Below, piece by piece: positions 1 through 64,000 of a DNA stretch of 64,000 bases. Where the stretch lies: contig CAKRPS010000003.1 in NCBI GenBank assembly GCA_934385475.1, positions 36,815 to 100,814 on the forward strand, written 5' to 3'. The notes beneath the pieces are model-generated. The model saw only the letters and a program-made list of their open reading frames with translations. It had not been told where the DNA came from and did not search any database. Made by a program: the position numbers and the translations under genes. The stretch comes from an uncultured Lachnospiraceae bacterium. Lineage in GTDB: Bacteria > Bacillota > Clostridia > Lachnospirales > Lachnospiraceae. Positions within the stretch are counted from its first letter, which is position 1. Each line of letters starts with the position of its first letter.

Positions 1-576
1 GTTGTCATTGGTAGTAAACCCGATCATATCACAGGCAAGTGAACCATTAGGGTACTCTCTCTTGTACTCGTCCTCAAACCATACCCCTTTGATATTACCT
101 CCCTGCTCCGGGTCGTTCGCCAGCTCCTGAAATGCATTCATCTTTTCATACTCGACACGCTTTGCCATCACATAGTAGGAAGAAGTTGGATTTTCCGCAA
201 TATAATTTCTCACCACGCTGGTATCAATGTCAAAACACTTCTTTAATGCTGCCAGCGTCGGCTCCACGTTTTCTTCCTTCTGCAACAGGAGCTTAGTGTC
301 CAGAATCACATTGTACACCTTGTTGCTGACCGCCAGGACCGTTCCCTTGGAATCCAGGATTTCTCCACGTTTAAAAGGTATTGTCGTGGAATCATACTCC
401 TGCTGCGACAATACCTGTTTTTTGTACTCCTCACCGTTATCTCTCGTAATAAGAAAAAGCCTTATGCTGAGTCCCGCGAACGCTATCATGATTCCCATAA
501 ACAGAACCAACAGCTTCTTTCTCATCTTTCGGGTAAAAAGAATAATACCCTTATTACCTGTACCTTGACCGCTCAA
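1..576 (-). CDS. Class B penicillin-binding protein (SpoVD/FtsI-like), N-terminal part
   Basis: Transpeptidase of the septal or spore peptidoglycan machinery, membrane-anchored with the catalytic part outside the cell. Only the first 192 residues are in the window; the reading frame is open to the left edge. A TTG start at 576 follows an AGGTG ribosome site and gives a short basic tail, then a membrane segment (LLVLFMGIMIAFAGL) and the motif KRGEILDSKG typical of the N-terminal dimerisation domain of class B PBPs. An ATG at 525 is an alternative start but has no clear ribosome site. It lies directly after ftsL, the usual dcw order. The active-site serine motif is beyond the window, so SpoVD and FtsI/PBP2x cannot be separated. 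Confidence 0.85.
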   Translation of the reverse strand, partial: MSGQGTGNKGIILFTRKMRKKLLVLFMGIMIAFAGLSIRLFLITRDNGEEYKKQVLSQQEYDSTTIPFKRGEILDSKGTVLAVSNKVYNVILDTKLLLQKEENVEPTLAALKKCFDIDTSVVRNYIAENPTSSYYVMAKRVEYEKMNAFQELANDPEQGGNIKGVWFEDEYKREYPNGSLACDMIGFTTNDN

Positions 577-604
577 ATAATCACCTGCTCAAATTGGATT
601 TGTA

Positions 605-1123
605 CTACTGCGGAATATCCGCCATCTGCTTTACATAGTCATTGTTCTCGCCATTGAATGTGACAATCTGTCCTTCCTCTGCATACTGCATGCCAAGCTC
701 CTGAATGGCGATTCTTCTGATCTCCTCCAGATCAATGCTGCTGGATACCCGGATATACTCCTCGTCGTTGGAAAGCTTCAGTTCATTCAGCTGACTCTCC
801 AGTCTGGATATCTGCTTGACACTGCTGGTGATGTCCGACTGTAAGCTTATATAATTGACAAGAATGATCCCTGTTGCAATCAGTGCCACACACAAAAACA
901 GCACGTATGCAGAATTCATGTGTCCGGCTTTCTCTCTGTTCTTTCTGGTTGTATTGCTGACCCCTGTTCTGGGTGCTCTTACCTCCTGAGCCGGCTTTCT
1001 GACAGCACTTCCCTGAATATAATGTTCTCTTGTGTAAGCGTTACTCCTCGCATGTGTAGCATTTCTTCTGTTTCCTGCGCCGCTTCTTCCTGCTGTTCTC
1101 ATTGCTCTCTGTGCTGTAGCCAT
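605..1123 (-). CDS. ftsL: FtsL-like cell-division protein
   Basis: Small bitopic membrane protein of the divisome, expected to pair with a DivIC-type partner and help recruit the septal transpeptidase. The 172 residues show a long basic, low-complexity cytoplasmic tail (about 1-68, rich in Arg, Ala and Asn), one membrane helix (about 71-91) and a coiled-coil-like stretch (about 92-125) followed by the LEEIRRIAIQELGMQYAEE segment seen in FtsL/DivIC proteins. It sits 15 bp after rsmH and just before the PBP gene, the standard dcw position. Family members diverge strongly, so the assignment rests on topology plus gene order. The cytoplasmic tail is longer than that of Bacillus FtsL. Confidence 0.85.
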   Translation of the reverse strand: MATAQRAMRTAGRSGAGNRRNATHARSNAYTREHYIQGSAVRKPAQEVRAPRTGVSNTTRKNREKAGHMNSAYVLFLCVALIATGIILVNYISLQSDITSSVKQISRLESQLNELKLSNDEEYIRVSSSIDLEEIRRIAIQELGMQYAEEGQIVTFNGENNDYVKQMADIPQ

Positions 1124-1138
1124 CTGCCTTATTCCCCT

Positions 1139-2074
1139 CTATTTTCTTTCAAACACCCTCAGCTTTGCACTCTTGGACCTCGGATTGTGCTCCATTTCTT
1201 CCTCCGATGGCAAGATCGGTTTTCTGGTAATTACCTTCCCCTTTGATGTCTTTCCACAGACACACACCGGAAAATCCGGTGGACAGGTACAGGGATTTTC
1301 ATTTTTACGAAAAGCCGACTTTACGATCCGGTCCTCCAGCGAGTGAAATGTGATAATACACAATCTTCCACCCGGATTTAAAAGGTCTATAAACTCGTCC
1401 AATGAATTTTTCAGAACCTCCAGTTCCCTGTTACATTCAATCCGGATCGCCTGAAAGGTTCTCTTGGACGGATGTCCTCCGGTTGCGCGCATCCTGGCAG
1501 GAATCGCTGCCTTGATGATCTCGTTTAACTCTCCGGTTGTCTCAAGAGGCTTGTCCTGTCTCGCCCTCACGATATGCTTTGCGATATTCTTTGCGAACTG
1601 CTCTTCGCCATAATCCTTGATGATACGGAACAATTCCATCTCAGAATATTCATTGACGATCGTTCTGGCACTGAGACTCTGTCTGGTGTCCATCCGCATA
1701 TCCAATGCTGTGTCATATTTATAGGAGAATCCTCTCTCCACATTGTCAAGCTGGAAAGAAGAAACTCCTAAATCAAGTACAATTCCATCCACTTTTGCAA
1801 ATCCGTTTTCTGTAACAACGGCCTTTGCATTGCAATAATTGTTCCTCACAAGGATTACCTTGTCCTGAAACTCTTTCAATCTGTTTCCTGCCGCCTCGAT
1901 GGCATCTCCGTCCTGATCTATCCCGATCAGTCTTCCGTCCGTTCCCAGTCTGGAAGCGATCTCATACGAATGTCCGCCTCCTCCCAGAGTTCCGTCCACG
2001 TAAACTCCATCCGGCTTTATATTTAACTGATCTATGGTTTCCTCTAAGAGAACCGATGTGTGTTTAAATTCCAT
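1139..2074 (-). CDS. rsmH: 16S rRNA (cytosine1402-N4)-methyltransferase RsmH
   Basis: Methylates N4 of C1402 in 16S rRNA using S-adenosylmethionine. The protein opens [15 protein letters not shown] and contains the SAM-binding stretch [11 protein letters not shown], the family motif [11 protein letters not shown], the segment [20 protein letters not shown] and the C-terminal [12 protein letters not shown]. The ATG at 2074 is preferred because GAGG lies seven bases upstream; a TTG four codons earlier overlaps that ribosome site. At 311 residues it has the normal family length. It is the second gene of the dcw cluster, 35 bp after mraZ. Confidence 0.97.
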
Positions 2075-2109
2075 ATAAAACCTCAATTCTGAGCGTCCTG
2101 CCGCCTCTC

Positions 2110-2541
2110 TTAGATTCCAAGTCCCAGATCTGCCATGTGCTCTGCTATCTCATCCATATCCTCGTATGTTGCCATTCCCTCAAAACGTTCCTTACTCCAG
2201 ATTTCTATTCTGCTCGCAACACCGATCAAAACAACATCTTTATTAAGCTCTGCAAAATCTCTCAGTACATTCGGGATCAGAATTCTTCCCTGTTTGTCCA
2301 CTTCTACTTCCGCTGCACCGGCCAGAAAGAATCTGGCAAATGCTCTTGCATCTTTGTTCGTTATCGGCAGTGATTTCAACTTTTCCTCGAATACATTCCA
2401 CTCCACATTGTCGTACACAAACAAGCAGCCATCCAATCCCTTCGTCACCACAAAGGTGTCTCCCAGCGTCTCCCGGAATTTAGAAGGAATGATGAGCCTG
2501 CCTTTTGCATCAATTGTGTGATTGTATTCGCCCATAAACAT
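2110..2541 (-). CDS. mraZ: Transcriptional regulator MraZ
   Basis: DNA-binding regulator of the division/cell-wall cluster, built from two AbrB-like SpoVT folds. Both copies of the family motif are visible: [14 protein letters not shown] near the N-terminus and [14 protein letters not shown] in the second half. Three start codons are packed together; the ATG at 2541 ([11 protein letters not shown]) has an AGGTGA ribosome site six bases away and matches the conserved family start. First gene of the cluster, with four GTGG boxes in its own promoter region, which points to autoregulation. Confidence 0.96.
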
Positions 2542-2621
2542 CATCAATCACCTGCCGCTTGCCTCATTCAAAATCAGGCTTTCATTCAAGTGGTCTGCCA
2601 CGGAAACGATCAAAAAATGTA

Positions 2622-2655
2622 CCACTTTATACCACTTTCAACCACTTTCCACCAC
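2622..2655 (-). promoter_or_regulatory. MraZ operator: four GTGG boxes with 10-bp period
   Basis: On the minus strand GTGG occurs four times at exact 10-bp steps (CCAC on the plus strand at 2622, 2632, 2642 and 2652) between the promoter and the mraZ start. MraZ of other bacteria binds tandem GTGG-type repeats about one helical turn apart, so this is the expected autoregulatory site. The boxes begin ten bases downstream of the -10 element, so a bound oligomer would block early transcription. Confidence 0.85.
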
Positions 2656-2665
2656 TTTTAGTCTA

Positions 2666-2694
2666 ATTTTAATATAAATTACTATAGAATGCAA
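2666..2694 (-). promoter_or_regulatory. Promoter of the dcw cluster
   Basis: Minus-strand TTGCAT (2689-2694), a 17-bp spacer and TAAAAT (2666-2671) form a good sigma-A-type promoter immediately upstream of the MraZ boxes. Confidence 0.7.
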
Positions 2695-2714
2695 GGGAAA
2701 TCAAGCACGGCGGC

Positions 2715-2754
2715 AAAAAAAATGCTCCGGCATACATTCCGTATGCCAGAGCAT
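2715..2754 (-). terminator. Intrinsic terminator downstream of lgt
   Basis: A long hairpin (ATGCTCTGGCATAC pairing with GTATGCCGGAGCAT) is followed on the minus strand by a run of eight T. It separates the ychF-lgt unit from the dcw promoter. Confidence 0.85.
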
Positions 2755-2788
2755 CTGTTCTCTTAAAACACTGTATAAATTTTAATAT

Positions 2789-3706
2789 CTATTCATCCTT
2801 CTCTGTAACCTGTACCGTAACGGTCGGTGTAACCGTCTTTCCCTTACGGAGGTGGATTCGGATCAGCACATCAGCAATCACCGCCACCCCAAACAGCGCG
2901 ATTGCCAGAACCTGTGATACTGCTATCGTTGTGTGAGGGATAAACAGGGTATCCGTCCGGATTCCCTCGATCCAGGCTCTTCCAAGTCCATAGCCGCCCA
3001 GATATAAAAGCCACATCTCTCCCTGGAATTTCTTGTGCTTCCGGTAGAAAATCATCAGAAGAAGCAATCCCACATTCCAAAGACTTTCATATAAAAAGGT
3101 AGGATGTACCTGAATAAAATTGGTTCCCTCTGTCATATGCGCTGCGATCGACTCCGATATGTCGCTCACAGAACGAATCGCGTCAACCGGAAGTCTCATT
3201 GCGAGCAGATTGTTGGTATATTCACCGAAAACCTCACGGTTTGTAAAATTGCCCCATCTTCCGATTGCCTGTCCGAGCACAAGAGCCGGAACACAGGCAT
3301 CTGCCACCTGCAGAAAGCTCAGCTTTTTCACTCTGCAATAGACAGCAAGTGTAATAAACCCGGCGATCACTCCACCATAGATGGCAAGTCCTCCCCGACG
3401 CAGATTAAATACCGCCAGTAAATTGTCCCGGTACAGATCCCATGCAAAAACCACATAATAGATTCTCGCACCGATGATCGAAAAGATAATCTCATAGATG
3501 GCGAGATCCCAGATCATATCGGGATTCAGCTTGTCCTTCTTCGCCATATGTGCCGCAAGAAACACACCACAGAGAAAGCCGATTCCAATAATTACCCCGT
3601 ATAACGAGATTTCAAACCCAAATATACTGAAGCTCTTCGGTACATTTCGCAGATAAATCCCCAGATTGGGAAATGCGATGTCCTTTAGTCCCATGATATC
3701 CTGCAT
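2789..3706 (-). CDS. lgt: Prolipoprotein diacylglyceryl transferase
   Basis: Integral membrane enzyme that moves diacylglycerol from phosphatidylglycerol to the lipobox cysteine of prolipoproteins; the several lipoproteins in this window would be substrates. The 305-residue protein has about seven hydrophobic helices and the family signatures GRWGNFTNREVFG and HPTFLYESLWN, with RRGGLAIYGG in between. The ATG at 3706 has AGGAG nine bases upstream. It lies 17 bp after ychF on the same strand, and a strong terminator follows it. Confidence 0.96.
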   Translation of the reverse strand: MQDIMGLKDIAFPNLGIYLRNVPKSFSIFGFEISLYGVIIGIGFLCGVFLAAHMAKKDKLNPDMIWDLAIYEIIFSIIGARIYYVVFAWDLYRDNLLAVFNLRRGGLAIYGGVIAGFITLAVYCRVKKLSFLQVADACVPALVLGQAIGRWGNFTNREVFGEYTNNLLAMRLPVDAIRSVSDISESIAAHMTEGTNFIQVHPTFLYESLWNVGLLLLMIFYRKHKKFQGEMWLLYLGGYGLGRAWIEGIRTDTLFIPHTTIAVSQVLAIALFGVAVIADVLIRIHLRKGKTVTPTVTVQVTEKDE

Positions 3707-3723
3707 TTTTCTTCAACTCCTGT

Positions 3724-4821
3724 CTATACATTAAACCGGAACAGAATTACATCTCCGTCCCGTACCACATAATCCTTGCCTTCCATACCAACCAATCCCT
3801 TTTCTCTGGCTGCTGCAAGAGATCCCTGCTCCAGCAGATCCTTGTAATTTACAACCTCTGCCTTGATGAAGCCTCTTTCAAAATCCGTATGGATCTTACC
3901 GGCAGCCTGCGGGGCCTTGGTGCCCTTCTTGATCGTCCAGGCTCTTGTCTCATCCTCGCCTGCTGTCAGGAAACTCATCAGGCCGAGCAGAGAATAGCTT
4001 GCCTTGATCAGCTTCTGCAGACCGGACTCGGAAAGTCCCAGATCCTCCAGGAACATAGCGGTCTCTTCCTCGTCAAGCTCCGCAATCTCCTCCTCGATCT
4101 GTGCACAGATAACAAATACCTCACTGCCGTTTTCAGCAGCAAATTCCTTCACCTTGGCAACCCCGGCGTTGTCCGCACCATCGTTTGCCAGATCATCCTC
4201 CGCTACGTTGGCTGCAAAAATAACCGGTTTGTAGGTGAGCAGATTATAGGAAAGCAGAAACGCCTGCTCGTCCTCATCCTCTGTCTCAAAGCTCTTGGCA
4301 AGCTTTCCCTCCTCCAGATGCGCCTTGATGCGCTCCAGAAGATTGTATTCCTTAGCCGCTGTCTTATCCATCTTGGCAAGCTTTGCCGTCTTTGCAATTC
4401 TTCTGTCCAGAATCTCAATATCAGAAAAGATCAACTCCAGATTGATCGTCTCAATGTCACGAAGCGGATCGATGGAACCATCCACATGGACTATATTATC
4501 ATCCTCAAAGCAGCGGACCACATGTACAATCGCATCTACCTCACGGATATTGCTCAAAAACTGGTTGCCCAGACCTTCTCCCTTGGACGCACCCTTTACC
4601 AGTCCTGCAATGTCTACAAACTCTATCGTTGCAGGCGTCACCTTTTTGGAATGGTACATATCTCCCAACAGTTTCAATCTCTCATCCGGCACTGCCACGA
4701 TACCGATGTTAGGGTCAATGGTACAGAACGGATAATTTGCTGATTCAGCCCCCGCCTTGGTCAGTGAATTAAACAGTGTACTTTTTCCTACGTTGGGAAG
4801 TCCCACGATTCCTAGTTTCAT
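3724..4821 (-). CDS. ychF: Redox/stress-linked ribosome-associated ATPase YchF
   Basis: Obg-family P-loop protein that prefers ATP in characterised members and associates with ribosomes. Start MKLGIVGLPNVGKSTLFNSL carries the P-loop; VDIAGLVKGASKGEGLGNQFL is the family switch region, and the C-terminal TGS-like domain ends in GKDYVVRDGDVILFRFNV. The length of 365 residues is typical. AGGTG lies eleven bases before the ATG. The cellular role of the family is only partly known, so the name is given by homology. Confidence 0.95.
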   Translation of the reverse strand: MKLGIVGLPNVGKSTLFNSLTKAGAESANYPFCTIDPNIGIVAVPDERLKLLGDMYHSKKVTPATIEFVDIAGLVKGASKGEGLGNQFLSNIREVDAIVHVVRCFEDDNIVHVDGSIDPLRDIETINLELIFSDIEILDRRIAKTAKLAKMDKTAAKEYNLLERIKAHLEEGKLAKSFETEDEDEQAFLLSYNLLTYKPVIFAANVAEDDLANDGADNAGVAKVKEFAAENGSEVFVICAQIEEEIAELDEEETAMFLEDLGLSESGLQKLIKASYSLLGLMSFLTAGEDETRAWTIKKGTKAPQAAGKIHTDFERGFIKAEVVNYKDLLEQGSLAAAREKGLVGMEGKDYVVRDGDVILFRFNV

Positions 4822-5157
4822 AATGTATTACACCTGTCCGAAAATGCCCTGCTTTTAAGCATTCCCGCCTTTCTATGTTATTTTACTACACAATTTATCG
4901 CTGAGTAATATTACCTAAATCTTTAGCTTCGAAAATCAGCTTCTTTCTTCTGCAAAAGCATAAAGAGCTTGATACAGCCTATAATTATATCATAAGCGAT
5001 ACATTTATGAAACCATAAAATTCTATTTTCCATCAATGCAAAAACCTCATCAGACAGCACCACACCATCTAATGAGGTTCTCGATCATTTCACAATCACA
5101 GTTTATGTATCAATCTCCTGACAAAACTATTCTCAAATAATACAATTATAACCGCAT
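4822..5157. other. AT-rich intergenic region
   Basis: About 335 bp between the ychF start and the end of the toxin gene. It holds the toxin-antitoxin terminator (5040-5080) and the ychF ribosome site. I see no further gene, tRNA or repeat in it. Confidence 0.6.
5040..5080 (-). terminator. Intrinsic terminator of the RelE-type operon
   Basis: Minus-strand AACCTCATTAGATG pairs with the downstream segment that contains CTGATGAGGTT and is followed by a five-T run. It lies about 80 bp after the toxin stop codon. Confidence 0.7.
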
Positions 5158-5448
5158 TTAATCTTCGCCCCAATAATCAATGGTTTCCTGACTCGTAGTT
5201 ACTATACCAAACATTTGATACATGAAATCCTCTTTCTCATTAAATATTTCAAGTATCATAACCATATCATCCATAATGCGGTAAATAAAATAATTATGCT
5301 CAATAAAAAGCACGTAATAATCACAATCCAAATCATACTGTTTCCTCATGGACTCTCCCATTTCCGGAAATCTTTTCAATTTAGTAATAACATCACTTAT
5401 ACGTTTTGATAACGCAACCGAAGAATATGTTATCTTCCTTAATTTCAT
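5158..5448 (-). CDS. RelE/ParE-superfamily toxin
   Basis: A 96-residue protein with the compact alpha-beta layout of the RelE/ParE superfamily: an N-terminal helical hairpin (ALSKRISDVITKLKRFPEMGESMR), then strands including YYVLFIEHNYFIYRIMDDMVMILEIFNEKEDFM. In the superfamily these act as ribosome-dependent mRNA interferases or gyrase poisons; the sequence alone does not say which. It overlaps the antitoxin by four bases (ATGA), a typical arrangement giving coupled translation. The gene is clearly AT-richer than the housekeeping genes around it, consistent with an accessory module. The call rests on fold-level similarity and gene pairing. Confidence 0.7.
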   Translation of the reverse strand: MKLRKITYSSVALSKRISDVITKLKRFPEMGESMRKQYDLDCDYYVLFIEHNYFIYRIMDDMVMILEIFNEKEDFMYQMFGIVTTSQETIDYWGED

Positions 5449-5672
5449 ATTTTAGCTAATTCTTCCTCTACTTCCTCTTCCGAAAAATAGCCATCTTCAA
5501 GTACGGACTTTTCTGCTGCATTCATTTTCTCCATAAAAGTTCTGAACGCGCTCTCCTTATTATTTTGCACATTAAGTGACAAAAGTTGTTCTACAAGATT
5601 TTCTACCTTTACATAAGATTCTTGAGGAAGCAAATCTATTTTTCTTGTTAATTCGGCTGTAATCATGTTCAT
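5445..5672 (-). CDS. Antitoxin-like small protein paired with the RelE-type toxin
   Basis: The likely product is 75 residues, starting MNMITAELTRKIDLLPQESY and ending in an acidic tail (FSEEEVEEELAKI), the size and charge expected for an antitoxin whose C-terminus wraps the toxin. The open frame runs 53 codons further upstream, but the ATG at 5672 has AGGAAGGTA directly before it and the extension has no ribosome site and a poor composition. I do not recognise a named DNA-binding fold in the N-terminus. The region around the start codon is tandemly duplicated (see the repeat at 5655-5730), leaving a second ribosome site and ATG upstream. Confidence 0.65.
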   Translation of the reverse strand: MNMITAELTRKIDLLPQESYVKVENLVEQLLSLNVQNNKESAFRTFMEKMNAAEKSVLEDGYFSEEEVEEELAKI

Positions 5673-5730
5673 TACCTTCCTGATATACATCTGGCTGTAA
5701 TCATGTTCATTACCTCCCTGATATACATCT
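5655..5730. repeat. Two 38-bp tandem repeats covering the antitoxin start
   Basis: Units 5655-5692 and 5693-5730 differ at one base. Each unit carries a ribosome site, the start ATGAACATG and the first codons of the antitoxin. Because 38 is not a multiple of three, the upstream copy starts a short frame, MNMITARCISGR, whose stop TAA overlaps the true ATG as TAATG. Confidence 0.9.
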
Positions 5731-5789
5731 GGCAAAAACATTTTCTTTAAACATATACCATACTTCATTTCAATTATTTCTTCACTTTT

Positions 5790-5818
5790 ATTATAACCGA
5801 AATACATTATTCTGAACA
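5790..5818 (-). promoter_or_regulatory. Probable promoter of the RelE-type operon
   Basis: A perfect TATAAT (minus strand, 5790-5795) lies 17 bp from a weak -35 TGTTCA (5813-5818), about 120 bp upstream of the antitoxin start. Confidence 0.45.
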
Positions 5819-5865
5819 TACATTTAATCAAAGAAATAATCTTCTGTAGTTTTTTAGTTGGATAC

Positions 5866-6546
5866 CTAATTTGATGAAGGATGGGGCATATACTGGTACA
5901 ACTGCATGGCTGTTGATACGATCGGCATACTCTGGAGCGTTACCTTGCCCGGACCATATACCACGGTATTAAACAGGCCTTCTCCTCCGAACAACACGTT
6001 TGTTACGCCCTTGACCGTTTTCACTTCCATTCTGCAGCTTTCGGACATACAGGCTACATATCCTGTGTCAACAATCTTACAATCGCCTGCCGGAATACTG
6101 TATTCATGTGCCGATCCATCTATCTCCAAAAATACGATTCCCGATCCGGTATATTTTCTCATCAGGAATCCTTCGCCGCCAAATAACCCGCGTCCCAGTT
6201 TCTGCTGAATATACACTTCGCTGCTGATATTTCCTACGGATGCCAGAAATGCTCCTTTTTGAATGATGATACCATTGCCCGGGGTAATCTCCACAGCAAC
6301 GATCGATCCCGGAAACTTGGAAGAAAAAGCAATTTCGCCCGGTCTGGCTGCGATATATGTATTCGTAAATGCGCTTTCCTTGGTCAGCATTTTCCCAAGC
6401 ATCTTTCCAAGACCGCCACCGCTGGTCTGCATTTCGATCTCGTTGTCCATCCATGACATCGCACCGGCTTCGCACTCAACTTTTTCCCCTTCATTTAACA
6501 TCAGTTTCAGTACCGGCAAAGATCCGCCTTCAATTTTGTATTCCAT
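5866..6546 (-). CDS. AIM24 / TIGR00266 family protein
   Basis: A 226-residue protein of the widespread AIM24 (mitochondrial biogenesis-like) beta-sandwich family, whose biochemical role in bacteria is unknown. Recognisable stretches are VECEAGAMSWMDNEIEMQT near the start, the central FPGSIVAVEITPGNGIIIQKGAFLA (two overlapping parts of the conserved core) and LFGGEGLFNTVVYGPGKVTLQSMP at the end. No signal peptide or membrane helix is visible, so it is predicted cytoplasmic. AGGAGG lies nine bases before the ATG. It appears to be a single-gene unit. Confidence 0.88.
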   Translation of the reverse strand: MEYKIEGGSLPVLKLMLNEGEKVECEAGAMSWMDNEIEMQTSGGGLGKMLGKMLTKESAFTNTYIAARPGEIAFSSKFPGSIVAVEITPGNGIIIQKGAFLASVGNISSEVYIQQKLGRGLFGGEGFLMRKYTGSGIVFLEIDGSAHEYSIPAGDCKIVDTGYVACMSESCRMEVKTVKGVTNVLFGGEGLFNTVVYGPGKVTLQSMPIVSTAMQLYQYMPHPSSN

Positions 6547-6713
6547 CTTTCATTCCCTCCTACCGCATATTTTGTACTATCGCCTGGCATTTAGCCCTGC
6601 GGATACTTTATTTTATCATTTTTTGATTTTGCAGTACAGTATCAACTATATTTCCGTTTGTGCCAATTCATGTTTTGTCCAGATTTCCTTTACAAAAAGA
6701 TTTGAAAAGCATA

Positions 6714-6754
6714 AATCAAGGGATACTCCCGCTTGATGGGAATATCCCTTGATT
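6714..6754 (-). terminator. Hairpin terminator after the DUF1413-like gene
   Basis: A 17-base arm at 6714-6730 (AATCAAGGGATACTCCC) pairs with 6738-6754 with few mismatches. The T tracts on either side are weak, so termination strength is uncertain; it could serve both strands. Confidence 0.55.
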
Positions 6755-6772
6755 ATTGTATTTAAAGCATTA

Positions 6773-6979
6773 TTAGATCTTTCTATATTTCTGAACACTG
6801 TCTTGCGCTGTGGTGATACAGGTCACGTTCGGAATTTCTCCACTCTGAACTGCTTCGTAGAGTGTTCGTCCCAACTGTGCCGGCGGATTCTCGATGATCT
6901 CATTCAGACAGAATTCTTTTCCTGACGGTAAATTGCTGATGACGCTTTTCATCTGGTTTTCTAATGTCTTGTAGCTCAT
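6773..6979 (-). CDS. Small DUF1413-like protein
   Basis: A 68-residue cytoplasmic protein. The pattern LPSGKEFCLNEI, then LGRTLYEAVQSGEIPNV, then a C-terminal KYRKI matches what I know of the DUF1413 family (small winged-helix-like proteins near mobile or regulatory genes). Function is unknown. It stands alone between an AIM24 gene and a lipoprotein gene, all on the minus strand, with a hairpin after it. Confidence 0.65.
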   Translation of the reverse strand: MSYKTLENQMKSVISNLPSGKEFCLNEIIENPPAQLGRTLYEAVQSGEIPNVTCITTAQDSVQKYRKI

Positions 6980-7062
6980 GTGTCTTTCTCCTTCTCTTGT
7001 ATGGTTTTATTTATAGCTTTTGAATTAAATAATTAATAAAATCACAAATACTTGATACCAAA

Positions 7063-7785
7063 TTATAATGTATATCCTGATACAGAATACCGACAGGTTT
7101 CAGCAGAATCGCCTTCTACCGGAGCCATAAATCCCATCATATTTGAATCTGTATCAAAAATCCTATTTAATTCATCATCTGTAAATATTACATAATCTCC
7201 ATAAACCAAAGAACCATCTTTCTCGATGATTAAAGCGGCTTCTTTACTGCCATCAGCAAACTGTACTAAATCAACAGCTAAAATATTTGAATCGCTTCCC
7301 CATACATTACTTTCATATCCCTCTATAACATATTCTGTATCGAGAATCTTTGCTTCTGAATCCTTAGTAGATGCAATTCTGTCATCCTTTAGGCCCGCAG
7401 GGATCAGTACAGATTTAAGTGTCACTCCCTCTGTATCAACAACAGTGTAATAATACGCATCTGCATCCGCATCATACTCAAGCCCCTCATAGATGTCATT
7501 TGCTGCGGTTTCTTCTTCGGCTTCTTCCTCAGCCGTTTCTTCAGCGGCAGCTTCTTCGGTTGCCTCGTTTTCAGTTTCCACAGCTTCCTCGGTTGCCTCT
7601 TCGGTTGCTTCCTCTGTCGTTTCTTCAGCGGCAGGCTCTTCTGCTGTTTCTTCAGCAGGCTCTTCTACTGCTTCCTCTGTCATTGCTGCAACAGGTTCAG
7701 CCTCCTTGGTGTCTGCGCCACATGCTGTCATGGATGCTATCACCATAACTCCTGTTACTAATACTGCGATTGCTTTCTTTTTCAT
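7063..7785 (-). CDS. Lipoprotein with Glu/Ala/Thr-rich linker
   Basis: Secreted lipoprotein of unknown function, 240 residues from the ATG at 7785 (AGAGG ten bases upstream); the frame is open 23 codons further but without a ribosome site. The signal peptide ends in the lipobox SMTAC, with Cys22 as lipid site. Residues about 30-90 are an extremely acidic linker of repeated TEEA/AEET units, which would hold the folded C-terminal part (about 95-240) away from the membrane. The C-terminal part has no motif I recognise. It is divergent from an XRE regulator, with two operator-like repeats between them. Confidence 0.75.
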   Translation of the reverse strand: MKKKAIAVLVTGVMVIASMTACGADTKEAEPVAAMTEEAVEEPAEETAEEPAAEETTEEATEEATEEAVETENEATEEAAAEETAEEEAEEETAANDIYEGLEYDADADAYYYTVVDTEGVTLKSVLIPAGLKDDRIASTKDSEAKILDTEYVIEGYESNVWGSDSNILAVDLVQFADGSKEAALIIEKDGSLVYGDYVIFTDDELNRIFDTDSNMMGFMAPVEGDSAETCRYSVSGYTL

Positions 7786-7825
7786 GAACTTCTGTCCTCT
7801 CTTTTGGAAAATTTTTTCAACTATC

Positions 7826-7854
7826 ACTATATCCCATTTAATTATTCTTGTCAA
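7826..7854 (-). promoter_or_regulatory. Promoter of the acidic lipoprotein
   Basis: Consensus TTGACA (minus strand, 7849-7854), 17-bp spacer and TATAGT (7826-7831). Confidence 0.8.
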
Positions 7855-7862
7855 TTTAAAGT

Positions 7863-7892
7863 ATCATTGTGATAATGCAATATCATTGTGAT
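7863..7892. promoter_or_regulatory. Two direct copies of ATCATTGTGAT, likely XRE operators
   Basis: The 11-bp sequence ATCATTGTGAT, itself an imperfect palindrome (ATCA-TTG-TGAT), occurs at 7863-7873 and 7882-7892, 19 bp apart. It lies just upstream of the lipoprotein -35 element and before the XRE gene, the natural place for the regulator to control both. Confidence 0.55.
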
Positions 7893-7930
7893 TACTTTAC
7901 CCTTAAATAAAAAAGTGAGGGTAATGATAT

Positions 7931-8215
7931 ATGGTTTCTGATCGAATCAAATTTTTAAGAGAACAAAAGAATTACACCCAAACCGATCTTGCAAAAAAGC
8001 TGGGAATAACGCGCTCCAGTGTCAACGCATGGGAACTGGGCATTTCCGTCCCCTCTACGCAGTATATTGTGGAATTGTCTAATATTTTTTCTGTCTCAAC
8101 AGATTATCTTCTAGGTGTACAAAAAACTTCCTCTATTGATATAAGCGGATTAACGCAAGGGGATATCGAAATGATTTATTCCTTGACCGAATATTTGAAA
8201 TCCAAAAATCATTAG
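7931..8215 (+). CDS. XRE-family transcriptional regulator
   Basis: A 94-residue cytoplasmic regulator. Residues 4-60 are a complete Cro/CI helix-turn-helix: RIKFLREQKNYTQTDLAKKLGITRSSVNAWELG, then PSTQYIVELSNIFSVSTDYLLG. The short tail has no ligand-binding domain, so any signal would act through a partner or dimerisation. GAGGG lies nine bases before the ATG. Divergent from the lipoprotein gene with two identical 11-bp motifs between them. Confidence 0.9.
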   Translation: MVSDRIKFLREQKNYTQTDLAKKLGITRSSVNAWELGISVPSTQYIVELSNIFSVSTDYLLGVQKTSSIDISGLTQGDIEMIYSLTEYLKSKNH

Positions 8216-8227
8216 AATTGCCTGCAT

Positions 8228-8262
8228 CAAAAAAACGACAAAGGAATCTTCCTCTGTCGTTT
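8228..8262 (-). terminator. Intrinsic terminator between xre and the helicase gene
   Basis: AAACGACA (8233-8240) pairs with TGTCGTTT (8255-8262). On the minus strand a seven-T run follows, so it mainly ends the helicase transcript, and it may also stop the convergent xre transcript. Confidence 0.75.
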
Positions 8263-8272
8263 CATTTATAAA

Positions 8273-10360
8273 TCAGTCCGGCGTCAGCAGCCTGTTCTGA
8301 AACAGTACCTTCAGATTAAAAGCCTTCTCTGCTTCTGCCCCATCAAACAAAATCTTCACATACGTTCCATCTGTTTCCGTAATGACACCATGTCCATAAC
8401 TTTTGTGCGTAACTGCCGTCCCTTCTGCCAGCCCCGTTGCAAATATATGGAGTTCTTTCTCATCCGGTTTTCGGAAAAGCAGCTGATTGATGAAGGTAGA
8501 AGTCTCCTGTGTCCGAAACAGATACAGGTTATCCTTCGCCCTGGTAGCCCCTACATAGAACAGCCTCCGCTCCTCCTCATAGGCCGCCACCTCCTCGCTT
8601 TCCCTGTCTTTAACATTATGCGGTATCTGCTCCGGGAAAATACCATCCTGCACGTCTATCATATAGACGTTATCATATTCCAGTCCCTTGCTTCCATGGA
8701 TGGTAGATAAAACAAACGAACACTCCCTGTCGTTTTGTCTGTTCTGGATGATATTTTTAAGTTCCTCCATCCGGTTCAAAAATCCCTCTGCCGTATCCTC
8801 TCTTGCAGCAAGTGTCTTCAGGATAAATATTTTTCCGTGCTTTGCCCCGGTCCTCTCCATATAATCACCATAGCCCATGTACTGGACAATCCGGTTTATC
8901 GCCTTTTGCGGACTTTCTTTTCCTATCTGTGCCAAATGAGCCTCAAGTGCCTTGAGGCTTTTCCTCGTCCGCGGCTTCACATCCAGATACCCGGAAATAG
9001 CAGAAAACACTGAAATATTATATTCCCGGCTGAGCGCACATACCTGTAACGCCATCTGCTTGCTCAGATAGGTCGCTATCTTGTAATATATCTGTTCAAA
9101 TAAATCTGCATTTCGCATGTCCAGGGCAAAACGCATGATATTTTCAATGTCCATCACAACCCGATGGGTAAAAAAGGAAAGCTCCGCATTCCGGATACGG
9201 TAAGGCACTCCATTCCGCTCCAGCAAATCCACAAGCGGAATGGCACTTTCATTATCCCGGTACAGAACGGCTGTCTTTTTCTTTGCCCCGGCTTCTGCCC
9301 CATCCTTTGTTGCACAATCCTGCGCTACTTTTAATAGGTAGGAATACTGCGCACTCCTGCTCTTTAAGGAAATTTCCTTAATTTCCGCTGCCCTTTCTTT
9401 CGTCGCTTTCATGTGCTTTTCCCGGCGGAGCATATTCTTCTGGATAAAACCGTCCGCCGCAGAAACGATATTGGCATTCGACCGGAAATTTTCTTCCATC
9501 AACAGCACCCTTGCTCCCGGATGTCTCTGTTCAAAGTTCAGTAACGCCTCCGGATAAGCCGCCCGGAACCCGTAAATGCTCTGGTCTTCATCCCCCACCA
9601 TGAAAAGGTTCTCTGTTTTTGAGGCAAGCAGTGCAATAATTTCATGCTGGATTTTCGACGTATCCTGCGCCTCATCCACACAGATGTAAGGATATCGGTT
9701 CTGATAGTAGTCCAGCAGACCGGGAGATGACTTCAACAGCCGGTAAGCATAAACCATCTGATCATCATAGTCCATACAGCACCGGTCTTTCAATTCCCTG
9801 CAATAAGCCTTGTAAATAGCAAGCAAATGGCAGCCCGCCTCTTCTTCCAGCTCCCGTATCTCCTGCTCCGACAGCATGCTGTTCTTAATATAGGTAATCA
9901 GTGTTTTGATTCCCTTTAAATCACTTTCGGTCGGATATTCCTCTTCGTATTGCTGATACAGTGATGCCAGTATGCCGATAAGCACCTTTTCATCACTTTC
10001 CAGCTCGTACGGTGTCTTCCCAATCTGTGCTCCATAATACTGGATGACCCCCGCGCAGATACTGTTAATCGTCCGGAATTCCAGCCGTGATGCCAGCTCC
10101 GGTCCAAAAAATTCACAAAACCGCTCCCGCATATCATTCGTTGCCGCAACCGTGTAGGTAAGCGTCAGAATATTGGCAGGCTGAACCCCCTGACAATAAA
10201 TCATATAGCCAAGCCTTGTGACCAGAACCGTTGTCTTTCCACTTCCGGGTACAGCAAGGAGCAGTACCGGTCCGTCAACTGCCTGTACTGCTTCCCTTTG
10301 CTGCTGATTTAATTTAATTGGAAATTTTGTGATGAATGTTTCAAAATCCCGCCTGTCCAT
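8273..10360 (-). CDS. UvrD/PcrA-like superfamily 1 DNA helicase
   Basis: ATP-dependent 3'-5' DNA helicase of 695 residues. Motifs in order: Q-motif region LNQQQREAV, Walker A AVPGSGKT (36-43), motif Ia LTLTYTVAA, Walker B VDEAQD, motif III GDEDQSIYGFRAA, motif IV MEENFRSN, motif V STIHGSKGLEYD and motif VI ERRLFYVGATRAK. The last 45 residues (SYGHGVITETDGTYVKILF) look like the small Tudor-like domain of PcrA/UvrD that contacts RNA polymerase. It lacks an obvious nuclease domain. The gene stands alone and is followed by a type III toxin-antitoxin locus upstream; it could be a second UvrD paralogue rather than the housekeeping PcrA, which would have to be found elsewhere in the genome. Confidence 0.92.
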   Translation of the reverse strand: MDRRDFETFITKFPIKLNQQQREAVQAVDGPVLLLAVPGSGKTTVLVTRLGYMIYCQGVQPANILTLTYTVAATNDMRERFCEFFGPELASRLEFRTINSICAGVIQYYGAQIGKTPYELESDEKVLIGILASLYQQYEEEYPTESDLKGIKTLITYIKNSMLSEQEIRELEEEAGCHLLAIYKAYCRELKDRCCMDYDDQMVYAYRLLKSSPGLLDYYQNRYPYICVDEAQDTSKIQHEIIALLASKTENLFMVGDEDQSIYGFRAAYPEALLNFEQRHPGARVLLMEENFRSNANIVSAADGFIQKNMLRREKHMKATKERAAEIKEISLKSRSAQYSYLLKVAQDCATKDGAEAGAKKKTAVLYRDNESAIPLVDLLERNGVPYRIRNAELSFFTHRVVMDIENIMRFALDMRNADLFEQIYYKIATYLSKQMALQVCALSREYNISVFSAISGYLDVKPRTRKSLKALEAHLAQIGKESPQKAINRIVQYMGYGDYMERTGAKHGKIFILKTLAAREDTAEGFLNRMEELKNIIQNRQNDRECSFVLSTIHGSKGLEYDNVYMIDVQDGIFPEQIPHNVKDRESEEVAAYEEERRLFYVGATRAKDNLYLFRTQETSTFINQLLFRKPDEKELHIFATGLAEGTAVTHKSYGHGVITETDGTYVKILFDGAEAEKAFNLKVLFQNRLLTPD

Positions 10361-10496
10361 TTCGTTCCTCTATTTTAGTCTTTGTACAGAGATTATAACA
10401 TTATCAATGCTCTTAAATGTTCGTCTGATCTGTAACTTCTTTCATTTTTCCTTGGCAATTTAATTTTAGCATTTTACGTTAAATAATAAAATTGAT

Positions 10497-10976
10497 TTAT
10501 ATACCCAATTCTTCATGAAAATATTTTAATGGCGAAAAATTATATCTTCTTGCAAATTCTTTTGCATGCAGCTTCTTAGTATTTTTCATGTGAGTTACAT
10601 AATCTTCAACAAAATTCAGCGCTTCTCTCTTGATTCGCTCCAAATTTACCATAGTTTCGTTAAACTCATCTTTATCAATAACCGCATCCGTAGAATCTAT
10701 GTAATCGTTTTTTGTAACAATTACTATCTTACTATAATCCAACCCTGATTTATGCTCTGTCGATCTTTTTGTTGTTGTAAAGTGAAATGCATACTGATGT
10801 CTAATCTCTGTTCTATATGGAATACAGATAAAATAACCATAATGCGTCTGAAATAACAAGCAATTATATGCTCTCTGTTTTTTCTTTAAAATCTCTCTAT
10901 AGGGTGGATTAGGATACGCTTTATAAAAGTCATCCGTCAACTTTAAAATTTGATAATCATTCTCTGGTAAACTCAT
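10497..10976 (-). CDS. Type III toxin, ToxN/AbiQ superfamily (TenpN- or CptN-like)
   Basis: A 159-residue basic protein. The layout is that of type III toxin endoribonucleases: an N-terminal LTDDFYKAYPNPPYREILKKKQRAY (two adjoining parts), a strand pair FQTHYGYFICIPYRTEIRHQYAF containing the conserved I-P-x-R-x-x-I-x-H pattern, SGLDYSKIVIVTKNDYI, and a C-terminal helical part with FVEDYVTHMKN. In characterised systems the toxin cuts mRNA and its own repeat RNA and is held inactive by that RNA. The context fits: a promoter, two 52-bp repeats and an intrinsic terminator lie just upstream in the same direction. GGGAG lies before the ATG. The subfamily cannot be fixed by eye. Confidence 0.82.
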   Translation of the reverse strand: MSLPENDYQILKLTDDFYKAYPNPPYREILKKKQRAYNCLLFQTHYGYFICIPYRTEIRHQYAFHFTTTKRSTEHKSGLDYSKIVIVTKNDYIDSTDAVIDKDEFNETMVNLERIKREALNFVEDYVTHMKNTKKLHAKEFARRYNFSPLKYFHEELGI

Positions 10977-11012
10977 TCAATTTTCTCCCTGGAAATGCCT
11001 ACTCGATTGAGT

Positions 11013-11044
11013 AAAAAGAAACGAGAGACTTTTTCAGCCTCTCG
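11013..11044 (-). terminator. Terminator between antitoxin repeats and toxin
   Basis: Minus-strand CGAGAG (11039-11044) pairs with CTCTCG (11022-11027), followed by TTTCTTTTTA. In type III systems such a terminator is leaky and keeps RNA antitoxin in excess over toxin mRNA. Confidence 0.85.
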
Positions 11045-11058
11045 TAATCAGCTTCATC

Positions 11059-11162
11059 ACTCGGTCAGTTTTTATTTTACCGTCCTGTCAGAACCGTCAC
11101 AGGACTCATCACTCGGTCAGTTTTTATTTTACCGTCCTGTCGGAACCGTCACAGGACTCATC
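11059..11162 (-). repeat. Two tandem 52-bp antitoxin repeats
   Basis: Units 11059-11110 and 11111-11162 are identical except for one base in the predicted loop (plus-strand A at 11090, G at 11142). A truncated third unit (GATGA on the minus strand) follows on the toxin side. Confidence 0.95.
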
Positions 11163-11199
11163 ATAAATGATGAAGAAGAACAACTCTGTTCTTAACTAT

Positions 11200-11229
11200 A
11201 TTATATGCACATATTTTGTAAAATAGCAA
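11200..11229 (-). promoter_or_regulatory. Promoter of the type III toxin-antitoxin locus
   Basis: Minus-strand TTGCTA (11224-11229), 18-bp spacer and perfect TATAAT (11200-11205). Confidence 0.7.
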
Positions 11230-11253
11230 TACTTTTTTAATATTTTGTATATC

Positions 11254-13629
11254 TCATCCTTCCGCTTCCATCAGGTATATCCTGGCATCGAAATCCTGAA
11301 AAAGTGCAGTTCCGGTTTCAAATCCGGTGCCTCCGAAGTTCGGAGAAAGCACAACTCCTGCCTTATTGAGCAGATCACCCGGCACATGAAACTCTTCCGT
11401 CTCACCTTCCAAAGTTATCAGATGGGTTACGACCTGATGAATCACTGAATTCGGCCGGATATGCACAGGCGAAGCGGTATTGATGAGATCTCCCATCCTG
11501 GCAATATCCACCTTCTGCGGAATATGATAAAAGTGATACTGTTTCGTATCATCAAGTCCCTTAGACCTGAAATAGCGGTGTGTGTCATTTGCATGAACCA
11601 GTCCGTTCAGCAGAATCCCAACTGCCTTTTCCTGATCCTCCGACACCAGATTCCAGCGAATGACATCTGTGTCACGTGCTCCTTCCCCGGAAAGCCCATG
11701 CAGGCGATAGAACTCACCGAACTGCAACACCTTGCGCCACTTTTTGTAGAAAGCAACCTCCTCCCGGATTTTCACAAGCTCCTCTCCCGGTAAGTCGCAA
11801 AGATTCCATTCATATCCGAGGATTCCTCCACATGCAACCGCAAAGCGGCTGTGTAGCGGCGTTACCCGCAAGGTCTGATGATTCGGACAGGAAGATACAT
11901 GTGCGCCCATGACAGATTGAGGATACCCATAGCTGCAGCCGTTCTGGATTTTTGCCCTTGCAACAGCGTCTGTGCAGTCGCTCACCCAGAGCTGTGGCAT
12001 ATAGCATAGCATTCCCAGGTCAAACCGGTTGCCTCCGGATGCGCAGCCTTCAAACAAAACATCCGGGAAGCGGCTCGTCAGTTCTCCCAATACTCGGTAC
12101 AATCCCAACAGATAACGGTGTGCAAATTCTCCCTGTTTCTCCTTCGGGAGTACCGGACTGTAATAATCCGACAGGTGACGGTTCATATCCCATTTCACAT
12201 AATCCACCTGTCCCCTTGTGAAAACATCGCTCATATCCGCAAGAATCCGGTTCTGCACTTCTGGCTGTGTCAGATCCAGAAGCAGCTGGTTCCGTCCTTC
12301 TGCATGCGCCTTTCCGGGAATCTGTACCGCATACTCCGGGTGCTCCCTGTAGAGCTTCGAGTCCTCACTGATCATTTCCGGCTCTACCCAGATCCCGAAT
12401 TTCATCCCCATTGCATGAATCTTTGCAGACAACCCACCAAGCCCGTCAGGGAGCTTCTCCAAATTATCCTGCCAGTCCCCTAAGGCTTTCTGGTCATTCC
12501 CACGTTCGCCAAACCATCCGTCATCCAAAACAAAAAGCTCGATTCCAACTGCTGCTGCCTGCTTTGCAAGTTTCAGGAGTTTCCGCTCTTTCACATCAAA
12601 ATACATGGCTTCCCATGAATTGATCAGGATTGGCCTCTCCTTTTTCTTCCACGTTCCACGCACAATGTGCTCTCTTACAAAACGGTGCATATTCCGGCTG
12701 ATCCCGCCATAGCCTTCCTTGGAAAAAGTAAGCACAGCCTCCGGCGAGGAAAAGCTTTCTCCCTCCTCCAGTACCTTCTCCAGAAAATCAGGATGGATTC
12801 CCTGAAGAACCCGTACCCTGCCATGCGCATTACACTCAATGCTTTCCCGGTGATTTCCGGAATAGATCAGGTTAAATCCGTAGCACGTCCCATAGTCCTC
12901 CTTTGCGTCTGCTTCCCCACAGATGAAAAAAGGATTGGCCTTATTAGAAGAAAATCCGGTTGTGGATTCAATCTGAAAGCTGCCGGACTGCAGTATGGTT
13001 TCGCAGGGCTGCATCTCCCGTGCCCACTCTCCATGAAAGCTTACTATCTTCTGTCTGCCCCGCGAGTGCAGATCAAGCTGGGTGCTCATCAGCCGCTGTA
13101 AAGTCACCGGCTCGCTTCCTTCATTTTTCACAACCGCAAACCTTGTGATGCAGTCACAGTCTTCCAGCACACTGTAGATCAGCGTTAACCGGGCCTCACT
13201 GTTCCGGTCTTCCATATTAAGAACCAATGACCGGGCTTTTCCGGTTTCATCATAGGCACCCGGAAGCCCTTCCGGTACCTGTTTTTCCATAATTTCAAAG
13301 TCCTTAAACCGGAAATCACTTGTCCGGCTTCCATCCGCATAAAAGAGCTCCACAAATGGCTGCGCCATATCCCCTTTTCCGCGCCCGGATACCTCCAGAC
13401 ACACATCATCCAGCGATACTGCCGGACACGTCTTATCCTGAATGATACTGCATCCATTGGGATTGAAAACCCGCATTTTCAATGCTTCCAGTGCATTTTG
13501 CCAGGAAACACCCATGTTTATTTTTTCTCCATAATAGAGATGCTGCAGATTTCCTGCCTGGTCCACACAGAACGCATACGTAGTATGTTCCGTTTCCAAC
13601 AAAAACTTTCCATTTTCTGCATAAATCAT
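11254..13629 (-). CDS. GH36 alpha-galactosidase
   Basis: Retaining alpha-galactosidase releasing terminal alpha-galactose from raffinose- and melibiose-type sugars. The 791-residue protein has the N-terminal beta-supersandwich, then the catalytic barrel with FVLDDGWFGERGND, KFGIWVEPEMISEDS, the nucleophile in YVKWDMNRH (Asp481) and the acid/base in WVSDCTD (Asp551), plus FEGCASGGNRFD. No signal peptide, so it works on imported sugars in the cytoplasm, matching the symporter gene upstream. Last gene of the TetR-GH2-symporter-GH36 unit, 32 bp after the symporter. Specificity within GH36 is inferred. Confidence 0.95.
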   Translation of the reverse strand: MIYAENGKFLLETEHTTYAFCVDQAGNLQHLYYGEKINMGVSWQNALEALKMRVFNPNGCSIIQDKTCPAVSLDDVCLEVSGRGKGDMAQPFVELFYADGSRTSDFRFKDFEIMEKQVPEGLPGAYDETGKARSLVLNMEDRNSEARLTLIYSVLEDCDCITRFAVVKNEGSEPVTLQRLMSTQLDLHSRGRQKIVSFHGEWAREMQPCETILQSGSFQIESTTGFSSNKANPFFICGEADAKEDYGTCYGFNLIYSGNHRESIECNAHGRVRVLQGIHPDFLEKVLEEGESFSSPEAVLTFSKEGYGGISRNMHRFVREHIVRGTWKKKERPILINSWEAMYFDVKERKLLKLAKQAAAVGIELFVLDDGWFGERGNDQKALGDWQDNLEKLPDGLGGLSAKIHAMGMKFGIWVEPEMISEDSKLYREHPEYAVQIPGKAHAEGRNQLLLDLTQPEVQNRILADMSDVFTRGQVDYVKWDMNRHLSDYYSPVLPKEKQGEFAHRYLLGLYRVLGELTSRFPDVLFEGCASGGNRFDLGMLCYMPQLWVSDCTDAVARAKIQNGCSYGYPQSVMGAHVSSCPNHQTLRVTPLHSRFAVACGGILGYEWNLCDLPGEELVKIREEVAFYKKWRKVLQFGEFYRLHGLSGEGARDTDVIRWNLVSEDQEKAVGILLNGLVHANDTHRYFRSKGLDDTKQYHFYHIPQKVDIARMGDLINTASPVHIRPNSVIHQVVTHLITLEGETEEFHVPGDLLNKAGVVLSPNFGGTGFETGTALFQDFDARIYLMEAEG

Positions 13630-13661
13630 TGTACTGTTTCCTTTCTGCCATGATATGGGCT

Positions 13662-15077
13662 TTACGGCTGTCTTCTCTCTTTCAATGTCTGGGTGATTTC
13701 CGCAAGTTTGGCGTCACTTAGTATATAATGCCTTGCAAAAACTATCGTGGCGGCAACGAGTCCTATTACCGGCAGGATCGTCATGGTCATACGGAGGATC
13801 ACGAGCGAAGAACTGTTCTCTGCTGCCAGTTGTGCCACCTCCGCGGCGGTATCCTGCTGGATATTACTGAAGCTCAGTGCCAGAGCCGCGATCATGGCAG
13901 CCACGCCGCTCGCCAGCTTCACCACGAAGGTCTGCATGGAAAAGGTGACGCTCTCATCCCTGCGATAGTTCTTAAGCTCTCCGTAATCCACGGTATTCGC
14001 AAGGAAAACCGTAGTCAGTACGGTCAGCATTCCGAACGCCGCAAACACAAAGAAACCGGGGATCAGCAGGAAATATACATTGGTAAGCCCCATAAACATC
14101 ATTGCAAGCAGCACCAGATAGCCTCCGACAGCCATCACCACACTGACGTAAAAGACCTTCAGCGCACTGATCAGTTTGCGAAGCAGCGGATAAAAAATCA
14201 TCATGGAAAGAATCTGGATCGCACCTCCAAAGGTGTTGAACAGAACATAGCTGTCATTCCAGTTGGTTCCGCCAATATCATATTTAAAGAAATAGATCAG
14301 CAGGTTCGAGGTAATATAAAGGGAACAGTTAATCAGCACGATTGTAACCACAACCGTCATCGCCTGATCGTTTGCTATCAGTGCCCGGAACATCTGCTTT
14401 ACCGAAGGTGCATTCAGATCGACGGTGGATTTTTCCTTAATGTTAAAGCAGGTAATACAGATCATAATGACGAACAGTACCGCAATGATCAATGAAAACC
14501 ATTGAAAACCGCAACGCTCCACCTCTCTTGCCGCCGCATCCGCATTTCCCAGGAAAAGCTTTCCCAAAGCCGGTACGGCGATCATGGTAATGACGGTGAT
14601 CAGCGCTGAGCCTACCCCTGCGCAGGATCGTGCCAATGTTGTCAGGTTTTCTCTTTCCTTACCACTTTCGGTGAAAGCCGGGATCATGGACCAGAATGGA
14701 ATATCCATCATCGTATAGGTCACACCCCAGAGAATATAAAATACCGCTGCATAAGCCACAAGCCCGCTCCCGGAAAGTGCGGGAGGTGCAGCAAACATCA
14801 AAAATAAAATAACCGCATTCAGAAGAGTACCGATCATCAGCCACGGACGGAACTTCCCCCAACGTGTCTTGGTCTTCTCTACGATGACACCCATAAGCGG
14901 ATCATTAAACGCATCGAAGATTCTCGCAACAAGCAGGATCACTCCCATGGCTACTGCGCTCACTCCCAGAATATCCTGATAATAATAAAGTACATAACTT
15001 GCAGAAAGCATATATACCATATCTTTGCCTACTGCACCCAATCCATACGAAAATTTTTCCTTTCCATTCAGCTTCAT
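13662..15077 (-). CDS. GPH-family sugar:cation symporter (MelB-like)
   Basis: A 471-residue, 12-helix transporter of the glycoside-pentoside-hexuronide family. Family signatures visible are KFSYGLGAVGKDMVYM at the start, ARIFDAFNDPLMGVIVEKT (helix 2 to loop 2-3, with the Asp pair used for cation binding in MelB) and RWGKFRPWLMIG. The ATG at 15077 is chosen because AAGGAGGT lies six bases upstream; an earlier ATG has none. It sits between a GH2 and a GH36 gene, so the likely cargo is a galactoside, not proven by sequence. Confidence 0.92.
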   Translation of the reverse strand: MKLNGKEKFSYGLGAVGKDMVYMLSASYVLYYYQDILGVSAVAMGVILLVARIFDAFNDPLMGVIVEKTKTRWGKFRPWLMIGTLLNAVILFLMFAAPPALSGSGLVAYAAVFYILWGVTYTMMDIPFWSMIPAFTESGKERENLTTLARSCAGVGSALITVITMIAVPALGKLFLGNADAAAREVERCGFQWFSLIIAVLFVIMICITCFNIKEKSTVDLNAPSVKQMFRALIANDQAMTVVVTIVLINCSLYITSNLLIYFFKYDIGGTNWNDSYVLFNTFGGAIQILSMMIFYPLLRKLISALKVFYVSVVMAVGGYLVLLAMMFMGLTNVYFLLIPGFFVFAAFGMLTVLTTVFLANTVDYGELKNYRRDESVTFSMQTFVVKLASGVAAMIAALALSFSNIQQDTAAEVAQLAAENSSSLVILRMTMTILPVIGLVAATIVFARHYILSDAKLAEITQTLKERRQP

Positions 15078-15122
15078 GCCTCTACCTCCTTTTTCATGTG
15101 AACCATTCCGCACACCATCTGT

Positions 15123-17594
15123 TTATTTCCCATCGTCCATCTGTCCGGCACAAACGACCTCAAACTTTGCCGTATGTTCTCCGAAAAGACTTCCTGTTAT
15201 GGTAAGCTCTGCACTGCCTGCCGTCCCGCAGGTGCGCACATAGGTTCCTCCCATGCCTCCCTGTAAGACAATCGTCGATGGACCGATGATCGAAAGCGGT
15301 CCCTTTACCGACAAGGTCAATGGTTCGTTACAGTAGCTTAATGTACTTCCTTCTTCACTGACTGCCCGCAGCCGGATCGCTGCCACATCATAGGTTGTTC
15401 CTTCTGTGAGAACCGTGTGGGAACTCTCTATCAATAACCGCGGCCTGTTCACCGGGCGTTTCCTCACCGTTTTCACCACCTTGCCATCACGAATTGCCTC
15501 AAACCGGTATTCCGTCGCCGTTCCGCCCCAGTTACCGATATATTTATTGTAAAGCTCAACCGCATCCGTCATTTTCATACCGCGCAGCAACATACATTTT
15601 GCCGCAAGAAGCAGAGTTTTCAACGGCAGGTGATTCAGTCCGTTCTCACTCACGGACTGCAGAACCTTCTTCACATCTTTTGCTTTTCCCTTTGAAAAAT
15701 TCTCACCATTCTGCAAAAGCTCCCCGATAAAATCATCAATGGCAATCGGCCCATGTGGCAGATGGGTGTAGTGGGAATCCTCTGCCCTAAACTCCTTTAC
15801 GAACTGTTCATTCTTATAAAGCTTCACACTGTCTGCATTCGTCACGGCATAGACGTCGCGGATCAGACACGCCGGATACTCCCCGATGTCCATGGACGAA
15901 GTGATCTCCAGGATATCCTCTTCCCCCTGACTTGCATAAAGCGCTGCTGCCAGCTTCGGATTGCGGAACAGATCAAGCACACCATGATAGCAGACCCGGT
16001 CGCCGCTTCCAAAATCCTTGTGGGTATTATAATCAAACATACACCAGCCAAAGCCTCCGGCAATCTCCTCTTCTCCATAATAGGCGTCCATGACATTTGC
16101 ATGGCGCAGCAGATGCTCTACCCGGTGCTTTTCACAGTCAAAGGGTTTGGTAGGAAACATATGCCCGTTGTACTCACTGATCAGATACCCCTTTGAAGTA
16201 TCCGGTGTCACATCCTTTTTCTTCCGACACCCCCGGTTGTTTCCCTCATGCGAAAAATCATTAAACGCATACACATCCTCAAGCAGCGAACTCTTTTGCA
16301 GATAACGTACCCCGCTTGTCTGCCTCATCGGATCGAGTCTGTGTGCTGTCGCATTTGTCCTTTGATAAAACGCATCGTTATCCTCGGATTCGTTGATGCG
16401 CACCCCCCATAAAATGATCGACGGATGATTCCGGTACTGCACCACCATATCTTCGGTGTTCCGCACAGCCTGATCCTGCCATCCCTGATCCCCGATGTGC
16501 TGCCACCCCGGAATCTCCGTGAACACCAGAAGCCCCAGTTCATCGCACCGGTCAAGAAAATGTTGCGATTGCGGATAGTGCGAGGTACGCACCGCATTCA
16601 GCTTTAGTTCCTTTTTCAAGATATCTGCATCATACTTCTGCATGGATTCCGGCATGGCATATCCCACGTAGGGATAACTCTGGTGCCGGTTCAGTCCCCG
16701 CAGCTTCAGTTTCCTTCCGTTCAGATAAAAGCCGTCCTTGCGGAAAACCGCTTCCCGGAATCCGATCCGCGTTTCCACCGCATCCAGACATTCGCCGTCC
16801 CGATACAGCTCCGTGCGCAGTGTATACAAAAACGGATGTTCCACATCCCACACGTTGATCTCCTCGAACGAATGCTCCAACACATTCTGATCAAACAAAT
16901 GCACGTTGGAGGAAGCCTCTTCCTCCTTTGTCCACAGAAGCGTCTGCCGGATCATAAGCCCCCTTTTTGCCAGCGTTTCCTGATAATCCGGCAGGTTCTT
17001 GACATTCAGGGTGATTTTTTCTCCGTGAAGCTGTAAGGTAATTTCACTTTGGAGCTTCCATTGCAATGCCGGAATCGTCATCGCATACACGCCGGCAATG
17101 TAATCCTGCTCCTTCACTTCCAGATATACTTCCCGGTAAAGGCCTCCGAACGTCATATAATCGATTACTTTTCCGAACGGAGGAATGTTCTGGCTCTCTG
17201 TGCTGTCCACTTTCACCACAAGCACATTTTCCTGCGCATAAATGAGAGCCTGTGAAAGATCGGTCTGGAATGCTGTATAGCCGCAGTGATGCTCGTTCAG
17301 AAGCTTACCGTTCAGATACACAAAGGCACTGTGCCCTGCCGCTTCAATCGTGAGCAGCACCCGCTTTCCCTGCCAGTCCGCTTCCGGCCAGAACACCTTG
17401 CGATAAGTAAAAATCCCCTGATACAGACTCTCATCAAAATAGTGCAGCGGTACCTCCTGCACCGTATGCGGAAGCTCTACCTGCTCCGCTCCCTGGACTG
17501 TTCCGGATGCCTGTGGTTCAAGATAGGACTCTTCAAAGCCCTTAATAAACTGCCAGTCCCTGTTCCAATAAATTCGATCATGTCTTCCTTTCAT
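15123..17594 (-). CDS. GH2 glycosidase (beta-galactosidase/beta-glucuronidase type)
   Basis: An 823-residue retaining glycosidase with the GH2 order: sugar-binding jelly roll (about 1-170), immunoglobulin-like domain (about 175-280), catalytic barrel (about 285-600) and a C-terminal extension with a further beta-rich domain. The acid/base is in WGVRINESED (Glu402) and the nucleophile in LISEYNGH (Glu474). No signal peptide. The start ATG overlaps the stop of the upstream TetR gene (ATGA), so the two are translationally coupled. The motif pattern does not separate beta-galactosidase from beta-glucuronidase; the neighbouring alpha-galactosidase and symporter favour a galactoside. Confidence 0.9.
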   Translation of the reverse strand: MKGRHDRIYWNRDWQFIKGFEESYLEPQASGTVQGAEQVELPHTVQEVPLHYFDESLYQGIFTYRKVFWPEADWQGKRVLLTIEAAGHSAFVYLNGKLLNEHHCGYTAFQTDLSQALIYAQENVLVVKVDSTESQNIPPFGKVIDYMTFGGLYREVYLEVKEQDYIAGVYAMTIPALQWKLQSEITLQLHGEKITLNVKNLPDYQETLAKRGLMIRQTLLWTKEEEASSNVHLFDQNVLEHSFEEINVWDVEHPFLYTLRTELYRDGECLDAVETRIGFREAVFRKDGFYLNGRKLKLRGLNRHQSYPYVGYAMPESMQKYDADILKKELKLNAVRTSHYPQSQHFLDRCDELGLLVFTEIPGWQHIGDQGWQDQAVRNTEDMVVQYRNHPSIILWGVRINESEDNDAFYQRTNATAHRLDPMRQTSGVRYLQKSSLLEDVYAFNDFSHEGNNRGCRKKKDVTPDTSKGYLISEYNGHMFPTKPFDCEKHRVEHLLRHANVMDAYYGEEEIAGGFGWCMFDYNTHKDFGSGDRVCYHGVLDLFRNPKLAAALYASQGEEDILEITSSMDIGEYPACLIRDVYAVTNADSVKLYKNEQFVKEFRAEDSHYTHLPHGPIAIDDFIGELLQNGENFSKGKAKDVKKVLQSVSENGLNHLPLKTLLLAAKCMLLRGMKMTDAVELYNKYIGNWGGTATEYRFEAIRDGKVVKTVRKRPVNRPRLLIESSHTVLTEGTTYDVAAIRLRAVSEEGSTLSYCNEPLTLSVKGPLSIIGPSTIVLQGGMGGTYVRTCGTAGSAELTITGSLFGEHTAKFEVVCAGQMDDGK

Positions 17595-18181
17595 CTCTCC
17601 TCCTCATTTCTGCGCACGTCTTTTGCACATGACAAAATTCCACAAATTAAAATCCGGATCATTTCCTGCAAGGCATCCTCATAGGAGATTCCATTCCGGA
17701 TCAACACGTCACTCGCAAAAAACTGCTGAATCGTACTTTCCAGCATCGTCTTTAAGACCGGTATTGAAATTTTCCGTATCTTTTTCTCCTGCATTCCCTG
17801 CTCCAGCAGGGAAATGGTTGCATCCCAGTCTGTTTCCAGATATTTCGCAGTTCTCTGATAGACATGAGGATATTTTTCCTTCAACTGATAAAGATTACTC
17901 AGTCCAATATTCTGATACTTCTCCGGCAGAACAACCATGATCTTCTCAATCTTCGTCAAAACATCCATGGATTCGTCCTGCAAAATGGCCTGTTCACTCT
18001 TCTTAATGTCCTGAAAACAATAGTCTGCCAGCGCAAGAAGCATCTCTTCCTTGCTTTTATAAATCGTCTTCTTGCTCATACCAAGGTTCTTCGCCACATC
18101 ATTCATGGTGAATTTCAATCCCCGCTCGGTAAACTCCTCTATTGCCGCATTCAGAATCTTTTCCTGTATTTCGGTAACCAT
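17591..18181 (-). CDS. TetR-family regulator of the galactoside operon
   Basis: A 196-residue regulator. The N-terminal helix-turn-helix reads ILNAAIEEFTERGLKFTMND and VAKNLGMSKKTIYK, followed by an all-helical ligand domain. The ATG at 18181 has AAGGAGG six bases upstream; the frame is open further but lacks a ribosome site. It is the first gene of the operon and overlaps the GH2 gene by four bases, and a perfect 12-bp inverted repeat lies between promoter and gene, so autoregulation of the whole unit by a sugar-derived ligand is likely (inference). Confidence 0.9.
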   Translation of the reverse strand: MVTEIQEKILNAAIEEFTERGLKFTMNDVAKNLGMSKKTIYKSKEEMLLALADYCFQDIKKSEQAILQDESMDVLTKIEKIMVVLPEKYQNIGLSNLYQLKEKYPHVYQRTAKYLETDWDATISLLEQGMQEKKIRKISIPVLKTMLESTIQQFFASDVLIRNGISYEDALQEMIRILICGILSCAKDVRRNEEER

Positions 18182-18254
18182 TGGTTCCTCCTTATGATGC
18201 TGTTTATCCCGTTCAGAAACTCGTTTTCCATTTTGGGTTTCCTTAAAATTGAAA

Positions 18255-18322
18255 AAAGTGGAAACCCGTATTTCTCTTTCGGTTTCCACTTTCATCCTAT
18301 CACAGACTATTCCATGACACAA
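18255..18322 (-). promoter_or_regulatory. Promoter and inverted-repeat operator of the TetR-GH2-GPH-GH36 unit
   Basis: AAAGTGGAAACC (18255-18266) and GGTTTCCACTTT (18281-18292) form a perfect 12-bp inverted repeat with a 14-bp spacer. It directly follows a minus-strand promoter TTGTGT (18317-18322), 17 bp, TAGGAT (18294-18299), so binding there would cover the transcription start. A further GGTTTCC-like half-site lies nearer the gene. Confidence 0.65.
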
Positions 18323-18421
18323 TTCACAAAATACTCAAAAAATCTTTCTCATTTTTGTACACTTGCCACAATGGCTGATGCTACGGCAGGCAAGCTCTTT
18401 CCACCATTTGCAGGCAGTTCT

Positions 18422-19963
18422 CTAGATTCTCACAAACCCTGCCGAGTTTGCTGCAACCGTAACCGTCCCATCTTTCAACACCGCAGACTGTCCAAAGGAG
18501 TAGATGCTCTCCCCATTCTTTCCTTCCTCACAGGCAAAGGAAACCTCTTTATCGGAAGGATTGATGTAAACCAGTATCTTTTCCTCCTCATTTTCTCTGA
18601 CATAGGCGAGCGGATACTTGTTCTCCTCGGCATAGACAAAGCGGATATCTGCAAGACTCTGAAGTGCGCTGTGCTCCTGTCTTATCTGGATCAGCTTATG
18701 CACCTCATGCCACAGCGAATCTTTATCCCCCATAGCCTTCTTTACAGTCGGCCTGTCATCGCTCTCATCTTCTCTGATATAGAGCATATCGCTTGCCGCG
18801 CTGCTGAATCCGGCGTTTACAGAATCATCCCACTGCATCGGGGAACGGGAACCGGTTCTCTCATAGCCGCCCTCTACGGAGGTCAGTCCCTCCACATAGC
18901 GCATACCGATTTCATCTCCGTAATAGATAAACGGTGCGCCCGGCATGGACAGCAAAAAGGCGAAGGCTATCTTTGCCTTATCTCCCTGAACGGTTCTTGC
19001 CAGCCGGATCATATCGTGATTTCCGGAAGGGATACAGATCAGTCCTTTCCGTTCCGACTTTTCATAGTTTTCAACATATTTCTTTACAAAGGCCGATGCA
19101 TCTCCGTCTCCTCCAAAGAAAGGATGGTCACAACGGAACAGGTCGTTGTAATGGGACGGTCCAAAATGCAGCAGAAAGTCCATATGGAAACCGCCCTGTA
19201 AGGACTTATCCGGTTCTCCCCACTCGGAAACCATCGCAGCCTCCGGGAATTTCTCATTCAGGAAATCGCGGATTTCTTTCCATAACCGAATGGTTCCTTT
19301 GCCATCTTCGTCGTTCTTGACCAGAGAGCCCGCCATGTCCACACGGAAACCGTCGCATCCCAGCGAAAGCCAGAAGCTCATAATGTTCATAAGCTCTTTG
19401 ATCGTAGCTCTTGGGCCTTCTGCATCCATCGGCTGCTGCCACGGCTTCTCCGGCTTATAAAATCCGTAATTCAAGGCCGGCTGATGGGAAAAGAAATTCA
19501 CCATGCAGGAGCCATCCCGGTCCGAAATTCCACGGATACAGCCGTAATCTGCAGGAGATTCCCAGATACTGTCTGTCCACACATAACGGTCAGTAAACTC
19601 ATTCTTTTCAGCTTTCATGGACTCTTTAAACCATTTATGTTCCACACTGGTATGTCCCGGAACCAGATCCAGCAAAATGTGCATGCCTCGCTCATGGGCT
19701 GCCTCAAAAAGTTTTTTCAAATCTGCATTGGTTCCATACCGGGGTGCCGCCTTATAATAATCTGCCACATCATATCCCGCATCTCCGAAGGGAGATTCAA
19801 AGCAGGGGTTCAGCCAGATCGCATTGCAGCCCAGTGTCTGTATATAATCAAGCTTCTCTATGATTCCCTGAAAATCTCCAATACCGTCTGCATTGGTATC
19901 CATAAAAGACTGCGGATAAATTTCATAGAAAATTGCGTTGTCTAACCATGCCGGATGTGTCAT
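18422..19963 (-). CDS. GH13 alpha-glucosidase/amylase-family enzyme
   Basis: A 513-residue GH13 hydrolase. Region I is DLVPGHTS, region II GFRVDMAG (nucleophile Asp209), region III VSEWGE (acid/base Glu247) and region IV SGNHD. The start MTHPAWLDNAIFYEIYPQSF matches alpha-glucosidase/oligo-1,6-glucosidase relatives; the ATG at 19963 has GGAGGG seven bases upstream. There is no signal peptide, so it should act on short imported alpha-glucosides. It is divergent from an AraC regulator. Exact specificity is not readable. Confidence 0.9.
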   Translation of the reverse strand: MTHPAWLDNAIFYEIYPQSFMDTNADGIGDFQGIIEKLDYIQTLGCNAIWLNPCFESPFGDAGYDVADYYKAAPRYGTNADLKKLFEAAHERGMHILLDLVPGHTSVEHKWFKESMKAEKNEFTDRYVWTDSIWESPADYGCIRGISDRDGSCMVNFFSHQPALNYGFYKPEKPWQQPMDAEGPRATIKELMNIMSFWLSLGCDGFRVDMAGSLVKNDEDGKGTIRLWKEIRDFLNEKFPEAAMVSEWGEPDKSLQGGFHMDFLLHFGPSHYNDLFRCDHPFFGGDGDASAFVKKYVENYEKSERKGLICIPSGNHDMIRLARTVQGDKAKIAFAFLLSMPGAPFIYYGDEIGMRYVEGLTSVEGGYERTGSRSPMQWDDSVNAGFSSAASDMLYIREDESDDRPTVKKAMGDKDSLWHEVHKLIQIRQEHSALQSLADIRFVYAEENKYPLAYVRENEEEKILVYINPSDKEVSFACEEGKNGESIYSFGQSAVLKDGTVTVAANSAGFVRI

Positions 19964-20095
19964 AAGTTTTCCCTCCATCATTAGGTGTTGTTTTGTATTT
20001 GCTAATATGATATCGTACAGTTACCGGATAATCTACCAATATATTATTCATTTTCTGATACTATCCTATTTTATATAGGCTAAGGGGTATTTTCT

Positions 20096-20968
20096 ATGAA
20101 CGATTTAAAAGCAAAAGAAAACAGAATCCACAGCTCCGCCGAAAAACCATACTCCTTTTACGATTGTACCATACCGGACCAGTTCAGCTATGTGCCGATG
20201 CACTGGCATGAAGAATTTGAACTGAACTATATGGTAGAAGGGGCGGCTGATTTTATCTGTGGGGATGAGAAATTTGTTGCCCGAAAAGGGGACATCATTA
20301 TGATACAACCCAATATTACCCACTCGATTTATCCGCAGAGTGGTTTCCATCCGATTTATGATACGTTAGTCTTTCACGCAGATATGTTAGGGAATTCCAA
20401 ATCAGACAGATATGTCCAGAGCTGTATCCTTCCGCTTACCAGTGGCAAATTGCGCCTTCAGATACATCTTACCCCCAAATACCACTATTATGACCAGCTA
20501 CAGCCAACGGTTGAGAGTATCTTTTTCTGTGCCAAGGGCAATACCCCGCAGCTTGATATGTTAATCCGAAGTGATATGATACGCCTGCTATGGTTTTTAG
20601 AGCAGGATGCAACAGAAGTGGAATCAGCGCCCAGGGAAAATGAACTTATCCGAAAGGTTCTTCTGTATATTCAGGACAATTTCAGAGAGCCGATTACCAT
20701 TCATCAGCTTTCTGATTTTGTCCATTTAAGTGAAAGTTATTTCATGTCCCAGTTTAAGAAGAATGTGGGATTCAGTGCTGTGGAATATATTTTACATTAC
20801 AGAATCAACTATGCCTGCAAGCTACTCACCGACACCTCCCACACCGTATCTGAAATTGCTTATGAGAGTGGTTTTCACAATCTCTCTAACTTTAACAGGC
20901 AGTTTATCCGGATGACAGGCTGCACTCCCCTTAAATATCGGAAGAAAAACGCTGTATCATCTTCCTGA
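20096..20968 (+). CDS. AraC-family regulator
   Basis: A 290-residue regulator with an N-terminal cupin sugar-sensing domain (MHWHEEFELNYMVEGAADF, GDIIMIQPNITHSIYP) and a C-terminal double helix-turn-helix (ITIHQLSDFVHLSESYFMSQ, SEIAYESGFHNLSNFNRQF, RMTGCTPLKYRKK). AAGGGG lies upstream of the ATG. It is divergent from the GH13 gene and close to the xylan locus; either could be its target, and the shared GH13/AraC promoter region makes the GH13 gene the first candidate. Confidence 0.92.
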   Translation: MNDLKAKENRIHSSAEKPYSFYDCTIPDQFSYVPMHWHEEFELNYMVEGAADFICGDEKFVARKGDIIMIQPNITHSIYPQSGFHPIYDTLVFHADMLGNSKSDRYVQSCILPLTSGKLRLQIHLTPKYHYYDQLQPTVESIFFCAKGNTPQLDMLIRSDMIRLLWFLEQDATEVESAPRENELIRKVLLYIQDNFREPITIHQLSDFVHLSESYFMSQFKKNVGFSAVEYILHYRINYACKLLTDTSHTVSEIAYESGFHNLSNFNRQFIRMTGCTPLKYRKKNAVSSS

Positions 20969-21073
20969 AACTAATTTTTCTCTCTTTTCATTCCCAGCCA
21001 TTCCTTTTCTATCTTACGGACGAGAAGCCCATCCGAAAACCAGAACTCCTATGGTAGATGGCACCAGTATTTT

Positions 21074-22987
21074 CTAATTCCGTGTACTCACGAATTCTGC
21101 CAGCCTGTGCCGGCATTCTGTCCAGGTTTCCCCATTCCCCTTTTCAAACCATTCTGTCTGGCTTTCACCATAATATTCCAGTACGCGTTCTATCTCCTGC
21201 ATGGAAATTTCATCATCGACCATCAGCATCCTTCTCTTCTGCATTTCCCCCTGTATGAACAGCTGGTCTGCTATATTGGCAGCTTTGCCCTGATGCAGCC
21301 AGCAAAATCCCTTTTCTCCCGCAGCAGTTTTGAGCACAATGACTCCTTTGCCGTTATCCTCTTCTTTCATCTGTACAGGTATATAACTGTATAGAATATG
21401 CAGTTTTTCAGTATCGCTTTTGCTGTAGTGAAGCTGTATCTGTCCATGCGGGGCATTGCTTAACTCATGTAATATAAAATCAGGCTCCGGCATTTCCAGA
21501 TAATTGCATGCACTCTTTTCTTCATAACCAACCGGTGCATCCGGGTTAATAACCGCTGTTCCATTTACATAAAAGGTTACCGGCCAGAATCCGGGCATAA
21601 TTCCTTCTATCTGCGTTTCCCAGTTTCCTTCCTTTGTCCATTCCAGCCCCACTTTATTCTTTTCTGCGATTTGCACTTCTACGCATTCTGCTTCTGGTGC
21701 ATGGAAGGTAAACCGCGCCGTACCGGATTCCGTTATCGTAATTCCATGTAAGGCATCCGGGTATTTTCCGGCTGGTTTCCCCTGTTCATCATTTTCAAAC
21801 CGAATCTGTCTGTATACCGGGTCAAAAAACAACATTTGTTCTTCACCGGTCTGCTTCAACAGTTGTTTTCGGTCAATGACTGCTCTGTTTCCCGCCATAA
21901 TGTCATATTCTTCTTTTTTCTCCCACCGGAATAGCAGTTTCACGAAATCCTGCAGGCTCTTTCTCCATACATGCCATTCATGATATCCTTCATATACATG
22001 GCTTACTGTCATTTTTCCTGCCTGGCACATTCTCTTCTCTATCTGTTGGATTCCTGCCAGTATCTCTTTCTCTTTATTTCCACAGCTCATAAAAATCACT
22101 TCCAGTGGTAATGGGCTTTCGCAAATTCTGTCCATTTCATGAATGGCAACTCCGGAAAAGACTCCTATCGCCGAAAACAGCTCCATGTGCTTCGCCACAC
22201 TGTCTGTTGCCTGTGCTGACCCTAAGGACAAGCCTGCCATAGCACGATTATTCCGCCCCCTTTTTACCCGAAAGTTATTTTCAATATAGGGAATGATATC
22301 ATCTGTCAGTTCCTTATCAAAATCTCCCGGATAAAAAACGGGGTATTCCTTTTCCTGAAATGCATAACCACTGCTCATCACAATAAGCATTTCCTCACAC
22401 TGCTTATCCGCAAGCAGATTATCCATGATAAAGTTCAATTTTCCCTGCCATATCCAGCCAGTCTCATTTTCTCCTACTCCATGCTGTAAATACAAAACCG
22501 GATACTTCTTTTTTTCTGCCTTTGCATATCCGGGCGGTGTATATACATAACATTGTTTTACGTGTCCATTTACTCTGGAATGGTATTTGCACAGATTAAC
22601 AACTCCATGGGGTACTTCCTTTACAAAATAAAAGTCTTCTCCTGTCTCCGGCACTTCAAATGTGTTAATTGGTGTAAAGCATCCATAGGAAATCCCTGCC
22701 TCTGGATTACAAACACGAACACCGTCAACGTACCAAAAATAATAATGCATCGCCCAATGAAATTCAGCGATGCTCTTATAAAATCCTCCTTTTCCATCCG
22801 GTTCCAAGACTATTCTGTCTGTAGGGAAAAATCCTCCCAGTCCTGCAACCTCTACACGTTTCGCCTTAGGTGCATACATGTAAAAGCTTACCGTTCCATC
22901 CACTTCTACGGTAACAGATGGGCGTTGCCCCCTGCCTCCTTCCGAAACCGGATATAAATCCAATGCATCATTTATTGCGTTCTGCAT
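21074..22987 (-). CDS. CE1-like carbohydrate esterase with two E-set (CBM48-like) modules
   Basis: A 637-residue cytoplasmic protein. Residues about 20-110 resemble an E-set/CBM48-like sandwich (VSFYMYAPKAKRVEVAG, WAMHYYFWYVDGVRVCNPEA), followed by an esterase D/CE1 alpha/beta hydrolase (YVYTPPGYAKAEKKKYPVLY, nucleophile Ser254 in MAGLSLGSAQ, His336 in YEGYHEWHVW). A second E-set-like block (TARFTFHAPEAECVEVQ, WPVTFYVNGTAVINPDAPVG) starts near residue 430, and what follows looks like a shortened second esterase without a clear nucleophile motif. The start at 22987 has GGAG six bases upstream. In a xylan locus this suggests removal of feruloyl or acetyl groups from xylo-oligosaccharides (inference). 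Confidence 0.82.
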   Translation of the reverse strand: MQNAINDALDLYPVSEGGRGQRPSVTVEVDGTVSFYMYAPKAKRVEVAGLGGFFPTDRIVLEPDGKGGFYKSIAEFHWAMHYYFWYVDGVRVCNPEAGISYGCFTPINTFEVPETGEDFYFVKEVPHGVVNLCKYHSRVNGHVKQCYVYTPPGYAKAEKKKYPVLYLQHGVGENETGWIWQGKLNFIMDNLLADKQCEEMLIVMSSGYAFQEKEYPVFYPGDFDKELTDDIIPYIENNFRVKRGRNNRAMAGLSLGSAQATDSVAKHMELFSAIGVFSGVAIHEMDRICESPLPLEVIFMSCGNKEKEILAGIQQIEKRMCQAGKMTVSHVYEGYHEWHVWRKSLQDFVKLLFRWEKKEEYDIMAGNRAVIDRKQLLKQTGEEQMLFFDPVYRQIRFENDEQGKPAGKYPDALHGITITESGTARFTFHAPEAECVEVQIAEKNKVGLEWTKEGNWETQIEGIMPGFWPVTFYVNGTAVINPDAPVGYEEKSACNYLEMPEPDFILHELSNAPHGQIQLHYSKSDTEKLHILYSYIPVQMKEEDNGKGVIVLKTAAGEKGFCWLHQGKAANIADQLFIQGEMQKRRMLMVDDEISMQEIERVLEYYGESQTEWFEKGNGETWTECRHRLAEFVSTRN

Positions 22988-23023
22988 ATTTTTCTCCATC
23001 CTCTATTCTCTTACGAATACCTT

Positions 23024-24661
23024 TTAACGCTGTGTCCTTCTTTCTAATTCTTCCTGCAATGCCCTGTAATAAATTTCAGGACTGCAAGCCTTATAAGCTG
23101 CCATGTATTCTTCCCATGCAGCTTCATAGTCCTGTGCCATAATAATTTGTGGCAGCCAGAGGTGCTTTACTTCGTCCATCTGCACTTTAATCTGTCCTTC
23201 CAACGTATTGGCAGGTAATGTTGTGGTATAAGAATACATTGGGTACCACTCACCTGGTGCCTCATTACTCCCCAGCATTTCGACATAATTGGTAACGCCA
23301 TAAGCTTCAAAGCATTCCTGTACATCTACCGGCTGATTCTTCAGAAATTCCTGACTTTGGTGTTCCATGGAAAACGCATTGATTCCATCTGGAAGCAATC
23401 CTTCCAGTCTTGGGAAATAAGAATATGGGCAATAATGATTCTGGCTTAATTCATGCTCTCCCCTTCGTTTTCCCTGTTCTTCTGTCATAAAGAACAGTCC
23501 GTCTTCACCTACCGAATAATCAATTCCTTCTTCTCCCCAAAAACGTAATTTTTCTACCTCAGGTTCCAGTAAATCATTTACAAATTGCAACGCCCCCTCT
23601 ATATCCTTACAGGATACCGTAATGGACAATCCCGAAGAATTATCAATTTCTGCGGAACGTACTGTGTGCCATTGATTTTTCGTTCCAGTCTCCATCGTAA
23701 TCGGAAGCGGCACATAATTACATCCCTGTGCGCTGAACTTATTCTCTTCATATACAGGCTGTACGGAATAGTAAAATTCCCACCACTGGTCTACCATACC
23801 CAGCACAGAACCTGTCAACAGTTTCTTTAAATATTCTTCATAAGTACTGGTAAATGCTTCCGGACTTAAAATCCCTTTCTGATACTCTTCGTTTAACTTC
23901 TTAAAATAACGCTTTGCCGTATCTGTGGTATTGTAATCCACAACCTGCAGCGTGTCCGGTTTGACAATACAGCACCCGTCATTTGGGTAGCCATCCAGAA
24001 ACTGTGGTACATTTTCCAGACAAAAATAACGCCAGCCATCGCAGAGAATCGTAAATGGTACATTCTCCGTCCCATCTGCCATAACCGGATTTGCCTCCAC
24101 ATACCTCTCCAGCAAATCAAAGTACTGGTCTACTGTACGAACTTCCGGGTATCCCGCCCATTTTAAAACTCTGGTCTGAATCCAGAAAGCCTCCCCATTA
24201 TGTATCACTTCAGCACTTTCGTTCCCGCTTACCCCAAACTGTGGTATCCAGTAAATGTGACCGTCTTTCTGGCGGAACCGCTCCCATTGTTCCTCGGTCA
24301 GATAATTTTTAATATTAGGATATTTATCCCAGTATTCATCCAGGGGAACCAGTGCTCCCGCATCATACAACATGGCTTCTCCAGAAATAAAATCCGGATA
24401 TTCTCCACTGGCAATATACCCATTAAGTGCATTCTCCTTCGTCTGCCCCACAAGCCAGACTTCCTCACAATCTGCCCCTGTCAGTTCTGCAATCCTGCCC
24501 TTAATCTCATTATTACTGTCTACTGTAGTCCCTTCTGTCGAAAAAAAAGCGGTAAAATGCTTGATTTCCTGATTCCGGGATATTCTGTCCTGTCCAATCA
24601 AAACTGCTGCTAAAAGTACTGTCAGTATCCCTGCCACAACTAAGACTGTTTTCTTTTTCAT
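23024..24661 (-). CDS. Extracellular solute-binding protein, non-lipidated paralogue
   Basis: A 545-residue family 1-type sugar-binding protein clearly paralogous to the one at 27918-29621 over its full length (for example DGHIYWIPQF, WAGYPEV, FLDGYPNDGCC and GALQFVNDLL in both). Unlike its paralogue it has no lipobox cysteine: the N-terminus is MKKKTVLVVAGILTVLLAAV then IGQDRISRN, so it is probably held by an uncleaved signal anchor or released. The start at 24661 has AGAGAGG eight bases upstream. It lies between a GH8 and an esterase gene in the xylan operon and has no permease of its own. Confidence 0.88.
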   Translation of the reverse strand: MKKKTVLVVAGILTVLLAAVLIGQDRISRNQEIKHFTAFFSTEGTTVDSNNEIKGRIAELTGADCEEVWLVGQTKENALNGYIASGEYPDFISGEAMLYDAGALVPLDEYWDKYPNIKNYLTEEQWERFRQKDGHIYWIPQFGVSGNESAEVIHNGEAFWIQTRVLKWAGYPEVRTVDQYFDLLERYVEANPVMADGTENVPFTILCDGWRYFCLENVPQFLDGYPNDGCCIVKPDTLQVVDYNTTDTAKRYFKKLNEEYQKGILSPEAFTSTYEEYLKKLLTGSVLGMVDQWWEFYYSVQPVYEENKFSAQGCNYVPLPITMETGTKNQWHTVRSAEIDNSSGLSITVSCKDIEGALQFVNDLLEPEVEKLRFWGEEGIDYSVGEDGLFFMTEEQGKRRGEHELSQNHYCPYSYFPRLEGLLPDGINAFSMEHQSQEFLKNQPVDVQECFEAYGVTNYVEMLGSNEAPGEWYPMYSYTTTLPANTLEGQIKVQMDEVKHLWLPQIIMAQDYEAAWEEYMAAYKACSPEIYYRALQEELERRTQR

Positions 24662-24773
24662 CCTGTCTGCCTCTCTGAACAACTAAATTACACTGATATG
24701 GTAATTATATCTGTTTCCCTGCTGTTGGGCAAGAAAGGCTGTCCAAAAGACACATCCGGATTTTCTGATTCTG

Positions 24774-25913
24774 TTAATAGATTCGATAATTTCCTGACAA
24801 AGCCAGCATGGCAAACAGATAGAGGAAATTATCATAATACCTTCTGTTACCTTTACGAAGAGGCGTATTCCAGAGTTTTTCCACACAGGCCTTTGCATAA
24901 GGTCCATCTGCCGCTAAAGATGCCTGTGCATTGACGGCAACGATTGCCACCGGATGAAGTGCTTTTTCCTGTAATCTGGTTCCATCTGTCAGAAACACAC
25001 CATCCCAGTGCTCTGCCTGTTCTTCACAGTAAAATTTCTGAAGCCGATTAGCATTTTCGACCTGCCATGGGTCTGCTGCAAACCATAAATAATCCATTGC
25101 CATATTGGCAATCGTGCGATAAGCATCACTGTAATACCAGTCATGTCGTCCAAAAATTTCCTGATGTCCCTCATGAGGCGTTCCATCATAATCCGCATAC
25201 TCCGCAGAGAGTCCTGTACGAGGATGGCATGCAAGATGAAGATAATTCCTGCTCGCCGCAGCTGCCTCTTTCCAGAATTCGCAGTCTTCCTCATCCGCCC
25301 ATTTTGCAAATAATTCATAGAAATGCGGCATATGATCGGATGGGTCACTAAAATCACAGTTTGGAATAAATTTAATCAGCTTGTTTGCCGGCTCCCACAT
25401 AGGTTCTCCCGGATGTCCCGGTTCTCCTTTATGCACGCACTCTCGTAAAATGGCTTTTGCCTCTGCGCTATATTGAAAAATGCCTTCGCCCTCTCCCCAA
25501 CGCCTGGAAGCCAGAAATAATGCCATTGCAAAATACTCTTCCCCATCCGGTGCCGGTCCGTTGGAATTCCGGCTTCCATCCGGCTTACATGACCAGGCAA
25601 AATAGTTTTTACAGGGTTCTTCATCTATATACATATAGGTTCTTACCCATTTCCATAATCTGTCAAACTCTGCTTTTTTATCCATCTGGACACAGACCAT
25701 CATTCCATAAGACATTCCTTCTGTCCGTACGTCAAGATTTCCTGTATCCATCAGGTATGCCATGTCCTCTCCGGCTTCGTGATAAAAACGTTCTTCCTTA
25801 TTATAAAAAATTGTCTGAAAGGTTTCCTCAACCCGCTGTGTTATTGCCTTTTCTTCGTAGCCACATTCCTTAAATACATTTCGATATTTTCCTGTATAAT
25901 ATGCTCCGGTCAT
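24774..25913 (-). CDS. GH8 reducing-end xylose-releasing exo-oligoxylanase (Rex-like)
   Basis: Inverting glycosidase of 379 residues. The catalytic acid is in DVRTEGMSYGMM (Glu65) and the base in YYSDAYRTIANM (Asp263), spaced as in known Rex enzymes. The absence of a signal peptide fits intracellular trimming of imported xylo-oligosaccharides from the reducing end. It follows the two permease genes by 31 bp and has AGGAGGAG before its ATG. An endoxylanase of the same family is the alternative; length, cytoplasmic location and neighbours favour Rex. Confidence 0.88.
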   Translation of the reverse strand: MTGAYYTGKYRNVFKECGYEEKAITQRVEETFQTIFYNKEERFYHEAGEDMAYLMDTGNLDVRTEGMSYGMMVCVQMDKKAEFDRLWKWVRTYMYIDEEPCKNYFAWSCKPDGSRNSNGPAPDGEEYFAMALFLASRRWGEGEGIFQYSAEAKAILRECVHKGEPGHPGEPMWEPANKLIKFIPNCDFSDPSDHMPHFYELFAKWADEEDCEFWKEAAAASRNYLHLACHPRTGLSAEYADYDGTPHEGHQEIFGRHDWYYSDAYRTIANMAMDYLWFAADPWQVENANRLQKFYCEEQAEHWDGVFLTDGTRLQEKALHPVAIVAVNAQASLAADGPYAKACVEKLWNTPLRKGNRRYYDNFLYLFAMLALSGNYRIY

Positions 25914-25944
25914 TTTTACTTCTCCTCCTGCTGATAGGCTCTTC

Positions 25945-26841
25945 CTATTCTTTTACGCCTCCAAGGGTAAGTCCTGCAACGAAATATTTCTGCAGGAATG
26001 GATAAATACATATAATTGGCAGCATTGTAATAATCGTAGCTGCTGCACGTACAGAAGTCGGTGTAACCGTTCCCATAGAATTCTTCATCATTTCTGCATT
26101 ACCGCCCTGGTTGGTTACAGAAGAAAGTAATTTCATCAATTCATACTGCAAAGTGGTCAAATTATCACTCATACGGTTATACAACATCGCATCAAACCAG
26201 GAATTCCACTGACCTACCGCAACAAAGAGTGCCACCGTGGCATATACTGGTTTACATAATGGTGAATAAATTTTCAGGAAAATGGTTGTATATCCCGCTC
26301 CATCCAGTTGGGCTGACTCTTCCAGGCTATCCGGTATTCCATTCATGTAGGTACGGATTACCAGCATATTAAAGGCACTTACCATTCCTGGAATGATATA
26401 TACCCAGAAACTGTTTGTCAGACCTAATCCTTTATACAACAGGAATGTCGGAATCAGTCCACCATTGACATACATGGTAATTACCCAGAACAGTGACAGT
26501 TCTTTCTTAAACAGGAACCTCTTTCTGCTTACCACAAATGCCAGAATCGCATTTGCCGCCAGAGACAGAATTGTTCCAAGCAACGTTCTTGCCACGGTTA
26601 TGTAAGCACCCGTAATCAGATTATCCTTTTGAAGTACGGTAATATAATTTTTCCATGTAAATTTTCTCGGTATCAGATAAATCCCCCCACGTAATGCATC
26701 CGTACCATCGTTTAAGGAAATTGCCAATGTATTTAAAACCGGATACAATGTCACAATCACAAAAAGTACCATGATAAGTCCATTTACAATGGGAAATACT
26801 TCTATTTTACCTGCTGTTTTCTTTTTTACTGTTTTTTCCAT
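25945..26841 (-). CDS. ABC sugar permease, LplC/YtcP type
   Basis: A 298-residue inner permease with six hydrophobic helices. The coupling-helix signature EESAQLDGAGYTTIFLKIYSP is present, as is the C-terminal YPFLQKYFVAGLTLGGVKE typical of this subfamily. It lies 12 bp after the partner permease. No ATPase gene is in the locus; such importers usually share an MsmK-type ATPase encoded elsewhere. Predicted substrate is xylo-oligosaccharide, from context. Confidence 0.93.
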   Translation of the reverse strand: MEKTVKKKTAGKIEVFPIVNGLIMVLFVIVTLYPVLNTLAISLNDGTDALRGGIYLIPRKFTWKNYITVLQKDNLITGAYITVARTLLGTILSLAANAILAFVVSRKRFLFKKELSLFWVITMYVNGGLIPTFLLYKGLGLTNSFWVYIIPGMVSAFNMLVIRTYMNGIPDSLEESAQLDGAGYTTIFLKIYSPLCKPVYATVALFVAVGQWNSWFDAMLYNRMSDNLTTLQYELMKLLSSVTNQGGNAEMMKNSMGTVTPTSVRAAATIITMLPIICIYPFLQKYFVAGLTLGGVKE

Positions 26842-26853
26842 TCCTGAACCTCC

Positions 26854-27810
26854 CTAGAACAATCGTTCCTCTCCATTATGCTTTGCAATCTGATTTGCAA
26901 TCACAATCAGGACAATACTTACCAGACTCTTAAAGATACCTGCCGCAGTACCAAGAGAATAATCCCCCTGGCTGATACCCCATTTCAATACATAAATATC
27001 AATTGTCTGTGATACCTTCTGTACCAGACCATTTCCCAGAAGATACTGGATTTCAAATCCTGCATTCAAAACGTTTCCCACATTCATAAGAAGAAGAATG
27101 ACAATCGTTGGCTTGATTCCCGGAAGTGTAACATATTTAATTTTGGCCCATCTTCCTGCCCCATCAATAGCTGCCGCCTCATATAACGATGGGTCAATGG
27201 AGGTAATTGCTGCCAGATAAATAATCGCATTCCAACCGGTTTCCTTCCAGACATTGGCAAAGGCGACTATTGGCCAGAAGTAAGACGGATGGGCGAAGAA
27301 ATTAATAGGCTGATTTAAAATATGAAGTTTCATCAGTATTTCGTTTACAATACCAGACCCGGATAACATATCATGTAAAATACCCGTTACAATAATCCAG
27401 GAAAGGAAGTGGGGAAGATAGGAAATTGTCTGGACTACCTTCTTACCACCCTTTGATTTGATTTCATTCAGTAAAATTGCAAATGCGATTGCTGTTACAA
27501 AGGTTGCTATTAAATTGATAACTCCCATCGCGAATGTATTGCGGATAACCCGGATAAATGTCATATCCGAAAATAACATTTTAAATTTTTGTAATCCTAT
27601 AAATTCTGAATGTAAAATTCCCAGTTTGGGTTTATAATTCTGAAATGCCATTGCCCATCCGGCAAGTGGCAGATAGTAAAAAATAACGCCATAGATTACC
27701 ATAACTGCAGCCCAGAACAATAATACCTTCTGTCTTTTTATTTCCTTCCAGGTAATTTTCGTTCTGGATTCTATATTTTTCTGTTTTCTTTTTGCTCTCG
27801 TCAATGACAT
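26854..27810 (-). CDS. ABC sugar permease, LplB type
   Basis: A 318-residue six-helix permease. The start has a basic cytoplasmic tail, then LLFWAAVMVIYGVIFYYLPL and AFQNYKPKLGI typical of LplB/YteP proteins, and the coupling motif YEAAAIDGAGRWAKIKYVTL. GGAG lies shortly before the ATG. It is separated from the solute-binding gene by a hairpin (27868-27898), and pairs with the LplC-type permease downstream. Confidence 0.93.
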   Translation of the reverse strand: MSLTRAKRKQKNIESRTKITWKEIKRQKVLLFWAAVMVIYGVIFYYLPLAGWAMAFQNYKPKLGILHSEFIGLQKFKMLFSDMTFIRVIRNTFAMGVINLIATFVTAIAFAILLNEIKSKGGKKVVQTISYLPHFLSWIIVTGILHDMLSGSGIVNEILMKLHILNQPINFFAHPSYFWPIVAFANVWKETGWNAIIYLAAITSIDPSLYEAAAIDGAGRWAKIKYVTLPGIKPTIVILLLMNVGNVLNAGFEIQYLLGNGLVQKVSQTIDIYVLKWGISQGDYSLGTAAGIFKSLVSIVLIVIANQIAKHNGEERLF

Positions 27811-27867
27811 ATATCCACTCCTTAAATCATTTTCCGGTATAGATAGAACGGTTTTCCTATAAAGAAC

Positions 27868-27898
27868 GGGCAGATGAATGAAAAATACATCTGCCCGC
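27868..27898 (-). terminator. Intercistronic hairpin between binding protein and permease
   Basis: CGGGCAGATG (27868-27877) pairs with CATCTGCCCG (27889-27898); the minus-strand tail TTCTTTA is only moderately T-rich. It probably acts as a partial terminator or mRNA stabiliser giving more binding protein than permease. Confidence 0.6.
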
Positions 27899-27917
27899 TT
27901 ATCATACTGTACTATAC

Positions 27918-29621
27918 TTATTTAAATTCAGCAGCCTGCTTCATTCTTGTATCAAGCTCAGTCTGTAATTCCCCAAGGAAATCTTCTGGATTGCAAGCAT
28001 AGTAAGCATCCATATAAGTATCCCATGCACTATCAAAATCATCAGCCATAACAACCTGTGGAAGCTGTTCATGCTTTACTTCCCCAATCTTTGTCCATGC
28101 TACACCTCCAGGTGTATCGGTTGTAAAATTATTGGAGAAAGACCACATTGGGTACCAGTCGCCAGGGGTCTCATTTGTTCCGAGCATTTCTACATAAGTT
28201 TCCACACCATACGCATGGAAAGTATTTTTAACATCATCATTTAATCCATCAAAGAATTCTCCAGACTGTCCCTCCGGTTTGTTGGCATTGATACCATCAT
28301 CACTGGTTCCACTGTACTGTGGAAAGTAAGAATAAGAGCATGTGTGAGATGCTTTATAAGCAGTATCAGAAGCCTGCATTCTCTGTTCATCGTTTCTGAT
28401 GAATTCACCATTCTCATTAACCTGATAGTCAACTCCTTCTACACCCCAGAAACGAAGATTATGGATATCCTGGTCAAGAAGGTCATTCACAAACTGTAAA
28501 GCACCTTCTACGTCCTGGCAGCTTACGGTAATAGCAAGACCACTGGATTCATTGAATGCTCCGCCAGAGTTATGCCACTGGTTCTTAATGCCTTCATCAA
28601 TCGTAATGGGAAGCGGAATATAATCACATCCCTGTGCATCCAGTCCTGCCTGCTTTATTGCATCCCCTGCTGAATTTGCGAAATCCCACCACTGGTCAAT
28701 CATTCCAAGCACACGGCCGGTAGAAAGCTTGGCAATATACTCATCATAAGTCTGTGTAAAGGATTCCGGGTCTACAATTCCCTTATGATATTCTTCATTC
28801 AGTTTCTTAAAGTATCTGACTGCCGTATCAGAAGTATTATAATCCATTACGGTTAACGTTTCCGGGTCTACCATGCAGCATCCATCATTTGGATAGCCAT
28901 CCAGGAACTGCGGTGCATTTTCCAGACAGAAATATCTCCAATCGTCACAGAGTATCGTATATGGAATATTCTGTGTTCCGTCTTCCATGGTTGGATTTTC
29001 TGCATTGTAGGATTCAATCAAATCGAAATACTGATCCATTGTTTTGACTTCCGGATATCCTGCCCACTCCAGAACTCTTGCCTGAATCCAAAAAGCTTCA
29101 TCATTATGGGTACAAACCTTCTCTTCATTCTTAATACAGCTGAACTGTGGAATCCAGTAAATATGACCATCGTCCCGACGTAATTTTTCCCACTCAAGGT
29201 CTGTAAAAAGATTCTTGATATTAGGATAGCTGTCCAGATAATCATCCAACGCCACTAATGCATCTGCATCGTAAAGCTGCATCTGTCCATTACCGCCCTC
29301 GATAAAATCAGGATATTCGCCTCCCGCAATCATTGTTCCTACCGCTTCCTCAGCAGTCTGTCCGGTAAGCCATGTTTCCTTTACCTTAACACCGGTTTTG
29401 TCCGCAATTATCTGCTGGATTTCATTGTCATCATTGATTTCCGTTCCTGCAGTAGCAAAGAAAGCAGTAAATTCCTTTACATCACCTTCCTGTGATGTTT
29501 CTGCTTTTTTTTCATCTGTTCCAGAGGAATTTGCGGTTTCTGTTGTGCTGCCACATCCGGCAAGCATGGTTGCCGTCATCATACCTGCAAGCAACACACT
29601 GAGCATTTGTTTTTTCTTCAT
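27918..29621 (-). CDS. Sugar ABC transporter solute-binding lipoprotein
   Basis: A 567-residue lipoprotein: signal peptide ending TMLAGC with Cys23, a Ser/Thr/Glu-rich linker to about residue 48, then a family 1-type binding domain related to LplA. It captures oligosaccharides at the cell surface for the two permeases downstream. GGGAGG precedes the ATG. First gene of the xylan operon. Its paralogue at 23024-24661 shares the whole fold but lacks the lipobox. Substrate is inferred from the GH8, GH43 and esterase neighbours. Confidence 0.93.
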   Translation of the reverse strand: MKKKQMLSVLLAGMMTATMLAGCGSTTETANSSGTDEKKAETSQEGDVKEFTAFFATAGTEINDDNEIQQIIADKTGVKVKETWLTGQTAEEAVGTMIAGGEYPDFIEGGNGQMQLYDADALVALDDYLDSYPNIKNLFTDLEWEKLRRDDGHIYWIPQFSCIKNEEKVCTHNDEAFWIQARVLEWAGYPEVKTMDQYFDLIESYNAENPTMEDGTQNIPYTILCDDWRYFCLENAPQFLDGYPNDGCCMVDPETLTVMDYNTSDTAVRYFKKLNEEYHKGIVDPESFTQTYDEYIAKLSTGRVLGMIDQWWDFANSAGDAIKQAGLDAQGCDYIPLPITIDEGIKNQWHNSGGAFNESSGLAITVSCQDVEGALQFVNDLLDQDIHNLRFWGVEGVDYQVNENGEFIRNDEQRMQASDTAYKASHTCSYSYFPQYSGTSDDGINANKPEGQSGEFFDGLNDDVKNTFHAYGVETYVEMLGTNETPGDWYPMWSFSNNFTTDTPGGVAWTKIGEVKHEQLPQVVMADDFDSAWDTYMDAYYACNPEDFLGELQTELDTRMKQAAEFK

Positions 29622-29696
29622 TTTGCTATTACCTCCCTTTCGATAATACTACTTTACCCGTTTCCCACCTCATAAACAATCGGACTAACTATAGTG

Positions 29697-29745
29697 AAAA
29701 ACAGGGTAAACTATAGCTTGTTACTGCAAACTATAATTTACCCTG
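29697..29745 (-). terminator. Terminator of the GH43-kinase-regulator operon
   Basis: CAGGGTAAACTATAG (29702-29716) and CTATAATTTACCCTG (29731-29745) form a 15-bp stem with one mismatch, followed on the minus strand by TTTTT. It ends the regulator transcript before the binding-protein gene. Confidence 0.75.
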
Positions 29746-29767
29746 TTCCTTCATTGTTTTTATCCTG

Positions 29768-31366
29768 TCAGCACAGACCTTCCTGCATCTGCTTCCTGAA
29801 TCTTGCAGGAGTACAGCCTTTTGCCTGAATAAATCTGTTTACAAAATAATCTAAATCATGATACCCCACATCCTCTGCCACCTGTACAATCTTTCTGTCC
29901 GTATGGATGAGCAGATTTTCTGCCTGTTCCATCCTGTAATTATTCAGATAGTCCTTAAAAGACTGTCCATACTTTTTACGGAATAGCTGTCCCAGATAGG
30001 CACTGTTGAGATAATATTTTTCACTGAGTCCTTTCAGCGTCAGATTAGAAGCATAATTTTCCCTGATTTCCTTTTCTATCATTCCCAAAACACCTCTGGA
30101 TACATTTTTTCGAAGCTGTGACAGATAATTTCCATACTCACAGGCAAACCGTATCAGATGTGCCTTACTTCCTCTCATCAGACCGTTTTCAAAACTACTT
30201 TCACTGATTTTTCTGAGAATTTCTTCCTGGTTCACATCATCATCCTGCTGGCATGCCAGATGCACCAGCTGAAACAACAGGTAATTAATGTTCAGATTCA
30301 TTGTTTCCGTGCGTAATCCCAGCTGCCCCATCTCCTCATAAAAAAGTTCAATGGCATTTCTTATTTCCAACGGATTATTTTGTTCCACTGCCTTTAAAAG
30401 ACTGTCAAGGCTTTGCTTACACAGCACAACACCGGTTGTGGGAACCTGTACTTCATCTTCATAGTAATATATCTTTCTTTTCTCCCGGAATCCCTGAAAA
30501 GAATGCAGCATACAGGCATTTCCATAAGACCTGGATATATTTGCAATATCCGTAACCTTTTTCCCTACAAGCATAACGATTTCCTGTTTCATGTTTCCTT
30601 CCAGAAAAACCAGTAATTTTTGAAGGAATTCCCGTTCTCCTACCCCTTCCCGTTGGGGAAGAGAGTCAAATAACAGCAGACCAATATCATATATTTTATC
30701 CTCTACTGACACATCAAAAATACAGAGATTTGCATTTTCCTGCATGTATTCCACGCAATACTCATACAGTTTTCTCTGCAGTCCCCTCATTTCCTTGTCA
30801 GCAATTTCCTCATCATCAATATGCTCCTGCATCTGGATTTCCACATAGCATACACTTCCGTCACACTTCATATTTGTCCTGATGTATTCCAGATTTTCAT
30901 TATCATACTTTCCATGAATCAGAGCTATCAGATGCCTTGCCAGATATGCCTGTCTCATCTTACGGTTTTTCTCAAGCTGTTCCTGTTCTCTGTTTTTCAT
31001 TGCAAGAATCTTTGCCAGCACCCGTAACAGAATTTCCTTATCTACCGGCTTTAACAGATACTCGGTACAGGCATTTCGCATGGCCTGTTGCGCGTAATTA
31101 AATTCCGCATATCCACTTAATATAACAAAATAGGCATCTGAAATACGTTCTTTCCTGATATGCTCCAGCAGTTCCAGCCCACTCATCTCCGGCATTTTGA
31201 TATCTGCAATTACCAAATCTACTTTTTCCTTTTTCAGAAAGGCAAGAGCCTCCTTCCCATTTTCTGCTGTTGCCGCAATTTCGAACCCTTCCTGCTCCCA
31301 ATCAACCAACAGTTTCAGTCCCTGTAAAATAAACGGTTCATCATCCACCAACAAAACCCGCAGCAT
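29768..31366 (-). CDS. YesN-type response regulator with AraC DNA-binding domain
   Basis: A 532-residue regulator. Residues 1-120 are a receiver domain (LLVDDEPFILQGLKLLVDWE, phospho-acceptor Asp55 in IADIKMPEMSG, LLKPVDKEIL). A long middle section has no recognised motif, and the C-terminus is an AraC double helix-turn-helix (LTLKGLSEKYYLNSAYLGQL, VAEDVGYHDLDYFVNRFIQA, GCTPARFRKQ). It follows its sensor kinase by 12 bp and most likely activates the transporter-GH8 operon directly downstream. Confidence 0.95.
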   Translation of the reverse strand: MLRVLLVDDEPFILQGLKLLVDWEQEGFEIAATAENGKEALAFLKKEKVDLVIADIKMPEMSGLELLEHIRKERISDAYFVILSGYAEFNYAQQAMRNACTEYLLKPVDKEILLRVLAKILAMKNREQEQLEKNRKMRQAYLARHLIALIHGKYDNENLEYIRTNMKCDGSVCYVEIQMQEHIDDEEIADKEMRGLQRKLYEYCVEYMQENANLCIFDVSVEDKIYDIGLLLFDSLPQREGVGEREFLQKLLVFLEGNMKQEIVMLVGKKVTDIANISRSYGNACMLHSFQGFREKRKIYYYEDEVQVPTTGVVLCKQSLDSLLKAVEQNNPLEIRNAIELFYEEMGQLGLRTETMNLNINYLLFQLVHLACQQDDDVNQEEILRKISESSFENGLMRGSKAHLIRFACEYGNYLSQLRKNVSRGVLGMIEKEIRENYASNLTLKGLSEKYYLNSAYLGQLFRKKYGQSFKDYLNNYRMEQAENLLIHTDRKIVQVAEDVGYHDLDYFVNRFIQAKGCTPARFRKQMQEGLC

Positions 31367-31378
31367 TTCCGTTCCCTC

Positions 31379-33142
31379 CTACACATATTCCATCGGAACT
31401 TTAATCAGCACAACAGTCCCTATACCCTCTTCTCCATCCAGTTCAAATTCCACCTGGTTTTCCGTCACCATTTTTAATCGCAGACAGGCATTGGTAATGC
31501 CCACACTTCCGCTGCCTTTCAGCATATCAATACTGGCATTTTGCATGTGATTGCGTAAATCTTCCATCTTTTCTTCTTCCATGCCATTGCCGGTATCTTC
31601 TATTTCGATGCACAGCATCTGCTCTTTTCTGGAAATTCTCACAAAAATCCACCCCGGTGTCGATTTGCCCTCGATTCCATGGATACAGGCATTTTCCACA
31701 AAGGTAACAATGGTAAGCTTTGGAATCCGGTATCGCTCGCATTCGGACATAATATCCAGCTTATAATTCAATCTGTCTCCAAAGCGATATTTCTGAAGTG
31801 CCAGATATGCTTTCACAAATTCTATTTCCTGTTCAATGGTAACTGAATCACTTCCCCATTCTACATATTGTCTCTGCATAGTAGCCAATTTTTCCACCAT
31901 ATCTGCTGTCTCATTTTCCCGTTTCAGGATACTGTGCATTCGTATGCTTTCCAACGCATTAAACAGAAAATGGGGATTAATCTGACTGTGAAGTGCCAGC
32001 AGCTCCGCATTTTTTCTTCCTACCAGCATTTCCTGTTCTTTCAGTTTATTCTTGTATACCGTCTGAATCAGTCCATTTGTCCGCTCCACCATCCGATTAT
32101 AATTCCGGATCATGCTCCCTATTTCGTCTTTCCCGTTCTCCTGCTCCATGGGAATAAGCTGTTCTCCCTCTACTGACTTAAATACCTCGCTTAATTCTGT
32201 AATCCTTTTGGTAAAGGAATGATTAAATATATGTACCAGACATAATGGCAGCAAAACATTGACCAGAAAGAGAAGAACTATAATCGGAGAATTATTCCAC
32301 AAACTATTCCATATATCTCCCTTTGCCTTTAATACGTAGATATCCATATCTGTGCCATATAAACTGATGGTCTGCGCATAAGCCCCCTTAGGCACCACTT
32401 CTATGGTTTCAAAATCACTCCCGTGACTTCCGTGGTTTCCATTGGACAACACAATTTTATTGTCAACACAGATAAGCACCTCATTATCATAGTTCATATT
32501 CTTCAAAGTCCGCATCAGATTTCCATAATCAAACTCTATTTTTAACAATTTTTCGTGATTTTTGGAAAAGAAATTTAATTTTTGAAGATACAATACCCTT
32601 CTTTCATCAGTCAGTCTTGCTCCGCTGTTATCATAGACAAAAAACAGCCCCTGCCTTCTTCCAGTTTCTATCAGTTCCTGATAGGCGACGGTTTCCCTGA
32701 CATTCCCTATGTAATCAACTTTGCCGCCCTTTACAATCGTCGCATTGTCCGTATACATCGTAAAAACAATGTTATTCATTCCCAACGCATTTTCCATCAG
32801 CGTATTTTTGAAAAAATCCTGATAAGCTGATACATACTCCGCTGAATTTGCGTATTCTCTGGATAAGAAATCATCATAGTCTCTGTTCGTATATATACTC
32901 TTTGCAATCTGCGCTGCTCCTTCCACCACATCAATCAGGCTGTACCCTACCGCATTGGCAATGTTGGCCATTTCATGCTCCTGTCTTTCCTGTTCTGCAT
33001 TCCTTACAATGTGAAATACCACACTGTCTGTTATGATCAACGGTACTAAAACACACAAAATATAGAAGACATAAAATTTCTTCTTAATGGTCAGATTATC
33101 CATTTTTTCTTCTATGTCAAGTGCCGGTTTCTTTATTTTCAT
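31379..33142 (-). CDS. YesM-type sensor histidine kinase
   Basis: A 587-residue membrane kinase. Two helices (about 22-44 and 287-307) flank an extracellular sensor domain of about 240 residues, followed by a HAMP-like linker, the His_kinase motif SQINPHFLFNALESI (His391) and an ATPase domain with FVENACIHGIEG (N box) and IEDTGNGM (G1). It is two bases after the GH43 gene and 12 bp before the regulator. Such kinases commonly sense extracellular oligosaccharides, sometimes through a binding protein; that link is inferred. Confidence 0.95.
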   Translation of the reverse strand: MKIKKPALDIEEKMDNLTIKKKFYVFYILCVLVPLIITDSVVFHIVRNAEQERQEHEMANIANAVGYSLIDVVEGAAQIAKSIYTNRDYDDFLSREYANSAEYVSAYQDFFKNTLMENALGMNNIVFTMYTDNATIVKGGKVDYIGNVRETVAYQELIETGRRQGLFFVYDNSGARLTDERRVLYLQKLNFFSKNHEKLLKIEFDYGNLMRTLKNMNYDNEVLICVDNKIVLSNGNHGSHGSDFETIEVVPKGAYAQTISLYGTDMDIYVLKAKGDIWNSLWNNSPIIVLLFLVNVLLPLCLVHIFNHSFTKRITELSEVFKSVEGEQLIPMEQENGKDEIGSMIRNYNRMVERTNGLIQTVYKNKLKEQEMLVGRKNAELLALHSQINPHFLFNALESIRMHSILKRENETADMVEKLATMQRQYVEWGSDSVTIEQEIEFVKAYLALQKYRFGDRLNYKLDIMSECERYRIPKLTIVTFVENACIHGIEGKSTPGWIFVRISRKEQMLCIEIEDTGNGMEEEKMEDLRNHMQNASIDMLKGSGSVGITNACLRLKMVTENQVEFELDGEEGIGTVVLIKVPMEYV

Positions 33143-33144
33143 TT

Positions 33145-34704
33145 CTATTTCCCCGTAAGTTCAAACCACCCAAAGTCGGCATAATTATCGCTTTCTTCTC
33201 CGTTTGAGGATGCATACATTCCGACCGTACATCCTACAAAACCGCCAGCTTCCTCTGTTGTATATGGCAGCAAATCAACCTTTTCTGCCACCTGTCTGAT
33301 AGCTTCTCCTGTCCTGACCCAGATAGCTGCCTCCATGGCATCGCACCTCATACAGATTTCTACCATCTGATTATCCCATACTATTTCCGTACAGGCAATC
33401 TCTGTCTCCTCTCCATGAATACAGGTGATTACTGCCAGACATTTGTTTACCGCTTTCTTCTTTATCTCTATCCGTAAATGATTTTCATGATTCTGATATA
33501 ATACAATCCCGGCGCACTCCGATTCCTTCTGTGGCAGGAACGTAACCCCGGTGCTTACCCGGAAGCTGTAGCTTTTCTGCCGCAGTCCTAAATAACTGCA
33601 ATAAGATGTCTCTGTTATTTTTTCTTTTCTGTTATACAGCCGCAGCATCCCCTCATTCGCAGTAAGGGAATATATCTCATCATTTCTCTTGCCGATTCCC
33701 ACCAGCCTCTGGTCCAGACCCTTTTTCCAGAAATGCAAGGCATCTGTCTTTCCTATCTCCTCCGGAAACCGTACTTCTTCCATCGGAATCTCTATCTTTT
33801 CTTCCAAATGCCCAACTCCCGGTGCAATAACAGGCCATCCATTCTCCCATATTACTTTGGCTATAAAGGTTTCTCTCCCCATACTGCAATGCTTCTTACA
33901 GGGTCTGGATGCCAGCATTACCACATACCAGTTTCCATAACCATCTTCTACCAGGTCACCATGACCTGCATAAATGACTGGATAATCCGTTCCCAGATTG
34001 CGGTGTGTAAAAATGGGATTTCTCGGACATCCTTCAAACCACTGAAAAAGACTTTTGCTTCTGGCTATGCTGATACTATGCTCCGGTCCGGTTCCTCCCT
34101 CTGCATGCATAAGATAGTAGTATTCTCCTATTTTATACAGATGGGGACCTTCCGGCCAGATAACATCTTTGACAGCCCCTTTCCAGATAGCCATACTGTC
34201 TCCTGTCAGTTTCATAGTGCTTAAATCCAGTTCCTGTACCCATATTTCCCAATCTCCATTATAACGTACCCCCTCCGGATTTGGTCTGGTTCCACAATAA
34301 TAGCATTTACCATCCTCGTCAAAGAACAGACTGGGGTCAATTCCCGCTGCTTCTTCTCCCAGATAATAAGGGTCTGACCAGGGTCCTTCCGGATTCTTTG
34401 CCGTTACGATAAAATTTCCGCCATAGCTTACATTCGTTGTAATCATATAGAAAGTTCCTTCGTGATAACGAATGGTAGGGGCAAAAATTCCTCTGGATAT
34501 TTCGTTTCCCTCTACCCTAAGCTGTTCTTCTCTTTCCAGAATATTTCCAATCTGTTCCCAATGGGCCAGGTCTTTGCTGTGAAAAACAGGCACGCCCGGT
34601 GCGTAGACAAAACTGGATGTTACGATATAATAATCATCATCTGCTCTGCAAATAGATGGGTCCGGATAAAATCCGGGTAAAATTGGGTTGCTTGCTGTTA
34701 CCAT
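33145..34704 (-). CDS. GH43 beta-xylosidase/alpha-L-arabinofuranosidase
   Basis: A 519-residue inverting glycosidase. The catalytic base Asp15 is in LPGFYPDPSI, the pKa-modulating Asp is in GIDPSLFFDEDG and the acid Glu in WPEGPHLYKIGEYYYL. The five-bladed propeller (about 1-310) is followed by a beta-sandwich domain typical of the larger GH43 xylosidases. No signal peptide, so it cleaves imported xylo-oligosaccharides. The ATG at 34704 follows GGAGGAG by six bases; an upstream GTG overlaps that site. First gene of a unit with its kinase and regulator. Confidence 0.93.
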   Translation of the reverse strand: MVTASNPILPGFYPDPSICRADDDYYIVTSSFVYAPGVPVFHSKDLAHWEQIGNILEREEQLRVEGNEISRGIFAPTIRYHEGTFYMITTNVSYGGNFIVTAKNPEGPWSDPYYLGEEAAGIDPSLFFDEDGKCYYCGTRPNPEGVRYNGDWEIWVQELDLSTMKLTGDSMAIWKGAVKDVIWPEGPHLYKIGEYYYLMHAEGGTGPEHSISIARSKSLFQWFEGCPRNPIFTHRNLGTDYPVIYAGHGDLVEDGYGNWYVVMLASRPCKKHCSMGRETFIAKVIWENGWPVIAPGVGHLEEKIEIPMEEVRFPEEIGKTDALHFWKKGLDQRLVGIGKRNDEIYSLTANEGMLRLYNRKEKITETSYCSYLGLRQKSYSFRVSTGVTFLPQKESECAGIVLYQNHENHLRIEIKKKAVNKCLAVITCIHGEETEIACTEIVWDNQMVEICMRCDAMEAAIWVRTGEAIRQVAEKVDLLPYTTEEAGGFVGCTVGMYASSNGEESDNYADFGWFELTGK

Positions 34705-34718
34705 GTTTTTCTCCTCCA

Positions 34719-35021
34719 CTATAATACATAACCAAAACCAAGAATGGTAAAACTCTTATCCCGGTCTTCCTCTGCTATTTCTACTCTGACAATATGCTCC
34801 TTGATAACCTAAGCTGCTTCCGATCCGTAACATTTCCTGCAATCTGTGCACTGTTTATCAGCCGCCATCACTCTCATAAATATATTGTATTCCTGTACCA
34901 TCTTCCTGCGCAGTACCAAAAATTTCTTTTTGTCGCATAATATAGAAAAACGCCCGGATTTTTTCCGGATTTTCAGGTGCCACTGGTCCCATTTTATATC
35001 CCTCTTTCGCTTTTTGTTCAA
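34719..35021 (-). pseudogene. Degenerate coding remnant upstream of GH43
   Basis: No intact gene is convincing here. One minus-strand frame reads MNKKRKRD (TTG start, 35021) to a TAG at about 34809 and continues in the same frame with a protein-like stretch, VIKEHIVRVEIAEEDRDKSF, to a second TAG at 34719. A different frame gives MGPVAPENPEKIRAFFYIMR and another 23 residues with a possible ribosome site (GAGGG). Such protein-like pieces in two frames broken by stops suggest a decayed gene of about 100 residues. I cannot name its family. The short open frames could also be chance. Confidence 0.35.
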
Positions 35022-35099
35022 TTATAACAAAGCTGGCTTATCTTTAATACCGGAGAAACTATATATCATAATCTGATAAACTGATAATAAAGCGAACAT

Positions 35100-35149
35100 A
35101 AAAATCCTCTACCCATTATCTTCCTAAATAAAATAAGGGATAGAGGATT
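35100..35149 (-). terminator. Terminator of the murE-to-rsgA operon
   Basis: Minus-strand AATCCTCTATCCC pairs with GGGTAGAGGATT (one bulge) and is followed by five T. It lies six bases after the rsgA stop codon. Confidence 0.8.
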
Positions 35150-35155
35150 CTGTTT

Positions 35156-36034
35156 CTAATATCTTTTAATTTCTTTTAATTCCTGATACAGCACCTTGTA
35201 ATTATCATACCGTACCTGGCTGATTTTTCCTTCTGCCACTGCATCCTTTACGCCGCAGGAGGGTTCACTGATATGGGCACAGCCGCTGAACTTGCAATAG
35301 GGCTCATACTGGACAAACTCCGGATAATAGCTTCCCAGCTCTTCCTTCGTGATCTCAGAAATATCTAACGAGGTGAAACCGGGCGTATCTACAATATAGG
35401 TGTTCTCACCAAGCGCTATGATCTCCGAATGGCGCGTTGTATGCTTTCCGCGTTCAATCTTCTCGCTGATGGCACCGGTCTCCATATTCGCTTTCGGTGC
35501 AAGCCGATTGATCAGTGAAGATTTTCCTACCCCGCTTGGGCCTGCCACCGTTGTTGTCTTTCCTATAAGGATATGTCTGACCTGTTCCAGCCCTTCTTCC
35601 TCCAGGGCACTGATGAACAGTACCTGATAGCCACAGGTTTCGTAGGCCTTCTGCAATACTTCCTTCTCTTCCGGTGTGGCAATATCCTGTTTATTGAAAC
35701 AGATGATCGTCGGAAGATTCTGCCGCTCCATCCGGATCAGGAAACGGTCCAGAAGATTAAAATTAGGGTTTGGCTTCACAATCGCAAAGATGATCAGTGC
35801 CTGATCCACATTCGCCACTGCCGGCCTGATCAGAGCGCTCTTACGGGGAAGAATCTCACGGATATGACCCAGCTTTTGTTCTTCATCCAGCACTTCCACA
35901 TCCACATCATCCCCCACGAGGGGCTTCTTATGATCTTTTCTGAATATCCCTTTGGCCTTACACTCGTATATGCCCTGCCCTTCCACATGAACATAGTAGA
36001 ATCCGGCAATTCCCTTTATGATTTTACCCTGCAT
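35156..36034 (-). CDS. rsgA: Ribosome small-subunit biogenesis GTPase RsgA
   Basis: Circularly permuted GTPase that checks late 30S maturation. The 292-residue protein has an OB-fold start, then the permuted G motifs in order: G4 CFNKQDI, G5 ISALEE, G1 GPSGVGKSS and G3 DTPGFTS, and a C-terminal zinc knuckle with Cys/His in YCKFSGCAHISEPSCGV. It is ten bases after the prkC stop, the same linkage as in Bacillus (prpC-prkC-rsgA). Confidence 0.97.
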   Translation of the reverse strand: MQGKIIKGIAGFYYVHVEGQGIYECKAKGIFRKDHKKPLVGDDVDVEVLDEEQKLGHIREILPRKSALIRPAVANVDQALIIFAIVKPNPNFNLLDRFLIRMERQNLPTIICFNKQDIATPEEKEVLQKAYETCGYQVLFISALEEEGLEQVRHILIGKTTTVAGPSGVGKSSLINRLAPKANMETGAISEKIERGKHTTRHSEIIALGENTYIVDTPGFTSLDISEITKEELGSYYPEFVQYEPYCKFSGCAHISEPSCGVKDAVAEGKISQVRYDNYKVLYQELKEIKRY

Positions 36035-36044
36035 AACAAGTATC

Positions 36045-38162
36045 CTACTCCTGCGTAAAGTTGATCGGTCTGGTCACTACCTTCTGGGTGGAGGAGCCTT
36101 CCGTTGTCACAGTCTCCCCGGTATTCGGATCGGTTGTCGTTGTCGCCTCCGTCGTCACGGTAAATACAAAGGTGATCGTTCCGCTTGCCGACTTGATTCC
36201 CGTATAATTGACCGCAACCGGGAAGGATGAGGTCTGGGTACTGAGAAGCTGTGTTCCGTCCGCTGTCGTCACCGTCACACCGACAGACATACCGCTCTGA
36301 TACTGCGGATCTTCGGTAGGCGCGGTAATATCCTCCGCATACTTGTACGTCGCTTGCGTCTGTCCGACACTTACTTTCAGATCAATCGCTGTTCCTTTTT
36401 CTACATAGGAGCCTACGGAATAACTCTGGAAGCATACCTTATCCTGTAACGTTGCATCCTCACTGGTAACCTCTGTGACCGTTCCCACAGACAGTCCGCT
36501 CTCCGTAAGACTTACAGTCGCATCCATCTCCGTCATACCGATAACATTCGGCACTCTCACCTTATTTTCTTCCGATCCCTGGCTGACCCGTATCGTGATC
36601 GAAGATCCCTCCGGTGCTTTCGAGTCTGCCTCGGGAGACTGTGATATTACATAGCCGCTCTGTACGTCACTGTCATAGCTCTGTGTGACCGTCACAACGA
36701 AGCCCGCCTTTTTCAAAATGGATTCTGCCTCTTCTTTGGACTTTCCTGTCACTGACGGTACCTGCACACCCTCTGAGCTCTGCGCTACGGTCAGAAGGAT
36801 ATTGGTGTTCTTTGCAAGCATGATGCCTTCCTGCACACTCGCCCTCAACACGGTTCCTTCCGCATAATTTTCATTTTCTTCATATTGGATCTCCGGGGTA
36901 AGTCCGAGCTGTAAAAGTGCCTTCTTGGCATCCTCCACATTCATGCCCACCACCTTGATCATCTCAACCTGTTCTTCTTCCTCCTGCGCTGTCTGCGTAT
37001 CGGAATCTGAGCCAAAGCTGAACATTCCCATGGCATGCCCCACAAGGAAGATCACGATACAGCCGATCAAAATAGCGGCAACCACCGCAAGGATCGTGGT
37101 GATCTTCTCCATTTTGGGATCGTAATCCTCATCATCGTCCTCGTCTTCCCAGTCCTCTTCATACTCTTCCCGGTATCTCTTCTTCTCCGGTGCCGGGCGG
37201 GAAGTCTTTTTCTTCAGACGCATTGCTTCATCCATGGAGTCTCTTTTGTCAGACTGTCTCTTGATCTGAACCATATCTCTGTCTGTGATGGTTCTGGTCG
37301 ATGCCTCTTCATCCGGATCGATCACCTTGACGAAATCTTCATTCGGGTTGATCAGAGACTGTTTCAGATCCACGATCAGTTCTCCCATGGACTGATAGCG
37401 GCGATCCGGGCTTTTCTGGCAGCACTTACATACGATCTGTTCCACACTGACCGGAATCTCCGAAACGTACTCTCTCGGAGATGGGAGCGGCTCCTGAATA
37501 TGCTTGATCGCGATCGCAACCGTCGTTTCTCCATTAAATGGCACCCTTCCGGTAAGCATCTCAAACATTGTGATACCGAGCGAATAGATATCGCTCTTCT
37601 CATCACTGTAGCCTCCCCTTGCCTGTTCCGGAGAGGTATAATGTACCGACCCCATCACATTGGATGTGATCGTGTTGCTGGTAGCTGCTTTGGCAATACC
37701 AAAGTCCGTCACCTTCACCTTTCCTTCTTTGGAAATGATAATATTCTGCGGTTTGATATCACGATGGATAATGTGATTGTTGTGAGCCGCCTCAATTCCC
37801 ATGGAAACCTGGATCGCGATACTGATCGTCTCCTTGACAGAAAGTCTGGCCTTCTTTTCAATATATTTTTTGAGGGTGATCCCCTCTACAAGCTCCATTA
37901 CAATATAGTGGATTCCGTTTTCCTCACCGACATCGTACACGTTCACAATGTTCGGGTGCATCAGGCCTGCTGCCGCCTGCGCCTCCACACGGAATTTGGA
38001 AACAAAATTTGCATTCTCGGCAAATTCCTGTTTCAGCACCTTCACCGCAACAAAACGGTTCAGCTTATGATCCTTTGCTTTGTATACATCCGACATACCG
38101 CCGGTACCGATTTTTTCCAGTATTTCATACCGGTCGCCAATCATCATCCCAATTTTAATCAT
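36045..38162 (-). CDS. prkC: PASTA-domain Ser/Thr protein kinase (PrkC/PknB)
   Basis: Membrane eukaryotic-like kinase that senses muropeptides or lipid II through extracellular PASTA repeats. The 705-residue protein has a kinase domain (about 11-275) with the P-loop GTGGMSDVY, Lys41, catalytic HRDIKPQN (Asp135) and DFG at Asp153, an acidic juxtamembrane stretch (EEDWEDEDDDEDYD), one membrane helix near 360-380, three PASTA repeats (about 400-610) and a C-terminal beta-rich domain. Its ATG overlaps the end of prpC by eight bases, so kinase and phosphatase are co-translated. Confidence 0.97.
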   Translation of the reverse strand: MIKIGMMIGDRYEILEKIGTGGMSDVYKAKDHKLNRFVAVKVLKQEFAENANFVSKFRVEAQAAAGLMHPNIVNVYDVGEENGIHYIVMELVEGITLKKYIEKKARLSVKETISIAIQVSMGIEAAHNNHIIHRDIKPQNIIISKEGKVKVTDFGIAKAATSNTITSNVMGSVHYTSPEQARGGYSDEKSDIYSLGITMFEMLTGRVPFNGETTVAIAIKHIQEPLPSPREYVSEIPVSVEQIVCKCCQKSPDRRYQSMGELIVDLKQSLINPNEDFVKVIDPDEEASTRTITDRDMVQIKRQSDKRDSMDEAMRLKKKTSRPAPEKKRYREEYEEDWEDEDDDEDYDPKMEKITTILAVVAAILIGCIVIFLVGHAMGMFSFGSDSDTQTAQEEEEQVEMIKVVGMNVEDAKKALLQLGLTPEIQYEENENYAEGTVLRASVQEGIMLAKNTNILLTVAQSSEGVQVPSVTGKSKEEAESILKKAGFVVTVTQSYDSDVQSGYVISQSPEADSKAPEGSSITIRVSQGSEENKVRVPNVIGMTEMDATVSLTESGLSVGTVTEVTSEDATLQDKVCFQSYSVGSYVEKGTAIDLKVSVGQTQATYKYAEDITAPTEDPQYQSGMSVGVTVTTADGTQLLSTQTSSFPVAVNYTGIKSASGTITFVFTVTTEATTTTDPNTGETVTTEGSSTQKVVTRPINFTQE

Positions 38163-38901
38163 GTTCCACCTCGCCTGAAAGCGGCTCTATCACAATTGCC
38201 GATATATTGTCCTTACCGCCGTTTTGGTTGGCCAACCTCACCAATTCTTCTACCCTTTTTTTCAAGGTACCTTCCCCTGTCAAAATCCGATGTATCTCAT
38301 CATCTTCTACCATATTCGTCAATCCGTCGGAACATAGCAGAACCATATCCCCCTGTTTCAGTTCCAGATTAAAAAAGTCGGTTTCCACCGTGTCTCTTGC
38401 ACCGATCGCTCTTGTAATAATATTCTTATCCGGATGGTTTCTTGCACTTGCGCGGTCAATTCCGCCCATCCGCACCATCTCTTCTACAAGTGAATGGTCT
38501 CTGGTAACCTGCTCTATCGTCTCGTTGATCACATAGAGCCGGCTGTCCCCTACATTCGCCACCTCCAGATACTGGCCGATGCAGGTTGCGATCACCATGG
38601 TCGTTCCCATTCCGATCAGTGTCTCGTCACTCTGCGCCCTCTCGCGGATCATGGTATTTGCCTTCTCCACCGCTTTTCCCAGAATCTTAATGGGATTTTT
38701 CTCAAGGGATGCACTGATCTCCTCCACGACGATCTCCACTGCATAGCGGGAAGCATAATCTCCCGCATTATGGCCTCCCATGCCGTCTGCTACGATAAAA
38801 ACATTGGGAAGATTTCCCACCGGAGTCTCCGACAGATAGATGAAATCCTGATTCAGTTTTCTTTTTTGTCCGATATCCGTTATCGCATAGGACCTTAACA
38901 C
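38155..38901 (-). CDS. prpC: PP2C-family protein phosphatase (PrpC/Stp)
   Basis: Metal-dependent Ser/Thr phosphatase that opposes PrkC. The 248-residue protein shows the PP2C motifs FIVADGMGGHNAGDYAS (metal Asp and Gly), GMGTTMVIA, VGDSRLYVI and LLCSDGLTNMVEDDE. It starts with GTG at 38901, with GGAGGAG seven bases upstream. It overlaps prkC and is separated by about 70 bp from rlmN in the same direction. Confidence 0.96.
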   Translation of the reverse strand: MLRSYAITDIGQKRKLNQDFIYLSETPVGNLPNVFIVADGMGGHNAGDYASRYAVEIVVEEISASLEKNPIKILGKAVEKANTMIRERAQSDETLIGMGTTMVIATCIGQYLEVANVGDSRLYVINETIEQVTRDHSLVEEMVRMGGIDRASARNHPDKNIITRAIGARDTVETDFFNLELKQGDMVLLCSDGLTNMVEDDEIHRILTGEGTLKKRVEELVRLANQNGGKDNISAIVIEPLSGEVEHD

Positions 38902-38972
38902 GATAGTCTCCTCCTATCATAATTACCGTTATACAACCTATGATATTACCATATAAATCCATAAAGAACAAG

Positions 38973-40019
38973 TCATTTCATGCTTTCCAGATGTCTTCTG
39001 CGGAGCTGTCCACAGGCACCGTCGATATCTCTGCCCATCTCTCTTCGCACCGTCGCCGTGATTCCTCCCTGCTCCAGCATATGTTTGAACCGTTCTACCG
39101 ACTTCCGGTCCGACTGCACATAATCCCTCTCCTTGATCGGGTTGACCGGGATCAGATTCACATGACAGTTCATTCCATGTACAAGGGCGATCAGCTCCTT
39201 CGCATCCTCCTGTGTATCATTGACATCCTTCACCAGACTGTACTCAAACGTAAGCCTTCTTCCTGTTTCCTCGAAATAATAACTGCAGGCCTCCATCAGC
39301 TCTTTCAGGGAATACCGGTTTGCGATCGGCATCAGCTTTCTTCTCTTCTCGTCCGTGGTGGCATGCAGGGAAAGGGCAAGCGTGATCTGTAAATGTTCTC
39401 CCGCAAGTTCCCGCATCTTCGGCACGATCCCGCAGGTAGATACCGTGAGGTTTCTCTGACTGATATTCAATCCGTTTTCATCGGTAAGAAGTGTGATAAA
39501 CCGCAGCAGGTTATCATAATTGTCCATCGGTTCTCCCGTTCCCATAACCACTACGTTGGATACCCTCTCCCCGGTATCTCTGGTGATCGCATAGATCTGA
39601 TCCAGCATCTCAGAGGGCTTCAGGCACCGTTCCAGTCCATCCAGCGTAGAAGCGCAGAACCGGCAGCCCATCCGGCAGCCGACCTGTGAGGAAATACAGA
39701 CGGAGTTGCCATGCTTATAGCGCATGAAAACGCTCTCCACCACATTTCCGTCTTCCAGTGCAAACAGATATTTCCGTGTGCCGTCGATCTTCGATTCCTG
39801 CATCTGTACCTTCTGCAGTGCCGTATAGGAAAAGTTCTGTCTGCACTTCTCCTTCAAAGAAGCCGGTATGTTAGTCATCTCCTCGTATCCTTCCGCAAGC
39901 TTCCCGTGCATCCATTCATAGAGCTGCTTTGCGCGGAACGGCTTCTCTCCCATTTCCTGCATGGCCTTCTGAAGCTCCTCAAGCGTCAGCGACTTAATAT
40001 CTGTCTTTTGTTCCTGCAT
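38973..40019 (-). CDS. rlmN: 23S rRNA (A2503-C2)/tRNA methyltransferase RlmN
   Basis: Radical-SAM enzyme that methylates C2 of A2503 in 23S rRNA and A37 of some tRNAs. The 348-residue protein has the iron-sulfur motif CRMGCRFCAS (C-x3-C-x2-C), GTGEPMDNYDN, and the conserved C-terminal cysteine region GACGQLRR. The ATG at 40019 follows GAGG by six bases; a short frame, MRKERAQK, ends just over this ribosome site (see repeat). Position between rsmB and prpC is the standard Firmicutes order. Confidence 0.97.
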   Translation of the reverse strand: MQEQKTDIKSLTLEELQKAMQEMGEKPFRAKQLYEWMHGKLAEGYEEMTNIPASLKEKCRQNFSYTALQKVQMQESKIDGTRKYLFALEDGNVVESVFMRYKHGNSVCISSQVGCRMGCRFCASTLDGLERCLKPSEMLDQIYAITRDTGERVSNVVVMGTGEPMDNYDNLLRFITLLTDENGLNISQRNLTVSTCGIVPKMRELAGEHLQITLALSLHATTDEKRRKLMPIANRYSLKELMEACSYYFEETGRRLTFEYSLVKDVNDTQEDAKELIALVHGMNCHVNLIPVNPIKERDYVQSDRKSVERFKHMLEQGGITATVRREMGRDIDGACGQLRRRHLESMK

Positions 40020-40021
40020 CG

Positions 40022-40054
40022 TAATCCTCATTTCTGCGCACGCTCTTTGCGCAT
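40022..40054 (-). repeat. 33-bp leader motif before rlmN
   Basis: This 33-bp sequence is identical to the one at 60981-61013 on the plus strand before a TetR gene. It starts ATGCGCAAAG, ends GAAATGAGGATTA, encodes the eight-residue frame MRKERAQK with its TGA overlapping the ribosome site, and can form a TGCGC/GCGCA hairpin. Its last part also occurs before the GH2 gene (17601-17617, 17 bp) and recJ (50348-50359, 12 bp). Confidence 0.8.
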
Positions 40055-40075
40055 AATTTCTAAACAGTTTGCTGC

Positions 40076-41377
40076 TTATTCCGAATTTCTTCTCAGTCTT
40101 GCATAAAAAAAGCCATCCGTTTCATCAATTCCCGGAAGCAGCTGTACCATCCTGTTCTTCTCAAAGCCAAACTGCTCACAGATCCACTCCACCATCTTCT
40201 CGTTTTCCCCGGAATTGATCGTACAGGTGCTGTACATCAACGTCCCACCGGGTTTTACATACCTGACAACGTTCCGGATAATTTCCCTTTGCAGCTCTGT
40301 GATCTGCTGCAGGGATTCTTCGGTTACCCGGTACTTGATGTCCTGCTTCTTCCCGATCACACCAAGCCCTGAGCACGGTACATCTGCGATCACGATATCC
40401 GCTTTTTCCTCAAGTGTCTCATCAAACACCCTGGCATCCTGCACCCGTACCGTCACATTTTCATAGCCGAGTCTTTCACAGTTTTCCTCTATCTTCTGTG
40501 TCTTATATTCCGTCACATCACAGGCGATCACCCGTCCGCTGCCGTGCAGCTTGCAGGCGGCGTGCATGGTCTTTCCACCGGGTGCCGCACAGACATCCAG
40601 AACCACATTTCCGGTCTGAATCCCGGCCTTTTCCACGACCATCATGGAGCTGACATCCTGTACTGTAAAATACCCTTCCTGATATCCGTACAGCCTGCTG
40701 ATGCCTTCCGTTCCCTCCAGAAGAAACGCATACGAAAGGGCAGGATGGCTCTTCACCTTCACGCCATCCCGTTTCCAGGCATCCAGGATCTCTTTTCTGG
40801 TCTCTTCTTCCAGATTCTCATCGATTCTGACACAGACAGGCTGCCGCTCCAGAAAGCCCTGCAGAATCTTCTCTGTCTTCTCATCCCCATAGGCTTTCTG
40901 AAAATGTCTCACCAGCCATTCCGGCATGGAATAATAGATGGAAAAATACCGTACAATGTCCTTATCCCTCTCCGGGTATGGTATTTTATCCTTCTCCCTC
41001 ACGATCGTGCGCAAAACGCCGTTGACATATCCCTGCAGTGTCTGAAATCTCCTCTTCTTTGCAAGCTTCACCGCCTCGTTGCACACCGCCGCGTCCGGTA
41101 CATTCTCCATGAAAAGGATCTGATATACACTCATCCGCAGAAGTTCCCTGATAAGCGGCTTCATCTTTCTGACCGGCACCTTGGAATACCGGTCCAGCAC
41201 ATAATCAATCTGTATCCTTCTCTCCAGTGTGCCCTCTGCCACATGCTTGATGAAAGCCTTCTCTCTCGGTTCCAGATAATCGTATTTATTCAGCACGGCC
41301 GTTATCAGGATATTACTGTATTCATTTTGTCCGGATATCTCTAACAGAATATCCAGTATGATCTCCCTGCTGTTCAT
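40076..41377 (-). CDS. rsmB: 16S rRNA (cytosine967-C5)-methyltransferase RsmB
   Basis: SAM-dependent m5C methyltransferase for 16S rRNA. The 433-residue protein has an N-terminal NusB-like RNA-binding domain (about 1-140) and a catalytic domain with DVCAAPGGKTMHAA (SAM loop), the first cysteine in IADVPCSGLGVIG and the second in MYSTCTINSGENE. Length is normal. It lies six bases after the zinc peptidase stop and before rlmN. Confidence 0.96.
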   Translation of the reverse strand: MNSREIILDILLEISGQNEYSNILITAVLNKYDYLEPREKAFIKHVAEGTLERRIQIDYVLDRYSKVPVRKMKPLIRELLRMSVYQILFMENVPDAAVCNEAVKLAKKRRFQTLQGYVNGVLRTIVREKDKIPYPERDKDIVRYFSIYYSMPEWLVRHFQKAYGDEKTEKILQGFLERQPVCVRIDENLEEETRKEILDAWKRDGVKVKSHPALSYAFLLEGTEGISRLYGYQEGYFTVQDVSSMMVVEKAGIQTGNVVLDVCAAPGGKTMHAACKLHGSGRVIACDVTEYKTQKIEENCERLGYENVTVRVQDARVFDETLEEKADIVIADVPCSGLGVIGKKQDIKYRVTEESLQQITELQREIIRNVVRYVKPGGTLMYSTCTINSGENEKMVEWICEQFGFEKNRMVQLLPGIDETDGFFYARLRRNSE

Positions 41378-41383
41378 TTGTTG

Positions 41384-42091
41384 TTAATCTCTCCTTTTAT
41401 TGTCTCCGAACAGAAGCACCAGCCGCAGAAGCTGTAAGATCGCCGTCGCCGCTGCTGCCACATAGGTAAGTGCCGCTGCGCTCAGAACCTTACGGCACCC
41501 GGCTGTCTCTTCCCTGTCCATCAGTCCATAGCCATCCAGCATGGCAAGTGCACGCTTTGACGCATCAAACTCAACAGGAAGCGTCACCACCTGAAAGAGA
41601 ACTGCCAGTGCAAACACCCAGATACCGATCTGGATCAGGATCTGATTCATCCCCAGAAGCGCTCCCAGAATGATCAGTGGAATCCCTGCCTTGGAACCGA
41701 TATTCGCTGCCGGAACAAGAGCCGAACGCAGACGAAGCGGCCCATACCCCTTATGGTGCTGGACAGCATGTCCACACTCATGCGCTGCCACTCCTATCGC
41801 TGCCACAGACCCCGAAGCATAGGTGGCATCCGAAAGCCGGAGCACCTTGCCGGTCGGATCATAATGGTCCGTAAGCCGTCCGCTTACCCGCTCAATGCGC
41901 ACATCATAGATGCCCGACATCTCCAGAATCCTCTGGGCCGCCTGTGCTCCGGTCATTCCGGTACGGCTCCGTACCTTTTCATATTTTCCATAAGTCATAC
42001 TGACCTTTGCCTGTGCCGCAAGACACAGCACTGCACCGATCAGCACCAGTATATACGTCGGGTCAAAGTAATATCCATAATAATATCCCAT
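41384..42091 (-). CDS. YugP-type membrane zinc metallopeptidase
   Basis: A 235-residue putative neutral zinc protease of the YugP family: an N-terminal membrane helix (DPTYILVLIGAVLCLAAQA), the zinc motif GVAAHECGHAVQHH, and further helices in the C-terminal half including FDASKRALAMLDGYG with the family's conserved third-ligand region. Physiological substrates are not known. The start at 42091 has GGAGG upstream; an earlier ATG overlaps that site. Its place between fmt and rsmB is common in Clostridia. Confidence 0.88.
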   Translation of the reverse strand: MGYYYGYYFDPTYILVLIGAVLCLAAQAKVSMTYGKYEKVRSRTGMTGAQAAQRILEMSGIYDVRIERVSGRLTDHYDPTGKVLRLSDATYASGSVAAIGVAAHECGHAVQHHKGYGPLRLRSALVPAANIGSKAGIPLIILGALLGMNQILIQIGIWVFALAVLFQVVTLPVEFDASKRALAMLDGYGLMDREETAGCRKVLSAAALTYVAAAATAILQLLRLVLLFGDNKRRD

Positions 42092-42106
42092 AGCAACAAC
42101 CTCCAT

Positions 42107-43051
42107 TTATACTTTCGCAAGCAGTTCTCCCTCTGTCATATGGCATCCCAGAAGGAAATCCTTCACAGCCATCCGTTTCTTTCCTTCAAGCTGTACCTCC
42201 CATACACGGATACAGCCCTCCGCGGTCTTAACCCAGAAAGAGTCCTTCACAACCTTTACGATCATCCCCGGTTCATATTTTTCCGTATTTTCTGTCAGAT
42301 CATCCGGCTGCTCCTTCCATATTTTCAGGGTTTTCCCGTGATAATAGGTATATGCACCCGGCCAGGAAATCATTCCGCGGATCAGGCAGTCCACCTCACG
42401 TGCCGATCTGCTCCAGTCAATGTGACCCATCGCCTTATCAAGCATTCCGGCATAGCTGGATTCCGCTTCCTTCTGTCTGACCGGTTTCACTTCTCCCTTT
42501 TCAATCCTGGGAAGTGCCTCCACGATCAGTTCTGCTCCGACTGCTGCCAGCTTGTCGAACAGGCTCTCGCCTGTCTCCTCCTGCGTGATCGTAACCTTTT
42601 TCTGGAACAGAATGTCTCCGGTGTCAATTCCCTTATCCATCTGCATGATCGTGATGCCGGTCTCTTTCTCTCCGTCAATGATCGCTCTCTGGATCGGAGC
42701 TGCCCCCCGGTATTTGGGTAGTAGGGAAGCATGGATATTGATACATCCGTACTTCGGCATGGTCAGGATCTCTTCTGATAAGATCTGTCCAAAGGCTGCC
42801 ACCACAAAGACATCTGCCTCATAGGTTCTCAGCTGCTCCACCGCCTCCGGCGTCCTGATCTTAACCGGTTGAAACACCGGTATCCCGTATTTCAACGCAC
42901 ATTCCTTCACAGGAGACATCTGTAACTCCTTGCTTCTCCCCTTTGCCTTATCCGGCTGCGTCACCACTGCCGTCACCTCATGTCCGGCCTTGATAAGGGC
43001 CTCCAGTGCCGCCACTGAAAAGTCTGGTGTTCCCATATAAACAATACGCAT
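42107..43051 (-). CDS. fmt: Methionyl-tRNA formyltransferase
   Basis: Formylates initiator Met-tRNA using 10-formyl-tetrahydrofolate. The 314-residue protein starts MRIVYMGTPDFSV and has the signature INIHASLLPKYRGAAPIQRA with the catalytic Asn/His, plus GITIMQMDKGIDTGDIL, and a C-terminal OB-like domain. The ATG at 43051 is preferred: GGAGGTG lies seven bases upstream and an upstream GTG overlaps it. Downstream of def by 24 bp, the universal def-fmt pair. Confidence 0.97.
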   Translation of the reverse strand: MRIVYMGTPDFSVAALEALIKAGHEVTAVVTQPDKAKGRSKELQMSPVKECALKYGIPVFQPVKIRTPEAVEQLRTYEADVFVVAAFGQILSEEILTMPKYGCINIHASLLPKYRGAAPIQRAIIDGEKETGITIMQMDKGIDTGDILFQKKVTITQEETGESLFDKLAAVGAELIVEALPRIEKGEVKPVRQKEAESSYAGMLDKAMGHIDWSRSAREVDCLIRGMISWPGAYTYYHGKTLKIWKEQPDDLTENTEKYEPGMIVKVVKDSFWVKTAEGCIRVWEVQLEGKKRMAVKDFLLGCHMTEGELLAKV

Positions 43052-43075
43052 GCTTTTCACCTCCGTATAAGTCTT

Positions 43076-43564
43076 CTATTCCTCTTCATCCTCATCCCGG
43101 AGATCCTCGGTGTTGAGCAGATCTCCCTCTACCTTTTCCACATAGAGATGTCCGTCCAGATGATCCAGTTCGTGACATATGGCCCTCGCCATAAGCTCGC
43201 TTCCTTCTAATTCAAAGGGCTGCATATTTTCATCGTATGCCTTCACACGCACATAATTGGGTCTCGTGACATGTCCTGTCTTTCCCGGCACGCTCAGGCA
43301 GCCTTCATAGCCTTCCTGTTCTCCGCTCGTCTCCATGATAACCGGATTGATCAGCAGAACCGGATCTTCCCCGGTTGTGTCGATCACGACAATCCTTTTG
43401 AGAATGCCGACCTGCGGTGCCGCAAGCCCAACTCCATTTGCATCATACAAAGTTTCATACATGTCATCGATCAACTCGCGGGTTCTCGGAGTAACCTCCT
43501 TAACCTCCTTGCATACCTTGGTGAGAACCGGATCTCCAATCTCTCTTATTTTTCTAAGTGCCAT
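43076..43564 (-). CDS. def: Peptide deformylase
   Basis: Metal-dependent removal of the N-formyl group from new proteins. All three family motifs are present in 162 residues: GVGLAAPQVG, EGCLSVPG (metal Cys) and ICHELDHLDG (metal His pair and catalytic Glu). The start at 43564 (MALRKIREIGDPVL) has AGAGG upstream; the frame extends nine codons further without better support. Between priA and fmt. Confidence 0.97.
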   Translation of the reverse strand: MALRKIREIGDPVLTKVCKEVKEVTPRTRELIDDMYETLYDANGVGLAAPQVGILKRIVVIDTTGEDPVLLINPVIMETSGEQEGYEGCLSVPGKTGHVTRPNYVRVKAYDENMQPFELEGSELMARAICHELDHLDGHLYVEKVEGDLLNTEDLRDEDEEE

Positions 43565-43596
43565 TTTTTTTCCTCTCTTCCCTGTCGTCATCGGTC

Positions 43597-45828
43597 CTAG
43601 TAGCAGTTCATCGGATCAAAGTCAAACTGTACCGTCTGGCTGCGCAGCTCCTGCTCCTTGCAGTACTGCTCCAAGATATCCTTGATCTCCACCAGCACCT
43701 GATACTCTCTGTGTCTTATGTAAAAAATATATCGATACAAATCCTGAATCTTCGCAATCGAAGCCTCCGCGGGACCTACCACGTGAAGTGTCTCCTCTCC
43801 CCGTTCTCTGATAAGCTGTGCCATTTGCCCTGCAAGGCTCTCTCCCTCTTCCCGTTCTCTGGAAATAACGAGCACGGCAAGCATGTGCTGTACCGGGGGA
43901 TATTCCATAAGCTCCCGATATGCAATTTCCTCCTCGTAGAAGCCCTCATAGTCCTGCGCCGCCGCATGGACAATGCTGTAATGATCCGGCTGGTAAGTCT
44001 GTATCACAACCTCTCCCGGTTTCTCTCCTCTTCCGGCTCTTCCTGCCGCCTGCGTCAGGAGCTGAAAGGTTCTCTCGCCTGCTCGGTAATCGTTCTGGTT
44101 CAGAGACAGATCCGCCGCCAGAACCCCTACCAGAGTCACCCCCGGAAAATCATGTCCCTTCACGATCATCTGCGTTCCCAGCAGAATATCTGCCTCCTGC
44201 TCCGCAAAAGACGAAAGGATCTGTTCATAGCTTCCCTTATTCTTTGTGGTGTCCGCATCCATGCGCAAAACCCTTGCCTTTGGGAATTCCCGGTGCACCG
44301 CTTCCTCAATCTGCTCCGTTCCTGCCTTAAAGCCCATCAGGTACCTGGAACCGCAGACCGGGCATTTCTTTTGCAATATTTCCTCGTAGCCACAGTAATG
44401 GCAGACCAGCTTTCCATTGCGGTGTTCCGACAGGGACACATCACAGTGCGGGCATTTCATGACATGACCACACGATCTGCAGGAGATAAATCCTGCATAT
44501 CCCCGTCTGTTCAGGAACAGGACGATCTGTTCCTTCTTTTCCAGACGTTGCTCCATCAGCTCCCGCAGTTTCCTGCTGAACACCGAACGGTTTCCCTGCT
44601 TTAATTCTTCCCGCAAATCCACAGTATATACGGTTGGCAGGCTGCTGCCCGCCGGTCTGCTCTGCATCTGATAAAGCTTATATTCTCCATTCCTCGCCCG
44701 GTAATACGCATCCACGGAGGGCGTTGCAGAACCGAGCACCACGCTCGCCCCATACAACGATGCGATGTATATCGCCGTTTCTCTTGCATGATACTTCGGC
44801 ATGGACTCGCTTTTGTAGCTGTTCTCATGCTCCTCATCCATAATGATCACACCAAGGTTCGGAAAAGGCGTGAACAACGCCGATCTGGGGCCGATCATAA
44901 CATCCAGTTCTCCACGGCCTGCGCGCGTCAGCTGATCAAATTTCTCTCCCGCGGACAGACTGGAATTGATCACGGAAACCCGGTCTCCGAACCTTTTGTA
45001 AAAGCGGAGCAGGGTCTGATAGGTCAGCGCAATCTCCGGGATCAGGACGATCGCCTGTCTGCCCAGCTTAACCATCTGTTCAATGATCCCCAGATAAACC
45101 TCGGTCTTGCCACTTCCCGTAATACCGTGGACAAGATATGTCCCCGGCTCCTTCCTTTGATAGTCCGCAAGCACATCCTGTATGATATGAAGCTGATCCT
45201 CCCTCAGCTCTACCCGTTTATCCGAAACGGTAAGCTGCTTCACAGGATTTCTATAGCAGACCTCCTGCTGAATCTCCAGAACTCCCTGTTTTTTCAGGCT
45301 TTGCAGCGTAGCGGCAGACACATTCAGCTTCTGCCGAAGCAATTCATACGGAAGGATTTCCTCCTCTTCCATGGCATGCAGCACACGGGCTTTGGCTGTC
45401 TGATGCTTTTTTTCACACAGGGCGATCATCTCTCCCAGTTCAGCGGCTCCTATTTTTCGGACAACCTTCTTCCGGACCTTCTGTGACATTTTCTGCTTCA
45501 CCGGAAGAACCGTTTTCAGCGCCGTGATCATGGTGGAGCCGTACTGTCGTTTCAGCCAGTATGCAATCCGGATCTGCAGATTGTCTGCCGTCATGCCCTT
45601 TTCATCCACTGACAGGATTTCCTTGATCTTATCCTTCGGATATTCCGTCTCATCGGACAGCTCCACCACATAGCCGACTCTCGGCTGATTGCCTCTTCCG
45701 AACGGTACACACACCTTCACGCCCGGATAAACTGCTCCTTTGAGCGTCTCCGGTATTCTGTATTGAAATGGCCGATCTACTTTTTCATGGGAAATATCTA
45801 TAATAATGTCTGCATATGTTTCACCCAT
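43597..45828 (-). CDS. priA: Primosomal replication-restart helicase PriA
   Basis: Superfamily 2 helicase that reloads the replisome at stalled forks. The 743-residue protein has the 3'-DNA-binding start, Walker A GITGSGKTEVY, DEEH box MDEEHENSYKSE, a zinc domain with eight cysteines (CRSCGHVMKCPHCD, CHYCGYEEI, CPVCGSRY), and helicase motifs GTQMIVKGHDFPGV and QAAGRAGRG. GAGGTAAGGC precedes the ATG. Nineteen bases after murE, first of the priA-def-fmt block. Confidence 0.97.
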   Translation of the reverse strand: MGETYADIIIDISHEKVDRPFQYRIPETLKGAVYPGVKVCVPFGRGNQPRVGYVVELSDETEYPKDKIKEILSVDEKGMTADNLQIRIAYWLKRQYGSTMITALKTVLPVKQKMSQKVRKKVVRKIGAAELGEMIALCEKKHQTAKARVLHAMEEEEILPYELLRQKLNVSAATLQSLKKQGVLEIQQEVCYRNPVKQLTVSDKRVELREDQLHIIQDVLADYQRKEPGTYLVHGITGSGKTEVYLGIIEQMVKLGRQAIVLIPEIALTYQTLLRFYKRFGDRVSVINSSLSAGEKFDQLTRAGRGELDVMIGPRSALFTPFPNLGVIIMDEEHENSYKSESMPKYHARETAIYIASLYGASVVLGSATPSVDAYYRARNGEYKLYQMQSRPAGSSLPTVYTVDLREELKQGNRSVFSRKLRELMEQRLEKKEQIVLFLNRRGYAGFISCRSCGHVMKCPHCDVSLSEHRNGKLVCHYCGYEEILQKKCPVCGSRYLMGFKAGTEQIEEAVHREFPKARVLRMDADTTKNKGSYEQILSSFAEQEADILLGTQMIVKGHDFPGVTLVGVLAADLSLNQNDYRAGERTFQLLTQAAGRAGRGEKPGEVVIQTYQPDHYSIVHAAAQDYEGFYEEEIAYRELMEYPPVQHMLAVLVISREREEGESLAGQMAQLIRERGEETLHVVGPAEASIAKIQDLYRYIFYIRHREYQVLVEIKDILEQYCKEQELRSQTVQFDFDPMNCY

Positions 45829-45847
45829 GCCTTACCTCGTGCCTCTC

Positions 45848-47323
45848 TTATGCCTTCCGGTTTTCCTCCAGAATCTCACGGATGAGTACACGCTCATCCA
45901 TCGGATGCTTGACTCCGCAGATTTCCTGATAGTCCTCATGTCCTTTTCCGGCAAGGACGATAATATCTCCCGGCTCTCCATGTGCGATCGCATAGGCAAT
46001 CGCCTCCTTGCGGTCAGAAATCTCCACATAGGCACCATCTGTCTTACTGATTCCGGTCTTGATATCCTCAATGATAGCCTGTGGCTCCTCATAGCGTGGA
46101 TTGTCAGACGTGATGATCGTCAGGTCAGCCATCCTGCCGCTCACCTCACCCATCTCAAATCTTCTTGATCTGGCGCGGTTTCCACCACAGCCAAACAGGC
46201 AGACCAGTCTGTGCGGATGGTACTCCCGCAGCGTCGTAAGAAGGCTCTCAAGCGCCATCGCATTGTGCGCATAATCGATCATCAGGGTAAAATCATCCGA
46301 AACCTTCACCATCTCGATCCTTCCCTTTACTTTTGCCTTGAGCAGAGCCGCGCGGATCTTATCCTCTGACACCTCGAAATGTCTGCATATCGCAATCGCC
46401 GTCAGCGCGTTATAAACGCTGAACTTACCGGGAGTTGCGATCTCCACATGAAAATTCATAAGACCGCTGACATCAAATCCAACCCCAAGGGCACCTGCCT
46501 GTTTCAGAAACGTGATATTTTCTGCCCGCAGATCTGCCTGCGAATCAATTCCAAACGTCTCCACGCTGCAGGTATGATCCTTCAGGATATCCTGCCAGTG
46601 CTCATCATCCTTATTTACAATGCCAACCCTGCACTGTCTGAACAGAAGGCTCTTGCAGTGCATATAGTCCGCAAAATCCTTATGTTCTGCCGGACTGATA
46701 TGATCCGGTTCAATATTCGTGAAAATACCGAAGTCAAAGACAAAGCCCTGCGTTCTGTGCAGCATGAGTCCCTGGGATGAAACCTCCATCACCACCGTAT
46801 CGCATCCGGCATCTGCCATCTGTCTGAAATATTTCTGGATCAGATAGGACTCCGGTGTGGTATGGTCAGCATGGATATGTTCCTCTCCGATAATGATCTC
46901 TATCGTTCCGATCAGGCCCACCTTGCGTCCCGCCTGTTCCAGAATCGATTTGACCAGATAAGTAGACGTTGTCTTTCCCTTCGTTCCGGTGATTCCGATG
47001 ATCTTCATCTCCCTGGCCGGATGCCCGAAAAAGGCAGCGGAGATAAATGCCATTGCATAGCGCGTATTCTCTACCTTCAGGACTGTGACATCGCTCTCCT
47101 TTGGCAGATCGATCTCCCGCTCTACCAGAAGTGTTGTGGCTCCCGCCTGCACTGCCGCCGCCGCAAAATCGTGTCCATCTACGACTGCCCCCGGAATACA
47201 TACAAAAAGACAGCCTTTTGTCACCTTTCTGGAATCATAGATAATATCCGTGACCTCACGGTCGAGCGTTCCCCTGATACATTCATATGTCAATTCTTCC
47301 AACAGATCCTTTAATACTGCCAT
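45848..47323 (-). CDS. murE: UDP-MurNAc-L-Ala-D-Glu:meso-diaminopimelate ligase MurE
   Basis: Cytoplasmic ATP-dependent ligase adding the third residue of the peptidoglycan stem. The 491-residue protein has the ATP loop GITGTKGKTTSTYLV, the central-domain LMIDYAHNAMALESLL and the specificity motif SDNPRYEEP; the DNPR form indicates meso-diaminopimelate rather than lysine. The ATG at 47323 (MAVLKDLLEEL) is preferred to earlier starts because of its distance from AAAGGA. It heads a long operon with priA and is well away from the dcw cluster at the left edge. Confidence 0.93.
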   Translation of the reverse strand: MAVLKDLLEELTYECIRGTLDREVTDIIYDSRKVTKGCLFVCIPGAVVDGHDFAAAAVQAGATTLLVEREIDLPKESDVTVLKVENTRYAMAFISAAFFGHPAREMKIIGITGTKGKTTSTYLVKSILEQAGRKVGLIGTIEIIIGEEHIHADHTTPESYLIQKYFRQMADAGCDTVVMEVSSQGLMLHRTQGFVFDFGIFTNIEPDHISPAEHKDFADYMHCKSLLFRQCRVGIVNKDDEHWQDILKDHTCSVETFGIDSQADLRAENITFLKQAGALGVGFDVSGLMNFHVEIATPGKFSVYNALTAIAICRHFEVSEDKIRAALLKAKVKGRIEMVKVSDDFTLMIDYAHNAMALESLLTTLREYHPHRLVCLFGCGGNRARSRRFEMGEVSGRMADLTIITSDNPRYEEPQAIIEDIKTGISKTDGAYVEISDRKEAIAYAIAHGEPGDIIVLAGKGHEDYQEICGVKHPMDERVLIREILEENRKA

Positions 47324-47370
47324 ATATGTCATCCTTTCCGTTCTGTTACTATATAATATGCCTACTTTAT

Positions 47371-47399
47371 AAGATAGCATGAAAAAGATACTTTTTCAA
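47371..47399 (-). promoter_or_regulatory. Possible promoter of the murE operon
   Basis: Minus-strand TTGAAA (47394-47399), 17-bp spacer and TATCTT (47371-47376); the surroundings are very AT-rich, so other start points are possible. Confidence 0.4.
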
Positions 47400-47514
47400 A
47401 TTTCGTTTTTGTTTATAGTTTTTCATTTTTTTATAATATTTAAAACACACTTTCATCACAATTTCCCCATATCATAAATCTCAGATAGTTAATAAACTAT
47501 CTCCCCCCTCATAA

Positions 47515-47561
47515 GAAACTACAGAAGCGCCCGGGATTTTCCCAGGCGCTTTTGTAGTTTC
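47515..47561 (-). terminator. Hairpin downstream of the phosphofructokinase-like gene
   Basis: A 20-bp-class stem (GAAACTACAGAAGCGCC against its complement at the other arm, loop GGGATTTTCC region) lies 37 bp after the kinase stop codon. The T tract is weak (TTTCTTAT), but the stem is very stable. Confidence 0.7.
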
Positions 47562-47597
47562 CGTATTGTATTTTATGTAAACCATCTTGTTTTACAT

Positions 47598-48536
47598 CTA
47601 CCCGATCTTCTCAACCACGATCTTCTTCTGTAATTCCTGCGCCGTGTCCATCGGAATACAGGCGCTTTCCATGGTTGTCGCATTGGCTGCCGACATGGCA
47701 CAGGCACGCATAAGCGCCTGTTCCTCTGTCTCCTTTTCCTCATAGGCGATTGCGTAGGCTGCCACCACACTGTCACCGCATGCCACGGTATTGACCGCTT
47801 TTACCTTTGGTGCCTTTGCATAGTACACACCTTCGCCGGATACACAAAGTAGTCCTTTGTCTCCCATGGAGACAACTACCCTTCCGATCCCTTTTTTGCG
47901 CAGCTCCTTTGCCGCCTTCACGACCTCCTCCCGGTCAGCCAGCTTATGTCCCACAATAAATTCCAGTTCCTTCCAGTTCGGCTTGATCAGATCGGGGGCT
48001 GCCTCGATCCCTTTTCTCATGCTTTCCCCACTGGAATCCAGATAAACCGGGATTTCCTTCGCCTTTGCTCTCTTGGTCAGTTTCCTGTAGACATCATCCG
48101 CAATACCGTTTGCCACGGAGCCGGACAGGATCACCAGACTGCCGCTCTCCAGCAGCTTTTCATACTGCTCCCAGAATTTCTCCTGCTGATCCGGGCCAAT
48201 ATTCGGCCCCGGCTCCAGCAGTTCCGTCACATATCCATCATCTGCCACAATATTCATATTACTCCGGGTCTCGTCCTCAAGTTTCACAAAATGACAGAAT
48301 GCTCCCCGGCGGAGTAGTTCCTCTTCGATAAACTGCCCACTGAAGCCTCCCAGATAGCCCGTCGCCGCAACCGGGTAGTCATATTGCCGCAGGATCTTCG
48401 TCACATTGACACCCTTACCGCCTGCGATCTTTATGACCGTTTTCATCCGGTTCACATGTCCCACCAGAATCCCCTGTGCTGTGTAGGTTTTGTCCACAGC
48501 CGGATTTAACGTAACCGTAATGATTTTCTTTTCCAT
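47598..48536 (-). CDS. PfkB-family 1-phosphofructokinase-like kinase
   Basis: Sugar-phosphate kinase of the PfkB/FruK/LacC group, 312 residues. Motifs are TLNPAVDKTY at the start, GGKGVNVTKIL (sugar binding) and NTVACGDSVVAAYA near the end, where the catalytic Asp sits in ACGDS instead of the more usual GAGDS. No fructose PTS genes or FruR regulator are adjacent, so fructose-1-phosphate and tagatose-6-phosphate both remain possible. AGGAGGGGG precedes the ATG at 48536. It follows recJ closely on the same strand. Confidence 0.85.
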   Translation of the reverse strand: MEKKIITVTLNPAVDKTYTAQGILVGHVNRMKTVIKIAGGKGVNVTKILRQYDYPVAATGYLGGFSGQFIEEELLRRGAFCHFVKLEDETRSNMNIVADDGYVTELLEPGPNIGPDQQEKFWEQYEKLLESGSLVILSGSVANGIADDVYRKLTKRAKAKEIPVYLDSSGESMRKGIEAAPDLIKPNWKELEFIVGHKLADREEVVKAAKELRKKGIGRVVVSMGDKGLLCVSGEGVYYAKAPKVKAVNTVACGDSVVAAYAIAYEEKETEEQALMRACAMSAANATTMESACIPMDTAQELQKKIVVEKIG

Positions 48537-48566
48537 ATAATCCCCCTCCTTCTCTATCATCTAAAC

Positions 48567-50342
48567 TTAGCAATAATTCTGCATGACCATCTGTAGCTGC
48601 TCCCGTCCCTGATAGCTGTTGATCGTCGGATAATACAGCACACTCATACAGATTCCGGAAGCGCTGCCCTGATACAGAGAGCGCCTGCTCTCCACTCCGA
48701 ATTTCTCATCCAGAAAGGCATGAAAGCCCTCCAGATCGCCAAAATAGATCAGGTCATATTCTTTTCCCTGCTCATCTGCCACCTGATATTTTCCCACATT
48801 TGCGTTTTTGCCCAGAATCTTTCCTTTCCGGAACCACACATTCTTCTGCGCAAACACCGGCTTGGAATTGCCGTTTCCAAAGGGCTCTAGTACCGAAAGC
48901 TGCTCCACAAGCTTCTTCGTCACATAGTTCATCGGCATCGGGACATCAATGATCACCTTTTCCTCAAAATCCTCCTCGGTAAGTCCGCAGTGCGCGTTCA
49001 GGAATTCCCGAAAAGGCTCTATATTTTCTTCCGTCATGGACACGCCTGCCGCCAGCTTATGTCCTCCGTACTTTGTATACAGTTCCTTGCACTCACTCAT
49101 CCTGTCATACATATGATAGGCATCAATCGACCGGCCGGAGCCCTTGACACCGTCCTCCGCATCCGTCAGGACAAACGCCGGCTTGTGATACTTCTCCCGC
49201 AGTCTCCCCGCGATAATGCCCGCAAGACTTTCATGACACTCCTTCAGATAGACGACCAGCACCTTGTCCTCCTTCAGTTCTCCATTGTCAATCATCTCTT
49301 CAGCGCGTTTCGTCTCCTGCACGGTCATATTTTTGCGGCTGTCGTTCAGCTCCTTTAGTTCTCCGGCGATCACCGTCGCCTGCGCTACATTCTCCGTCAA
49401 GAACATATCGAGTGCCCGCTGTGCAGTATCCAGTCTCCCGGTCGCATTGAGACAAGGCCCCAGCACAAAACCGATATGATAGGCTGACAGTGGCTTTCCC
49501 CAAAGCTTGTTTACCTCCAGAAGTGCCCGCATCCCCGGATTCTGCGTATGCTCCAGCTGCCGCAGACCGTACTTGACGAAAATACGGTTCTCCTTTACCA
49601 GCTCCATCACATCTCCCACCGTTGCAAATGCCGCAAAGGGAAACAGCTCCTCTAACAGCTTCTCCTTTGTCTCCTGCCCGAGAGCGATCTGATCCAGCAA
49701 AACCTGTATACACTTATAGGCCACCACCGCGCCACAGATTCCCTCAAAGGGATAGCCACAATCCTTCTGCTTCGGATCCACGACCGCATCGGCACAGGGC
49801 GGACATTCTGTCCGTTCTCCGTCTGCTGTACTCTCGTAGGGTACTTCATGGTGATCCGTCACGATGACGGTCATTCCCAGTTCCTTCGCCAGACGAATCT
49901 GTGCGTCCGCAGCGATCCCATTATCACAGGTCACAATGGTATCCACTCCATCTTCTCCGGCCTGTTGTATCAGCGAATCATTCAGCCCATAACCATCCAG
50001 AATCCGGTGCGGTATCACCTCATCCACATCGGCCCCGCATTCCCGCAGCCCCCGCACCAGTATGTAGGTAGAACAGACTCCGTCAATATCATAATCTCCG
50101 ATTACACGGATCTTTTTTCCTTCTGCTATCTTATCTTTCAGGATCTCTGCCGCCTTCTGAACATCCTTCAACAGATAAGGCGAAGGGATATCCTCTGGTG
50201 TTCCATAAAGAAACTCCTGTATCTCCTCTTCTCCGACAATATCCCTGTTGCGGATGACCCTGGCGATCACAGGATCAATCCCGTATTTTTGTGCTATTTC
50301 AGCAAAGTCGGCCCGTTTTGCCGTTATTACCCACTTTGACAT
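48567..50342 (-). CDS. recJ: Single-stranded-DNA-specific exonuclease RecJ
   Basis: 5'-3' ssDNA exonuclease of the DHH family in recombination and mismatch repair. The 591-residue protein has IGDYDIDGVCSTYI (DHH motif I), TCDNGIAAD, IVTDHHEVP (DHH motif) and the DHHA1 region KGSGRSIDAYHMYD and YGGHKLAAGVSM. The start at 50342 has GAGGAG upstream; an ATG four codons earlier overlaps it. It is at the short end of the family, lacking the long Bacillus-type C-terminal domain. Confidence 0.95.
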   Translation of the reverse strand: MSKWVITAKRADFAEIAQKYGIDPVIARVIRNRDIVGEEEIQEFLYGTPEDIPSPYLLKDVQKAAEILKDKIAEGKKIRVIGDYDIDGVCSTYILVRGLRECGADVDEVIPHRILDGYGLNDSLIQQAGEDGVDTIVTCDNGIAADAQIRLAKELGMTVIVTDHHEVPYESTADGERTECPPCADAVVDPKQKDCGYPFEGICGAVVAYKCIQVLLDQIALGQETKEKLLEELFPFAAFATVGDVMELVKENRIFVKYGLRQLEHTQNPGMRALLEVNKLWGKPLSAYHIGFVLGPCLNATGRLDTAQRALDMFLTENVAQATVIAGELKELNDSRKNMTVQETKRAEEMIDNGELKEDKVLVVYLKECHESLAGIIAGRLREKYHKPAFVLTDAEDGVKGSGRSIDAYHMYDRMSECKELYTKYGGHKLAAGVSMTEENIEPFREFLNAHCGLTEEDFEEKVIIDVPMPMNYVTKKLVEQLSVLEPFGNGNSKPVFAQKNVWFRKGKILGKNANVGKYQVADEQGKEYDLIYFGDLEGFHAFLDEKFGVESRRSLYQGSASGICMSVLYYPTINSYQGREQLQMVMQNYC

Positions 50343-50449
50343 TTTGCTCCTCATTTCTGTATAACATGACCTCTTTTTTATATTACCACATTCCCGGGCA
50401 ATTTCCCATTACGCAGACTCACAGAAAGAGACATTATGGATTCAGACAG

Positions 50450-50477
50450 ACAGAAAGCCCCGGCGCATGCCGGAGCT
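50450..50477 (-). terminator. Terminator of bioY
   Basis: Minus-strand AGCTCCGGC (50469-50477) pairs with GCCGGGGCT (50456-50464), followed by TTTCTGTCTGTC. It lies about 40 bp after the bioY stop codon. Confidence 0.65.
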
Positions 50478-50514
50478 TCACATCTTGGGCTTTCTATCAC
50501 TACTTCTGTTATTT

Positions 50515-51084
50515 TTACTGCAAAAGATTCATTCTCACCAGACGCTTGCGAATCTCTCCCCCCACTATGAAAGCAAGGATCACCGAGATCACATCCTTGA
50601 TCAGATAAGGAACTGACACTAACAGGAAGGACTCCGCAAAGCTCTTCTGCATAATGACCATGAACTGTACCGTTCCAAGCAGATGACATACAGCCAGTCC
50701 CACTATTCCCACTGCCACACCGGCAATCTTGTTTTTCATCAGGGTACCTGCTCCGCACAGCATCGCCATGAAGATAAAGCCCCAGATAAAACCTCCTGTG
50801 TAACCGACAAGAGTCTGCGCACCACCATGAAATCCTGTAAACACCGGTGCTCCGACTGCTCCGAGCAGAATATAGACAATGACGCTGACTGCTCCGTATT
50901 TCCATGCAAGAACCACTCCGATCAGGGCTACCGCAAAGGTCTGCAGGGTAATGGGTACTCCCGTTGGCATCGGTATGGATACCTGGGAAAGGATTGCCAG
51001 AATTGCTGCAAACATGGCAATCTCAACCAGCACCGTCGTAGATGTTCTCTTTTTTGTCTCGTTTGTCTCTTTTGTCTTTTCCAT
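50515..51084 (-). CDS. bioY: Biotin transporter substrate-specificity subunit BioY
   Basis: S-component of an energy-coupling-factor biotin importer: 189 residues with six hydrophobic helices and family motifs VSIPMPTGVPITLQTFAVAL and GGFIWGFI. The energising EcfAT genes are not in the window. A BirA operator and promoter lie directly upstream, so expression should fall when biotin is plentiful. No biotin synthesis gene is adjacent. Confidence 0.95.
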   Translation of the reverse strand: MEKTKETNETKKRTSTTVLVEIAMFAAILAILSQVSIPMPTGVPITLQTFAVALIGVVLAWKYGAVSVIVYILLGAVGAPVFTGFHGGAQTLVGYTGGFIWGFIFMAMLCGAGTLMKNKIAGVAVGIVGLAVCHLLGTVQFMVIMQKSFAESFLLVSVPYLIKDVISVILAFIVGGEIRKRLVRMNLLQ

Positions 51085-51142
51085 AACAAAAACTCCTTAT
51101 ATTCAGAATGATCACCGGATATTCTTTTCCGGAAACACTCTT

Positions 51143-51196
51143 AGTATATAAGGAGTTTCTTTGATTGTCAACTTATTTTTATTTTAGGTTAACAAT
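51143..51196 (-). promoter_or_regulatory. bioY promoter with BirA operator
   Basis: Minus-strand ATTGTTAAC (51188-51196) and GTTGACAAT (51164-51172) are inverted half-sites, one mismatch, 15 bp apart: the BirA operator layout. The right half contains the -35 TTGACA, followed after 17 bp by TATACT (51143-51148), so BirA-biotinyl-AMP would cover the promoter. Confidence 0.85.
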
Positions 51197-51202
51197 TATG
51201 TG

Positions 51203-51439
51203 TTACGGTTTCATGCCTTTCAGTTCTTCTATCATGGACATATCCTCCGCACTCAGCTTCAGATTTGACTCAAAGTTCTCTCCATCCGGTGTTGTCACGC
51301 GGATTTCAATGACGCTTCCCTCTTTAATTCCCTTCTGGGAAACCGCCTTTAAGAACAGTGGAAACTTTGGATGATTGTTCGTAAAACGTTTCCACATATT
51401 CAAAAGCTGAAAAATAGCTGCCGGATTCTGAAAATTCAT
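51203..51439 (-). CDS. Conserved-looking small protein coupled to aspS
   Basis: A 78-residue cytoplasmic protein, start MNFQNPAAIFQLLNMWKRF, with a helical N-terminus followed by a strand pattern (GSVIEIRVTTPDGENFESN) and an acidic helix (SAEDMSMIEELKGM). I do not recognise the family. Its ATG overlaps the aspS stop as TGATG, a firm sign of coupled translation with the synthetase gene. Base composition is like that of its neighbours. No signal peptide or cysteine motif. Confidence 0.7.
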   Translation of the reverse strand: MNFQNPAAIFQLLNMWKRFTNNHPKFPLFLKAVSQKGIKEGSVIEIRVTTPDGENFESNLKLSAEDMSMIEELKGMKP

Positions 51440-53256
51440 CAGGCTTCCTCCTTCGTTTCATCTCCTTCGGAATTCTCTGCCACGATCGCAATTCCCAATT
51501 CCTCAAGCTGCTTCTCATCTACCGTGCCGGGTGCCTCCGTCATCAGACAGGAAGCGTCTTTTACCTTCGGGAAGGCAATAACTTCACGGATACTGTCGGC
51601 ATGAACCAGAAGCATTACGAAACGGTCCAGACCATAAGCCAGTCCTGCGTGAGGTGGCACACCATACTTGAATGCACTTAACAGGAATCCAAACTGCTCC
51701 CATGCTTTTTCTTTGGTAAATCCTAATACTTCAAACATCTTCTCCTGGATATCATCCTGATGGATTCTGACGGAACCACCGCCCAGCTCCACACCGTTTA
51801 AGACGATGTCGTAGGCTTTGGCACGGACACGTCCCGGATCAGAGTCAATATACTGCCAGTCTTCTTCCATCGGCATGGTAAATGGATGATGCATTGCCAT
51901 GAAACGGTTCTCCTCATCGCTCCACTCCAGTAATGGGAATTCCACTACCCATAAGAAATTAAATTTGGACTCGTCAATCAGCCCAAGCTGTTTGCCCAGT
52001 TCCACACGGAGGGCTCCCAGTACGCTGTATACAATGTTCTTCTTATCAGCCGCGAATAAGAGCAGGTCACCCTTCTCTCCCTTCATGGCTTTCACTAAAT
52101 TATCCAGTTCTTCCTCTGTCATGAATTTGGCAAAAGAAGATTTATAAGTACCATCTTCCTGTACACACAGATAAGCCAGTCCTTTGGCACCATAGCCTTT
52201 GGCAAAGTCAACCAGGGCATCGATCTTCTTACGTGGCATACCTGCCTGTCCCTTTACATTCAGTCCACGGACAGAACCGCCATTCTCCAGTGCGGATGTA
52301 AATACGCCAAAGCCACAGCCTGCTACTACGTCCGATACATCGGTTAATTCCATTTCAAAACGGGTGTCCGGCTTATCAGAACCATAACGATCCATGGCTT
52401 CCTGCCAGGTCATACGTGGCAACGGTATCTGCACATCCAGACCAATCGCTTCCTTACATACATGCTGAATCAGTCTTTCATTTACTTCGATCACATCATC
52501 CACATCCACAAAGGATAATTCCATATCTGCCTGGGTAAACTCCGGCTGTCTGTCGGCACGAAGGTCCTCATCCCGGAAGCATCTTGCAATCTGGAAATAT
52601 CTGTCATAACCAGAGCACATTAACAACTGCTTATAAAGCTGTGGAGACTGTGGCAGGGCATAGAAGCTTCCCGGATGCACACGGCTTGGCACCAGATAGT
52701 CCCTTGCACCTTCCGGTGTGGATTTACACAGAATCGGTGTCTCGATTTCCAGGAATCCTTCCTTTGCCATAAAGGCACGCATCTCTGAAGCGATCTTACT
52801 GCGCAGGATCATCTTTTCCTGTAAATCCGGTCTTCTCAGATCCAGATAACGGTATTTTAAACGAATCTCTTCTTTGGTCTTGGAATCTGCCTCTACCGGG
52901 AACGGAGGTGTCTCTGATTCTGATAAGATACGCACCTGATTGGCACGTACTTCGATTTCTCCGGTTGCCAGATTCTCATTGACGGCACCGGAACGTTTCT
53001 CTACGTTACCAACAACAGCGATCACAAATTCGCTTCTCATCTTCTCTGCTTTTGCGAAAGCCTCTGCTCCGCAGTCGTTCTCTTCAAAGATAATCTGTAA
53101 GATACCGGAACGGTCTCTTAAATCGACGAAAATAATTCCGCCCTTATTTCTCTGTTTCTGTACCCATCCCATGACGGTTACTTCTTCGCCTACATTCTGT
53201 GTAGACAGCTCTGCACAACGATGGGACCTTTTCCATCCCTTCATGGATTCTGCCAT
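51439..53256 (-). CDS. aspS: Aspartyl-tRNA synthetase
   Basis: Class II synthetase, 605 residues, bacterial type. N-terminal OB fold (VTVMGWVQKQRNKGGIIFVD), motif 2 region QSPQLYKQLLMCSGYDRYFQ and FRDEDLRADRQPEFTQ, the inserted GAD domain, and motif 3 GLAYGLDRFVMLLV. AGGAGG precedes the ATG. It follows hisS by about 33 bp, the usual hisS-aspS pair. Whether it also charges tRNA-Asn depends on GatCAB, not visible here. Confidence 0.97.
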   Translation of the reverse strand: MAESMKGWKRSHRCAELSTQNVGEEVTVMGWVQKQRNKGGIIFVDLRDRSGILQIIFEENDCGAEAFAKAEKMRSEFVIAVVGNVEKRSGAVNENLATGEIEVRANQVRILSESETPPFPVEADSKTKEEIRLKYRYLDLRRPDLQEKMILRSKIASEMRAFMAKEGFLEIETPILCKSTPEGARDYLVPSRVHPGSFYALPQSPQLYKQLLMCSGYDRYFQIARCFRDEDLRADRQPEFTQADMELSFVDVDDVIEVNERLIQHVCKEAIGLDVQIPLPRMTWQEAMDRYGSDKPDTRFEMELTDVSDVVAGCGFGVFTSALENGGSVRGLNVKGQAGMPRKKIDALVDFAKGYGAKGLAYLCVQEDGTYKSSFAKFMTEEELDNLVKAMKGEKGDLLLFAADKKNIVYSVLGALRVELGKQLGLIDESKFNFLWVVEFPLLEWSDEENRFMAMHHPFTMPMEEDWQYIDSDPGRVRAKAYDIVLNGVELGGGSVRIHQDDIQEKMFEVLGFTKEKAWEQFGFLLSAFKYGVPPHAGLAYGLDRFVMLLVHADSIREVIAFPKVKDASCLMTEAPGTVDEKQLEELGIAIVAENSEGDETKEEA

Positions 53257-53289
53257 TTGTTTTTCCTCCTAAACATTCTGTCAAAGAAC

Positions 53290-54564
53290 TTAGTTTTTCA
53301 GTTCTTCCTTATAGAATTCTTTAAATTCTTCATATCCCTGGGAAGTAAGCTGTTCCTTCTGGAACTTCTTATTCTTATTCATACGTGCCACCAGAATCTG
53401 GTTACCCAAAGCACGCTGCTCCTGCGCTTCCTTCATTACGGCGGATACCCGTTCTGCCGGTAATCCCTTTTCCATCAGATAGGCAACCTTCCTGCCTGCC
53501 TTTGGCACCTTGAAGCCGCTTTCCATCAAAAGCAGGATAATCCGCTCAAAGCCAATGGAAAAGCCACAAGCCGGTACATCATTACCGATAAACTTGCCTA
53601 CCATCTTATCATATCTTCCGCCACCGCCGCAGCTTCCGCCGAATTCCGGCATGGCAATCTCAAAAATAGTACCGGTATAGTAAGACATACCACGTACTAA
53701 AGTCGGGTCAAACACCAGCTCAAAGAAATCTCCCTTGGTGGCTTCCACGCTGTCGATGATCTCCTGAAAGCTTTCTTTGACACCCTGTGGCAGTACATCA
53801 GCAATCTTATCCGTCAGATAAGCGATTGCATTGTCTGCTGTCTCAATTCCTTTAAACAGCTCCATATATTTGGAAACGCTCTCTCCGGGGTATCCTGCTT
53901 CCAGCAGTTCTGCCTCCACCCCTTCGATACCAATCTTATCCATCTTATCCAGAATAATGAATATCTGGTCATAGTCTTCCTCGGCAAATCCGCTGTATGC
54001 AGCCATTGCTTTCAGAATCTGTCTGTCGTTGATACGGATCTGGAAATTCCGGAACCCTAACCTGCCAAGGGTTGTGGTCGTGGCAAGGATCAGCTCGATC
54101 TCTGCCAGATTGCTCGGCTCTCCCAGAATATCAATATCACACTGCATAAACTGGCGGTAACGGCCACGCTGCGGTCTGTCTGCACGCCATACATTACCAA
54201 TCTGCAATGCCTTAAACGGTGCCGGCAGCTCGTTGGCATGATTGGAATAATATCTTACCAGTGGCACTGTCAGGTCATAACGAAGTCCACCGTCTACCAG
54301 ATCTTCCTCGCTCTTTGCTTCTGCCAGACGAAGTTTCTCTCCTCTTTTCAAAATCTTAAAAATCAGTTTCTCGTTCTCACCGCCTGCCTTGCAGTTAAGA
54401 TTGGCGATATTCTCCACGCAGGGAGTCTCTATGGAGGTGAATCCAAAATTTCCATAGGTTTCCTTAATTACACTGATCACATAATCCCGGATTTCCATCT
54501 CTTCCGGCAAAATATCCTTCATACCGGTGACCGGCTTCTTGCTAAGTGCCATATCAATAACCAT
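53290..54564 (-). CDS. hisS: Histidyl-tRNA synthetase
   Basis: Class II synthetase of 424 residues (or 420 from the ATG at 54552, MALSKKPVTGMKDILP, which matches homologous starts but is 13 bases from AAGG). Motif 1 region GFTSIETPCVE, motif 2 GNVWRADRPQRGRYRQFMQ, the histidine-binding LVRGMSYYTGTIFEIA and motif 3 GFSIGFERI are present. The HisZ alternative is unlikely because no hisG is adjacent and the histidine motifs are intact. No T-box leader is seen upstream. Confidence 0.95.
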   Translation of the reverse strand: MVIDMALSKKPVTGMKDILPEEMEIRDYVISVIKETYGNFGFTSIETPCVENIANLNCKAGGENEKLIFKILKRGEKLRLAEAKSEEDLVDGGLRYDLTVPLVRYYSNHANELPAPFKALQIGNVWRADRPQRGRYRQFMQCDIDILGEPSNLAEIELILATTTTLGRLGFRNFQIRINDRQILKAMAAYSGFAEEDYDQIFIILDKMDKIGIEGVEAELLEAGYPGESVSKYMELFKGIETADNAIAYLTDKIADVLPQGVKESFQEIIDSVEATKGDFFELVFDPTLVRGMSYYTGTIFEIAMPEFGGSCGGGGRYDKMVGKFIGNDVPACGFSIGFERIILLLMESGFKVPKAGRKVAYLMEKGLPAERVSAVMKEAQEQRALGNQILVARMNKNKKFQKEQLTSQGYEEFKEFYKEELKN

Positions 54565-54595
54565 GCCTTTCTTCTTATTACAAATATACCGTTAA

Positions 54596-54624
54596 AGTGT
54601 ACACTTTTTTCATTCTTTTGACAA
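54596..54624 (-). promoter_or_regulatory. Promoter of hisS-aspS
   Basis: Minus-strand TTGTCA (54619-54624), 17-bp spacer and TACACT (54596-54601). The -10 lies in a palindrome, AAAGTGTACACTTT. Confidence 0.65.
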
Positions 54625-54825
54625 GTCTCTCCTGACGATGGTCACCCATACAAATATTATACGAATTTTATAAGTATTTTTCGTTTATTTATTCTGAAAA
54701 AAAGAGTATAACCGAGAAAATAAGCAACATATTTTATACTTTATTAAAAAGAGAGGGGTAATTTTTTGGAAAAAGTACAAAAAGTTTAAGTTACAACCGA
54801 AGCCTTAAAACTTCCCTGACCGGCA

Positions 54826-55111
54826 TGTGTACCAGCTGCCCGTGCCGGAGAAGCAGGACTCGGCTTTGCTGTAGTTGCTGAGGAAATCGGTCATCTGGCT
54901 ACCCAGTCAGCCAACACAGTACACGAGATCAACGAGATCATCGTTGACCACTCTGACAGAAATTGCAACGGACAATGCTGCTTCCTCCGAGGAGACCTCC
55001 AGCATTACTACCGAACTGGAACAGACCGTAAGCCGTTCCACCAGCAAGATCCAGTCCTTATCTGAAAATGCAAGAGCTCTTGTAGAAAACATGAAGAAAT
55101 TCAAGTTCTGA
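54826..55111 (+). pseudogene. Remnant of a methyl-accepting chemotaxis protein
   Basis: The plus strand carries the signalling tip of a chemoreceptor, [20 protein letters not shown] then [17 protein letters not shown], after which the frame is lost and a second frame continues [18 protein letters not shown] to ENMKKFKF and a stop at 55111. The join skips most of the C-terminal coiled coil, and there is no sensor domain, membrane helix or start codon. It is therefore a broken gene with a frameshift and internal deletion. Its presence implies that an ancestor had chemotaxis genes. Confidence 0.8.
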
Positions 55112-55137
55112 TAAACGGACAAACCAAGTATAAGCGC

Positions 55138-55172
55138 AAAAAACCTGTGAGCATATTGCCCACAGGTTTTTT
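55138..55172. terminator. Bidirectional intrinsic terminator
   Basis: AAAAAACCTGTG and CACAGGTTTTTT form a 12-bp stem with an 11-nt loop, T-rich on both strands. It ends the aldo/keto reductase transcript and once would have ended the chemoreceptor gene. Confidence 0.85.
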
Positions 55173-55191
55173 CATTCAAATCAGTTATTTT

Positions 55192-56181
55192 TCAGCCAAG
55201 GATCGTATCAATCCGCTTTCTTTCTTCCTCACTGAACTCCGTATTCTCAATCATTTTGATATTGTCAAGTATCTGCGAAGGCCTGGAAGCACCGATCAGC
55301 GTACTGGTGATATCTCCATCCCGCATGATCCACGCAAGTGCCATCTCTGCGAGCGTCTGTCCTCGCTTTGACGCAAGTTCATTCAGGCTGCGGATCTTCG
55401 CAAGAGTCTCTTCCACGATCGCCGTTTCTTTCAGGAATCTTCCGTCTGTCCTGATACGGCTGTCTTCCGGGATTCCATGTAAATAACGATCCGTGAGAAG
55501 TCCCTGCGCCAACGGGCAGAACGTGATAATTCCGATTCCATTCTTTGCCGCGTACTCTTTCAGGCCGTCCTTTTCAATCGCCCTTTCAAACATGGAATAC
55601 TTTCTCTGATTGATAATAAAAGGTGTTCCGAGTTGTCTGAAAATCTGTGCAATGGCGATTGTCTGCTCCTTGTTATAATTCGAGATACCGACATAGAGTG
55701 CCTTTCCACTCCGCACAATCCCATCTAAGGCTCTTGCCGTCTCCTCCAGCGGTGTCTCCGGGTCCGGTCTGTGATGATAGAAAATATCCACATATTCCAG
55801 TCCCATCCTCTTGAGACTCTGATCCAGACTGGCCACCAGATATTTCTTGCTGCCCCAGTTTCCATAAGGGCCAGGCCACATATCATAACCGGCCTTAGTG
55901 GAGATCACCAGTTCATCCCGGTACACACCGAGACTCTTTTGCATGATCCTGCCAAAATTCTCCTCTGCAGCTCCCGGCACCGGTCCATAGTTGTTCGCCA
56001 GATCAAAGTGGGTGATTCCGTGATCAAATGCCGTCTGGCACATGTCGAGCATATTGTCAAAATTGCCGTTTGATCCAAAGTTGTGCCACAATCCCAGTGA
56101 AACTGCCGGCAGAAGAAGTCCGCTTGCTCCACAACGATTGTACTTCATGGTCTGGTATCTTTTTTCATTTGCAATATACAT
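55192..56181 (-). CDS. Aldo/keto reductase, YghZ-like
   Basis: NADPH-dependent oxidoreductase of 329 residues with the aldo/keto reductase tetrad visible: Asp in HFDLANNYG with the Tyr, Lys in ISTKAGYDMW and His in FYHHRPD. The stretch WPGPYGNWGSKKYLVASLDQ matches the YghZ/L-glyceraldehyde-3-phosphate reductase branch, which also detoxifies methylglyoxal. GGAGG lies nine bases before the ATG. Single-gene unit. The natural substrate is uncertain. Confidence 0.9.
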   Translation of the reverse strand: MYIANEKRYQTMKYNRCGASGLLLPAVSLGLWHNFGSNGNFDNMLDMCQTAFDHGITHFDLANNYGPVPGAAEENFGRIMQKSLGVYRDELVISTKAGYDMWPGPYGNWGSKKYLVASLDQSLKRMGLEYVDIFYHHRPDPETPLEETARALDGIVRSGKALYVGISNYNKEQTIAIAQIFRQLGTPFIINQRKYSMFERAIEKDGLKEYAAKNGIGIITFCPLAQGLLTDRYLHGIPEDSRIRTDGRFLKETAIVEETLAKIRSLNELASKRGQTLAEMALAWIMRDGDITSTLIGASRPSQILDNIKMIENTEFSEEERKRIDTILG

Positions 56182-56243
56182 GTAGGAACGCCTCCATTCG
56201 TTAATGAATTCAATCCATTATATCATATATCGCTGTTTTTTGC

Positions 56244-57017
56244 CTACACATGGCGGAATCTTGCAAGAAATTCCTTCGTTGCTTCTTCTTTGGGTTCTTC
56301 AAAAATCTGTCTGGGTGTTCCCTCTTCGCAGATCACGCCGTCCGCCATAAACAGTACCCGGTTTGAAACATCTCTGGCAAATGCCATCTCATGCGTTACC
56401 ACGATCATTGTCAGTCCTTCTTTGGCCAGTGAAGTCATAACCTCCAGCACCTCTCCCACCATTTGCGGGTCAAGCGCTGATGTCGGTTCATCAAACAGCA
56501 GGATCTCCGGCTCCATGGCAAGCGCCCTTGCGATTGCAACTCTCTGCTTCTGTCCACCGGAAAGCTGTCTGGGTTTCGCATTGACATAAGCACTCATTCC
56601 AACCTTATCCAGAAAAGCAAGCGCCTTCTGTCTGGCCTCCTCTTTGCTCTTGCCCGCCACCTTTGTCTGGCCGACCATACAGTTTTCCAGCACCGACATA
56701 TTATTAAACAGGTTAAAGCTCTGGAATACCATTCCAACCTTTGCCCGGTACGCCGGTATATTCATCTTACGGGTTGTAATGTCCTCTCCATGATAATAAA
56801 TACTTCCGCCGTCCGGTATTTCCAGCAGATTGATACAACGGAGCATTGTGGATTTTCCGGAACCGGATGCCCCGATCACGGATACAACATCTCCCAACCG
56901 TACCTGAAATCCAATATCTTTCAATACAGAATGCGCACCAAACGCCTTTTCCAAATGAGAAACCTCCAGGATCACAGGTTCTGCCTGCGTCTGTCTCTCC
57001 TTCTGTTCTGCACACAT
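56244..57017 (-). CDS. Polar amino-acid ABC transporter ATPase (GlnQ type)
   Basis: A 257-residue ATPase with Walker [11 protein letters not shown]-loop [10 protein letters not shown], signature [19 protein letters not shown], Walker [14 protein letters not shown] and switch His in [11 protein letters not shown], the pattern of the GlnQ/HisP family. Twelve bases after the permease. Last gene of the three-gene operon. Confidence 0.95.
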
Positions 57018-57029
57018 GACCGACTCCTC

Positions 57030-57809
57030 CTATCTCTTTTCTTTCCGTCCAAGCTGTGTTCCGATATCCATTACATCTACCAGTTCATAATCGTCCCTGC
57101 CGTCCATTTTCTTCTCCCACAGCCGCAGCAGCTTTGAAGTGATAAGGGTCATCGTCAGATAGATCACCATCACGATGGTCGCCGACTCAAAATACGTATA
57201 TAGCGCACCCGCAACACTTTTGTGTACAAAGAAAAGATCCACAACACTGATTACCGAAAGTACTGAAGTATCCTTGATATTGATGATCAGGTTATTTCCG
57301 ATCTGCGGGAGAATGTTACGGAAGGCCTGCGGAAGAATCACGCTGGTCATAGCCTGCACATGATTCATGCCAATCGCTTTCGCCCCTTCCATCTGTCCGG
57401 GATCAACCGATATGATTCCACCTCTTACGGACTCTGCCATGTAGGCCCCTGTGTTGATCGAAACGACCAGAAAAGCCGCCTGCCACATGCCAAGCTGGAT
57501 GTTAAACACCTGTGCAAGTCCATAGTAGATGAATACCGCCTGCACGATCATAGGCGTTCCGCGGAACACCTCGATATAGACCCGCAGAATGCCATTCACG
57601 ATTCCCAGCAAAATCCTTTTGCCAAGCGGATCTCTTTTCTTATCCAGAGGAATGGTCTGCAAAATACCGGAAAGGAATCCTATGATACAGCCGATAAAGG
57701 TAGACACCAGTGCAATGACCAGCGTAGCCCCTGTTCCCTTCAGATAAGAACTTCCGTATTTTTGCAAAATATAAAGTATTCTCTCAAAAAAATTCATTGT
57801 GGAAATCAT
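57030..57809 (-). CDS. Polar amino-acid ABC transporter permease (HisM/GlnP type)
   Basis: A 259-residue permease with about five membrane helices. The family motif is VEVFRGTPMIVQAVFIYYGL and the coupling helix is EGAKAIGMNHVQAMTSVILP. GGAGG precedes the ATG. A single permease gene means the channel is probably a homodimer. The C-terminal tail after the last helix is charged and longer than usual. Confidence 0.94.
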   Translation of the reverse strand: MISTMNFFERILYILQKYGSSYLKGTGATLVIALVSTFIGCIIGFLSGILQTIPLDKKRDPLGKRILLGIVNGILRVYIEVFRGTPMIVQAVFIYYGLAQVFNIQLGMWQAAFLVVSINTGAYMAESVRGGIISVDPGQMEGAKAIGMNHVQAMTSVILPQAFRNILPQIGNNLIINIKDTSVLSVISVVDLFFVHKSVAGALYTYFESATIVMVIYLTMTLITSKLLRLWEKKMDGRDDYELVDVMDIGTQLGRKEKR

Positions 57810-57847
57810 TTCCGTTTATCCTCCCGCCTGATATCCCGGTATTTTCC

Positions 57848-58690
57848 TTACTCTGACAACGGCTGTACGCTGATTGCTTCCTGCATCATGCTGTTAAAAT
57901 CATCTACTGTCATCTTCTCTAACACACCATTGATGGCATCCAGCAGTTCACTGTTGCCCTTCTGTACGGAAATACCGATATTGACCTCTTCCTCCGAAAC
58001 CTCAAAATCATCATCCGTACCGGAAAAGTCCAGAAGCTTCATATCCGGATATGCGGCGCAGGCTGCCATGGCAGTCGGCATATCCGTCACGATCAGATCC
58101 GTTCTTCCGCTCTCCAGTGCTACCAGCATAGCCGGAGCTGACTCCTGTGCCGGCTGAATATCTGCATCCTCGATCTGTTCCAGACAGTTATCGTACCAGA
58201 TTGTTCCAAGCTGAGAGGTACAGGTTGCACCCTTCAGATCTGAAAGTCCTGCTGCATCTGCATAAGCACCATCCGCTTTCACAAGTCCTACCACCGTTGC
58301 ATAATAATAAGGTTTGGAAAAATCAACCATCTCAAGCCGCTCAGCGGTCGTAGACTGTCCTGCAATAACACAGTCTACCGTGCCGGTCTGTACCGCCGGG
58401 ATCAAAGCATCCCAGTCAAGCTTTACGATCTGTAATTCACGTCCCATGCTCTCGGCAATCTTTTTGGCGATCATCACATCATAGCCGTAAGCATAGTCTG
58501 AACTGTCATTGATCGGCACCGCTCCGTTTGCATCATCCGGCTGTGTCCAGTTGTACGGCGCATAGCCGCATTCCATTGCCACCTTCAGAACCTTGCCGTC
58601 ATCCGCTGTATCTGTGGCTTTGCCACCACAGCCTGCAAGGGACAACACCATACCAACACTTAAAAGTACGCTTAAAATTTTCTTTTTCAT
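57848..58690 (-). CDS. Amino-acid-binding lipoprotein of the ABC transporter
   Basis: A 280-residue lipoprotein: signal peptide MKKKILSVLLSVGMVLSLAGC with the lipid site at the cysteine, then a family 3 binding fold (AMECGYAPYNWTQ, YGYDVMIAKKIAESMG, WDALIPAVQTGTVDCVIAG, MVDFSKPYYYATVVG). The ATG at 58690 has GGAGG six bases upstream; the open frame beyond it crosses a hairpin and is not coding. Ligand not readable; a polar amino acid is likely. Confidence 0.93.
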   Translation of the reverse strand: MKKKILSVLLSVGMVLSLAGCGGKATDTADDGKVLKVAMECGYAPYNWTQPDDANGAVPINDSSDYAYGYDVMIAKKIAESMGRELQIVKLDWDALIPAVQTGTVDCVIAGQSTTAERLEMVDFSKPYYYATVVGLVKADGAYADAAGLSDLKGATCTSQLGTIWYDNCLEQIEDADIQPAQESAPAMLVALESGRTDLIVTDMPTAMAACAAYPDMKLLDFSGTDDDFEVSEEEVNIGISVQKGNSELLDAINGVLEKMTVDDFNSMMQEAISVQPLSE

Positions 58691-58703
58691 ATGTTTCCTC
58701 CTC

Positions 58704-58742
58704 AAAAAAAATAGAGAGGAAGACCCAAAAGCCTTCCTCTCT
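58704..58742 (-). terminator. Terminator-like hairpin in the binding-protein leader
   Basis: AGAGAGGAAG (58713-58722 on plus) pairs with CTTCCTCTCT (58733-58742), followed on the minus strand by ATTTTTTTT and then directly by the GAGGAGG ribosome site. It lies between a strong promoter and the gene, so it may be an attenuator as well as the terminator of the upstream gene. Confidence 0.7.
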
Positions 58743-58757
58743 GAATTGCTTGCATTT

Positions 58758-58785
58758 ATATTAGCACGATTTGACAAAATGTCAA
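58758..58785 (-). promoter_or_regulatory. Promoter of the amino-acid transporter with palindrome over -35
   Basis: Minus-strand TTGACA (58780-58785), 16-bp spacer and TAATAT (58758-58763). The -35 is the right half of a perfect palindrome, TTGACA-AAA-TGTCAA (58771-58785), a plausible operator. Confidence 0.65.
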
Positions 58786-58818
58786 CCTCTCTGTGCCCTT
58801 TTTGTGCAATAAACTGTA

Positions 58819-59856
58819 CTATTTTGTAATATCCAGTGCGTGCCAGTATTCATCACTGCCGTATCCACAAGTTACGGTAACCTTTTTACCAACCGTCAAA
58901 ACCTTGAAATTGTTTCGGCTTCTGACCGCATCCAGCTTAATCTCCATGGTTCCGCCATTGGTATCCAGATACAGCTTTTTCTCCGTTGATTTGGAAGAAA
59001 CCGTACCGCTTACACTGAGTGTAGAGCCTGTGTTGATATTGGCAGAGCACGCCTCTTTCACACCGGTTATCGACACCGCATGCCAGTAGCCGTCATTTCC
59101 ACGATACCCTCCAACTGTCATACGGTTGCCGGAAACGTTGATAAAGCCATTGCTGGTATCCGCATCACTGTCAATCTTAAACTCCATCACACCGCTTCCC
59201 GTCGAAAGGAACAGAATACTTTCTGTCGTATTGGATGCGACCGTTCCTGTAAAGGTGTTGGTCGCTGTTCCGCCGGTAGCTCCGCTGACCGCTGTGGTGG
59301 TACTGTCCTGTGTGGCAGCCTCTGCAATAGAGATTGCATGCATATAGGCATCCGAACCTCTTGCACAGCTGATCGCATATTTCTTATTTGCCACAATTAC
59401 GGAACACTGGATATTTGTGGAGCTGTCATACTTAATCTGCATCTGACCCTGTGGGGTATCCACATACAGGACATCGCTCGTTGTCTTGTCACTGATTGTT
59501 CCGGTGACAGTCGATACCTTAGAGTTGTCAACCGTCACTCCTATGGACTGCCCGCTGCTGCTGAGTTTTAAGGCATGCCAGTACGCATCTGATCCATAGG
59601 TGATCCGTACGGAAATCTTCGTACCCGGGAGCAGGATCTTCGCCCCACTGGTATCCGTATTTCCATCCATCTTGATCTCCATCTTACCGTACTCTGTCGA
59701 AAGAAGAAGCATGTCCGAAGTTGTTCCGCTCACTACCGTCCCCTGCACCGTTGTATCCTCTGCCGCGCGGACAGTAAGCTGCGTCCACGGTATCAATAAA
59801 AGCCCTGCTGCCAGACATAGCGCAAGACAGATTTTTCTTCCCATCCACTTTTTCAT
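58819..59856 (-). CDS. Secreted protein with four tandem beta-rich repeats
   Basis: A 345-residue exported protein: signal peptide MKKWMGRKICLALCLAAGLL ending near VRAAE (type I cleavage, no lipobox), then four repeats of about 70-80 residues at roughly 36-105, 112-185, 200-272 and 279-345. Each runs GTV/GTI, a Thr/Ser-rich turn, LxLxT-x-GxMxIKxD, a central variable part and a closing GSDAYWHA-type motif (GSDAYWHA, GSDAYMHA, GNDGYWHA, GSDEYWHA). The fold could be a small OB-like or SH3-like barrel. I know no functional name for it. There is no sortase motif or membrane anchor. Its role is unknown. Confidence 0.8.
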   Translation of the reverse strand: MKKWMGRKICLALCLAAGLLLIPWTQLTVRAAEDTTVQGTVVSGTTSDMLLLSTEYGKMEIKMDGNTDTSGAKILLPGTKISVRITYGSDAYWHALKLSSSGQSIGVTVDNSKVSTVTGTISDKTTSDVLYVDTPQGQMQIKYDSSTNIQCSVIVANKKYAISCARGSDAYMHAISIAEAATQDSTTTAVSGATGGTATNTFTGTVASNTTESILFLSTGSGVMEFKIDSDADTSNGFINVSGNRMTVGGYRGNDGYWHAVSITGVKEACSANINTGSTLSVSGTVSSKSTEKKLYLDTNGGTMEIKLDAVRSRNNFKVLTVGKKVTVTCGYGSDEYWHALDITK

Positions 59857-59974
59857 TTCCTTCGTTTCCCTCCTGCATGGTGGTTTTCATAATATTTCCT
59901 TTATGTCAACCATGATACAGCATGTTCCCAGAAAATGCAATTCTTTTTCCATATTTTGTAGAAAAAACAGAGTT

Positions 59975-60673
59975 TTAGTTCACATAAAGTTCCATCCATT
60001 GTTCCATAAATGCCATCTGTTCCGGCGTGTGAAACCAATGCTCCCCATCTTCCATAATTGTCAGCGTTGCAGAATACTTCTGTGCAAATTTTTCTATCTG
60101 ATCCTGATCCATAAGATGATCCTTTTCTCCATACAGAATATTCGTAGGAGCCTCCCACCTCTCAATCGGATGTTTCAGTACCCAGGTAAAGTATTCCCAG
60201 GAAAGTGTCTGCCCGAAATCTGTCGGAATCACCTTACGTTCTTCCAACAGTTCTTCACTCACGTTGGCCCAAAGCATCATTTTGCGAATCAGTCCCTCCA
60301 TGTCTACAATTGGAGATACAAAGGCACAATTCTCTAACTTTTCTCTGGAAAGTGCCTGCATGGAAAACCAGGCTCCGATACTGACCGCATGCAGTGATAT
60401 CTTCTTCCAGCCCTGTCTTGCAAACTGCATCACCTCCGCAATTTCCGGAACACAATGCCACGGATCAAAAATATCTGCTTCGGAGGTTCTCTCTCCATGT
60501 CCCGGCATATCTATACTGAGAACCTGGTATCCCATCGGACAGACCCGGTTCGCCAGAACGATCGCTCCCTCCTTGTTTCCTCCCTGTCCATGTATGCTCA
60601 GATAAAGCTTTTCTGCCGTTTCTCCCCAGAGCAATGCCGGAACTCTTTCTATGGATATTCTTTGTTTTTTCAT
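59975..60673 (-). CDS. Alpha/beta hydrolase
   Basis: A 232-residue cytoplasmic alpha/beta hydrolase. Triad candidates are Ser in HAVSIGAWFS, Asp in YGEKDHLMD and His in DGEHWFHTP; the oxyanion region is SIHGQGGNKEGA and IDMPGHGER is the usual strand-5 turn. Substrate unknown; esterase or peptidase-like activity is possible. It is divergent from a TetR regulator with a palindromic operator at its transcription start, so expression is probably induced by a small ligand of that regulator. Confidence 0.88.
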   Translation of the reverse strand: MKKQRISIERVPALLWGETAEKLYLSIHGQGGNKEGAIVLANRVCPMGYQVLSIDMPGHGERTSEADIFDPWHCVPEIAEVMQFARQGWKKISLHAVSIGAWFSMQALSREKLENCAFVSPIVDMEGLIRKMMLWANVSEELLEERKVIPTDFGQTLSWEYFTWVLKHPIERWEAPTNILYGEKDHLMDQDQIEKFAQKYSATLTIMEDGEHWFHTPEQMAFMEQWMELYVN

Positions 60674-60723
60674 AATCTCACCTGTCCTTTTTTATCCATT
60701 TGGTTATTTTAATTAGTATTTTT

Positions 60724-60767
60724 GCTAATACAATTAGCATTATAAGTAACACAGAGTATGTTGTCAA
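60724..60767 (-). promoter_or_regulatory. Hydrolase promoter with TetR operator
   Basis: Minus-strand TTGACA (60762-60767), 17 bp and TATAAT (60739-60744), a full consensus promoter. The perfect palindrome GCTAAT-ACA-ATTAGC (60724-60738) follows at the transcription start. Confidence 0.85.
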
Positions 60768-60825
60768 TCATAAATTATTTCGCTTATTTGTTTCCTCTTT
60801 TCGATATTCTCAGCCATGTGCCGTA

Positions 60826-60854
60826 TTGACTATGCTAATGATATTAGTTATGAT
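60826..60854 (+). promoter_or_regulatory. TetR gene promoter with operator in the spacer
   Basis: TTGACT (60826-60831), 17 bp and TATGAT (60849-60854). The palindrome CTAAT-GAT-ATTAG (60835-60847) sits between the two boxes and matches the operator before the hydrolase, indicating shared control and autoregulation. Confidence 0.8.
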
Positions 60855-61013
60855 AAGTTGGACGTTAAAAAGATTAGTGTGAAAAGCTGCTCAAGAATGG
60901 AGATTAGTGTGAAAAATCCATATACGAAAGATTTTTCACACGCGAGATTTGTGTCTGCGCACACTTGACACAAACTCGATATGCGCAAAGAGCGTGCGCA
61001 GAAATGAGGATTA
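60855..61013 (+). promoter_or_regulatory. Structured 5' leader of the TetR gene
   Basis: About 160 nt between promoter and gene. It has two copies of AGATTAGTGTGAAAA 30 bp apart (60871, 60901), a 12-bp hairpin (60907-60918 with 60930-60941), a second hairpin (60943-60978) and the 33-bp leader motif (60981-61013). No ligand-binding riboswitch class is recognised. Confidence 0.5.
60981..61013 (+). repeat. 33-bp leader motif before the TetR gene
   Basis: Identical over 33 bp to minus-strand 40022-40054 before rlmN. It encodes MRKERAQK and supplies the GAGGA ribosome site of the TetR gene. Confidence 0.8.
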
Positions 61014-61015
61014 AG

Positions 61016-61570
61016 ATGCGTGTATCAAGAGAAGCCGTTATCAGAACGGCATCGGAACTTATTGACGAAAAAGGACTCTATCAGGTAGCTCTGAAGGATG
61101 TGGCAGACAAGCTTGGCATCCGCACCCCTTCTCTCTATAATCATATTGACAGTCTGGATGAACTTCTCCATGAGGTAGCGCACGCCGGAATGCGTGCCAT
61201 GAATACTCAAATGATGCAGTCTGTCCTTGGCAAGACCGCAAAAGATGCTCTGAAAGCCGCGGCGGTAGAATATCTGAATTACATGATCCTCCACCCCGGC
61301 ATCTATGAAACGATCCAGTGGATCTCCTTTCATGGAACAAAGGAAACAGAAGCCCTTCTGGAGCAGTATCATTCTCTCCTGCAGGTTCTGGTCCGCTCCT
61401 GCGATTTTCCTTCGGAAAAGACATCCGAAATCGTAGATATGTTCACAGGACTCCTCCACGGTTACACAACCCAGCAGCTCGGGAAAGCCCTGAAAACGCC
61501 TGACCCGGTCCGCAGCCAACTCTGCCTGGCCATCGATGCACTGCTTACAGGAATTCCACTGGTGTTATAA
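61016..61570 (+). CDS. TetR-family regulator
   Basis: A 184-residue regulator. Helix-turn-helix: AVIRTASELIDEKGLYQVAL, then VADKLGIRTPSLYNHIDSLD. The C-terminal half (EYLNYMILHPGIYETIQWIS) resembles the WHG-type ligand domain. The start at 61016 has GAGGA six bases upstream; the frame is open a further 17 codons through the 33-bp leader motif but that part is not expected to be translated in this frame. Divergent from the hydrolase with matched operators. Confidence 0.9.
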   Translation: MRVSREAVIRTASELIDEKGLYQVALKDVADKLGIRTPSLYNHIDSLDELLHEVAHAGMRAMNTQMMQSVLGKTAKDALKAAAVEYLNYMILHPGIYETIQWISFHGTKETEALLEQYHSLLQVLVRSCDFPSEKTSEIVDMFTGLLHGYTTQQLGKALKTPDPVRSQLCLAIDALLTGIPLVL

Positions 61571-61580
61571 TATTTCATCC

Positions 61581-62573
61581 TTATCTCAAAATAAAATGTG
61601 CATATAACGTATAGCTGTCATAATCTCCTGCTGCCCTCAGATCATTGACATTTACCGCAATCCGGTATTCCCCTGGCTCCAGGGTTCCATACAGCCATTC
61701 CCAGTCATACACGTATTCGGTGGTATCCTCCAGACGGATGGAATGTGCTACCGCATCAAAGCCATACTCACCCTGCACAACCGTTTCTGCTTCCTGCCAT
61801 TTTCCATCCTTCTGCTCCTCTATCCAGAAATCTTCCCCGAAAGAAAGCTCTGCAGCCGCTTCCCTGTCGTATTGTGTAAACGCCAGCGTACATCCCTGCG
61901 CCGATATCTCCTTAGGAAAAACAGTCAGCGCAATCTCCGGTATTCCCGAATCCTCATCGTCTACGCCGATAGCCCCGGACTGCTGCGCCGTATCAAAGGA
62001 AAGGGAATCCAAAATGGTCATCACTTCCACGCCGCTTCGCTTCCACCAGGTATCCACGTTGCTGCTGAGTGCAACGATCTGCTTGTTTTTGCCATCAAAA
62101 GAGATAAAGACCCATGCCGAATTTCCGTCATAGTAACCGATTCTGGCCGAATCTCCCGCTAACGTTGTTGTCTCCTCGGAAAGACCGGTTCCGCACACGC
62201 CAAAGTTCGTATGGTACCCGACTTCTATATATCCATCCGTCACATCTGCCGGATGGAACTGTATCCCATAGGCTGCTGACAAAAGTCTCTCGTCTCCGAC
62301 CGGGCATGTCTCATAAACCCATCCCTCCGGAATTGTCAGGGAAATTCTTCCGTAAGGGCCATCCTGTACCACCCTTTCACTTCCCTTTGTTTCCTCTGTC
62401 TCCGTTTCCCCCGGAGAGGTTTCCGGTTCCTGTACTGTCTCCTGCGTCAACACTTCCTCCTGCCCTGTCTCTGTCTCATTTGATGTTGCAGCCTCTTCTG
62501 TGCCTGCACATCCTGTCAAAAGCAGGAGCATCATTCCAACAACAACTGCATATCTTCTTTTCATAATTATCAT
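61581..62573 (-). CDS. Lipoprotein with C-terminal Ig-like domain
   Basis: A 330-residue surface lipoprotein: short basic start, hydrophobic helix and lipobox LLTGC (Cys22), a Glu/Thr-rich linker (about 25-65), a middle domain (ISLTIPEGWVYETCP onward) and a C-terminal domain with YGTLEPGEYRIAVNVND and YTLYAHFIL, a pattern I associate with bacterial Ig-like domains. Function unknown. The ATG at 62573 follows AAAGGGG; one at 62564 is an alternative. Convergent with the TetR gene, ten bases apart. Confidence 0.8.
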   Translation of the reverse strand: MIIMKRRYAVVVGMMLLLLTGCAGTEEAATSNETETGQEEVLTQETVQEPETSPGETETEETKGSERVVQDGPYGRISLTIPEGWVYETCPVGDERLLSAAYGIQFHPADVTDGYIEVGYHTNFGVCGTGLSEETTTLAGDSARIGYYDGNSAWVFISFDGKNKQIVALSSNVDTWWKRSGVEVMTILDSLSFDTAQQSGAIGVDDEDSGIPEIALTVFPKEISAQGCTLAFTQYDREAAAELSFGEDFWIEEQKDGKWQEAETVVQGEYGFDAVAHSIRLEDTTEYVYDWEWLYGTLEPGEYRIAVNVNDLRAAGDYDSYTLYAHFILR

Positions 62574-62653
62574 ATTAAATCGCACCCCTTTGCTGTAAAT
62601 CTTATTATATACCTCTTATCTGTTTTGTGTATATTGTCTTTTATTCTTAGCTT

Positions 62654-62669
62654 TTTTGTCTATTCAGAA
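62654..62669. repeat. 16-bp direct repeat, left copy
   Basis: TTTTGTCTATTCAGAA occurs here and again at 63801-63816, either side of degV; ACCTTCTG follows in both places at slightly different distances. Confidence 0.6.
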
Positions 62670-62720
62670 CACCTTCTGACATATCGTCTTTTTTCGACAG
62701 CAAGTATCTGTTTATATTTC

Positions 62721-62754
62721 TTGACATAGTATTTAATACTATATATAATAGTAT
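62721..62754 (+). promoter_or_regulatory. degV promoter with interlocked inverted repeats
   Basis: TTGACA (62721-62726), 17 bp and TATAAT (62744-62749), a full consensus. The spacer holds ATAGTAT-TTA-ATACTAT (62726-62742), and a third half-site ATAGTAT (62748-62754) overlaps the -10, so two overlapping palindromes share the middle half-site. Confidence 0.8.
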
Positions 62755-62808
62755 GTTGTTACAACAAGTAAATAAATGCGTAACCATGAAAGATATGAGG
62801 AAAAGAAA

Positions 62809-63714
62809 ATGTTTCAGATCATCGTAGATTCTGCCGCCAATATTCCGGCCAAACTCGTTAAGCAGTACAATATTAATGTGATTTCTTTTGTCAATTTGGT
62901 CAATGGAAAAAATGTGACCTGCTTCGACCCGGAGCTTACTCCTGAGGAAGAACGCAGCAAAGGAAAAGAATATTATGACGCAATCCGTTCCGGCGCAGAA
63001 GTAAAAACCGGTCTGATCAGCAGTGGTGATTTTGAAGACTATTTTCGGAACATCATGGAAAACGATGAAGATATTCTTTATATTTCTCTCAGCAGCGGTA
63101 TCAGCGGCACCTTCAACTCTGCCCGTATCGCAGCGGAAGCCTTACAGGAAAACCCGCCAAAGAACCGGAGAATCCGCCTGCTGGACTCCCTGAACGCATC
63201 GCTCGCACAGGGAATTCTCGCAATTTATGCCAGCGAAATGCGTGAAAAAGGCATGGAGGTGGATGCCGTTGCGGATGCACTTGCCTCCTATCCGGCCCGC
63301 ATGAATGGTGTCTTTACCGTCGGCGACCTGAAATATCTGGCTCATACTGGACGACTCAGCGGATCAGCGGCTCTTGTCGGCAACATCCTGAATATCAAAC
63401 CGATCCTTCGCGGTAATAAGGACGGCTATATTGTACAGTACCAGAAATGCCGCGGACGCAAGGCAGCTCTCAACACGCTGGTCTCCCTCGTCTGTGACAA
63501 CATTGTAAACCCGGAGGAACAGATCATAGGCATCGCTCATGCCGACGCCTACGAGGATTCCCTTTATGTGATGCACGAAATCCAGAAGCGTGTTTCACTG
63601 CGCGGCTTCATCAACACTTCCTACGACTACTGTACCGGAAGTCATGTGGGGCCTGACACGGTCGCCCTCTTCTTTATGGCAAAGGATCGTGAACTGGGAG
63701 GGGCGGAATCATAA
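62809..63714 (+). CDS. DegV-family fatty-acid-binding protein
   Basis: A 301-residue cytoplasmic DegV protein; members bind fatty acids and serve as the FakB partner of a FakA kinase in Firmicutes. Motifs: IIVDSAANIPAKLVKQYNI, VKTGLISSGDFEDYF, ISLSSGISGTFNSARIA, and the lipid-site residues in YLAHTGRLSGSAALVGNILN and IKPIL. The start at 62809 (MFQIIVDS) has GAGGAAAAG upstream; earlier starts lack one. One of few plus-strand genes, with its own strong promoter and terminator. No fakA is nearby. Confidence 0.93.
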   Translation: MFQIIVDSAANIPAKLVKQYNINVISFVNLVNGKNVTCFDPELTPEEERSKGKEYYDAIRSGAEVKTGLISSGDFEDYFRNIMENDEDILYISLSSGISGTFNSARIAAEALQENPPKNRRIRLLDSLNASLAQGILAIYASEMREKGMEVDAVADALASYPARMNGVFTVGDLKYLAHTGRLSGSAALVGNILNIKPILRGNKDGYIVQYQKCRGRKAALNTLVSLVCDNIVNPEEQIIGIAHADAYEDSLYVMHEIQKRVSLRGFINTSYDYCTGSHVGPDTVALFFMAKDRELGGAES

Positions 63715-63727
63715 TTCCGCCCCCTTT
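63700..63727 (+). terminator. Hairpin terminator at the end of degV
   Basis: GGGGCGGAAT (63700-63709) and ATTCCGCCCC (63714-63723) form a 10-bp stem with loop CATA that overlaps the stop codon, followed by CTTTAT. The T tract is short. Confidence 0.65.
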
Positions 63728-63924
63728 ATCTGTGATTACTTTCATCCTTATCAAACATATCACTCTCTTCTTTAACAACGCTTTTCATTTTATATCCCAA
63801 TTTTGTCTATTCAGAATCATTCAAAATTACCTTCTGTAAATGCCTGCATTCATATTCAAACAGCAATTTTATATGGTGAAAAAATTTTTATATATCATGC
63901 AACATTCTTTGTTTCCCGATTGAA

Positions 63925-64000
63925 ATCGAGTAGGAGGCGGTGACTAACCGCCGTCCTCTCACACCACCGTGCGTACCGTTCGGTACACGGCGGTTTCAAT
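63925..64000 (-). mobile_element. 3' end of a group II intron (domains V and VI)
   Basis: On the minus strand ACCGCCGT and ACGGTGGT enclose a second stem GTACC/GGTAC with loop GAAC and a two-base bulge (GC) on the 3' side: the layout of catalytic domain V. It is followed by GTGAGAGG, a domain VI-like stem and the end CCTCCTACTCGAT at 63925, typical of bacterial group II introns. The rest, including any maturase gene, lies beyond the right edge. Confidence 0.82.

Follow-up and report, generated by a model that had tools for sequence, protein, structure and literature searches.

A short locus on the minus strand of a Lachnospiraceae contig is very probably a chromosomal type III toxin-antitoxin module of the TenpIN family, working along the lines proposed below. 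This reading is supported by a family model, a predicted fold, the order of the locus and a conserved RNA structure. Following the antitoxin through bacterial and viral sequences led us to complete units of the same type in phages whose records hold no toxin, and these look like a recurrent counter-measure.

A TenpIN locus on the minus strand

All parts of the locus lie on the minus strand of the window (the whole 64-kb stretch analysed), from 11229 down to 10497, and the order of promoter, repeats, terminator and toxin given by the initial annotation was borne out (Table 1). Its two tandem 52-nt direct repeats were likewise recovered at 11054-11105 and 11106-11157, with one mismatch, as one of three tandem arrays in the window; their core pattern, TGACGGTTNNGACNNNNCGNTAA, was counted twice in the window and never in 100 shuffles. 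Folding of the antitoxin region surpassed 200 of 200 shuffles (z -4.6). We refine the earlier description to predicted pseudoknot units of 44 nt joined by an 8-nt linker, and add two parts absent from it, a 5' hairpin and a closing stem between leader and tail. Terminator-like stems numbered 2 in the region against 0.4 expected. The promoter hexamers alone are weak evidence, because 6 promoter-like sites were found against 4.5 expected, which is not above chance; a TATAAT-like box is seen by eye at a similar position in many relatives. At gathering level Rfam matched nothing in the window, and within 1 kb it gave only chance-like matches at E up to 10.

Table 1. Features of the TenpIN locus, in order of transcription (window coordinates)
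Feature	Position	Strand	Remarks
Sigma-70-type promoter-like site, TTGCTA - 18 - TATAAT	11200..11229	-	10/12 hexamer bases, spacer 18
5' hairpin of the antitoxin transcript, 7 pairs, 4-nt loop	11176..11193	-	own z -1.5
Closing stem, leader strand, CTTCATCATT	11166..11175	-	can pair with last-unit tail
Antitoxin unit 1, 44-nt predicted pseudoknot unit	11114..11157	-	S1 and S2 anatomy
Unit 1 pairing, S1	11157-11151 with 11140-11134	-	
Unit 1 pairing, S2	11148-11144 with 11118-11114	-	
Unit 1 A-rich loop	11133-11119	-	
Antitoxin unit 2	11062..11105	-	anatomy as unit 1; one base differs (loop CTG for CCG)
Closing stem, tail strand, AGTGATGAAG	11052..11061	-	can pair with leader
Intrinsic terminator between antitoxin and toxin	11014..11045	-	10-pair stem with T tail, 11045-11021
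Ribosome-binding-like site AGGGAG ahead of toxin ORF	10990-10985	-	by eye
TenpN toxin ORF, 159 aa, ATG start	10497..10976	-	predicted endoribonuclease, ToxN/AbiQ fold

The family of the toxin, previously left open, was settled by an HMM search as TenpIN. This NCBIfam equivalog scored 169.9 bits against a cut-off of 90, aligned toxin residues 13-157 with profile positions 1-141 of 141, and was the sole NCBIfam match up to E 10; no CptIN or ToxIN family model matched in NCBIfam up to E 10 or in Pfam, which gave no match at all. Assignment to ToxIN, CptIN or a new type III family could draw on the 52-nt repeat, which falls outside the 34-36 nt of three ToxI examples described in PMC5086642, but this is very improbable given that the only NCBIfam match stands 80 bits above its cut-off and that the repeat length fits the tenpIN loci reported in PMC6315513. 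The relation to ToxN/AbiQ structures suggested earlier is upheld by the predicted model, which fits ToxN, AbiQ and CptN structures best. Foldseek alone ranked MazF-type matches first, none of them at E <= 0.001, and a sequence search of the PDB yielded no credible related chain. The single PADLOC match was to a weak type II restriction-enzyme model.

Among known systems the closest is the TenpIN family of Photorhabdus luminescens and Clostridium hiranonis, which shares with the window locus the toxin family and size, the length and number of repeats, and a gene order with a terminator between antitoxin and toxin; the published loci differ in host, and the likeness of the repeats is one of length and number. 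Two published tenpIN loci are reported as 158 aa / 55 nt x 2.1 (C. hiranonis) and 144 aa / 53 nt x 2.1 (PMC6315513). CptIN of Eubacterium rectale (PDB 4rmo) differs in the sequence family of its toxin, in its 45-nt unit and in the sequence of that unit; it too has two repeats, and one CptI repeat is described as fully antitoxic there (PMC4627078). ToxIN and AbiQ (PDB 2xd0, 4ato, 4glk, 7d8o) share the toxin fold and locus order, with a pseudoknotted antitoxin in the ToxIN structures, yet belong to another sequence family and have repeats of 34-36 nt in 2.8-5.5 copies in the three examples of PMC5086642.

The suggestion that two 52-bp copies make an unusually compact antitoxin was not sustained, as published tenpIN loci and the relatives collected here are similar. 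Close relatives mostly carry two units, spaced at 51-53 nt in L003, L006-L012, L014, L016, L032 and L051-L053, and a few carry one or three: L109 has three, L005 and L054 have a single unit, which leader and tail can close by a stem, ahead of an open toxin frame, and L013, L021, L022 and L028 have single units ahead of broken or partial toxins. The window locus is ordinary in size and repeat number. TenpIN matches above the cut-off occurred in 15 of 397 genomes of a family sample, 16 of 392 of an order sample and 12 of 391 of a class sample, these samples overlapping; in the genus of the nearest genome one genome of nine had a match.

We propose that one promoter would drive an RNA comprising the 5' hairpin, leader, two pseudoknot units and terminator, and that occasional read-through of the terminator would yield the toxin mRNA. 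TenpN, as a predicted endoribonuclease of ToxN fold, would cleave this RNA at sites between its units, which in turn would keep the enzyme inactive within a ring of protein and RNA. On infection by some phages this balance would be lost, so that the freed toxin would bring about abortive infection, an outcome reported as demonstrated for the TenpIN of P. luminescens (PMC5377504).

Pairing within the antitoxin RNA

Distinct units of the window's own class (class A), gathered from the window and from loci of bacteria and viruses, numbered 36. The expression used to gather them prescribes the loop CGGTT and [GA]ACC[GA], which are both strands of S2, but only one base of S1; the patterns that supplied part of the loci fix a few further S1 letters. 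S1, of 7 pairs, is complete in 34 of the 36 units. Fourteen different S1 helices are represented: own partners pair completely in 12 of them, swapped partners in 10 of 176 combinations. Six loci (L007, L008, L011, L016, L032, L052) have two units each with differing S1 stems, every one self-complementary, which plain duplication would not be expected to give. S1 changes by compensation within and between loci, and on these comparisons the helix is strongly supported. Of the two units in which it is incomplete, the clear failure is that of L088, where the first and second halves derive from different units and no toxin was found alongside; the other, one of the three units of L109, has 6 of 7 S1 pairs.

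The second helix, S2, would form when CGGTT pairs with [GA]ACCG past an A-rich loop, giving an H-type pseudoknot. It is nearly invariant in class A, where counts of S2 pairing are no test because the collecting expression fixes both strands. The proposed pairing rests instead on class B, a sister class of TenpI, and on the alternative: the local hairpin that would compete with it, CGGT/ACCG, lacks full pairing in 9 of the 36 class-A units. Units with S1 and S2 were found in 17 of 19 class-B bacterial loci, with several different S2 sequences and no unit in L017 or L058; since the scan requires S1 and S2 pairing and also returns chance structures, this count is descriptive. The relatives support an H-type pseudoknot as the likely form of the antitoxin unit. 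A covariation-supported fold of this TenpI unit class was not met in the open-licence papers searched.

Outside the units, the 5' hairpin is common among relatives and not universal, with z below -1.5 in 17 of 31 loci. The closing stem favours its own partners: mean energy was -8.12 kcal/mol for own pairs in 31 loci against -5.60 kcal/mol for 854 swaps, and none of 5000 permutations was as low as the own pairs, kinship among the loci remaining in the test. This comparison used 31 of 32 rows outside tRNA arrays, L051 being dropped as its upstream sequence was too short. An unanchored version discriminated weakly, with stems of at least 6 in 26 of 32 own pairings and 497 of 944 swapped ones, and, for six tRNA-array rows, in 6 of 6 and 25 of 30, respectively. 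In L106 and L124 the closing stem is doubtful, because the sequence after the unit can form a hairpin of its own.

Toxin-free antitoxin units in phages

The core pattern matched 32 stretches in IMG/VR, of which 25 show a unit once their surroundings are read (L107 being cut short). Seven were rejected as chance (L097, L104, L105, L108, L111, L114, L128). A fuller pattern gave 25 stretches against 5 for a reversed-pattern control, three of these 5 being identical in sequence; 7 stretches matched the class-B pattern and 1 the class-C pattern. Among 37 virus records searched whole, TenpN was found in four (L109, L120, L130, L137), all complete loci, which were reached through the RNA patterns and missed by the protein scan. 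In 30 IMG/VR records, which may be fragments, a complete unit was found and no TenpN; the unit is of class A in 24 of them and of class B in 6. This count excludes L107, L139 (class C, toxin start present where the record ends) and L140 (weak). The 30 fall into 12 groups at 70% and 15 at 90% nucleotide identity over 800 bases, and 11 may be a fairer figure than 12 because the unit regions of L132 and L138 are near-identical, with too little aligned DNA to join them.

No toxin was found in named phage records or by a protein scan of viral contigs, and a DNA search of named phages with the window's antitoxin array gave no match. A phage unit used as query gave one weak match, MT835481.1, and 106 Mycobacterium phages, the best 29 of which cover only the first 22 query bases. 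The MT835481.1 unit was not counted, its S1 looking degenerate by eye. In Enterocloster PMBT24, CB457P1 and MT835469.1, which have related terminases, the stretches fetched held no unit; PMBT24 and CB457P1 each gave one chance-like match, and shuffles also gave an occasional match.

Nineteen of the 30 toxin-free units lie in or beside tRNA genes, each on the tRNA strand (L098-L103, L106, L110, L112, L113, L115-L118, L121-L125). Sixteen precede tRNA-Lys(ttt), with tRNA-Phe(gaa) on the opposite side in all 15 whose stretch reaches that far; two lie between tRNA-Gly(ccc) and tRNA-Leu(tag), and one just after tRNA-Gly(ccc). A tmRNA gene is present as well in L098, L100 and L112. When 27 proteins from 11 of the toxin-free loci, and two more from L140, were scanned against PHROG, terminase, portal or tape-measure genes were identified on 7 of the 11: terminase in L098, L099, L127 and weakly L134, portal in L099, L119 and L127, and tape measure in L126 and L133. 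L132 matched a tail fibre, L115 a head-decoration-like protein and a reverse transcriptase family, L129 nucleotidyltransferases, and L131 a DNA invertase only. The viral nature of the remaining records rests on IMG/VR and kinship. The closest named relatives of the L099 terminase, all below 60% identity, belong to large phages such as SPbeta/phi3T of Bacillus and phages of Lysinibacillus, Thomasclavelia, Clostridioides and Enterocloster.

Five homologous regions from the 16 phages of the Phe/Lys group could be aligned, and 98.9% of cells were paired for S1, S2 and the closing stem, against 28-44% with the partner slid; one S2 cell is broken, in L110. Three pairs changed on both sides, two in the closing stem and one in S1, a number reached by 4 of 500 shuffles; they are few events, because all three set L098 apart from the others. 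Within the unit core, 46 of 50 columns are alike in L098 and L099, and outside it 27 of 54. Place and compensation in these homologous phages support the view that phages keep the units by selection. In this group one strand of the closing stem takes the place of the GATGA junction that follows a host unit, and no host-type leader or terminator was seen beside the unit. The bacterial loci L005 and L054, which have only one unit, share this topology of a lone unit within a closing stem.

Two records hold more than one structure by eye. After its class-A unit, L129 (about 138-260) has a second pseudoknot-like sequence, GCCGTG..CACGGC, and the minus strand of L131 (about 3511-3400) has another, GTCGTG..CACGAC with GTAGCT/AGCTAC; both records are possible multi-decoy arrays.

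In the open-licence literature searched, we met nothing closer to phage-borne type III antitoxins than three cases. The pseudo-ToxI of phage PhiTE shares with the units described here the property of being a phage-borne RNA that resembles a type III antitoxin (PMC3475682). However, wild-type PhiTE is described there with 1.5 repeats and no full unit, escape requiring expansion or recombination, whereas the present units are complete, of TenpI type, spread over 11-12 sequence groups and often placed inside tRNA arrays. The RNA anti-CRISPRs (Racr) are likewise single repeats of a host defence RNA carried by phages, but target Cas proteins and not a type III toxin, as described in PMC10651486. 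Phage tRNAs are reported to evade retrons (PMC11555353). An effect of opposite sign is reported for T4-like phages, in which large deletions that include tRNA genes give escape from ToxIN (PMC5449768).

Genomic setting and competing explanations

The module lies between a helicase gene (8273-10360) and an alpha-galactosidase gene (11254-13629), both named by eye from sequence. None of 65 fetched toxin-matching loci, several of them places fetched twice, matched these neighbours (tblastn; flanks of about 1.5 kb), and L006, whose toxin is 84% identical, lies by eye between an ABC permease and a PadR regulator. These unrelated neighbours imply that the module moves between places without visible machinery. 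Relatives of the toxin also occur on plasmids, in 39 records, of which 30 are predicted mobilizable and most are from Escherichia and Salmonella; the best 20 of the 39 have about 32% identity, sit on plasmids of 4-10 kb and are annotated as hypothetical. Elsewhere in the window, two adjacent minus-strand ORFs of 96 and 128 aa (5158-5831) have by eye the look of a RelE-type toxin and its antitoxin, and a 38-bp tandem duplication (5655-5733) lies inside the second.

Antitoxin units without an intact toxin are common in bacterial genomes. Twenty-two of 382 genomes contain the core pattern, with an intact toxin adjacent in 11, a remnant in 3, none detected in 7 (tblastn at 1e-3; a scrap in L079 was seen by eye, and L084 holds a masked run), and a chance match within a coding sequence in 1. 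A search based on the antitoxin cannot reveal the reverse loss, of antitoxin with toxin kept. The bacterial units whose toxin is missing or a remnant (L073, L075, L078, L079, L081, L082, L084, L085, L088) often still have visible terminators. A separate set of toxins (L023, L024, L026, L027, L047, L064) scored 41-50 bits, below the TenpIN cut-off, and follows a long RNA-like leader that is alike among most and has a 5' hairpin by eye. A repeat scan upstream of the toxin found no repeats in L023, L024, L026 or L027, and L064 shows by eye a duplicated stretch there; the set may represent a type III-like module whose antitoxin is not repeated.

The shifting surroundings of the module, shared with none of the 65 loci, and the plasmid records are what would be expected if it were a stabilisation or addiction element of a former mobile element, any effect on phage being secondary. 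CptIN of E. rectale, which resides on the chromosome of its host, is reported to have stabilised a plasmid when cloned (PMC5086642). We nevertheless consider this origin unlikely, if well worth keeping in mind: no integrase or mobility gene was noticed by eye beside the locus in the ORF list, and stand-alone units in phages are expected if the toxin acts on infection, whereas addiction alone does not predict them.

Our preferred account of those units, which we hold to be somewhat more probable than not, is that they are decoys: complete TenpI pseudoknots, standing alone in phages whose hosts are probably Firmicutes, that would bind and hold the TenpN toxins of this clade and so neutralise them. 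Placement in tRNA arrays forms part of this account, as tRNA processing could release the units without a toxin. The closing stem of the largest group, standing where the host has its repeat junction, might make the units poor substrates and good inhibitors, and the second pseudoknot-like sequences of L129 and L131 appear as if antitoxins were being collected against several toxins. The units could also be leftovers of complete TenpIN loci once carried by phages and not selected at all. Bacterial leftovers do exist, as the remnant and missing toxins above attest; the S1 of L088 is a broken chimera, four virus records still carry complete loci, L126 and L127 retain an array and a terminator-like hairpin with no toxin found, and the MT835481.1 unit looks decayed. 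Against this, the unit keeps its place in all 16 records of the Phe/Lys group, which shows no host-type leader or terminator beside it; leftovers should decay, yet the L098 and L099 cores stay far more alike than the columns around them, and three pairs of S1 and closing stem changed on both sides, albeit all in L098. On balance we think an origin as mere leftovers improbable.

If the phage units are decoys against TenpN toxins, an antiphage role of TenpN is thereby implied, and this role in Clostridia becomes directly testable with short RNAs. The window locus is in itself one more TenpIN system, and the phage units to which it led matter more. Should phages indeed keep these units as decoys, type III toxins would be a standing threat to those phages. 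Phage tRNA arrays would then be worth searching for RNA anti-defence, and every unit in a phage would hint at the class of toxin carried by its hosts.
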